Shown here piece by piece: positions 1-34,662 of a DNA stretch of 34,662 bases; within the stretch, counting starts at the first letter, position 1, and each line of letters starts with the position of its first letter. The notes beneath the pieces are model-generated. The model saw only the letters and a program-made list of their open reading frames with translations. It was not told where the DNA came from and ran no database searches. Source of the stretch: Cyanobium sp. Morenito 9A2 (GTDB lineage Bacteria; Cyanobacteriota; Cyanobacteriia; PCC-6307; Cyanobiaceae); the NCBI RefSeq assembly GCF_024345575.1, contig NZ_JAGQBJ010000019.1, positions 1-34,662 on the forward strand, written 5' to 3'. The translations under genes and the position numbers were made by a program.

Positions 1-205
1 GGCGGCCTCCCGGCCGCTCGCTAAACCTACAACATCGCTCGGCTTGCGCCTCCCTCTGTTTTCGCTTCAGCTCTGCGCTCCCCCTCTCGGTGGGGCGCAG
101 TCCAAAACACTAACACACCAGCTCAGGGGCCACCAAAGAGCGGACTCAACGCATTGAACAATGCCCCTGTTCGCCGCCCATACCCCTTGCCATGCCTAGG
201 TTCTG
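1..205. other. Left edge, no gene recognised
   Basis: No convincing reading frame is seen here. A short inverted repeat, GCGGCC/GGCCGC around TCCC, lies at positions 2-17. It could be the tail of an upstream feature cut by the window edge. The promoter of the invertase gene is expected in the last 100 bases, but I see no strong -35/-10 pair. Confidence 0.4.
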
Positions 206-1684
206 GTGGGAGGGCATTCGCCCGGGGAGAACGTGGTGGCAAGAAATTTCAGTCAAGAGCAGCTGCGGGTACGGCCCAGCTCCAAGGAAGAGGCCGTGGT
301 GCAACGGGCCCGTGAGCACTTTGAGCGCACCCTGATTCGGGTGCGTGGCGAACTGGCCGGCTCGGTGGCGGCCCTGGAGCATCCCCGCAACCACCAGGAA
401 CTCAATTACGGAGAGATCTTCCTGCGGGACAACGTGCCCGTGATGATCTACCTGCTGCTGCAGGGGCGCTTCGAGATCGTTCGCAACTTTCTCGAACTCT
501 GCCTGGAGCTCCAGAGCAGTGCCTACCAGACCCGAGGCGTGTTCCCCACCAGCTTCATCGAGCAGAACGGCGAGCTGATCGCGGATTACGGCCAACGCTC
601 GATCGGACGAATCACTTCCGTGGATGCGAGCCTCTGGTGGCCCGTTCTCTGTTGGCTCTACGTGAGCCGCAGCAAGGACTGGGAATTCGGAGTGAGCCAG
701 CGGGTGCAGCGGGGCGTTCAGCTGCTGCTGGATCTCGTGCTCCATCCCAGCTTCGAGGGCACCCCTGTGCTGTTTGTGCCCGACTGTGCCTTCATGATTG
801 ACCGTCCCATGGACGTCTGGGGCGCACCCCTGGAAGTGGAGGTGCTGCTGTTTGGCTGCCTGCGCAGCTGTTGCCGCCTGATGGAGCTCTGCCAACAGGG
901 CAGCAAAAGCCGGCTGCTGGAGCAACGGCTGGAACTCACCCGCCAATGGCAACAGGATCTGCGCTCCTTCCTCCTCAAGCACTACTGGGTCACCAGCAAG
1001 ACCATGCAGGTGCTCAGGCGCCGCCCCACCGAGCAGTACGGCGACCAACAGCACGAAAATGAGTTCAACGTCCAGCCCCAGGTGATTCCCGACTGGCTGC
1101 AGGACTGGTTGGAGAACCGCGGTGGCTACCTGATCGGCAACATGCGCACGGGCCGACCTGATTTCCGTTTCTACAGCCTGGGCAACAGCCTGGGCTGCCT
1201 GTTCGGACTGCTCGCGGCCCCCCAGCAGCGCGCCCTGTTCCGGCTGGTGCTTCACAACCGCAAGCACTTGATGGCCCAGATGCCCATGCGGATCTGCCAT
1301 CCGCCCATGGAAAACGGTGAATGGGCCAACAGGACCGGCTCAGACCCGAAAAACTGGCCGTGGAGCTATCACAACGGCGGCCACTGGCCGAGTCTGCTCT
1401 GGTACATGGGGAGCGCGATCTTGCTGCATGAACGGCTGTATCCCCAAGCCGACGTGCTGCTGATGGGTCAGATGAAGGCACTCCTAGAGGAGTGCTATTG
1501 GTCGCAGCTCAACCAGTTGCCTCGCCAGCAATGGGCCGAATACTTCGACGGCCCTACGGGCACCTGGGTGGGGCAGCAATCACGCACCTACCAGACCTGG
1601 ACGATCGTGGGCTTCCTGCTGCTGCATCATCTGCTGAGGGTCCGTCCAGAGGACGTGACGCTGTTGAACCTTGATCTCGACTAG
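206..1684 (+). CDS. Glycoside hydrolase family 100 neutral/alkaline invertase
   Basis: The 492-residue product matches cyanobacterial and plant-type neutral/alkaline invertases, cytosolic enzymes that split sucrose into glucose and fructose. Visible family signatures are LRDNVPVMIYLL near residues 72-83, VDASLWW near 140, MIDRPMDVWGAPLE near 197-210, NMRTGRPDFRFYSLGN near 312-327 and WPWSYHNGGHWPSLLWY near 388-404. By analogy with the Anabaena InvA structure, the acid/base is probably Asp199 (in MIDR) and the nucleophile probably Glu445 (in AEYFDGPTG); that mapping is inferred. There is no signal peptide. The GTG at 206 gives the longest frame; GTG codons at 233 and 236 are equally possible starts. 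It converges with petD. It probably recycles sucrose, a compatible solute in these cells. Confidence 0.9.
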   Translation: MGGHSPGENVVARNFSQEQLRVRPSSKEEAVVQRAREHFERTLIRVRGELAGSVAALEHPRNHQELNYGEIFLRDNVPVMIYLLLQGRFEIVRNFLELCLELQSSAYQTRGVFPTSFIEQNGELIADYGQRSIGRITSVDASLWWPVLCWLYVSRSKDWEFGVSQRVQRGVQLLLDLVLHPSFEGTPVLFVPDCAFMIDRPMDVWGAPLEVEVLLFGCLRSCCRLMELCQQGSKSRLLEQRLELTRQWQQDLRSFLLKHYWVTSKTMQVLRRRPTEQYGDQQHENEFNVQPQVIPDWLQDWLENRGGYLIGNMRTGRPDFRFYSLGNSLGCLFGLLAAPQQRALFRLVLHNRKHLMAQMPMRICHPPMENGEWANRTGSDPKNWPWSYHNGGHWPSLLWYMGSAILLHERLYPQADVLLMGQMKALLEECYWSQLNQLPRQQWAEYFDGPTGTWVGQQSRTYQTWTIVGFLLLHHLLRVRPEDVTLLNLDLD

Positions 1685-1723
1685 ACGATCGTGATAGCAA
1701 AGCATCAAGAGGGGTGCCCTAGC

Positions 1724-1752
1724 AAAAAAAGCCGCTGCCTAGGGCAGCGGCT
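1724..1752 (-). terminator. Rho-independent terminator of petB-petD
   Basis: A perfect 10-bp stem (AGCCGCTGCC at 1730-1739, GGCAGCGGCT at 1743-1752) with a 3-base loop is followed, reading on the minus strand, by seven T. It lies 37 bp beyond the petD stop codon. It could also act weakly for the convergent invertase transcript, but the T tract is on the petD side. Confidence 0.9.
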
Positions 1753-1788
1753 CTGTTGACAAAAGGGCAAAACTTGAGGCTGACAGAT

Positions 1789-2271
1789 TCAGAACAGCCC
1801 GAGGGTGAGGGACTTGTCAATGGGCATGGCAGCGCCAATACCAAGATAAATAGTAAAAACTGTTCCGAACAGGAACGCCGCCATGGCCACGGGGCGTCGG
1901 AATGGATTCTGGAACTTGTTGAAGCTCTCGATGAAAGGAATCAACATGAGGCCCAAAGGAATCATGGTCTGAAGTGCGATGCCCAGAAGCTTGTTGGGGA
2001 CTACCCTGAGAATCTGAAAGACAGGATAGAGATACCACTCGGGCAGGATTTCGAGAGGTGTGGCGAAAGGATCAGCCTTGTCACCGAGCATGGCTGGATC
2101 CAAAACGGACAATCCAACAAGGCAGGCCATGGTGCCCAGAATCACGACCGGAAAGATGTAGAGGAGGTCGTTGGGCCAGGCGGGTTCGCCGTAGTAGTTG
2201 TGTCCCATGCCCTTGGCGAGCTTGGCCCGCAGCTTGGGGTCGGAGAGATCCGGCTTCTTGAGGATGTGCAT
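1789..2271 (-). CDS. petD: Cytochrome b6f complex subunit IV
   Basis: The 160-residue product is the standard length and sequence of PetD, the 17-kDa thylakoid membrane subunit that with cytochrome b6 forms the quinol-oxidising core of the b6f complex. It opens with [20 protein letters not shown]. The quinol-site loop is [14 protein letters not shown] (PEWY motif, near residues 75-88). Three hydrophobic transmembrane segments lie near 36-56, 95-115 and 127-147. It is 70 bp downstream of petB on the same strand, so a petB-petD transcript ending at the hairpin at 1724-1752 is expected. Confidence 0.98.
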
Positions 2272-2341
2272 GGGGTTGACCTAGAGACGAACGGTGATGC
2301 GAGCTGAGCAAAGCCTAGGGCGAATGAAGGCTTAGGACAGT

Positions 2342-3016
2342 TCAGAGGGGACCGGAAATGCCCTGCTTCCGGATCATCAGGAAGTGGATGAGCATGAAAA
2401 CCGCCAGCAGCCAAGGCATCACGAAGGTGTGAAGGCTGTAGAAGCGGGTCAGGGTGGACTGGCCAACACTCTCGCCGCCGCGCAGAAGTTCGACCATGAA
2501 ATCACCGACCACCGGCACGGCCGCCGGCACGCCTGAGACGATCTTCACAGCCCAGTAGCCCACCTGATCCCAGGGAAGGGAATAACCTGTAACACCGAAC
2601 GAGACGGTGATCACCGCCATGACGACTCCAGTGACCCAGGTGAGTTCACGCGGACGCTTGAAGCCTCCGGTGAGATACACGCGGAACACGTGAAGGATCA
2701 GCATCAGCACCATCATGCTGGCGCTCCAGCGATGAACCGAGCGGATCAACCAGCCGAAGCTGACATCGCTCATGAGGTACTGAACGGAGCTGTAGGCCTC
2801 CGCCACCGTGGGGCGGTAGTAGAAGGTCATGGCAAATCCAGTGGCGAACTGGATCAGGAAGCAGACCAGGGTGATGCCGCCGAGGCAATAAAAGATGTTG
2901 ACGTGCGGTGGCACGTACTTGGAAGAGATATCGTCTGCGATCTCCTGGATCTCCAGACGCTCCTGGAACCAGTCGTAGATGGGAGACGACTTTGCGGCAG
3001 GAGAGGAGTTCGCCAT
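2342..3016 (-). CDS. petB: Cytochrome b6 of the b6f complex
   Basis: The 224-residue product is cytochrome b6, the four-helix subunit carrying two b hemes and the covalent heme cn. The heme-attaching cysteine is Cys44 in NIFYCLGG; heme-ligand histidines lie in [19 protein letters not shown] and [10 protein letters not shown]. The protein ends ISGPL as usual. The N-terminus reads [20 protein letters not shown], whereas the form I know reads MANSSPVYDWF at 218 residues, so this one appears to have six extra residues that look like a repeat of SSP. It is the first gene of petB-petD and is divergent from ctpA, with a 50-bp gap that must hold both promoters. Confidence 0.97.
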
Positions 3017-3066
3017 GCAGCGGGGGGCTGGTGTTGCGAGAGTCTACCGATCGCCCTGGAGCGGCC

Positions 3067-4359
3067 GTGAACGCCAAGCGCCCCCTTCCCCGGGAAGCTC
3101 AACCGATTGCAACACGAGCCGTCTCCGGCGTGCCCCAGAGCCTGCTGGCCCTGCTGCTCAGCGCGCTGCTGCTGGTGAGCCCTTGGCTTCTGTGGACACC
3201 GGTGGCGCTGGCCCTGAACGATGCCCAGGCACTGGTGGTCTCCAGCTGGAGCCTGGTTAATCAGAGCTTCGTGGACCCCGCCCGCTTCGATCGCGTGCAG
3301 TGGCGGCGCCTGCGCCAAAAGGCTTTGGAGCGAACGATCAACAGCAGCGCGGAGGCCTACTCCGCGATCGAGGCGATGCTCGAACCCCTGGGTGATCCCT
3401 ACACCCGCCTTCTGCGGCCCGACGATTTCGACACCCTGCGCTCGAGCACCGAAGGAACGGTGACCGGCGTGGGGCTGCAGTTGGCCCTCCACGAGTCGGA
3501 CGGCACCATCGTGGTGGTGGCTCCACTAGAGGGCTCACCGGCCCAGGGGGCCGGGATCCCCAGTGGCAGTCAGGTGCTGGCCGTGGAGGGGCAGTCGGCC
3601 GATCGCCTGGGACTCGAGGCCACTGCCGCCGCCCTGAGGGGAGCGGATGGAACCGACGTGCACCTGAGCCTGCTCAGCCCGGCGGGTGTAAGGCGGGAAG
3701 TGACCCTTGAGCGTCGGCGCGTGGACCTCCAACCGGTGCGCTATCGCCTGCTGGAGCAGAGTGGCCACCGGCTGGGCTACCTGCGCCTGAGCCAGTTCAG
3801 TGAAACGGTACCCACGGCCTTTCAAGCGGCGATCGAGGCCCTTGATGAAGCAGGGATGGAAGGGCTGATTCTCGATCTGCGCAACAACTCCGGGGGCCTT
3901 GTCTCGGCTGGATTGGCCGTGGCCAATGATCTGATCGACAACCAACCGATCGTGGAGACCGTGGACCGCAGTGGCCTGGGGGTGCCGCAGCAGGCGGGAG
4001 TGGGCCAGCTCTACGGCGGACAGATGCTGACCCTGGTGAACGGTGGCACAGCCAGCGCCAGTGAGATCCTTGGCGGCGCGCTGCAGGACGACGGACGCTC
4101 GGAACTTCTCGGGAGCAAGACCTTTGGCAAAGGCCTGATCCAGACCCTGATCGCCCTGGGGGATGGCAGCGGCCTCGCGGTGACAGTGGCCCGCTATCAG
4201 ACCCCGAGCGGACGGGACATCCAGAATCTGGGCATTGTTCCCGACCGGCCCCTGGCCCAGCCCGAACCCCTTAACCCCGGAGGTCCAGGGGACACCTGGC
4301 TCGAGGAGGCACAAGACCTGCTGGTGCAGCGTCTTGACACCGCCCGGGCGCGGCCATGA
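3067..4359 (+). CDS. ctpA: Carboxyl-terminal processing protease (D1-processing type)
   Basis: A 430-residue serine protease of family S41, exported to the thylakoid lumen or periplasm, where family members trim the C-terminus of the photosystem II D1 precursor. An N-terminal basic stretch and a long hydrophobic segment (about residues 21-46) form the signal sequence. A PDZ domain with GVGLQLA and GSPAQGAGIPSGSQVLAVEG (about 125-175) precedes the protease core. The Ser-Lys dyad is Ser330 in NGGTASASE and Lys355 in TFGKGLIQT. I chose the GTG at 3067, which has GGAG just upstream; longer frames reach into the divergent petB coding sequence. The stop overlaps the next start (ATGA at 4356). Picocyanobacteria have several Ctp paralogues, so assignment to CtpA rather than CtpB or CtpC is by position and similarity. 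Confidence 0.88.
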   Translation: MNAKRPLPREAQPIATRAVSGVPQSLLALLLSALLLVSPWLLWTPVALALNDAQALVVSSWSLVNQSFVDPARFDRVQWRRLRQKALERTINSSAEAYSAIEAMLEPLGDPYTRLLRPDDFDTLRSSTEGTVTGVGLQLALHESDGTIVVVAPLEGSPAQGAGIPSGSQVLAVEGQSADRLGLEATAAALRGADGTDVHLSLLSPAGVRREVTLERRRVDLQPVRYRLLEQSGHRLGYLRLSQFSETVPTAFQAAIEALDEAGMEGLILDLRNNSGGLVSAGLAVANDLIDNQPIVETVDRSGLGVPQQAGVGQLYGGQMLTLVNGGTASASEILGGALQDDGRSELLGSKTFGKGLIQTLIALGDGSGLAVTVARYQTPSGRDIQNLGIVPDRPLAQPEPLNPGGPGDTWLEEAQDLLVQRLDTARARP

Positions 4360-5624
4360 CCCGACGCACTTACCACGACCCCCTGCACGGGGCCATCCGC
4401 CTGGACGGAGATCACCCGGCCGAGGGCCTGGCCATCCGCCTGATCGACACGGCTCCATTCCAGCGGCTGCGGCGCATCCGTCAGTTGGGACCAGCCTTTC
4501 TCACCTTCCACGGCGCTGAATCCAGCCGCTTCACCCATTCCCTGGGGGTGCTCCACCTGGCCCGTCTGGCGCTGACGAACCTGCAACGCCTGGAACCAGA
4601 CCTCGACCAACACGCCGGCGTGCTGTTGGCGGCGGCTCTGCTGCACGACGTGGGGCACGGTCCCCTGAGCCATTCCGGCGAGGAGATGTTCGGAATGCAT
4701 CACGAGAGCTGGTCCGGGCGGCTGATCCGCGACCACCCCGCCCTGCGCGATCCACTCGAGGCCTTTGCCCCCGGTAGCTCAGGCGCCGTGGCCGACCTGC
4801 TGGAGCACGGTCGCTATCCCCAACCGGCGATCAAGGCCCTGGTGAGCAGTCAGCTGGACTGCGACCGGCTCGATTACCTGCTCCGTGACAGCTACAGCAC
4901 GGGCACGAGCTATGGCCGACTGGATCTGGAGCGGATCTTGGCGGCCCTGACCCTTTCGCCCGATGGCGGATTGGCCCTGCACCCAAAAGGCTTGATGGCC
5001 GTGGAGCACTACCTTTTGGTGCGCAATCTGATGTACCGCAGTGTCTACAACCACCGATTGAACGTCGTATGCAACTGGTTGCTGGACCTAGCGGTGACCC
5101 TGGCGCGTCGGCTCGGACCGCAGGCCGTGAAAGCCGACAGCGTGATGGCCCGCTGGCTCTGGGAGCCCCAGTGCCTCGATCTGGATAGCTTTTTGGCCAA
5201 TGACGACGTGCGCACCGGCTACCACCTGATGCGCTGGCGGGAGGAGGGTCCAGCCGCACTGGCCCAGGTGTGCCGCCGGTTGCTGGATCGGGAGCTGCTC
5301 AAGGCCACCGACGTGAGCCGCCTCAGCGGCGCAGAGCGGCTGGAGATGCTGGCCCTCGCAGGCCACCTGAGCACCGCCGAGGGCCACGATCCCGAGCTCT
5401 GCTGCGGCCTGCAGCAACGGCAAACCCGTGGCTATGACCCGTACAAAGGGGGACTGCGGCTCTGGAACGGCAGCGACCTGCAGGCGCTGGAGCTGCTCTC
5501 TCCCCAGGTGGCCAGCCTCAGCCTGCCCGTGGAGCTCGCCTGGCTGATCCATCCGCCCGAAGTCAGTGGAGCTCTGCGGCGGGCTGTGGCGGAATTGATC
5601 GGTGCCCGCACAGGCGTTGCCTAA
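4356..5624 (+). CDS. HD-domain phosphohydrolase (dNTPase-like)
   Basis: A 422-residue soluble protein of the HD superfamily, related to deoxynucleotide triphosphohydrolases and SAMHD1-like proteins. The metal-binding set is visible: His61 in SRFTHSLGV, His97-Asp98 in LLHDVGHGPLSH, and Asp168 or Asp170 in SSQLDCDRLDYLLRD. The N-terminal DPLHGAI and FQRLRRIRQLG motifs are typical of the family. It overlaps ctpA by 4 bases and its TAA overlaps the ATG of minC, so it is likely cotranscribed with both. The true substrate is unknown; dGTPase-like activity is an inference from the family. Confidence 0.87.
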   Translation: MTRRTYHDPLHGAIRLDGDHPAEGLAIRLIDTAPFQRLRRIRQLGPAFLTFHGAESSRFTHSLGVLHLARLALTNLQRLEPDLDQHAGVLLAAALLHDVGHGPLSHSGEEMFGMHHESWSGRLIRDHPALRDPLEAFAPGSSGAVADLLEHGRYPQPAIKALVSSQLDCDRLDYLLRDSYSTGTSYGRLDLERILAALTLSPDGGLALHPKGLMAVEHYLLVRNLMYRSVYNHRLNVVCNWLLDLAVTLARRLGPQAVKADSVMARWLWEPQCLDLDSFLANDDVRTGYHLMRWREEGPAALAQVCRRLLDRELLKATDVSRLSGAERLEMLALAGHLSTAEGHDPELCCGLQQRQTRGYDPYKGGLRLWNGSDLQALELLSPQVASLSLPVELAWLIHPPEVSGALRRAVAELIGARTGVA

Positions 5625-6328
5625 TGTTTAGGCCCCATGGAGCGGGCATGGCCGCTGTCCTGATTGCCTCCGGCGGGCCGGAATTGCCCCATGTGCTGCG
5701 GTTAAGCGCGTCCGAGGATGCCGGTGGCGTCCTCGAGCAAGTGCGCTACGCCCTGGGTCTCACGCCACCGGTTGGCCCCGTGCTGCTGCAGGCGGGGGAG
5801 TGGCTGCTCAACACCGCCTCCGTCCGCAACGTCGCCCAGCACCTGGCCGAGCGGGGATTGGAACTGAGCGCGGTGCAGGGCTACAACGGCGCCACCTTGG
5901 TGGCAGCTGCCGCCCTGGGGCTGCCCACTGAGCGCCTGCTCCCTGGTCCGTCGCCTGAACCACCGGCCCACTCAGGCCCCAGCACGGCCCTGACGGTGCA
6001 CCGGGGCACGCTCCGCTCCGGCGATCATCTGCAGGTGGCCGGAGCAGTGCTGCTGCTGGGGGATGTCAATCCAGGGGCCCGCATCAGTGCAGGTGGCAGC
6101 GTGCTGGTCTGGGGCCGCCTGCGGGGGGTGGCCCACGCGGGGGCCGCCGGCGACACCGGAGCGACGATCACGGCCCTTCAGTTGCGGCCACTCCAGCTGA
6201 GAATCGCCGATGCCGTGGCCCGAGGGCCCCAGGACGACCCGCCGGCGGGCTTCACGGAAACGGCCCGGTTGATGGACGCCGCCATCGAAATCGAGGCGGC
6301 CGATCCGCTCTGGCCGATCAGCGATTGA
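5624..6328 (+). CDS. minC: Septum site-determining protein MinC
   Basis: A 234-residue MinC, which with MinD blocks FtsZ ring assembly away from midcell. The N-terminal half is variable. The C-terminal half (about residues 120-225) shows the triangular beta-helix signature of MinC: TVHRGTLRSGDHLQVAGAVL, GDVNPGARISAGGSVLVWG and RLRGVAHAGAAGD, ending in LQLRIADAVAR. The start ATG overlaps the upstream stop (TAATG); Met9 at 5648 is an alternative. Its 3' end overlaps the convergent transporter gene by 11 bp. Unusually, minD and minE are not next to it but 2.3 kb away, beyond three minus-strand genes. Confidence 0.93.
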   Translation: MFRPHGAGMAAVLIASGGPELPHVLRLSASEDAGGVLEQVRYALGLTPPVGPVLLQAGEWLLNTASVRNVAQHLAERGLELSAVQGYNGATLVAAAALGLPTERLLPGPSPEPPAHSGPSTALTVHRGTLRSGDHLQVAGAVLLLGDVNPGARISAGGSVLVWGRLRGVAHAGAAGDTGATITALQLRPLQLRIADAVARGPQDDPPAGFTETARLMDAAIEIEAADPLWPISD

Positions 6329-6917
6329 TCAGCCCCAGCCCCCCGAGCAAACCAGCCACGGCCATGAACCAAAGAGGTGAGATCCGGGTGCGGAGCATGA
6401 GCACGCAGACCAGCACAGACACGATTACCCCGGGGATGTTGGTGTCGGCGGTCTGAAGGATCTTGAGTCCGACCGCGAACAGAATCCCCAGGGTGATCGG
6501 CCCAAGCCCCCGCTCGAAGGCCACCCGCCAGGGGGAGTTCTTGAACTTGTTCCAGCTCAGGCAGGCCACCACCATCAACAAAGTCGAGGGCAGCAGGATC
6601 GCCGCTTCAGCGCCGTAGCCACTGAGCAACGACCACCACGCCCCCTCCTTCCAGGCGGCCCCCATCCCCAGCAGGCCCACGATCATCGAACTGGGCCCCG
6701 GAGCGGCCTCCGCCAGGGCGTAGATGTCGGCGAACTGGGAGGAACTGAGCCAGCAGTACTGCACCACGCTCAAGTGGTGGTACTCACTCAAGAGGGTGTT
6801 GCCACCCCCGAGCGAAAACAGCGAGAGAGAAAGGAAGGTCCAGAGCACCTGGAGCAGGTTGCCCAGATCGGTGAGCGCGAGCGGCGTACAGACCGTCAAG
6901 GACAGTGGCATCGTCAA
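6318..6917 (-). CDS. Chromate transporter family protein, second half (CHR domain)
   Basis: A 199-residue hydrophobic membrane protein with a single CHR domain. Signatures are FSLGGGNTLLSEY (about residues 36-48) and ALAEAAPGPSSMIVGLLG (about 67-84), followed by several hydrophobic helices to the C-terminus. Short-chain CHR proteins are encoded as adjacent pairs that together equal one long ChrA; this gene is the downstream partner, 5 bp after 6923-7525. Members export chromate, or in some cases take up or export other oxyanions; substrate is not shown by sequence. It overlaps the 3' end of minC by 11 bp in convergent orientation. Confidence 0.88.
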   Translation of the reverse strand: MTMPLSLTVCTPLALTDLGNLLQVLWTFLSLSLFSLGGGNTLLSEYHHLSVVQYCWLSSSQFADIYALAEAAPGPSSMIVGLLGMGAAWKEGAWWSLLSGYGAEAAILLPSTLLMVVACLSWNKFKNSPWRVAFERGLGPITLGILFAVGLKILQTADTNIPGVIVSVLVCVLMLRTRISPLWFMAVAGLLGGLGLINR

Positions 6918-6922
6918 GCTGC

Positions 6923-7525
6923 TCAGACCGACCGTGGGGGGGGAGTTGTTGGGGCCGTACCTCGGGGCCAGTACCAGGCCATGGCCAGCGGACCGGCCAA
7001 CAGCACCACTGGAATGAGCTGCACGTGGAACACCACCATCGCCACGAAGGTGGCCGCGGCCAAGACGAGGGCCATCGGATCGCGCCAGTACTGGTCAAGG
7101 ATCTTGAAGCCCATCGAAAGGGCCATGCCGGCCGCGGCCGCCACCACGCCGGCCAGCACCCGGTCCACGGAGGGCAGCTCATGGAAATGGAAATAGAGCA
7201 GCCCCACCAGCATCAGGCCCGTGAACGGCACCAGCAGCATCCCCGCCAGGGCGATGGCGGCCCCCACCAGGCCGCGGAATTGGGCGCCGATGTAGACGGC
7301 CATGTTGATCTGGTTGGGTCCCGGGAACAGGCGCGCCACCGTGAGGCCGGTGAGGAAGCTCTCGTTGGTCATCCAGCGGCGCTGCTCCACGACGATGCGC
7401 TGGCTCCAGGCCGAGAGGCCTCCGCCAAAGGAGGAGAGCGACACCTGAAGCATGCCGATGAACAGGTCCCGCAGCCCGGGAGGCGGAGCCAGGTCTTCAG
7501 GCTCCAGCGGCGTGGGATGGGCCAT
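6923..7525 (-). CDS. Chromate transporter family protein, first half (CHR domain)
   Basis: A 200-residue membrane protein carrying the N-terminal-type CHR domain. SSFGGGLSAWSQRIVVEQRR lies near residues 31-50 and VARLFPGPNQINMAVYIG near 63-80, matching the FGGG and PGPNQ signatures of the family. Hydrophobic helices follow to about residue 188. It starts 2 bp after the end of the PLD-like gene and stops 5 bp before the second half, so the three genes form a compact minus-strand operon. The pair probably forms a heterodimeric anion transporter in the plasma membrane; substrate is inferred only from the family name. Confidence 0.88.
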   Translation of the reverse strand: MAHPTPLEPEDLAPPPGLRDLFIGMLQVSLSSFGGGLSAWSQRIVVEQRRWMTNESFLTGLTVARLFPGPNQINMAVYIGAQFRGLVGAAIALAGMLLVPFTGLMLVGLLYFHFHELPSVDRVLAGVVAAAAGMALSMGFKILDQYWRDPMALVLAAATFVAMVVFHVQLIPVVLLAGPLAMAWYWPRGTAPTTPPPRSV

Positions 7526-7527
7526 GG

Positions 7528-8526
7528 TCAGTCGTGCACGAAGTGGGGATCCGGGGCCAGCTCGCCCTCTTCATGGAGAGTTGGATCGAGGGGATCAGGA
7601 GCGTGGTACTTCGCGGCCTCGGCCCAATCGGCCTGGAAGGTTGCCTTGAGGCGAGCGATCACGGCGGGCGCATCGGATTCGATCCCCAGTTCGCGGCGCA
7701 GGTCAAAGGCACTGCGATCGATGTTCATCGAGCCGGTCTGGGCCGCCACCCCATCCACCAGGATCAGCTTGGCGTGCAACTTGAGGTGCTTCTGGCGGCG
7801 CACCTTCACCCCGAAGCGCTCCATGACTCGCAGGGAAGCGAAGGTGTCGTAGATGTCCCAGTCGCTGATGCCGTGCTTGCCTCCGCACAGCACGCGCACC
7901 TTCACCCCCCGTTCCCGGGCCGTGATGATCCGATCGAGGATCACCGCATCCACGAACTTGGGATGCTGAATCCAGAGGGATTCCGTGGCGGCATCGACGA
8001 TCCGGGCCATCTGGCCGCGGCTATGGAAACTGCTCCAGACCAGGCCCACGCCAAGATCAGGCTGGAAGAACTGACGATGCCAATCGGCCTCGAAACCGGC
8101 GATCACCTGGGCGACCACGGGGGGTGAGTAGGTGACGACTCCGTAGTCACGGGTCTCGGTGAAGTATTTGTCCGCCAGGTTGAAGGTGGCGACCAGGGCG
8201 AAATCCTGATCCACCACCAGCGATTTCTCATGGGTGACCGGGAACGCCTCGCTGGTCCAGATCGATTCGATGCCCCAGCCGTTGAGGCGGGCATGGGCCT
8301 CATCGTTCCAGCGGTCGCCCCCGGATGTGTGGGGGTTGAGCATGACCCGCACCTGTACCCCCCGCTGGTGGGCCCGCAGCAGGGCCTGCTCGATCGCGTC
8401 CGACTGGATCTTGAACTGCTTGAGCAGCAACTGCTCCCGTGCCTGATCGATCAGGGCCACAACAGACTCGGCGCCGTCGTCGGGCATGACCAGGAGGGTC
8501 TGGTGGTGGGACGTGGGCTCCGACAT
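7528..8526 (-). CDS. Phospholipase D-like protein with two HKD motifs
   Basis: A 332-residue protein of the phospholipase D superfamily (cardiolipin synthase/nuclease branch). Both catalytic HxKx4D motifs are intact: His99-Lys101-Asp106 in THEKSLVVDQDF and His251-Lys253-Asp258 in LHAKLILVDG, each followed by the usual small-residue stretch (ATFN, GSMN). There is no obvious transmembrane segment or signal peptide, which is unlike standard cardiolipin synthase, so a soluble phosphodiesterase or peripheral lipid enzyme is possible. It is the first gene of the operon with the transporter halves and is divergent from minD over about 120 bp. Confidence 0.85.
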   Translation of the reverse strand: MSEPTSHHQTLLVMPDDGAESVVALIDQAREQLLLKQFKIQSDAIEQALLRAHQRGVQVRVMLNPHTSGGDRWNDEAHARLNGWGIESIWTSEAFPVTHEKSLVVDQDFALVATFNLADKYFTETRDYGVVTYSPPVVAQVIAGFEADWHRQFFQPDLGVGLVWSSFHSRGQMARIVDAATESLWIQHPKFVDAVILDRIITARERGVKVRVLCGGKHGISDWDIYDTFASLRVMERFGVKVRRQKHLKLHAKLILVDGVAAQTGSMNIDRSAFDLRRELGIESDAPAVIARLKATFQADWAEAAKYHAPDPLDPTLHEEGELAPDPHFVHD

Positions 8527-8646
8527 TGCCGGGGAGCAGGGTTAGCCCTTTCTACCGGCATCGCGAGCGCCAGGTAGCTGATCGAGCCCCATCGTTCCAA
8601 CTTGTTCCAAGGGCCCTAACCTGCTTCCACTTCGCGACCTGCCGCC

Positions 8647-9459
8647 ATCGCACGCACGCGCCACATCCTCATTTGCTCCGGCAAGGGCGGCGTCGGCAAG
8701 ACCACGCTGACCGCCAACCTGGGCATTGCCCTGGCCAAGCTGGGCCATAAGACCGTCGTTCTTGACGCGGATTTCGGGCTGCGCAACCTCGACCTTCTCC
8801 TGGGCCTGGAAAACCGGATCATCTACACCGCCCAGGAGGTCCTCGCCGAGACCTGCCGGTTGGAGCAGGCACTGGTCAAGCACAAGCAGGTCCCCAACCT
8901 GGCCCTGTTGCCAGCAGGCAACCCGCGCATGCTCGAGTGGCTCAAGCCCGACGACATGATCAAGATCGCCAAGCTGCTGGGCGATCAATTCGAGTACATA
9001 CTGATCGATTGCCCGGCCGGGATCGAAGACGGTTTCAAAAATGCGATGGCGGCCGCTGAAGAAGCCATCGTGGTCACCACACCTGAGGTGTCGGCGGTTC
9101 GAGATGCCGACCGGGTGATTGGATTGCTCAATGCCCATGGCATCAAACCGATCCAGTTGGTGCTCAACCGGGTCCGGCCCAAGATGATGCTCAACAATGA
9201 AATGTTGCCGGTCAGCGATGTCACTGACATCCTGGCCCTCCCCCTTTTGGGACTGGTACTCGAAGACGAGCAGGTGATTATCTCCACCAACCGTGGTGAA
9301 CCGCTCACTCTCAATGGCACGCGTTCACCAGCGGCAGTGGAATACAACAACGTGGCCCGGCGCCTGACGGGGGAAGAGGTGCCGTTGATCGATCCGCTCA
9401 AGGCGGGCGGGGGAATCCGCTCCAAGCTGGGCCGGCTGCTGCAAACCAAGATCTTCTGA
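8647..9459 (+). CDS. minD: Septum site-determining ATPase MinD, non-canonical start
   Basis: The full-length product (about 270 residues) is MinD, the membrane-associated ATPase that recruits MinC and is cycled by MinE. The deviant Walker A motif [42 protein letters not shown] and [16 protein letters not shown] are intact, and the C-terminal amphipathic membrane helix ([11 protein letters not shown]) is present. The frame is open from a TAA at 8617, but no ATG, GTG or TTG lies between that stop and the conserved N-terminus. The codon aligning with the usual initiator Met is ATC at 8647 (then Ala-Arg-Thr-Arg-His-Ile-Leu-Ile-Cys). The first standard start inside the frame, at 8860, would delete the nucleotide-binding loop. 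Either ATC initiates or there is a base error here. It is followed 5 bp later by minE. Confidence 0.9.
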
Positions 9460-9464
9460 GCCCG

Positions 9465-9782
9465 ATGACCCTGCTCGACATCATCAACAAGCTGCTAGGG
9501 CGCCAACCGGCCAGCGCCGACACTGCCCGCCAGCGCCTGCAGCTGGTGCTCGCCCACGACCGCAGCGACCTGAACCCCGAACTGCTGGAGCAGATGCGCC
9601 GGGAGATCCTCGAAGTGGTCTCCCGCTACGTCGAGATCGATCTCGAAGAAGGCGATGTGAGCCTGGAAACCGAGGATCGGGTCACCGCTCTGGTCGCCAA
9701 CCTGCCAATCAAGCGGGCCAGGCCCACGCCGCTTCCCGTACCCGAGCGCGATGAGCCAGAGCCCGCGCCCACCCCGGCCTGA
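9465..9782 (+). CDS. minE: Cell division topological specificity factor MinE
   Basis: A 105-residue MinE, which stimulates MinD ATPase and sets up its relocation so that MinCD inhibition is lowest at midcell. The N-terminal membrane/MinD-binding part ([12 protein letters not shown]...[19 protein letters not shown]) and the central topological-specificity domain ([20 protein letters not shown], residues about 44-63, then [12 protein letters not shown]) are clear. The C-terminal tail is proline-rich. It starts 5 bp after minD, so translational coupling is likely. Confidence 0.95.
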
Positions 9783-9807
9783 GGAGTTCAGGGTTGCGGA
9801 GCGTGCC

Positions 9808-10083
9808 ATGGGTAGGCCGTGGGAATCCTGGAGAGGTCAACGCCCCCAACCCATGGCCATCTCTCGAAACCAAGCCGCCCCCGTCTCCCTGGGCCATGGG
9901 TCCATCTCAACAGCTGAGAGCCGCGTTCTTGAAGCCTTGCGCGAAGGACTGAGCAACAAGGCGATCGCCGGACGGCTCTATCTCAGTCCGCGCACCGTGG
10001 AAAGCCATATCTCCCATCTGCTGCTCAAGACCGGGTGCGGCAGCCGAACCCAACTTCTCCTCTGGGCCATGGGTGAGCGATAA
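9808..10083 (+). CDS. Small LuxR-type HTH DNA-binding protein
   Basis: A small protein consisting essentially of one LuxR/GerE helix-turn-helix: STAESRVLEALREGLSNKAI, then SPRTVESHISHLLLKTGC, near the C-terminus. No receiver or ligand domain is present, so it is a stand-alone HTH regulator whose signal and targets are unknown. I prefer the ATG at 9808 because GGAG lies 6 bases upstream (91 residues). An ATG at 9751 would overlap minE by 32 bp, and an ATG at 9853 would give a 76-residue core. It directly follows minE and ends 12 bp before tRNA-Thr. A GCGATCGC (HIP1) site lies inside the gene at 9961. Confidence 0.8.
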   Translation: MGRPWESWRGQRPQPMAISRNQAAPVSLGHGSISTAESRVLEALREGLSNKAIAGRLYLSPRTVESHISHLLLKTGCGSRTQLLLWAMGER

Positions 10084-10086
10084 ACT
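10081..10086 (+). promoter_or_regulatory. Possible -10 box of tRNA-Thr
   Basis: TAAACT overlaps the stop codon of the HTH gene and lies 9 bases before the mature tRNA start. This is a guess from sequence and spacing; no strong -35 was identified. Confidence 0.3.
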
Positions 10087-10095
10087 CCCTTCAAT

Positions 10096-10167
10096 GCCGG
10101 CTTAGCTCAGTGGTAGAGCAGCGCTTTTGTAAAGCGAAGGCCATCGGTTCAAATCCGTTAGCCGGCT
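10096..10167 (+). tRNA. tRNA-Thr(UGU)
   Basis: A 72-nt cloverleaf can be folded: acceptor GCCGGCT/AGCCGGC, D-arm AGCTCAGTGGTAGAGC, anticodon loop TTTGTAA with anticodon TGT, and T-arm with GGTTCAAATCC. The 3' CCA is not encoded. The top pair of the anticodon stem is a G-A mismatch; otherwise all stems pair. Confidence 0.95.
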
Positions 10168-10480
10168 TGTTGATCATCAGCCTCTCAAGTCGCCTGCCAA
10201 GAGGCGTTTCGGGGGCTTGGGCGGGGTCGAGCTCGCACCGCCCAAGCCCATCAAAGGCCCAGCTGACCGAGTTCAGCCAGACACTCGCGCGATCCTGATC
10301 GATATGAATCAGATGGCTGAACAAGGGCTTCCCCACCGGGAAGCTCCATGGCCGAAATCGGCCAACGGGGCGTCCTGGCCAAGCGAAACAGAACCGCTTC
10401 TGCCGATCTCGACCAGGGAAGGATCGACCTGGTCGCCGGGATCAGCTCCTGACCCCTGCAGCTCGGCAAGGGGTGGATCG

Positions 10481-10783
10481 TCAGGGTCCCCCTGGGGCGA
10501 GCATCACGGCCCCGGCGCCCGCGCGGAGCCCATGCCCCAGGTCGTTGTGCACCCTGAACCTGCGTTCATCCAGGCGCCAGGCGGCATCACCCCTCGGAAT
10601 GGCAGGGATGCCCCGATCCCTGGACCTGAACCAGACCAGAGAACCGAGTCGCCAGTGGCCCGCCCACGCCAGCTCTCCATTGACCAGCTTTCCTCAGATG
10701 CTGCGCAGCGGCTGCCGCCTCGAATCCTTCCAGGCCCCAAAGCCTCTGGGATGGCGATCGGCCCGCGCCAGGAACAACAAGGC
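10481..10783 (-). pseudogene. Possible decayed reading frame
   Basis: On the minus strand one frame reads with protein-like composition (many Trp, Arg, Asp and Leu residues, such as GELAWAGHWRLGSLVWF and WRLDERRFRVHNDLGHG), but it is interrupted by an in-frame TGA at 10694-10696 and bounded by stops at both ends. I do not recognise the family. It may be the remnant of a gene or chance coding-like sequence in GC-rich DNA. Confidence 0.25.
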
Positions 10784-10896
10784 CTAACGCAGCTCGCGGT
10801 GGCTGCGTGCTGAGCGAGCATTGACGAAGCCGGCCCCCCCAAGGGGGCTTGCAACGTCGCAGCGGTTGTCGGCGGTAGCTCAATCGCGCCAATCAT

Positions 10897-10924
10897 GCCT
10901 CCCCGGCCCCGGGGTCGGGGAGGC
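10897..10924. repeat. GC-rich inverted repeat
   Basis: GCCTCCCCG at 10897-10905 pairs perfectly with CGGGGAGGC at 10916-10924, around GCCCCGGGGT, which is itself self-complementary. There is no T tract after it on either strand, so a standard terminator is unlikely. Confidence 0.6.
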
Positions 10925-11055
10925 ACCTGAGCCGCAGTTGCTGATTCGAGCATTCCGTCATAGCGATGCTCCAGCCAGAGCCCACAGCAGCCTGTCCAAA
11001 CCGCGAACGAAGCCGGCCATCAACAGTGGTGATGGCCAAATGGCAGTTGCACCAA

Positions 11056-11080
11056 GCGATCGCGCCCTCAGGGCGATCGC
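11056..11080. repeat. Pair of HIP1 octamers flanking a small hairpin
   Basis: GCGATCGC occurs at 11056-11063 and again at 11073-11080, around the inverted repeat GCCCT-C-AGGGC. GCGATCGC is the highly iterated palindrome of many cyanobacterial chromosomes. Confidence 0.6.
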
Positions 11081-11182
11081 CAATCGATCGGGCTCAGGCC
11101 ATCAGGCGGTTCCTTGCCCCACCGTCCAGCGCCATCGCGGGCCCCGATCGCGTCGTAACTTCGGCCCAACGGCGGCCCGGCC

Positions 11183-11896
11183 ATGGATGCGACCACGGAG
11201 GTGCTGAGCCTCTTTCCGCGCTTTCTGCTCAAGCAACGGCTGGATGAGCGCCTGCTGAGCGACCTGCAGCACCTGGCGCTTCAAGTGCTCAGCGACCCCG
11301 GCAGCACCCCGGACGCCTCGCGCAAACTCGCGGGCCAGTTGGCGCTCCAGCGCCAACTGGGGCCTCACTTTCCCCCGATCGCCCTGCTCTGCGCTGAGGT
11401 GATCGTGCCCGCCTGCGAGCACTGGATCCGGCACGTGATCGACCAGCAGCCGCCCCAGGGGCGGGGTCCCTGGGGGCCGGGGGGCTATCGACTGCAGATG
11501 ATCGATGTCTGGCTGAACGTGCAGCGCGCCGGCGATTACAACCCCATTCACACCCACGGCGGCAGCTTCTCGGGGGTGCTGTTCCTGCAGGTCCCCCCCC
11601 AGATCAATGGGGAGAGCTTCGACGGCCAGCTCTGCTTCCACGGCCCCGAGGAGTGGCACATCCAGAGCTTCCGCACCGGCATGGTCCACTACGTGCTGCC
11701 CCTGCCCGGTGATCTCTATGTGTTCCCCGCCTGGCAGCCCCATTCGGTGGCCCCGTTCCGGGGCGAGGGGGAACGCTGGTCCCTGGCCTTCAACGTGGTG
11801 GCGGTGCCCCAGCCCCCAGCGAGCCCAGCCTCTTCCTCCCCCAGTGGCAATGTCTCCCTCTCGAGCCGCCGGCCGAGGCCAGGCGGTTTTTCCTGA
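11183..11896 (+). CDS. Putative 2OG-Fe(II) oxygenase-like protein
   Basis: The 237-residue product resembles the bacterial and cyanophage family of putative 2-oxoglutarate/Fe(II) dioxygenases (TIGR02466-like). The double-stranded beta-helix signature is visible: LQMIDVWLNVQRAGDYNPIH, then HTHGGSFSGVLFLQVP (first metal His, about residues 120-140), and YVFPAWQPHSVAPFRGEGER followed by WSLAFNVV (distal His and the Arg that binds 2-oxoglutarate, about 183-210). There is no signal peptide. The C-terminus is Ser/Pro-rich and variable. It follows the 1-kb gap and has no operon partner. The substrate is unknown; phage relatives suggest possible past exchange with cyanophages, but the sequence does not prove transfer. 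Confidence 0.75.
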   Translation: MDATTEVLSLFPRFLLKQRLDERLLSDLQHLALQVLSDPGSTPDASRKLAGQLALQRQLGPHFPPIALLCAEVIVPACEHWIRHVIDQQPPQGRGPWGPGGYRLQMIDVWLNVQRAGDYNPIHTHGGSFSGVLFLQVPPQINGESFDGQLCFHGPEEWHIQSFRTGMVHYVLPLPGDLYVFPAWQPHSVAPFRGEGERWSLAFNVVAVPQPPASPASSSPSGNVSLSSRRPRPGGFS

Positions 11897-11920
11897 GCCC
11901 TCCTCCAGGCCATCGGGCGC

Positions 11921-12445
11921 TCAATCCTTCTTCTGACGGTCGATCCGGCGGTAGCCGAACCAATCGGGCACCAGGGGCTGATGCCGGCCCTCGGGATCCA
12001 GAGGCAGATGCACATGCCAACCCTTCAGTGCCCCGAGTTGCAGGGCCTCCTCCATGTCATGGAGATCGTCGGTGTGGCGCTCGATGGCGCCCGGCAACAG
12101 CCGTCGCCGAGCCCTGGCCTTGGCGGCCTGGGCACTTGGGGCCACCACCAGGGTGAACTGGTGCAGCTCCGCCAGCTGGCTGGGGTCGTAGGCGCCCATG
12201 TTCACGAACCACAGACGCTCGGTCCCCTCCCAGGGCTCAGGGCTCAGGGCAACAGCATGGCCATCGACGAAGTCGATGGCCACATAGCTGTCGATGTGGA
12301 GTCCGCGAAGGCGACCCAACCACTGGCGACGTAGCTCGGGTATCGCCTCGTCAATCGAGGTGACCGCCATGAAGCGAACATCGTGGAGTTCGATGTGGCA
12401 GCCCTCACTGCGGCCCCCGAGCACCACCAGATGGAGCCGTCTCAT
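11921..12445 (-). CDS. DUF1543 domain protein
   Basis: A 174-residue soluble protein matching the DUF1543 family. The family opening LHLVVLGGRSEGCHIELHDV (residues 4-23), then RFMAVTSIDEAIPELRRQW, WLGRLRGLHIDSYVAIDFVDG and WFVNMGAYDPSQLAELHQF, are characteristic, as is the glycine-rich start. Function is unknown. It converges with the oxygenase gene, with 24 bp between stops, and has no operon partner. Confidence 0.8.
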   Translation of the reverse strand: MRRLHLVVLGGRSEGCHIELHDVRFMAVTSIDEAIPELRRQWLGRLRGLHIDSYVAIDFVDGHAVALSPEPWEGTERLWFVNMGAYDPSQLAELHQFTLVVAPSAQAAKARARRRLLPGAIERHTDDLHDMEEALQLGALKGWHVHLPLDPEGRHQPLVPDWFGYRRIDRQKKD

Positions 12446-12578
12446 CGCTTCTGGAATGGCGACTGTGCCCCCTTCCTAGCCGGAGCAGCCTTCGACCGCT
12501 GACGACGCCAGTCGCACCCAGACATCACTCAACCACCACCTCCCACGCACAGCGGCCAAGGGTTCCTGTCGCCTCCCC

Positions 12579-12584
12579 TACATT
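12579..12584 (+). promoter_or_regulatory. Possible -10 box before the secreted protein gene
   Basis: TACATT lies 28 bases before the ATG at 12612, a spacing that suits a short leader. No clear -35 hexamer accompanies it, so this is only suggestive. Confidence 0.25.
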
Positions 12585-12611
12585 CGTGGGCTCCTGATCA
12601 GCTGACAGAGC

Positions 12612-13013
12612 ATGGCCGTACGTCGCTACCTGCTGGCTGTGATTCTTTGGAGTTCCGTTCCCCTTTCAGCGGGGGCCGCCCCGTTCAGCTTCGATCCGGT
12701 GTCGTTTGCTGGCTACGCCAACAGCCGACAACGGGCGCTGGGCAACGATGTGTTCTTCAAGAACCTGGTCCTCTGCACGCGCAAAGGCGACAAGGGTTAC
12801 AGCTGCCTGGAGGGGGAACTGCTCAAACGTGAGCCGGGCAAGTCGGGACGCTCCTTCTGCAAGTTGCGCTTCGTAGGCTTCCACCCCAAAACCCAGAACA
12901 TCAATTATCTGATCAAGTCGTGTGAATTCCGCGACGACCGCAGGCGCCTGATCGAGCAATCCCAGCAGCTGCTGCGCAAGGGGCTCGACACCCTGGAGAA
13001 CTTCAGCCAGTAG
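12612..13013 (+). CDS. Small secreted protein of unknown function
   Basis: A 133-residue product with a clear signal peptide (MAVRRYLLAVILWSSVPLSA, cleavage likely after AGA or GAA near residue 22). The mature part is basic, has four cysteines (in LVLCTRKG, GYSCLEGE, SFCKLRF and KSCEFRDD) that could form two disulfides, and ends in a charged helix (DDRRRLIEQSQQLLRKGLDT). I do not recognise a named family. It is monocistronic and convergent with the M23 peptidase gene. A periplasmic location is inferred. Confidence 0.7.
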   Translation: MAVRRYLLAVILWSSVPLSAGAAPFSFDPVSFAGYANSRQRALGNDVFFKNLVLCTRKGDKGYSCLEGELLKREPGKSGRSFCKLRFVGFHPKTQNINYLIKSCEFRDDRRRLIEQSQQLLRKGLDTLENFSQ

Positions 13014-13192
13014 GGCCTACACAAACGCGCCGTTGCCGCTGCGATGGCGTATCTGACACATCTTCATGGACCCGTGATCCTGGGCACTGGGGCGCAACCG
13101 CTCCGGTCACCATCAACGCGCTGGGGCCATCCCTTGGCGCGACCGACAACGGCACCCTTGCCCAGCCCTGCCGGCAGCTCACCCGTTCGGCT

Positions 13193-13981
13193 TCAGGGTC
13201 GGGCTTCGAGCTGGGATGTGTCCTCCAGCAACGGCCCTGGGTCCAGCGCCACGGTGCGCGCACCATCACGGCGCCTGAGCTCGAAATGCAGATGGGGGGT
13301 GCTGGCACTGCCACTGCGACCGACGCGGCCAATCACCTCGGCAACAGCCACCACCTGCTGGGGCTGCACCGCCAGATCCAGCAGGTGGGCGTAGAGGGTC
13401 TGCCAACCATGGCCGTGGTCGATCACCACCGTGAGACCGTAGCCGGCAATCTCCTCCACCAGCCGTACCGTGCCGGGACGCGCGGCGCGCACCGCCGTCC
13501 CCTCAGCGGCGATCAGATCGATACCAGTGTGCAACCGCCAGGCGTTGCGGGATTCTGCGAAGCGCCAGCCGAAGGGGTTGGTCTCACTCGCTGGCCGCTC
13601 CAGGGGATAGGTGAGCGTGGGCAGTTGGCCGGGACGAGGCTGAGCCGAGGCGGCAAGCACCGGATCGGGAGCCAAAGGCTCCGGAACTGGACGCAGAAAA
13701 GGGGAAAAGGGAGCGGGCAGCCGTTCGTTCTCGCCCAAGGCGGCCACCTGTGCTTCCGCCGGGGTGCTTGCGGGGCGTGGGGGCCGGGCGGGGGCGACCA
13801 GGAATGGTTCGGCCTCATTCACGGCAGGGGGCAAGGCCGGCTGGGCCCTGGCGGCCACCCAAAGGTTGAGGTGGCCATGGCACGCCGCCGTCAGCACCAG
13901 AGCGCTCGCCAGCGCCAAGAGCCGCCGCTGCCCTGAACCGGCCTTGCACCGTCCGAGGCCCGGACCCGTCAGCCGCTCCAT
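13193..13981 (-). CDS. M23 family (LytM-type) peptidase
   Basis: A 262-residue exported protein with a C-terminal peptidase M23 domain, which hydrolyses peptidoglycan cross-links or serves as an amidase activator. The zinc ligands are visible in WRLHTGIDLIAA (His and Asp) and TPHLHFELRR (HxH). The N-terminus has a basic stretch and a hydrophobic segment ending in LTAAC, which may be a lipoprotein or signal sequence. A Pro/Ala-rich linker separates it from the catalytic domain. I chose the ATG at 13981; the frame is open for 82 codons upstream to 14227, but that part is low-complexity and lacks homology signals. The last gene of a long minus-strand run. Confidence 0.85.
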   Translation of the reverse strand: MERLTGPGLGRCKAGSGQRRLLALASALVLTAACHGHLNLWVAARAQPALPPAVNEAEPFLVAPARPPRPASTPAEAQVAALGENERLPAPFSPFLRPVPEPLAPDPVLAASAQPRPGQLPTLTYPLERPASETNPFGWRFAESRNAWRLHTGIDLIAAEGTAVRAARPGTVRLVEEIAGYGLTVVIDHGHGWQTLYAHLLDLAVQPQQVVAVAEVIGRVGRSGSASTPHLHFELRRRDGARTVALDPGPLLEDTSQLEARP

Positions 13982-14166
13982 GGGAGGCCCTTCTGGTGGT
14001 CCCGCCGTTGTAACGCCCCTGGGCCAGCGGGCCAGAGCCACGGGAACGACAGACCCTGGGGCAGGCGAATCAGTCGGGGCCTCTCGCGTCAATCGTCGAG
14101 GCGCCGTCCCCCCAACCCAGCCCCCACGGCGCTGATTGGCGGGAATGCTCCGGTCTGTTCGGCCTC

Positions 14167-14328
14167 TCAGCCCCGGGGCCCCGCCAGCACCCAGGCCCCC
14201 AGCCCCAGGACCAACCATGGCCACCATCCCTGCAGTTCAAACAGCGGCGTAAGCGCGGCCGTCAAGGGCTCAAGCATCACGTGGTTGAGGCCCAGCACCA
14301 AGGCCACCAGCAGAGTGAGGATCAGCAT
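14167..14328 (-). CDS. Small membrane protein, 53 residues
   Basis: Reading the minus strand from the ATG at 14328 gives 53 residues with two hydrophobic segments: MLILTLLVALVLGLNHVML and, after ELQG, WWPWLVLGLGAWVLAG. It begins 34 bp after the tsaC stop on the same strand. The hydrophobic pattern and position make it a likely real gene, probably a thylakoid or plasma membrane peptide. Function is unknown. Confidence 0.65.
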   Translation of the reverse strand: MLILTLLVALVLGLNHVMLEPLTAALTPLFELQGWWPWLVLGLGAWVLAGPRG

Positions 14329-14362
14329 CGCGGGGTGGCCAGCTTTCGCGGCAGTCGAGCTT

Positions 14363-14971
14363 TCAAGCTTCTGACCCGGGCATCACAGCACCGGGTCGCA
14401 GCACCTGCCAGCCTCCGTCCTCACCCCAGGCCAGCACGGTGCTTCCCTGCCCCGCGGCGGCGGGCCAAGGCAACGGCCCCAGCAAGGGCACCGCTGGGAA
14501 GGCGCGGGCGGACTCCTCTGCCGTGAGGCAGGCCGGTTCCCCGGACACATTGGCGCTGGTGGTGGCCAAGGGTCCCGTGAGCTGCAGCAAGGCCAGGGCC
14601 GCAGGGCAGGAGGGAACCCTCAACCCCAGGCTGCGTCCACCGGGATGGAGCGCCTGGGCCACAGGCCCCTGCGCCGGCAGCACAAGGGTGAGCGCCCCGG
14701 GCCAATGTCGCAGGGCCATGGCCCTCCAGTCGGCCCGGATCGGCACGGCCAAGGCCGCCAGCAACTCCTCTGGATCGGCGCCCATCAGAATCAGGGGCCG
14801 ATCAGCGGGGCGCCTCTTGAGCGTCCAGAGCTGATGGGCCTGCAGGGGCCGGCAGGCCAAGGCGGGCAGGGTGTCGGTGGGGAACAGGGCGGCCGAACCG
14901 GAGGCCAGGGCCCCGACCAGCTCAACGAGCTCCAACAGCCGGCTTCGATCGAGCGGTGGCTGAGTGGTCAT
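14363..14971 (-). CDS. tsaC: Threonylcarbamoyl-AMP synthase (Sua5/YrdC family)
   Basis: A 202-residue Sua5/YciO/YrdC domain protein, which makes threonylcarbamoyl-AMP from Thr, bicarbonate and ATP for the t6A37 modification of tRNAs decoding ANN codons. Signatures: ALFPTDTLPALAC, TLKRRPADRPLILM (the KR...P..PL motif), WPGALTLVLPA, SLGLRVPSCP and TTSANVSGEPA. It lacks the extra C-terminal Sua5 domain, so it is a TsaC-type short form. The start at 14971 overlaps the prmC stop (ATGA), which decides between it and longer in-frame starts. Close spacing implies cotranslation with prmC. Confidence 0.9.
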   Translation of the reverse strand: MTTQPPLDRSRLLELVELVGALASGSAALFPTDTLPALACRPLQAHQLWTLKRRPADRPLILMGADPEELLAALAVPIRADWRAMALRHWPGALTLVLPAQGPVAQALHPGGRSLGLRVPSCPAALALLQLTGPLATTSANVSGEPACLTAEESARAFPAVPLLGPLPWPAAAGQGSTVLAWGEDGGWQVLRPGAVMPGSEA

Positions 14972-15957
14972 GGAACAACCCATGACGATCCGCCCGGGGT
15001 CGGCCCACCGGGCGCCGGGCGCCGGGCGCAACTGAAGCGACCATGGCCCTCCAGGTCGAGCTCGGTGCTGGCCTCCTCCAGACCGGCGACCACCAGCAGA
15101 TCCGCCACGGCCGGCCCCTGATCGTGGTGATGCTCCAACAACAGCCAGCCGCCGGGAGCCAGGGCCTGAGCGGCACCGGCCACCACGGTTCGCAGCGACT
15201 CCAGTCCATCAGCACCGCCATCAAGGGCCAGGTGGGGCTCGTGCTCGCGCACCACCGGCTCCAGCTGGGCCAGGAGTGCTGTGGGGATGTAGGGAGGGTT
15301 GCTGACCACCAGATCAAGCTGGCCGGACAGCGGCTTCAGCGGCTCCCACCACGAGCCAAGCCTCAGGGCCACGCTAGAGGCCACACCGGCGCGTTCCAGG
15401 TTGGTGCCGGCCTGGGCGAGGGCCTCGGGACTGCAATCCACCGCATAGCCCTGGCTGCCCTGGGGCAGAGCCGCCGCCAGGGCCACGGCCAGAGCACCTG
15501 AACCCGTGCCCAGATCGGCCCAGCAAACTGGCCCCGGTGACAACGCGGGCAACCGCCCCAGGGCCAGGTCCACCAGCAACTCCGTTTCCTGGCGGGGGAT
15601 CAGCACCCCTGGGGCCACTTGCAATTCAAGATCCCGCCAAGGGCAGATCCCCACCAGGTACTGAAGAGGTGTGGCGCTTTGACAGTGCCGATGCCAGATC
15701 GCCTCCAGCTCCTGCAGTGACCGCACCAGCGTCACCTCCCGCTTGGGCTCCAGCCAGAGCCGCTGCAGGGCAACCCAGGGGAGGCCACCGGCCAGATCCA
15801 GCAGCCAGTCGAGTTCAGCGGCGCCGCCGCCTCCCGCCAGAAGGCGGCGACGCCAGGCCAACAGCTCCGTGCCCACCACCGCCGTTGGCGCTTCCCGTTC
15901 CAACATCGTCCTCGGCGAGGGCGCCGGGGGGGAAGGGTGCGGATGAGGACGATCCAT
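14968..15957 (-). CDS. prmC: Peptide chain release factor N5-glutamine methyltransferase
   Basis: The 329-residue PrmC/HemK methylates the GGQ glutamine of release factors RF1 and RF2 using S-adenosylmethionine. The N-terminal helical domain (residues about 25-110, with TPLQYLVGICPWRDLEL) leads to the Rossmann methyltransferase: IPRQETELLVDLAL, WADLGTGSGALAVALAAALP (SAM motif I) and the hallmark LDLVVSNPPYIP. The first 17 residues and a Pro/Gly-rich C-terminal tail are low-complexity; Met18 (TMLEREAP) is a possible alternative start. It starts 21 bp after dprA ends and overlaps tsaC. Confidence 0.92.
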   Translation of the reverse strand: MDRPHPHPSPPAPSPRTMLEREAPTAVVGTELLAWRRRLLAGGGGAAELDWLLDLAGGLPWVALQRLWLEPKREVTLVRSLQELEAIWHRHCQSATPLQYLVGICPWRDLELQVAPGVLIPRQETELLVDLALGRLPALSPGPVCWADLGTGSGALAVALAAALPQGSQGYAVDCSPEALAQAGTNLERAGVASSVALRLGSWWEPLKPLSGQLDLVVSNPPYIPTALLAQLEPVVREHEPHLALDGGADGLESLRTVVAGAAQALAPGGWLLLEHHHDQGPAVADLLVVAGLEEASTELDLEGHGRFSCARRPAPGGPTPGGSSWVVP

Positions 15958-15978
15958 GGCGCCAACCTAGGGAGACCC

Positions 15979-17166
15979 TCAAACGGGCCGCCAGCAGAGA
16001 CCCGGCTCGGCCACCACCCTCCCGGCGATTTCCAATTCGAGCAAACAGCGCGCCACGTCCGCCGCCGGGCGTCCCAGTTCTTGGCAGAGGTCTTCCAGAG
16101 AGGCCCCCTGACCCAGCAACCGCAAGATCTCCCCTTGGTCGCCCGCTGGGGAACCCCCCGAGCATGCTGGCTGTTTCAAGGGGCCAGGACCCAACTGGCG
16201 GATCAGATCGGACGGATCCAGCAAGGCAGATGCGCCCAGGGCCAAAAGGCGGTTGCTGCCTGCCGCCGAGAGCTTGCCCGCATCCGCCGGCACCACCCAG
16301 AGGGGAAGCCCTTGATTCCATGCCAGGGCCGCCGATTGCAGCGCACCACTGAGAACAGGGCACTCCACCAGCACCACGGCCCGAGCCAGGGCCACCTGCA
16401 GGCGGTTCCGAGCGGCGAAATGCCCCGGGCGCACACCGGCGCCGGAGGGTTGCTCGGTGACCAGCAGACCCTGGGCCGCCACCAGGCGCTGGAGCTCCTC
16501 GTGATGGCGCGGGTAAACCCGCTCCAGGGGGGTGCCCAGCACCGCCACTGGACGCCCCCCCTGGACCAGACAGCCCCGGTGGGCCGCCGCATCGATGCCT
16601 TCCGCCAGGCCGCTCACCACAGGCCAACCCGCCCGGGCCAGGGCGCTGCCGATGGCCCGCGCCATGGCCAGCCCGTGACGGGAAGGGTGGCGGGTGCCCA
16701 CCACCGCCACCGCCTGGCGGCGGCGCAATGGTGACCAGAGGCTGCCACGCCCTAGCCAATGGAGCGCGAGCGGTGGCCGCTCCAGCTCCAACAGAGCCCT
16801 TGGGAAAGCGAGATCACCTGGCAGCAAAACCCGCGACGAAAGGCCAGTGCGCCTGACGGCACCGAGGGGATCGGGGCCCAGGCGCCGGCGGTAAGCCTCA
16901 AGACGGCCGAGAACGGCAGGCCCCATGCCCGGCACGGCAGCCAACCGCTCCAAAGGGGTGATCCAGGCGGCCGAGAGGTCACCGCAATGGTGCTCCAAGG
17001 CGCTGAGGCGGCACCAGCCAATCCCTGGACAGTCCTGCCAGATCAACCACCACAGTCGACGGGATTCATCCCAGCTCGGGGGCCCATGGGCTGATGAAGT
17101 CGCCAAGGGGCTGCCTTGGCGGCCAACCGCGCCGAACGGAACAGGCAGCAGATCCCCCACCCACAC
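15979..17166 (-). CDS. dprA: DNA processing protein DprA
   Basis: DprA loads RecA on incoming single-stranded DNA in natural transformation. The product has a helical SAM-like N-terminal region (PGIGWCRLSALE, VPGMGPAVLGRLEAY), then the Rossmann core with the family motifs VAVVGTRHPSRHGLAMARAI, WPVVSGLAEGIDAAAHRGCL, VAVLGTPLERVYPRHHEELQ and GHFAARNRL, and a short C-terminal winged-helix-like part (ILRLLGQGASLEDLCQELGR). Start choice is uncertain: the GTG at 17166 gives 395 residues, but a TTG at 17106 (MATSSAHGPPSW) would remove a poorly conserved leader. It follows the thioesterase by about 20 bp. Confidence 0.93.
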   Translation of the reverse strand: MWVGDLLPVPFGAVGRQGSPLATSSAHGPPSWDESRRLWWLIWQDCPGIGWCRLSALEHHCGDLSAAWITPLERLAAVPGMGPAVLGRLEAYRRRLGPDPLGAVRRTGLSSRVLLPGDLAFPRALLELERPPLALHWLGRGSLWSPLRRRQAVAVVGTRHPSRHGLAMARAIGSALARAGWPVVSGLAEGIDAAAHRGCLVQGGRPVAVLGTPLERVYPRHHEELQRLVAAQGLLVTEQPSGAGVRPGHFAARNRLQVALARAVVLVECPVLSGALQSAALAWNQGLPLWVVPADAGKLSAAGSNRLLALGASALLDPSDLIRQLGPGPLKQPACSGGSPAGDQGEILRLLGQGASLEDLCQELGRPAADVARCLLELEIAGRVVAEPGLCWRPV

Positions 17167-17186
17167 AAGAGCAATACATTTGTACT

Positions 17187-17645
17187 TTATCGTTCCTGGT
17201 GGCCGTTGGGCCCCAACTCCAGCCGCTCGATCGCCCGCTCCAGGTCCTCCGGCAACCGCCGCACCAGTCGCCTTGCCCCGGGATCAGAGCCACTGCAGGC
17301 CAGCTGCACCAGCACCAGTTCCACCCGGGCCGCAGCCGCCACCTGGCCGGCGCCATTAAAAAAGGTGCTGTGCCATGGCAGACGCAGGCCCCGCCGGGGT
17401 TCGATCACGCTCCACAGTTCAAGGGCATCACCGTGCAGCAGGGCCTGGCGGTAGTCGATCGAGAGGGCCACCACCGGCAGCTCCAGCCCTCGGGCCGATA
17501 GATCGCTGTAGTCGAGGCCGGCCGAGGCCAGCGCCTCCACCCGGGCCTCTTCGAGAAACCCCAGGTAGGAGCCATGCCACATCACGCCGGCGTGATCGGT
17601 GTGCTGGGGCAACACCCGCCGCCTGAGGCACCAGCCACGCTTCAT
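17187..17645 (-). CDS. Acyl-CoA thioesterase, 4HBT hotdog fold
   Basis: A 152-residue hotdog-fold thioesterase. The catalytic-type motif TDHAGVMWHGSYLGFLEEAR (residues about 15-34) is that of the 4-hydroxybenzoyl-CoA thioesterase family. Cyanobacterial relatives include 1,4-dihydroxy-2-naphthoyl-CoA hydrolase of phylloquinone synthesis, so that role is plausible but unproved. I chose the ATG at 17645 (MKRGWCLRRRVLPQHTDHAG); an in-frame ATG at 17666 adds seven residues. It is the first gene of the minus-strand run that continues with dprA. Confidence 0.85.
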   Translation of the reverse strand: MKRGWCLRRRVLPQHTDHAGVMWHGSYLGFLEEARVEALASAGLDYSDLSARGLELPVVALSIDYRQALLHGDALELWSVIEPRRGLRLPWHSTFFNGAGQVAAAARVELVLVQLACSGSDPGARRLVRRLPEDLERAIERLELGPNGHQER

Positions 17646-17716
17646 GACGTCCTTTTGGTTCGGCAAGGGCCCGCCTGCGTTTCAGCCATAGGCTGCCAAA
17701 GATCGGTGCCAGGCTC

Positions 17717-18565
17717 ATGTTTCGCAACCTTCTGATCGCCGATTCCGGCAAGGGCCATGTCGAGGAAATGGTGCGCATGCTCCGCGCCATTCCGGTGATT
17801 CAGCAGGCCCGACTCAACCTGTTGCACGTGGTGCCCGAGCAGGCGGGTGAAAACTTCGAAGTGCATTGGCAAAACGCTGCTGGGATTGTGGCCGAGGCCG
17901 TCAAACGGCTGGGCCTTGACCCGAGCCAGATCAACACGATCATTCGCCAGGGCGACACCAAGCAAACCGTGCTCAAGGTGGCCGACGAACTGGATAGCGA
18001 TCTGATCGTCATGGGCTCCAGGGGCCTGGGAAGGCTGCAGTCGATCCTCAACAACAGCGCAAGCCAGTACGTCTTTCAACTCTCGACCCGGCCGATGCTG
18101 CTGGTCCGCGACGACCTTTACGTACGCCACATCAACCGAGTGGTGGTGGCCATCGACAGCACTGGCGTCGGCGATGAGGCCCTGCGCCTCGCCTGCGAGC
18201 TTGTGAAGGACATCCCGGGGGGCAGTCTTACGGGTGTTCACGTCAGCCGCCATGAGGTGGCGCCCACCCGGGGCGGCAAGACTCCCGCGGATGAGGTGCT
18301 CGATAGGGCTGTTCAGCGCGCCCGCAGCATTGGAGTGGAACTGAGGCCCGAACACCGCAGTGGTGACATCGGCCGCAGCTTCTGCGCAGCGGCCGAAGAA
18401 CTCAGAGCCGATCTGGTGGTGATTGCCTCCCAGGACCGGCGCCCTCTAGTGGCCAAGGGGCTGGTGGACATCGACCGCCTGCTCGGCAGCTCGGTGAGCG
18501 ATTTCATCCGTGTGCACGCCCCGGCTCCTGTGCTCTTGGTGCGCGAACCGGAGGGCCTCCGCTGA
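17717..18565 (+). CDS. Tandem universal stress protein
   Basis: A 282-residue cytosolic protein made of two UspA domains. Domain 1 (about residues 1-135) has DLIVMGSRGLGRLQSILNNS, the ATP-binding G-x2-G-x9 type loop. Domain 2 (about 140-278) starts NRVVVAIDSTGVGDEALRLA and ends ADLVVIASQDRR and APAPVLLVREP, with a weaker loop. Such proteins bind ATP and modulate stress responses. It is divergent from the thioesterase with a 71-bp gap and convergent with psbM. Confidence 0.9.
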   Translation: MFRNLLIADSGKGHVEEMVRMLRAIPVIQQARLNLLHVVPEQAGENFEVHWQNAAGIVAEAVKRLGLDPSQINTIIRQGDTKQTVLKVADELDSDLIVMGSRGLGRLQSILNNSASQYVFQLSTRPMLLVRDDLYVRHINRVVVAIDSTGVGDEALRLACELVKDIPGGSLTGVHVSRHEVAPTRGGKTPADEVLDRAVQRARSIGVELRPEHRSGDIGRSFCAAAEELRADLVVIASQDRRPLVAKGLVDIDRLLGSSVSDFIRVHAPAPVLLVREPEGLR

Positions 18566-18587
18566 GGCGTCCCCTTGCCTTGGGAGT

Positions 18588-18692
18588 TCAGCTCTGACGG
18601 CTGCTGGTCTGGATGTACAGAACGATCAGAAAGACGGCTGGCACCAGAACGAACAGCAGACTGGCGACGAAGCCGAGATCGTTGGTTTCCAT
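18588..18692 (-). CDS. psbM: Photosystem II reaction center protein M
   Basis: A 34-residue single-span thylakoid peptide, found by reading the minus strand from the ATG at 18692. [18 protein letters not shown] followed by [16 protein letters not shown] matches PsbM, which sits at the photosystem II dimer interface. It lies 112 bp beyond the ferredoxin-like gene on the same strand and is convergent with the stress protein gene. Confidence 0.95.
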
Positions 18693-18804
18693 TGCTGTTG
18701 ACCGGAGCAACCGGACCGTATCACCGGCACCCTGACCGTTTTGGGAGTGCTTCACCGCTCGTTGCGGTTTAGGTGCTCAGCCGGTCCGATCCTCTGGCCT
18801 GATC

Positions 18805-19269
18805 TCAGGGGCGTGAATCGAGCACTTCGGGCTGCCCAGCGCCATCCGAGGCCTCGCCACCTTCGCCGATGTCCGGCTCAGCGACCACAGGCCAGGCCGT
18901 GGGCCCTTCGGGGAGGGGGGCACGGCGGGCAGCCTCCAACCGGGCGGGCCCATCAGCCAACCCCAGCTGGGGTCGCGTCAGCACGGAGACAGACTTGAGA
19001 ACCAGAGCCTGACAGGCCAGACGCCAGTCCTGGGGACGGCGGCGCAGCTTCTGCTCCTCCACCACCGTTTGAGGGCTCAAGGCGCCAGGGGAGCCTTCCG
19101 CCACGACACCAACAAAACAAGTGATGCACTGGCCGCAGCCATTGCAGTTGCCCAACTTGCCCTTGAGCCCATAGATCTCGATCCCCTCGCGCAGGGCCAC
19201 CTCGCGCAGGTTCTCGCCTGGGTAGCACTCCACCTCGCGGCCTTCACGGACGAAACGGATCACGGGCAT
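18805..19269 (-). CDS. 2Fe-2S ferredoxin-like protein with long C-terminal tail
   Basis: A 154-residue protein with an N-terminal 2Fe-2S ferredoxin fold (residues about 1-95) and a Pro/Gly/Ala-rich tail of about 60 residues. The likely cluster ligands are Cys42, Cys48, Cys51 and Cys86, giving the spacing C-x5-C-x2-C-x34-C, close to adrenodoxin/Isc-type ferredoxins rather than the plant-type C-x4-C-x2-C; Cys45 lies between and could substitute. It sits between psbM and psbB, divergent from psbB. A link to photosystem II assembly is inferred only from this position. Confidence 0.85.
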   Translation of the reverse strand: MPVIRFVREGREVECYPGENLREVALREGIEIYGLKGKLGNCNGCGQCITCFVGVVAEGSPGALSPQTVVEEQKLRRRPQDWRLACQALVLKSVSVLTRPQLGLADGPARLEAARRAPLPEGPTAWPVVAEPDIGEGGEASDGAGQPEVLDSRP

Positions 19270-19527
19270 GGGAGATGCAAAGAGAAGGCAACCATTCTGA
19301 GACCACAGGTTGAGATTTGTAACCTGCGCTGCCGGTCAGGGCAACCCAGCACATGGGCTGCGGCTCAGCCCGCGCCATCACGGCACGTTTCAGCTCAAGC
19401 CCGCAGCTGACCTTGGGCGATCGATAACCCCTACCATCGCCGCACGGATCGATCCGTCCTTCGTGTCGATCGCTCTGCTGTCGTGGCTTCCACCACGCAG
19501 CCGTTTGTTTCCCCGGACCTAACCCTC

Positions 19528-21087
19528 ATGGGATTGCCCTGGTATCGGGTGCACACGGTCGTCATCAACGACCCGGGCCGCTTGCTGGCCGTGCACCTCA
19601 TGCACACCGCTTTGGTCGCCGGCTGGGCCGGCTCCATGGCGCTCTACGAGCTCGCGATTTTCGACCCCTCTGACCAGGTCCTCAACCCCATGTGGCGCCA
19701 GGGCATGTTCGTCATGCCCTTCATGGCGCGCCTCGGCGTCACAGGCAGCTGGGGGGGCTGGAGCGTCACCGGTGAAACCGGTGTGGACCCAGGCTTCTGG
19801 AGCTTTGAAGGTGTGGCCGCTGCCCACATCATTCTCAGTGGCCTGCTCTTTCTGGCCGCCATCTGGCATTGGACCTATTGGGATCTGGAGATCTGGCAGG
19901 ACCCCCGAACTGGTGAACCTGCCCTTGATCTTCCCAAGATCTTCGGCATCCATCTCCTGCTTGCAGGATTGGCCTGCTTCGGCTTCGGTGCCTTCCATCT
20001 CACCGGCGTCTTCGGGCCTGGCATGTGGGTCTCCGATCCCTACGGACTAACGGGCCACCTCGAAGCGGTCCAACCGTCCTGGGGGGCTGAGGGCTTCAAC
20101 CCCTTCAATCCTGGTGGCATTGTCGCCCACCACATCGCGGCCGGAATCGTCGGGATCATCGCCGGCATCTTCCACATCACCACTCGCCCACCGGAGCGCC
20201 TCTACAAGGCCCTGCGCATGGGCAACATCGAAACGGTGCTGGCCAGCGCGATTGCCGCCGTGTTCTTCGCCGCCTTCGTGGTGGCCGGAACCATGTGGTA
20301 CGGCGCCGCCGCCACACCTGTGGAGCTGTTCGGTCCCACCCGCTATCAGTGGGATCAGAGCTACTTCAAAACCGAGATCAACCGTCGTGTCCAGACGGCT
20401 CTTGACGGGGGTGCCTCCAAGGCCGAGGCCTACGGGTCCATTCCTGAAAAACTGGCCTTCTACGACTACGTCGGCAACAGCCCCGCCAAAGGCGGTCTGT
20501 TCCGGGTGGGGCCGATGGTCAACGGTGACGGCCTGCCCACGGGCTGGTTGGGACACATCAGCTTTACCGATAAGGAAGGTCGTGACCTTGAGGTCCGCCG
20601 ATTGCCGAACTTCTTCGAGAACTTCCCCATCATTCTCCAAGATCAAGACGGTGTCGTACGTGGGGACATCCCCTTCCGCCGCTCCGAAGCGAAGTATTCC
20701 TTTGAGCAGACCGGTGTGACCGCCACCATCTACGGCGGCGCGCTCAACGGTCAGACCTTCAGCGATCCGGCCGACGTCAAGCGGTTCGCCCGCAAGGCCC
20801 AACTGGGTGAAGCGTTCGAGTTCGATCGCGAGCGCTACCACTCCGATGGCACCTTCCGCAGTTCTCCCCGCGGCTGGTTCACCTTCGGCCACGCCACCTT
20901 CGCGTTGCTGTTCTTCTTCGGCCACATCTGGCACGGAGCTCGAACCCTCTACCGCGATGTCTTCGCCGGCATTGATCCCGATCTCGGCGAGCAGGTGGAG
21001 TTTGGTCTGTTCCAGAAATTGGGCGACCGTTCCACCCGCCGCCTTCCCGAGGGCTACGTGCCCCCGGCCGGCTCGACCCTCAGCTGA
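19528..21087 (+). CDS. psbB: Photosystem II CP47 chlorophyll-binding protein
   Basis: A 519-residue six-helix inner antenna of photosystem II. It opens [20 protein letters not shown] and carries the expected chlorophyll-ligand histidines ([75 protein letters not shown]), with the large lumenal loop between helices 5 and 6. I chose the ATG at 19528 because the homologous start is MGLPWYR; an in-frame upstream start at 19483 adds 15 residues not seen in the family. It is followed 23 bp later by psbT, with a shared terminator at 21224-21252. Confidence 0.98.
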
Positions 21088-21110
21088 GCGCCAGTCCCCC
21101 GAGGTAACCC

Positions 21111-21206
21111 ATGGAGAGCTTCGCCTACATCCTGATCCTCGCCCTTGTGATCTCCACCCTGTTCTTCGCCATCGCGTTCCGCGATCCCCCGAAGATCGGA
21201 AAGTGA
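21111..21206 (+). CDS. psbT: Photosystem II reaction center protein T
   Basis: A 31-residue single-span peptide, [20 protein letters not shown] then [11 protein letters not shown], matching PsbT at the photosystem II dimer interface. A GAGG ribosome-binding site lies 6 bases before the ATG. It is downstream of psbB in the usual cyanobacterial and chloroplast order. Confidence 0.96.
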
Positions 21207-21223
21207 TCCTGGCCTGAGACTTC

Positions 21224-21252
21224 AGCCCCCCGCCCTTGCGGGGGGCTTTTTT
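21224..21252 (+). terminator. Terminator of psbB-psbT
   Basis: A perfect 10-bp stem (AGCCCCCCGC at 21224-21233, GCGGGGGGCT at 21238-21247) with the loop CCTT is followed by six T, 17 bp after the psbT stop. Confidence 0.93.
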
Positions 21253-21451
21253 GCTTGTCCCTACTGTTTCAAGCACTTCTTGCGGGAATTCATCGCGCCG
21301 ATCAGTGCCCCGTTGACCGCGGCCAGACCACAGCCCATGACCTCAGAGCAAGGGCGCCTGGGCATTGCTCTGGTGAAACCCTTTGCAGGGGAGCCCTTCT
21401 CAAGTGGCAAATCACTGTCTAGACTTGCAAAGCTTGCGTGGTATCCAAGGG

Positions 21452-21958
21452 ATGCAATGTCCCTCCTGCCAACACACCGATAGCCGTGTCCTCGAGTCCC
21501 GCTCCGCGGACTCAGGTCGCAGCGTGAGACGGCGGCGGGAATGCCTGAACTGCGAGCATCGCTTCACCACCTACGAGCGGGTGGAAACGGTGCCGGTCAC
21601 AGTGATCAAACGCAACGGCAGCCGCGAAACCTTCAACCGCGCAAAGCTGCTCCATGGCCTGTTGCGCGCCTGCGAAAAAACCGGCCTTGAACCCGCTCGC
21701 CTGGAGGGGGTCGTTGATGACATCGAAGTGGTGTTGCAGCAGCGCAGCGGCAGGGAAGTGAGCAGCGGTGAGATCGGCGAACTGGTGCTCCAGGAGCTGA
21801 GTGAAATGAGTGAAGTGGCCTACGTGCGCTTTGCGTCGGTCTACCGCCAATTCAAGGGAGTCAGCGATTTTGTCGCCACCCTCGAAGGGCTGAGCCGCCG
21901 CGCCGGTAAATCCCGCAAGGGCTCCAGCAACGGCAACACCTTGGCGGCGGTCGGCTGA
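21452..21958 (+). CDS. nrdR: Transcriptional repressor NrdR
   Basis: A 168-residue ribonucleotide reductase regulator. The N-terminal zinc ribbon has CPSC (residues 3-6) and CLNC with basic residues RRRREC between, followed by [10 protein letters not shown], and the ATP-cone domain starts [20 protein letters not shown] (about 47-66). NrdR senses ATP/dATP and represses nrd genes. I chose the ATG at 21452 because the family begins MxCPxC; the in-frame start at 21383 adds 23 residues without homology. TAGACT at 21419-21424 is a possible -10 box. Confidence 0.95.
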
Positions 21959-22057
21959 AGGCACCTTCGGTTTGTATAGTCGTGGATTGCGCATGCCCTG
22001 TCGGCGGACAGGCATGGGCTTTCCTTCGACCTGCCCCAGGCAGTCCGCCAGCGCCCC

Positions 22058-23113
22058 ATGACCCTGACCCCTTCCGACACCAGCGTTACGTCCGATCTGG
22101 ATCTGGTGAGCGAGGACGCCACCGATCTCGACCTGGCTTTCACGGAAGAGGTTCCCACCGCCGATGACCCCAGCAGCCGGGCGGCGGCCCGCGACAGCGA
22201 CGGTGTGGGATTCACCCTCGACGAATTTGCCTCGCTGCTCAGCAAGTACGACTACAACTTCAAGCCCGGCGACGTGGTGAAGGGCACCGTGTTCGCCATG
22301 GAGCCCAAGGGGGCCATGATCGACATCGGTGCCAAGACCGCCGCCTTCATGCCCATGCAGGAGGTGTCGATCAACCGGGTGGAGGCCCTCTCCGACGTGC
22401 TTGAGCCCGGAGAAGTGCGGGAGTTCTTCATCCTCAGTGAAGAGAACGAAGACGGCCAGCTCACCCTCTCGATCCGCCGCATCGAGTACCAGCGGGCCTG
22501 GGAGCGCGTGCGTCAGCTCCAAAAGGAGGACGCCACCATCTACAGCGAGGTCTTCGCCACCAACCGGGGCGGGGCCCTTGTGCGCGTGGAAGGCCTGCGG
22601 GGCTTCATCCCCGGCAGCCACATCAGCACCCGCAAGCCCAAGGAAGATCTGGTCGCCGACTTCCTGCCCCTCAAGTTCCTTGAGGTGGATGAGGAGCGGA
22701 ACCGCCTCGTGCTCAGCCATCGCCGCGCCCTGGTGGAGCGCAAGATGAATCGCCTGGAGGTGGGCGAGGTGGTGATCGGCACCGTCCGCGGCATCAAGCC
22801 CTACGGCGCCTTCATCGACATCGGCGGCGTCAGCGGACTGCTGCACATCTCCGAGATCAGCCACGAGCACATTGAGACCCCCCACACGGTGCTCAATGTC
22901 AACGATCAGATGAAGGTGATGATCATCGACCTCGACGCCGAGCGCGGCCGGATCTCCCTGTCGACGAAGGCCCTCGAACCGGAACCGGGCGACATGCTCA
23001 CCGACCCGGCCAAGGTGTTCGAAAAAGCCGAAGAGATGGCCGCCCGCTACAAGCAGATGCTGCTCGAGCAGGCCGAAGAGAACGACGAGCCCCTGGGCGT
23101 CACCCTGGACTGA
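22058..23113 (+). CDS. rpsA: 30S ribosomal protein S1
   Basis: A 351-residue S1 with three S1 RNA-binding domains, the usual cyanobacterial form (shorter than the six-domain E. coli protein). Domain 1 (about residues 65-135) reads KPGDVVKGTVFAMEPKGAMI, domain 2 (about 150-220) contains ATNRGGALVRVEGLRGFIPG, and domain 3 (about 235-305) contains GTVRGIKPYGAFIDIGGVSG. The acidic N-terminal 60 residues and C-terminal tail are variable. S1 helps the ribosome bind mRNA. It follows nrdR by 99 bp, the usual neighbour order in these genomes as I recall it. Confidence 0.96.
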   Translation: MTLTPSDTSVTSDLDLVSEDATDLDLAFTEEVPTADDPSSRAAARDSDGVGFTLDEFASLLSKYDYNFKPGDVVKGTVFAMEPKGAMIDIGAKTAAFMPMQEVSINRVEALSDVLEPGEVREFFILSEENEDGQLTLSIRRIEYQRAWERVRQLQKEDATIYSEVFATNRGGALVRVEGLRGFIPGSHISTRKPKEDLVADFLPLKFLEVDEERNRLVLSHRRALVERKMNRLEVGEVVIGTVRGIKPYGAFIDIGGVSGLLHISEISHEHIETPHTVLNVNDQMKVMIIDLDAERGRISLSTKALEPEPGDMLTDPAKVFEKAEEMAARYKQMLLEQAEENDEPLGVTLD

Positions 23114-23147
23114 CCCCATCGCCATCTGGTCAGGGCCCTTCCCCCCC

Positions 23148-23903
23148 ATGGCACGCCTGCTGCTTCGCGGAGAGGATCTGGGCCCCGTTCGCGCCGTGTT
23201 GTTCGACAAGGACGGCACCTTGAGCCACAGTGAGCCGCTGCTGGTGAAGCTTGGATCGGCCCGCATCGAAGCGGCTATCGAGCGGGTATCAATCGAGCAG
23301 GGAACCCAGTTGCGAGATCTGCTTCAGCGCGCCTACGGGCTCGGCGTGGGCGGTATCGATCCGGCCGGCACCACGGCGGTGGCCTCAAGGGCCCACAACC
23401 TGATCTCCACCGCCACGGCTTTCTGCCAGGTGGGGCTGAGTTGGGCCGAGGCCCTGTCCCAGAGCGAGGCGGTGTTCGCCCAAGGCGACGTCCTCCTCGG
23501 CAGTGGCTCCCTGCCCCAGAGCCAACCCACTCCAGGCCTGACCCAACTGCTGCTGGCCTTACGGCAAGCCGGTGTGCGCTGTGGAGTGATCAGCAACGAC
23601 GAAAGCTCAGGCATTCAGCATTTCCTTGAGTGCCATGGCCTGCAGGATGGCTTCCAGGCGATCTGGAGTGCCGACCACCGCCCCTGCAAGCCGGATCCAG
23701 CGGCCGTTCACGGACTCTGTGACGCTCTGGGCATTGCTCCCTCCGACTGTGCCCTGATTGGTGATGCGGACAGCGATCTGACCATGGCCGCGCGCGCCGG
23801 TGTACCGGTGGTGATCGGCTACAGCTCCGGCTGGAGTCTCCGCCCTGACCTGAGCGCCCCCCACCACCCCCTGGAGCACTGGTCAGAACTGAGCATCACC
23901 TAA
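23148..23903 (+). CDS. HAD-superfamily hydrolase (phosphoglycolate phosphatase-like)
   Basis: A 251-residue HAD phosphatase. Motif I is VLFDKDGTLSHSEP (nucleophile Asp and acid/base Asp, residues about 19-32), motif II lies in GVRCGVISNDES, the motif III lysine is in CKPDPAAVHGLCDALG, and motif IV is LIGDADSDLTMAARAG. The helical cap between motifs I and II resembles the phosphoglycolate phosphatase/beta-phosphoglucomutase group. It lies 34 bp after rpsA in the same direction. Substrate is not determinable from sequence; 2-phosphoglycolate is one possibility for a photosynthetic cell. Confidence 0.87.
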   Translation: MARLLLRGEDLGPVRAVLFDKDGTLSHSEPLLVKLGSARIEAAIERVSIEQGTQLRDLLQRAYGLGVGGIDPAGTTAVASRAHNLISTATAFCQVGLSWAEALSQSEAVFAQGDVLLGSGSLPQSQPTPGLTQLLLALRQAGVRCGVISNDESSGIQHFLECHGLQDGFQAIWSADHRPCKPDPAAVHGLCDALGIAPSDCALIGDADSDLTMAARAGVPVVIGYSSGWSLRPDLSAPHHPLEHWSELSIT

Positions 23904-24008
23904 GCCAGCGACCTCGCTGCCTCAGCACTCGTCCAGCAGCCAACAACGGCACATCCTTGCCGATGGGCTGGAGATAGGCTCAAACGCTCCCTTCCGCAGC
24001 CACTCGGC

Positions 24009-25262
24009 ATGAGCCGTTACGTCTTCACCTCGGAGTCGGTCACCGAAGGGCACCCCGACAAGATCTGTGATCAGATCAGTGACGCCGTGCTCGACGCCCT
24101 GCTGGCCCAGGACCCCGCCAGCCGGGTGGCCTGCGAGACCGTGGTCAACACGGGGCTCTGCCTGATCACAGGTGAGGTCACCACCCAGGCCCGGGTCGAC
24201 TTCAACACCCTGGTGCGGGGGGTGATCGAGCAGATCGGCTACAGCAGCGCCCGGGCCGGGGGCTTCGACGCCCACAGCGCCGCCGTGCTGGTGGCCCTCG
24301 ACCAGCAGTCCCCCGACATTGCCCAGGGGGTGAACGAGGCCGATGACCACGACGGCGACCCCCTCGACAAGGTGGGCGCGGGCGACCAGGGAATCATGTT
24401 CGGCTTCGCCTGCGACGAGACCCCCGAGCTGATGCCCCTGCCGATCAGCCTCGCCCACCGACTGGCCCGCCGGCTGGCCCAGGTGCGCCATGACGGCACC
24501 CTGGGCTACCTGCTGCCCGACGGCAAGACCCAGGTCAGCGTCGTCTACGAAGACAACCGGCCCGTCTCGATCGACACGATTTTGATCTCCACCCAGCACG
24601 TGGCCGAGATCGACGGCATCAGCGATGAGAAAGGCCTGCGGGAGCGCATCTCCGCCGACCTCTGGGTGCATGTGGTGGAGCCCGCCACCGGCGACCTCGA
24701 TCTCAAGCCGGTGAAGGGCAGCACCCGTTTCCTGGTCAACCCCACCGGCAAGTTCGTGGTCGGGGGGCCCCAGGGAGATGCGGGCCTGACCGGCCGCAAG
24801 ATCATCGTCGACACCTACGGGGGCTATGCCCGCCACGGCGGCGGCGCCTTCTCCGGCAAGGATCCCACCAAGGTGGACCGCTCCGCCGCCTACGCCGCCC
24901 GCTACGTGGCCAAGGCGCTGGTGGCGGCTGGGCTGGCCTCCAAGGTGGAGGTGCAGCTCAGCTACGCCATCGGCGTGGCCCGGCCGGTGAGCATCCTTGT
25001 GGAGAGCTTCGGCACCGGCGCCCTCGGCAACGAAGACCTCACCGCCCTGGTTCAGGAACACTTCGACCTGCGCCCCGGGGCGATCATCGCCACCTTCGGC
25101 CTGCGCGATCTGCCCCAGCAACGCGGTGGCCGCTTCTATCAGGATGTGGCGGCCTACGGCCACTTCGGACGCCGCGACCTGGATCTGCCCTGGGAGAACG
25201 TGGACACCATCGCCGCCAGCTTGCAGCAGGCCACGGCCAGCCGGGTGGGCGCTTCCGCCTGA
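24009..25262 (+). CDS. metK: S-adenosylmethionine synthase
   Basis: A 417-residue MetK, which makes S-adenosylmethionine from methionine and ATP. The N-terminal domain has [20 protein letters not shown], the methionine/ATP loop [15 protein letters not shown] is near residues 127-141, and the phosphate-binding [19 protein letters not shown] is near residues 277-295. Length and start ([10 protein letters not shown]) match the family. The gene lies 105 bp after the HAD gene and 14 bp before the sugar kinase. Confidence 0.97.
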
Positions 25263-25276
25263 GTCCGGACGCCCCG

Positions 25277-26578
25277 GTGGGGGCCTCCCAGGAACCCAGC
25301 CCCGATCTGGCCCTGGGCATCGACCTGGGCAGTAGCGGGCTACGGCTGGCCCTGATCGATGCCCAGGGCACCCTGCTGAGCGAGCGCAGCGGCAGCTATC
25401 CCCTGCCCTTCGAGCAACCCGAAGGCTGGCGCCGAGGGTTGGTGGAGCTGATCGGAACCCTCGAGGAGCCCCTGCGGGCCCGGGTGGGTGCCATCGCCCT
25501 CGACGGCACCTCCGGAACCCTGCTGCTCTGCGGCCCTGATGGCAGCACCCGTGGGCCGGCTCTCCCCTACCACCGGGCCTGCCCTGAGCAGGCCGGAGCC
25601 CTGGCGTCGCTGGTGCCCGCCGGCAGCGCCGCCGCCAGCGCCAGTGGCAGCCTGGCGCGCGCCTTGAACCTGCTCAGCCGGGAAGGGGCCCTCGATGACT
25701 CCCACCATCTGTTGCTGCGCCATCAGGCCGACTGGCTGATGGGCTGGCTGCTGGGCCACTGGCGTTGGGGCGAAGAAGGCAACAACCTCCGCCTCGGCTG
25801 GGATCTGCAGCGCGAGTCCTGGGCGGGCCGAATCGAGCAGCAACCCTGGAGCAGCGCCCTGCCCGAGGTCGTGCCCAGTGGCGCCGCCTTGGGGCCCCTG
25901 GGCCCACAGGCATCCGAGCAGCTGGGGCTGCCGGCCAGCTGCCAGGTGGTGAGCGGCACGACCGATGCCAATGCGGCCGTGCTGGCCGCGGGCCCAGGCC
26001 CCGGTGATGGGGTGAGCGTCCTTGGCACCACCTTGGTGCTCAAGCGCTTCGTGGACGCCCCCCTGGAAGGCCCCGGGCTCACCAACCACCGCGTGGGCGG
26101 CCGCTGGCTGGTGGGTGGGGCCTCCAATGCCGGCGCCGGCATCCTGCGTCGGTTCTTCACACCTGCGCAGATCGAACAGCTCAGCCGCCAGATCGATCCC
26201 CGCCGCCCCTCGGGCCTGCGGCTAAGGCCCCTACCCGCTCCCGGCGAGCGCTTCCCCGTGGACGCCCCCCAGCTGGAGCCCGTGCTGGAGCCCAGGCCGA
26301 TCAGCGATGCCCTCTATCTCCAGGCCCTGCTGGAGGGACTGACCGCGATCGAGGACCAGGGCTGGCAGCGGCTGGCGGAGCTGGGGGCCCCGCCGCTGGA
26401 GCGGGTGATCAGCCTGGGGGGCGGCGCCCGCAACCCCCAATGGCGCCTGCTGCGTCAACGGGCCCTGGGGATCCCTGTGCTCAACCGCCCCGGGCTGGCC
26501 CCCGCCCTCGGCACAGCCCGCCTGGCCCTGGGAGGGTGGAGGATGGGCCCTTCCTTATTGCCGCAACGAAGACCATGA
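25277..26578 (+). CDS. FGGY-family carbohydrate kinase (D-ribulose kinase candidate)
   Basis: A 433-residue sugar kinase of the FGGY/xylulokinase superfamily. Phosphate-1 motif LALGIDLGSSGLRLALIDAQ is at residues about 11-30. Phosphate-2 and sugar-site signatures are VVSGTTDANAAVLAAGPG and VLGTTLVLKRFV, and the adenosine motif VISLGGGARNPQWRLLRQRA is near residues 376-395. The cyanobacterial/plant XK-1 clade, reported to be D-ribulose kinases, is the closest match I recall; xylulokinase is less likely. It starts at GTG 25277, 14 bp after metK, and its stop overlaps the next start (ATGA). Confidence 0.85.
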   Translation: MGASQEPSPDLALGIDLGSSGLRLALIDAQGTLLSERSGSYPLPFEQPEGWRRGLVELIGTLEEPLRARVGAIALDGTSGTLLLCGPDGSTRGPALPYHRACPEQAGALASLVPAGSAAASASGSLARALNLLSREGALDDSHHLLLRHQADWLMGWLLGHWRWGEEGNNLRLGWDLQRESWAGRIEQQPWSSALPEVVPSGAALGPLGPQASEQLGLPASCQVVSGTTDANAAVLAAGPGPGDGVSVLGTTLVLKRFVDAPLEGPGLTNHRVGGRWLVGGASNAGAGILRRFFTPAQIEQLSRQIDPRRPSGLRLRPLPAPGERFPVDAPQLEPVLEPRPISDALYLQALLEGLTAIEDQGWQRLAELGAPPLERVISLGGGARNPQWRLLRQRALGIPVLNRPGLAPALGTARLALGGWRMGPSLLPQRRP

Positions 26579-26694
26579 ACGAACGGTTGCGCACGGTTCT
26601 GTCCATGGGTCTGTTCCTGGTGCTGGCCGGCTATGTCGGTTTCAGCGCCCTGCGGCTGGGCCTGCTGCTCTGGCAGCGTTTCGGCGCCGGCTGA
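26575..26694 (+). CDS. Micro-membrane protein coupled to the sugar kinase
   Basis: A 39-residue peptide from the ATG at 26575: a charged start (MNERLRTVL), one hydrophobic segment (GLFLVLAGYVGFSALRLGLL, residues 12-31) and a short tail. The ATG overlaps the kinase TGA, the arrangement of translational coupling, which supports that it is real. Family and function are unknown; a single-pass membrane peptide is inferred. Confidence 0.65.
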   Translation: MNERLRTVLSMGLFLVLAGYVGFSALRLGLLLWQRFGAG

Positions 26695-26735
26695 ACACCA
26701 CGCCTCAGAATCGTCATCAGCCCCCACCCCTCCCC

Positions 26736-27017
26736 ATGGCCGCCGATCCCCTCACCGCCAGCGTCAGCGACCGCATCTGCCGTCACATGAATGCCGACCA
26801 CGCCGAGGCGGTGGCGGACTTCGCCCGGCACTACGGCGGCGTCGAAGCCACCGATGGGGCCGTGATGACGCAGGTGACACCGGAGGGGATGGTGCTGGAG
26901 GTGGCGGGATCGCTCGTGTCAGTGCCGTTCGATCACACCCTCAGCGACAGCGAGGACGCCCACCGCACCCTGGTGGCGATGCTGCGGGCCCTGCCCGCCA
27001 AGGGCGGGGAATCCTGA
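26736..27017 (+). CDS. DUF2470 domain protein
   Basis: A 93-residue protein consisting of one DUF2470 domain: RICRHMNADHAEAVADFARH (residues about 13-32) is its signature, and FDHTLSDSEDAHRTLVAML is the C-terminal helix. The same domain forms the C-terminal part of HugZ-like heme-handling proteins and plant heme-related proteins, so a tetrapyrrole or heme role is possible. The upstream gap is 41 bp from the micro-membrane gene; comF follows 34 bp later. Confidence 0.8.
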   Translation: MAADPLTASVSDRICRHMNADHAEAVADFARHYGGVEATDGAVMTQVTPEGMVLEVAGSLVSVPFDHTLSDSEDAHRTLVAMLRALPAKGGES

Positions 27018-27051
27018 GCGGGTCCCACCCACGCCTTCGGGCGATGCTGCC

Positions 27052-27723
27052 GTGCTGGCTCAGCTGCTTCAGGGTTGCCTGGATCTGATCGCCACCCCCT
27101 GCTGCCCCCTCTGTCAGAACCCCCTTGAGCCAGGTGCCCCCGGCCCAGGCCCCTGTGGATCCTGCCTTCACCGGCTCGACCTTCCTCCCCTGGGGATTCA
27201 CGGGGATCAGCCGCTTCCCTGGTGGAGCCTCGGCTTGTATGAAGGCCAACTGCGGCGGTTGCTGTTGCACCAGCGGCAGAACCCCTCCCCCGTGGTGATC
27301 GCCAGCTTGGGCGAGCGCCTGGCCGAGCCCTGGGCGGCAAGCCCGCTCCGCCCCCTGGTGGTCGCCATCCCGAGTTGGAAACGCCAGGGCAACCCCTTGC
27401 CCGACTTGATCAGCCGCAGCCTCGGGTTCGAGCAGGTCACACCACTGGAGCGAACCCGTCCAACCCTGGGGCAACACCACCTGGGCAAGGGACTGCGAGC
27501 CCTCAACCAGGAGGGAGCCTTCCGCTGCCGGCCCGGCGCCGCGAGGCCGGGTCCACTGCTACGGCGACGTCCGCTGCTGATCGTCGACGACATCCTCACC
27601 ACGGGCGCCACCGCCTGCGCCGCCGCCACGGCCCTGGGCGCGGCCGGCTACCGCGTGGAGGGCCTGCTGTGCCTGGCTCGGACCCCAGCGAAGGGCCGTG
27701 ATCTAAGATCTGCCCGTCGCTGA
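27052..27723 (+). CDS. comF: ComF-type phosphoribosyltransferase
   Basis: A 223-residue ComF family protein. An N-terminal zinc-finger-like set (CCPLCQNPLEP, then CGSCLHRL) precedes the PRTase core (from about residue 60), with the PRPP loop LLIVDDILTTGATACAAATA (about residues 176-195). ComF is needed for DNA uptake in transformable bacteria, though its chemistry is not settled. GTG start at 27052. With dprA in the same window this supports a transformation capacity in the lineage. The gene ends 8 bp before tRNA-Phe, whose promoter may lie inside it. Confidence 0.88.
   Translation: MLAQLLQGCLDLIATPCCPLCQNPLEPGAPGPGPCGSCLHRLDLPPLGIHGDQPLPWWSLGLYEGQLRRLLLHQRQNPSPVVIASLGERLAEPWAASPLRPLVVAIPSWKRQGNPLPDLISRSLGFEQVTPLERTRPTLGQHHLGKGLRALNQEGAFRCRPGAARPGPLLRRRPLLIVDDILTTGATACAAATALGAAGYRVEGLLCLARTPAKGRDLRSARR
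27704..27709 (+). promoter_or_regulatory. Possible -10 box of tRNA-Phe
   Basis: TAAGAT lies within the end of comF, 22 bases before the mature tRNA start. No convincing -35 was identified, so this is tentative. Confidence 0.25.
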
Positions 27724-27731
27724 TGCGACAG

Positions 27732-27804
27732 GCCGGGATAGCTCAGTTGGTAGAGCAGGCGATTGAAAATCGCCGTGTCCCCAGTTCAAATCTGGGTCCT
27801 GGCA
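27732..27804 (+). tRNA. tRNA-Phe(GAA)
   Basis: A 73-nt cloverleaf: acceptor GCCGGGA/TCCTGGC (one G-U pair), D-arm GCTCAGTTGGTAGAGC, anticodon stem GGCGA/TCGCC with loop TTGAAAA (anticodon GAA), and T-arm CCAGTTCAAATCTGG. CCA is not encoded. Confidence 0.97.
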
Positions 27805-27826
27805 TCACCGTCTCGAGCACCGTTCG

Positions 27827-28081
27827 ATGGGAACACCGCCCGAGCCCAACCCCTCCCAGCTGTTCAACAACGCCGACAGCTTCGCAATGGTCTTTGATGA
27901 GGCCTGGAAGCGCCACACCTTCCTGCAGCCCAAGCACGGATTGAGCACAGAAGCCAAGCTCGACTTGATCCTCGATGAGGTGGGGGAGCACCCTTTCGCC
28001 CTGAGCTCCCCGCAGGTCGCTCGGCAGGTGGCCCAATTCCGCACCCGCCTGCTAGGCCTCGGAAAAACCAATGCCGTCTGA
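27827..28081 (+). CDS. Small unknown protein next to phycobilisome genes
   Basis: An 84-residue soluble, mostly helical product (residues about 12-80), with FNNADSFAMVFDEAWKRHTF and LDLILDEVGEHPFALSSPQV. I do not recognise the family; no signal peptide or membrane segment is seen. It lies 22 bp after tRNA-Phe and 183 bp before the CpcT/CpeT lyase gene, so a link to phycobilisomes is only positional. Confidence 0.6.
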   Translation: MGTPPEPNPSQLFNNADSFAMVFDEAWKRHTFLQPKHGLSTEAKLDLILDEVGEHPFALSSPQVARQVAQFRTRLLGLGKTNAV

Positions 28082-28264
28082 GCCTTCCCCGAAGCTCGTC
28101 CATGGCCACCGTCACCTCTAGCCCGGGCGCCCCCCCATCAGGATGGACCGCAACGTCTCTAGCAGGGGACCGGACCAACCCAACAGCGACCCCAGCACCG
28201 ACCCGCTGCCCCCCCAAGGCCAATCCGTTGGCAGCGAAAATCGGCTTCCATAGGATCCCCGGCC

Positions 28265-28858
28265 ATGAGTACTCCCCTCCCACGCCTGCTCCGCCAGTTG
28301 AGCGCTGGGTTCAGCAACCAGCGACAGGCCTTCGACAACCCGGCGATCTTTGCCCACATCCTGGTGAAGTTCCGGCCCCTGCCGCAGCTGGAGCCAGGCT
28401 CGCTGCTCGTGGAGCAGTCCTATGCCTTTGATCCCGGCCGCCCTTACCGCATCCGGGTGTTGCGGGCAGAGCAGCGGCCCGAGGGGCTGATCATCCAGAA
28501 CAAGGCCCTGCACGACGACCAGCGGTTCTGGGGCGGCGTGGATGATGCCGAACGCCGGGCCGCCATCGCTGAATCCGACCTGAAGGTGCTGGAAGGTTGC
28601 AACTACGTCGTACGAGAAACCCCCGAGGGGTTCACAGGTGAGGTGGAACCTGGCTGCCGCTGCCTGGTGAAGCGCAAGGGCGCCGTGGCCTACCTGGTCA
28701 GCAGCTTTGAACTCGACCCTGGCGGCATGCGCACGATCGATCGCGGCCATGATCCCCAGACCCATGAGCAGCTCTGGGGAGCCCTGGCCGGGCCCTTCCA
28801 GTTCGAACGCACGGACGACTACAGCGAAGAGATCCCGGACCACTGGCTCAGCGCCTGA
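28265..28858 (+). CDS. cpcT: CpcT/CpeT-family phycobiliprotein lyase
   Basis: A 197-residue protein of the CpcT/CpeT family, whose members attach a bilin to the second cysteine of the beta subunit (Cys153 of phycocyanin for CpcT). Family signatures: NPAIFAHILVKFRPL, LLVEQSYAFDPGRPYRIRVL, DDQRFWGGVDDAERRAAIAE, GCNYVVRETPEGFTGEVEPG and CRCLVKRKGAVAYLVSSFEL. I call CpcT because the neighbouring phycocyanin beta gene carries that acceptor cysteine and no phycoerythrin gene is in view; CpeT remains possible. It precedes the CpcG-family linker. Confidence 0.82.
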   Translation: MSTPLPRLLRQLSAGFSNQRQAFDNPAIFAHILVKFRPLPQLEPGSLLVEQSYAFDPGRPYRIRVLRAEQRPEGLIIQNKALHDDQRFWGGVDDAERRAAIAESDLKVLEGCNYVVRETPEGFTGEVEPGCRCLVKRKGAVAYLVSSFELDPGGMRTIDRGHDPQTHEQLWGALAGPFQFERTDDYSEEIPDHWLSA

Positions 28859-28970
28859 GGCCAGAAACTTCATGAAGGTCTGCGTTGTGAAGCTCTGTGA
28901 GCGATGTTGGCAATAAGCGAATGTGCTCAATGGCGTCCCCTAGGTTGCCGTGCGATTCGATCCCCATGCC

Positions 28971-29711
28971 ATGGCTCTGCCCCTGCTTGAAACCCGCCCC
29001 GTCACCCAGAACGCAAGGGTCGAAAGCTTTTTGATCGGCAACGACGAATCACCACGCCGCCTCCCCGACGGTGGGCGCCCCAACCCCGAGGCGTTCGATG
29101 AACTCATCGAACGGTCCTACCGCCAGATCTTCTTCCACGCCTTCAAAGTCGATCGGGAACCAGTGCTGGAATCCCAGCTGCGCAGCGGCTCGATCAACAC
29201 CCGCGATTTCGTGCGTGGCCTGCTGTTGTCCAGGAGATTCCGTGAAGGCTTCTATCGCGTCAATAGCAACTACAGGCTCGTGGAGCAACTGATTGGCCGG
29301 GTTCTCGGCCGCGATGTGCATGGTGATCAAGAAAGGATCGCCTGGTCGATCGTGATCGCCGAACAGGGACTACAAGCCTTCGTTGATGCCCTGCTTGAAT
29401 CGGATGAATACCTCGAGAACTTCGGCTACGACGAGGTGCCCCATCAGCGCTCCCGGGTACTCCCTGGACACGCCAAAGGCAACCTGCCATTCAACCAAAA
29501 AGCCCCGCGCTACGACGCCTACTGGCGCGACATCACAGCTCGCAGGGCGCCTGCTGATCCCTTCGGCGACGGTTCCATGTCCCCCGCCTGGGTCGGAGGT
29601 GAGCCCCCCGCCATCGCAAAGAAGATCTGGCTCGCCTTCCTGGCGATCGGCGCCCTGGAGGTGGGCCGTGTGCTGCTGACCACCGCCGCCGCGATCTTGA
29701 GCACTGGTTGA
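28971..29711 (+). CDS. CpcG-family rod linker with hydrophobic C-terminus (CpcL-like)
   Basis: A 246-residue linker with one PBS-linker domain (residues about 20-165; [77 protein letters not shown]). The C-terminal part is not like the core-binding tail of ordinary CpcG1: after a polar stretch it is a hydrophobic segment, [20 protein letters not shown] then TTAAAIL (about residues 215-240). In Synechocystis and Anabaena, linkers of this type (CpcL/CpcG2) anchor rods to the thylakoid without an allophycocyanin core. I chose the ATG at 28971 ([10 protein letters not shown]); an in-frame start at 28950 adds seven residues. Whether another, core-type CpcG exists elsewhere is not visible. Confidence 0.85.
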
Positions 29712-29793
29712 GCGGATCGATCGGCGTTGCGTTGGCCACGGTGGAGGTCGAGGGCAGCGGCCATCAGAACCCTCGGCCACCACGTGGTTCTGC

Positions 29794-30198
29794 TCAGGCA
29801 CTCAGTTCGTCCATGAACCTCTGCTCTGCCTCATCGGGGAAGGGATCAACGCCGAAATCGCCTTGATGGATGGCGTTGTCCGCCTCTCCCGCCACGCTTC
29901 TGGGGAAGGGGAGCACCGAGGGAGCCGAGCGGGCACGGGCCCCTTGATGATCCTGAAGCCAGTCCTCCAGCCGCGCGAGACGCGCTTCCGTCTGGGCCAA
30001 GATCTGGCCTGTGGAACCTGGGAGTTCTGAATCGCCCTGAGCCTCGCGTCCAACCTGCTCCAAGTGATGCTCGGCCCGCTGCAACCGCTCCTCCAACTCC
30101 AGCAACCGGATCGTGAGGGTTTCACTCACTTCGCTCAGAGCCCGGAGTTGCTCGCTCAGCCGCTGCTGCAAGGGTGGCGGGAGAGGGGAATGGGCCAT
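29794..30198 (-). CDS. Unknown coiled-coil protein
   Basis: A 134-residue soluble product. Residues about 7-50 form a likely coiled coil (LQQRLSEQLRALSEVSETLT, then IRLLELEERLQRAEHHLEQV), and a second helix spans TEARLARLEDWLQDHQGA. The C-terminus is acidic, ending DPFPDEAEQRFMDELSA. No family recognised. It lies on the minus strand between the CpcL-like linker and cpcC1, convergent with the former and divergent from the latter. Confidence 0.6.
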   Translation of the reverse strand: MAHSPLPPPLQQRLSEQLRALSEVSETLTIRLLELEERLQRAEHHLEQVGREAQGDSELPGSTGQILAQTEARLARLEDWLQDHQGARARSAPSVLPFPRSVAGEADNAIHQGDFGVDPFPDEAEQRFMDELSA

Positions 30199-30474
30199 GG
30201 CCCCCTGGGAACGGAATCTGGCCGGATGGTATCGGCCCCTCGCCGGGCCGCCAGTCCCTGAATTTGTAACGATTCTGAAAACCCCGGATGCAGCTCAAAT
30301 GTCACCCATAGGATCCTTCTGCAGCCTCAGAGTCGGTGTGACCTGGCCCATCTCAGCCAGGCGCATCTGATCCGGCTTCCGCACGGGTAGCGCCACGCCC
30401 TCCAGCGCAAGCATTAGCTGCCGCAGGCTGCTCTCCCCGCTGCTCCGTCCTTCTCCTCCTCGGCCCACATCCCC

Positions 30475-31320
30475 ATGACTCTCGCCAACGCTGCCTACCT
30501 GGGCATCAAGCGTTTTGTTGACGATCGCAGCAAGGAAAACTGGCCCAACGGCAACGACGATGAAAAATCCCGGCTGATCTACGCCGTCTACCAACAGGTG
30601 CTCGGCCGCCAGTACGTTCTGTCCAGTGAGCGCCTGGAGGGTCCGGAATCCCTCTTCCGCCGCGGTTACCTCAGCGTGCGCGAGTTCGTTCGTCAGGTGG
30701 CCAAGAGCGGTGAGTACCGCCGCCGCTTCTTCGACGACACAAATGCCTACAAGTTCATTGAACTGAACTTCAAGCATCTCCTTGGCCGCGCCCCCCAAAA
30801 CAAGGCAGAGGCGCTGCACCACTTCACGATCCTTCAAGAGAAGGGCTTCGAAGCTGAAATCGACTCCTACCTCGACAGCACTGAGTACCAGCATCGCTTT
30901 GGAGAGGAGCAGGTTCCCTTCATCCACGGCCTGGGTTATTCGGCTGGCCAACACGGCCTGCAGTTCTCCTATCTGCTGCAACTCACCCGCGGTGTCGCCG
31001 CCTCTGTCAAAGGTGACATCGTCAAGAACCAGTCCCGACTAAACCCCGCCATTCACAAGGAAGCTCCGCTGCCCGTGATCAGCCCCAACGCCAAGGGCTC
31101 CACCTTCCGCTCAGCCCGCGCCGATGGGGTGACCCGCCAAGGCGTTGGTGCCGGCGAGGAAGGTCGCACCTTCCGCGTCGAAATCAGCGGCTTCAATAAT
31201 TACCGCCTCCACAAGCGGAGCAACCGCGTGCGCTTCATCCCCTTCAACAAACTGCTTGAGTATCAGCAGCAGATCCATCGGGAAGGCGGTCGCATCGCCA
31301 GCATCACTCCGGTGAACTGA
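30475..31320 (+). CDS. cpcC: Phycocyanin rod linker (first copy)
   Basis: A 281-residue phycobilisome rod linker. The N-terminal PBS-linker domain (residues about 20-155; IYAVYQQVLGRQYVLSSERL, ESLFRRGYLSVREFVRQVAK, KFIELNFKHLLGRAP) is followed by a C-terminal CpcD-like domain (about 225-280; FRVEISGFNNYRLHKRSNRV, RFIPFNKLLEYQQQIHREGG, RIASITPVN). It joins stacked phycocyanin hexamers. cpcD follows 36 bp later. Compared with the second copy at 33329 it is clearly similar but diverged, mostly in the middle region. Confidence 0.95.
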   Translation: MTLANAAYLGIKRFVDDRSKENWPNGNDDEKSRLIYAVYQQVLGRQYVLSSERLEGPESLFRRGYLSVREFVRQVAKSGEYRRRFFDDTNAYKFIELNFKHLLGRAPQNKAEALHHFTILQEKGFEAEIDSYLDSTEYQHRFGEEQVPFIHGLGYSAGQHGLQFSYLLQLTRGVAASVKGDIVKNQSRLNPAIHKEAPLPVISPNAKGSTFRSARADGVTRQGVGAGEEGRTFRVEISGFNNYRLHKRSNRVRFIPFNKLLEYQQQIHREGGRIASITPVN

Positions 31321-31356
31321 ACCCCGCTCATTGACGTCTTGTCTTCTTCGAACACT

Positions 31357-31632
31357 ATGAAGGTCTCCGCAGGCAACCGCAGCACCAGCTCCAGCTCCAC
31401 CCGTCAGGTCACCGTCCAGGTGACCGGGCTGGCCCGCAACGACTACGCACGCTCCTCCGATGTGGAGTTGCACATTCCCTTCACCCGCTTCAATGAAACG
31501 CTGCAGATGGTGAACCGCATGGGCGGCAAGATCACCAGTGTGAGCGTCACTGGCGAAGGCACCGCCGCCTCCGCCAAACCGGCAGCGCCCCGCAAGAGCA
31601 ACAAGAGGCCAGGGGCACCCGCCGAAGGCTGA
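31357..31632 (+). CDS. cpcD: Phycobilisome rod-capping linker CpcD
   Basis: A 91-residue small linker matching the CpcD family, which closes the distal end of the phycocyanin rod. The CpcD domain runs about residues 15-65 (RQVTVQVTGLARNDYARSSD, VELHIPFTRFNETLQMVNRM, GGKITSVSVTG), followed by a Pro/Lys-rich tail. The ATG at 31357 is preferred over a TTG at 31339 that adds six low-complexity residues. It is followed by a terminator at 31670-31691, so cpcC1-cpcD forms one unit separate from cpcB1-cpcA1. Confidence 0.93.
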   Translation: MKVSAGNRSTSSSSTRQVTVQVTGLARNDYARSSDVELHIPFTRFNETLQMVNRMGGKITSVSVTGEGTAASAKPAAPRKSNKRPGAPAEG

Positions 31633-31669
31633 GACGCTGGCCCAGGTTGGGCTTGAAGTCCTGATTTAC

Positions 31670-31691
31670 CCCCCCTCAACGGGGGGCTTTT
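31670..31691 (+). terminator. Terminator after cpcD
   Basis: CCCCCC at 31670-31675 pairs with GGGGGG at 31681-31686 around TCAAC and is followed by C and four T. It lies about 37 bp after the cpcD stop. The short T tract makes it moderate in strength. Confidence 0.75.
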
Positions 31692-31831
31692 CATGGCTGC
31701 GGCACCAAGAGGTTCAAGGAGCAACATTCGCTGTCTCCGTTGTGACATGGTCAACCCCCAGCGCCCTTAAGGCATTGGGCAAACCCCTTGCAGCGCAGTT
31801 GGTTTCCAGAGGCAGTGACCATTTGTTAAGA

Positions 31832-31856
31832 CCTGCTCATGGTGGCCATAAGCAGG
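31832..31856 (+). promoter_or_regulatory. Imperfect hairpin upstream of cpcB1
   Basis: CCTGCTCATGG at 31832-31842 pairs with CCATAAGCAGG at 31846-31856 with one mismatch, around TGG. It lies about 145 bp before cpcB1, near a weak TTGTTA (31823-31828) that could be a -35 element. It may be an operator, a leader stem or chance. Confidence 0.3.
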
Positions 31857-32000
31857 AACAACAATATGAGGGTTCAATCGACTGGCCGGGCGCTTACGCC
31901 AGCCGCCTCGAGAGACACCGTGGGGCCTCCCCCAAGAGCCCACGCCTCCCAATTCCATCCCACCTCCAACCCTCGGGTTGGATCTCCTAGCCCCTTACAC

Positions 32001-32522
32001 ATGACCTACGACGCCTTCACCAAGGTCGTTGCTCAGGCTGATGCCCGCGGCGAATTCCTCAACGGTGGCCAGATTGATGCCCTCGCGGCGATCGTCGCTG
32101 ACAGCAACAAGCGGCTGGATTCTGTGAACCGGATCACCTCCAACGCTTCCAGCATCGTCACCAACGCCGCCCGCGATCTGTTTGATCAGCAGCCTGCTCT
32201 GATCGCCCCCGGTGGCAACGCCTACACCCACCGTCGCATGGCCGCCTGCCTGCGCGACATGGACATCATCCTCCGCTACATCACCTACGCCACCTACCTC
32301 GGTGATGCGTCCGTGCTGGAAGATCGTTGCCTCAACGGCCTCCGCGAAACCTACCTGGCCCTCGGCGTCCCCGGCGCTTCCGTGGCTGAAGGCGTTCGCA
32401 AGATGAAGGACGCTGCCCTTGGTCTGGTCAACGACCGCAACGGCATCACCCCCGGTGACTGCTCCGCCCTGGTTTCCGAAATCGGCACCTACTTCGACCG
32501 CGCCGCCGCCGCTGTCGGCTGA
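32001..32522 (+). CDS. cpcB: Phycocyanin beta subunit (first copy)
   Basis: A 173-residue phycocyanin beta chain. Counting the initial Met, chromophore cysteines are Cys83 (MAACLRDMD, the Cys82 site) and Cys154 ([10 protein letters not shown], the Cys153 site). Asn73, the methylated Asn72 of the family, is present. It forms the alpha-beta monomer with CpcA. I start at MTYDAF (32001); the frame runs upstream to 31839 but homologues begin here. The first 117 bases are identical to those of the second cpcB at 34546. cpcA follows 48 bp later, and the pair ends at the terminator at 33094-33119. Confidence 0.98.
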
Positions 32523-32570
32523 TCCCCTCGGTCCTTCTGGTCCAACTCTTCTTCTCCTTCTCTTCTACCC

Positions 32571-33062
32571 ATGTCGAAGACTCCCCTCACCGAGGCCGTT
32601 GCCGCAGCCGACTCACAAGGTCGGTTCCTGAGCAACACCGAGCTCAACGCTGCCTTCGGTCGTTTCGAGCGCGCCAAGAACGCCCTTGAAGCTGCCAAGG
32701 CCCTCACCGCCAAGGCTGATGAGCTCGTGAACGGCGCCGCCCAGGCCGTCTACAACAAGTACCCCTACACCACCCAGCAGCAGGGCAACAACTTCGCCTC
32801 CACCCCCCGCGGTAAGGCCAAGTGTGCCCGTGACATCGGTTACTACCTTCGTCATGTCACCTACTCCCTGGTGGCTGGTGGCACCGGCCCCCTCGATGAG
32901 TACCTGATCGCCGGTCTCGACGAGATCAACCGTGCGTTCGAGCTCTCCCCCTCCTGGTACGTCGAAGCCCTGACCTACATCAAGGCCAACCACGGCATTG
33001 CCGGCGACCCCGGTGTCATCGCCAACAACTACATCGACTACGCCATCAATGCTCTGATCTGA
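32571..33062 (+). CDS. cpcA: Phycocyanin alpha subunit
   Basis: A 163-residue phycocyanin alpha chain with one bilin cysteine, Cys85 counting Met (the Cys84 site) in [18 protein letters not shown]. The opening [20 protein letters not shown] and the C-terminus [12 protein letters not shown] are typical. No second cysteine is present, as expected for C-phycocyanin. It is cotranscribed with cpcB1 and followed by a terminator. Confidence 0.98.
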
Positions 33063-33093
33063 ATCCCCCAAGGATCCTTCAGACCTGTTGCCG

Positions 33094-33119
33094 GGGCCCT
33101 CTTTGGGGGCCCTTTTTTT
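33094..33119 (+). terminator. Terminator after cpcB1-cpcA1
   Basis: GGGCCC at 33094-33099 pairs with GGGCCC at 33107-33112 around a seven-base loop, followed by seven T, about 31 bp after the cpcA stop. The stem is short but very GC-rich. Confidence 0.85.
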
Positions 33120-33200
33120 ATGACTAAACAATCGATCTGCGCGTGGTGTTGGGTGTAACAATTCCGGCGCATACCCCCCAAAATGTCCTACCGACAGCCA

Positions 33201-33219
33201 TACAATTGGGAGCGCTCCC
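33201..33219 (+). promoter_or_regulatory. -10 box with overlapping palindrome before cpcC2
   Basis: TACAAT at 33201-33206 matches the -10 consensus at five of six positions. The perfect 12-bp palindrome GGGAGCGCTCCC at 33208-33219 lies directly downstream, where the transcription start would fall. A leader of about 115 bases before cpcC2 would result. Operator or leader-hairpin function is inferred. Confidence 0.45.
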
Positions 33220-33328
33220 GTTGGACACAGAAGGAACGCTGCGGCTGCGGCCCCTAGGCTGCGGCCGGATTTCGTCGGCGTCTCTCGCCGTTTGACTCTT
33301 TTCTCCCCACCACCCGAGTGCCTCCTCC

Positions 33329-34180
33329 ATGACCCTCGTCAACGCCGCCTATCTGGGCCTCGATCGCTACGCCAGCAACCAAAACAATGAGAACTGGGCC
33401 GCTGGCTCCGATCAGGAGAAAACCGCACTGATCAATGCGGTGTATCGCCAGGTGCTTGGTTACCAGTACCTGATGGCCAACGAGCGCCTCACCGGCGCTG
33501 AATCGTTGTTCCGCAACGGCTACCTCAGCGTGCGTGAGTTCGTTCGCACGGTGGCCAAGAGTGGTTTGTATCGCGAAAAGTTTTTTAATAACACCAATCC
33601 CTACCATTTCATTGAGCTGAACTTCAAGCATCTGCTCGGTCGTGCGCCAGAAGGGAAAGCTGAAATGCTCCATCACTTCTCGCTACTGCAAGAGCATGGC
33701 GTGGAGGCGGAGATTGATTCCTACATCGACAGTGAGGAGTATCAGAACCGCTTCGGAGAAGAGCAGGTGCCGTTCCTGCACGGTTGGGACTACTCCGCCG
33801 GTCAGGTCGGCCGCCAGTTTTCCTGGCTGCTTCAACTCACCCGTGGGGTCGCCGCCTCGGTCAAAGGCGACCTCACCGGCAACAGTTCCCGGCTGGGCAA
33901 GGCCCTTCACCAGGATCGGGCCCTTCCCGTCGTCAGCCCCAACGCCAAGGGGGCCGGCTACCAGCCCACCGGCGCCGCCAACGAATCGATCACCCAAAGC
34001 GCCCGAGGCATCGGTGAAAAATCCCGCGTCTACCGCGTGGAGGCCACCGGCCTCACCAACTACCGCCTGCACAAGCGCAGCAGCATCGTTCGCTTCGTGA
34101 CCTTCGACAAGCTGCTGGAAGCCCAGCAAGCGATCCACCGCCAGGGCGGTCGGGTGGCCAGCGTTTCGCCTGTCAACTGA
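33329..34180 (+). CDS. cpcC: Phycocyanin rod linker (second copy)
   Basis: A 283-residue rod linker with the same domain order as the first copy: PBS-linker domain about residues 20-155 (INAVYRQVLGYQYLMANERL, ESLFRNGYLSVREFVRTVAK, FIELNFKHLLGRAP) and CpcD-like domain about 227-283 (YRVEATGLTNYRLHKRSSIV, KLLEAQQAIHRQGGRVASVS). It differs from the first copy throughout, so it is a diverged paralogue and probably sits at a different position in the rod. No cpcD follows; it is a single-gene unit with its own terminator. Confidence 0.95.
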   Translation: MTLVNAAYLGLDRYASNQNNENWAAGSDQEKTALINAVYRQVLGYQYLMANERLTGAESLFRNGYLSVREFVRTVAKSGLYREKFFNNTNPYHFIELNFKHLLGRAPEGKAEMLHHFSLLQEHGVEAEIDSYIDSEEYQNRFGEEQVPFLHGWDYSAGQVGRQFSWLLQLTRGVAASVKGDLTGNSSRLGKALHQDRALPVVSPNAKGAGYQPTGAANESITQSARGIGEKSRVYRVEATGLTNYRLHKRSSIVRFVTFDKLLEAQQAIHRQGGRVASVSPVN

Positions 34181-34241
34181 GCCGAGTGGGCCAAGGGGCT
34201 TCCACCCCTAGCGCTTCTCCTCAATCTCCGCCCATCTCGAT

Positions 34242-34271
34242 CCCGGCAGCTTCATCAGCGCCGGGTTTTTT
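34242..34271 (+). terminator. Terminator after cpcC2
   Basis: CCCGGC at 34242-34247 pairs with GCCGGG at 34260-34265 (loop of 12 bases) followed by six T, about 60 bp after the cpcC2 stop. Confidence 0.75.
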
Positions 34272-34322
34272 ATGGCCTGCTCGCAAACAGAGCTACGGAA
34301 AATCTTCAGATTTCAATCAACC

Positions 34323-34352
34323 TTGGGCACGGTCACGGCATGGCCTGACAAT
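34323..34352 (+). promoter_or_regulatory. Possible promoter of the second cpcB
   Basis: TTGGGC (34323-34328) and GACAAT (34347-34352) are separated by 18 bases. This would give a leader of about 185 bases. Both boxes are imperfect. Confidence 0.3.
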
Positions 34353-34512
34353 AGTGATGACCCTTTGTGAACTTCCCATCGAAGTGCGCCGTTCTTTCGC
34401 AGAATGCACGAGGTCAAGCGAAGGCATTCGGCCCACGGGCATCGCCGTGAATCTGATGCTTTCGATGGCTACGTGGGTCATCATCAAATGACCTCACCGA
34501 TCCACCCAACCC

Positions 34513-34526
34513 CGACGCTAGCGTCG
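34513..34526. promoter_or_regulatory. 14-bp palindrome before the second cpcB
   Basis: CGACGCTAGCGTCG is a perfect 14-bp palindrome in the leader, followed by AGGAG (34532-34536), a good ribosome-binding site for the ATG at 34546. It could form a leader hairpin close to the site or be a protein-binding site. Confidence 0.4.
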
Positions 34527-34545
34527 AGAATAGGAGCTCTTATCT

Positions 34546-34662
34546 ATGACCTACGACGCCTTCACCAAGGTCGTTGCTCAGGCTGATGCCCGCGGCGAAT
34601 TCCTCAACGGTGGCCAGATTGATGCCCTCGCGGCGATCGTCGCTGACAGCAACAAGCGGCTG
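34546..34662 (+). CDS. cpcB: Phycocyanin beta subunit (second copy, cut by window edge)
   Basis: The first 39 codons of a second cpcB ([20 protein letters not shown], then on to SNKRL). All 117 bases are identical to bases 32001-32117 of the first copy, including third positions. The gene continues past the end of the window. A good AGGAG ribosome-binding site lies upstream, unlike the first copy. A cpcA partner is expected beyond the edge. Confidence 0.95.

Follow-up and report, generated by a model that had tools for sequence, protein, structure and literature searches.

The window, that is, the whole stretch of 34,662 nt that we analysed (Cyanobium sp. Morenito 9A2, GCF_024345575.1, contig NZ_JAGQBJ010000019.1), very probably (we would put it at about 0.88) breaks off within the second cpcBA copy of a rod cluster that has two or more of them, copies that are homogenised by recombination and preceded by leaders related by position, the break itself resulting from the repeat. 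According to the explanation that we propose, the phycobilisome rod cluster would have the order cpcC1-cpcD-cpcB1A1-cpcC2-cpcB2A2-cpcEF, of the type of the phycoerythrin-lacking picocyanobacteria, with two or more phycocyanin operons, and the window would end within the second of these. Homologous recombination between the direct repeats, by gene conversion or by unequal crossing-over and deletion, would keep cpcBA and its terminator near-identical, and each copy would retain its own upstream region, descended from the same ancestral position.

Gene content of the rod cluster

The window is an entire contig (C11) of a draft assembly of 26 contigs (3.10 Mb, 99.8% complete). Upstream of the rod genes, Pfam recognized a CpeT/CpcT protein and another linker. 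The features considered here are the following:

30475..31320, + strand: gene for a rod linker, labelled cpcC1 by position from the gene order, as in PMC2246261 (PBS_linker_poly and CpcD domains in Pfam)
31357..31632, + strand: cpcD, rod-capping linker (Pfam CpcD domain; start chosen at 31357 in a frame open from 31339)
31633..32000, + strand: leader 1, 368 nt (distal part nearer the first leaders in 18/22 relatives)
31815..31830, + strand: promoter-like conserved motif of leader 1, GTGACCATTTGTTAAG (base after TGACC other than C)
31965..31982, + strand: hairpin TCCAACC/GGTTGGA upstream of the copy 1 start, with no Shine-Dalgarno after it
32001..33118, + strand: repeat of 1118 nt that begins with the cpcB ATG and closes on the T run past cpcA (117 nt at either end equal the readable parts of copy 2, which is unread over the intervening 884 nt)
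32001..32522, + strand: cpcB copy 1, encoding the phycocyanin beta subunit of 173 aa (317 bits with NCBIfam TIGR01339, cut-off 279)
32571..33062, + strand: cpcA copy 1, encoding the phycocyanin alpha subunit of 163 aa (284 bits with NCBIfam TIGR01338, cut-off 269)
33093..33119, + strand: terminator-like hairpin and T run 3' of cpcA (common to copy 2 up to the T-run length)
33329..34180, + strand: gene for a rod linker, cpcC2 by position (PBS_linker_poly and CpcD domains in Pfam)
34181..34545, + strand: leader 2, 365 nt (distal part nearer the second leaders in 17/22 relatives)
34357..34372, + strand: promoter-like conserved motif of leader 2, ATGACCCTTTGTGAAC (TGACC followed by C)
34513..34526, + strand: hairpin CGACGC/GCGTCG upstream of the copy 2 start
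34531..34536, + strand: TAGGAG, Shine-Dalgarno of copy 2, within the family-wide context GTCGAGAA-N-AGGAGCT
34546..34662, + strand: cpcB copy 2, of which the contig includes the first 117 nt before it ends

Four terminator-like sites were found in the region against 2.6 expected, so that the hairpin at 33093..33119 is weak by itself. The CpcB protein begins with MTYDAF (32001-32018) in both copies, one residue longer than the MFDAF of the relatives compared. In the genome itself, PF00502 matched eight times: two phycocyanin genes, three nearest to allophycocyanin, two matches within one frame of 1082 aa, and one at C2:34909. No phycoerythrin was present among the five PF00502 genes named by NCBIfam in this 99.8% complete draft.

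Two entries into and two exits from the cpcBA block

The first-pass annotation had described the start of the second cpcB as an exact match to the first, and this is what we found: positions 34546-34662 equal 32001-32117 at 117/117 bases (E ~1e-55, far above chance), the base that precedes the ATG being C in one copy and T in the other. Taken alone, silent identity over 117 nt is modest evidence, because the nearest relatives by cpcBA, WH5701 and G053, show just 3 and 4 silent codon differences from the window, respectively, among the 37 comparable codons (with 7 non-silent differences in each). It is backed by the other end of the repeat. The first 117 bases at the 5' end of another contig (C3) equal 33002-33118, which covers the end of cpcA, the stop and the terminator, and the sequence differs thereafter, leading to a cpcE-like and then a cpcF-like gene. 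The comparable sequence of copy 2 in this genome thus amounts to 234 nt, identical at 117/117 bases at each end; the 884 bases that correspond to 32118-33001 lack assembled sequence in copy 2 and are assumed to be identical as well. The same annotation had confined the identity to the coding part. The identity indeed starts at the ATG, but it extends 56 nt beyond the cpcA stop, through the terminator-like hairpin.

Two different leaders enter the block and two different sequences leave it, one towards cpcC2 and the other towards the cpcE-like gene; there are therefore at least two cpcBA copies, and a single collapsed cpcB, which had been named as the outcome that would refute the earlier reading, was set aside on these grounds. 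When the cpcBA block was used as a query against its own genome, the start of C3 was the single further end, besides one weak match. The CpcF-like protein of C3 scores above the NCBIfam cut-off; for its neighbor, the best model is CpcE at 244 bits, below the cut-off of 330. The rod-cluster order, namely two cpcB-A with cpcC1, cpcD, cpcC2 and cpcE/F, is thus found here with a CpcE below cut-off and with the join from copy 2 to cpcEF over the 884-nt gap drawn from the gene order in relatives. Searches of the genome returned no further, unlinked cpcB; an identical hidden one would leave additional contig ends, of which none was seen.

Contig C11 ends, and contig C3 starts, with overlaps of equal length (117 nt), which look like the overlap length of the assembler. 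The break at copy 2 most likely arose in assembly on account of the repeat, as the earlier annotation had suggested, and it has many parallels: contigs end 50-385 nt inside cpcB in 27/53 loci of relatives, in a survey where cpcB starts were located in 47/53 loci.

Copies of cpcBA within and between genomes of relatives

To place the two copies in their family, we used a set of 22 relatives, made up of 10 loci and 12 genomes, in which the copy number ranges from two to six and which together contribute 54 copies. The multi-copy genomes were chosen among the best matches listed; of 20 regions fetched, 12 were used and 8 were left out as matching loci already in the set. The third cpcB of Synechococcus sp. 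GFB01 (L028:8255-8769), whose frame is broken by mutation or assembly error, was left out of distances and tree but retained where leaders and Shine-Dalgarno motifs were counted. No difference was scored at N letters.

Copies of one genome differ by 0-6 of ~1010 coding nt, with no difference at all in 11/22 relatives, and the nearest other genome is 10-114 coding nt away. At silent sites, the corresponding values are 0-4 differences between copies of one genome against 10-72 to the nearest other genome. In every one of the 22 relatives, the copies are closer to each other than to those of other genomes, and copies 1 and 2 also have the same untranslated spacer between cpcB and cpcA. A tree with 54 rows, window included, required 22 genome-label changes, the minimum possible; copies of one genome stand together in 20/22 sets, the exceptions being L024 and L026, whose copies pair in 63% and 18% of bootstrap trees, respectively. 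A constraint joining all first copies was rejected (p-AU 0.017; the 11 sets of identical rows stayed unconstrained). The exact match between copies 1 and 2 extends 0-79 nt above the ATG and 1-98 nt below the cpcA stop, except in G077 (526) and G207 (1721), where longer units repeat. The extents seen in the window (0 nt above the ATG, 56 nt below the stop) fit these ranges.

The order of two copies with cpcC2 between them, as a two-copy or larger array, is present in 20/22 relatives, and copy number is two in 16/22. Others differ in detail, as does G195 (L115), in which cpcC2 is absent and the two cpcBA copies stand side by side. Extra units reach six (three in GFB01, six in G207), and here unequal recombination is visible. 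Since the flanks are orthologous by position, the copies are older than the species, as concerted evolution requires. The earlier annotation had spoken of recent gene conversion or concerted evolution. Concerted evolution by recombination is borne out in the 22 relatives; "recent" does not hold as the main story, because the arrangement and its homogenisation are common to these relatives and the leaders are related by position. The family pattern fits long-running concerted evolution rather than one recent event, and the evidence for lasting homogenisation across the family is good. The present comparison does not tell gene conversion apart from crossing-over with re-amplification, and we infer the mechanism.

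Several other arrangements were observed among the loci. L116 (G207:C1:528500-548000) carries six cpcBA copies at a spacing of 2437 nt, separated by five cpcC2-like linkers. Copies 1, 3 and 5 share one sequence and copies 2, 4 and 6 another, which differs from it by a single base, as might follow from repetition of a two-unit block or from assembly. Three or four cpcBA copies are present in L107, L114, L121, L122 and L028, a linker gene lying between them in some only. Three of six fetched loci with an unlinked cpcB were compared (L096 of G207, L097 of G195 and L102 of G135): these genes are 0-4/519 nt from the operon copies of their own genome, have unrelated flanks, and show no Shine-Dalgarno in the 60 nt shown. 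In the window's own genus, one other genome was compared (L095, G001:C8:42000-58000); it has a single distant cpcBA (79% CpcB identity) beside other phycobiliprotein-like genes, and the rod cluster thus differs within the genus.

Leaders of the two copies

That the two copies have separate leaders, as annotated at first, is supported. The leaders had also been called unrelated, which is right over most of their length: the distal parts of leaders 1 and 2 of the window reach a local score of 19, and the shuffled mean over genome pairs is 18.2. Both nevertheless share one promoter-like motif, TGACC-N-TTTGT-N-AA, located 186 nt (leader 1) and 189 nt (leader 2) before the ATG, in which the N base after TGACC is A ahead of copy 1 and C ahead of copy 2. 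This motif or a close form of it occurs in 52/54 leaders of the 22 relatives. The base after TGACC is not C in 22/22 first leaders and is C in 29/32 later leaders; among the remaining later leaders, the motif is absent in 2/32 and A follows TGACC in one. A sigma-70 scan of 31600-34662 found no promoter (0 against 0.7 expected), and the conserved motif is accordingly what the promoter claim is drawn from.

When the last 60 nt before the ATG are set aside, the distal leaders of copies 1 and 2 score higher against leaders of the same position than across positions in 208/253 genome pairs (the opposite in 36, ties in 9). Their mean scores are 48.3 at the same position, a value inflated by close strains among the 22 relatives, 22.2 across positions and 18.2 after shuffling. 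When leader 1 was searched against 40 genomes, its own included, the window's own leader was the sole match. The relation of the leaders by position indicates that the second cpcBA place is old and that the coding block has been homogenised since.

Shine-Dalgarno sequences and hairpins near the start

The statement that AGGAG occurs only before copy 2 is correct inside 25 nt of the ATG. GGAG lies at most 25 nt from the ATG in 54/54 cpcB copies of the 22 relatives, and copy 1 of the window is without it. In an overlapping set of 60 starts, found by pattern in 47/53 loci of relatives, 59 have a Shine-Dalgarno-like motif. The first-copy cpcB of one MAG contig (L029:451) has a leader that lacks a Shine-Dalgarno, contains CCTAGG and is unlike its own second leader; it is either real or a mis-join.

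Copy 1 of the window retains a hairpin at the same place as the relatives, with other letters. The best stem before the start has 4.48 pairs on average against 3.53 in shuffled sequences, and it exceeds its own shuffled mean in 60/64 distinct leaders; covariation lends it little because the hairpin sequence is mostly the same. A CGAC-loop-GTCGAGAACAGGAGCT element is conserved before cpcB in most relatives (34513-34542 in the window), where it forms a hairpin just upstream of the Shine-Dalgarno. This hairpin could be a translation control element.

Alternative explanations

A duplication of cpcBA in the window's lineage alone, too young to have diverged, would also give copies that are identical where readable, and the copy number of relatives does vary from two to six units. 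However, the two-copy order with cpcC2 between is shared by 20/22 relatives and the window's leaders follow the position-specific leaders of these relatives, which makes the second place older than the lineage; we set such a duplication aside as improbable, given the relation of the leaders by position. More room is left for an array larger than two, in which the cpcC2-cpcBA unit would be tandemly amplified and collapsed by the assembler. The two contigs of the window would look the same in that case, and repeated units do exist in GFB01 (three) and G207 (six), but 16/22 relatives have two copies, and we consider a larger array unlikely.

Phycocyanin is very highly expressed, and strong selection on every base, through codon use and high expression, might keep the copies alike without recombination, in line with the limited non-silent change between species. 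The silent sites nevertheless change between species (10-72 against 0-4 within a genome) and the untranslated cpcB-cpcA spacer is identical too (22/22 relatives). This comparison contradicts selection as the only cause, which we regard as highly implausible. An assembly artefact, with one cpcBA and a second start produced by a mis-join, deserves just as little credence: the contig ends inside the repeat and the MAG leader of L029 may itself be a mis-join, but the block is entered from two distinct leaders and left by two distinct exits, and the order is that of the relatives, single-contig genomes included. Old, recombining copies with positional leaders remain the preferred reading.

Relation to known phycocyanin operons

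The arrangement was already known in relatives, and our finding mostly repeats what has been published. According to Six et al. 2007 (PMC2246261), WH5701 and RS9917 (pigment type 1 Synechococcus) have two identical cpcB-A operons in a rod region whose gene order, cpcC1-cpcD-[cpcBA]-cpcC2-[cpcBA]-cpcEF, matches that of the window. Both strains are also described there as carrying an unlinked third cpcB, in contrast with the window's genome, where none was found; this gene is reported for two strains and does not define the type. The AGGAG motif is present in both leaders of WH5701 and in leader 2 only of the window.

Synechococcus elongatus UTEX 2973/PCC 7942 belongs to a distant lineage, and its likeness to the window concerns the arrangement as published. 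Its cpcB1A1/cpcB2A2 share with the window cpcBA coding sequences that are identical (in the window, at the readable ends of copy 2), divergent 5'-UTRs and promoters, linkers between the copies and an adjoining cpcE, as described in PMC6091082, PMC10053587 and PMC10433846, which also give unequal cpcB1A1/cpcB2A2 transcript levels measured in S. elongatus. PMC6091082 describes, in UTEX 2973, a pair of identical cpcBA whose 5'-UTRs diverge and whose transcript levels differ.

Long-lasting concerted evolution ascribed to recurrent gene conversion has been described for psbA, psbD and other prokaryotic genes (PMC6053082). The likeness to cpcBA is that paralogues in conserved, different contexts cluster by species. 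The terms cpcA, cpcB and phycocyanin are absent from the main text of PMC6053082, and nothing on gene conversion or concerted evolution of phycocyanin genes appeared, by title or abstract start, in the open-access literature searched.

Significance

The window presents a known arrangement in a new genome, with the missing Shine-Dalgarno of copy 1 as one small peculiarity. A wider proposal, which we offer tentatively and judge rather less probable than its opposite, is that lasting concerted evolution acts across the family, with tracts that would end near the start codon and after the terminator, that it reaches the unlinked third cpcB, and that copy 1 of the window's lineage gave up its Shine-Dalgarno leader, so that identical subunits would stand under two translation controls. 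If this is true, no difference would build up between the proteins, and the leaders would diverge by position. The arrangement is likely to serve to raise the output of a very abundant protein through two promoters that are tuned separately, a dose effect and a separate regulation that we infer.

The two cpcBA leaders offer a natural comparison, with one protein behind two different leaders. Finally, the repeat explains why many draft picocyanobacterial contigs end within cpcB and why a phycocyanin copy can go missing from drafts, and missing copies matter where cpcBA serves as a marker or is counted.
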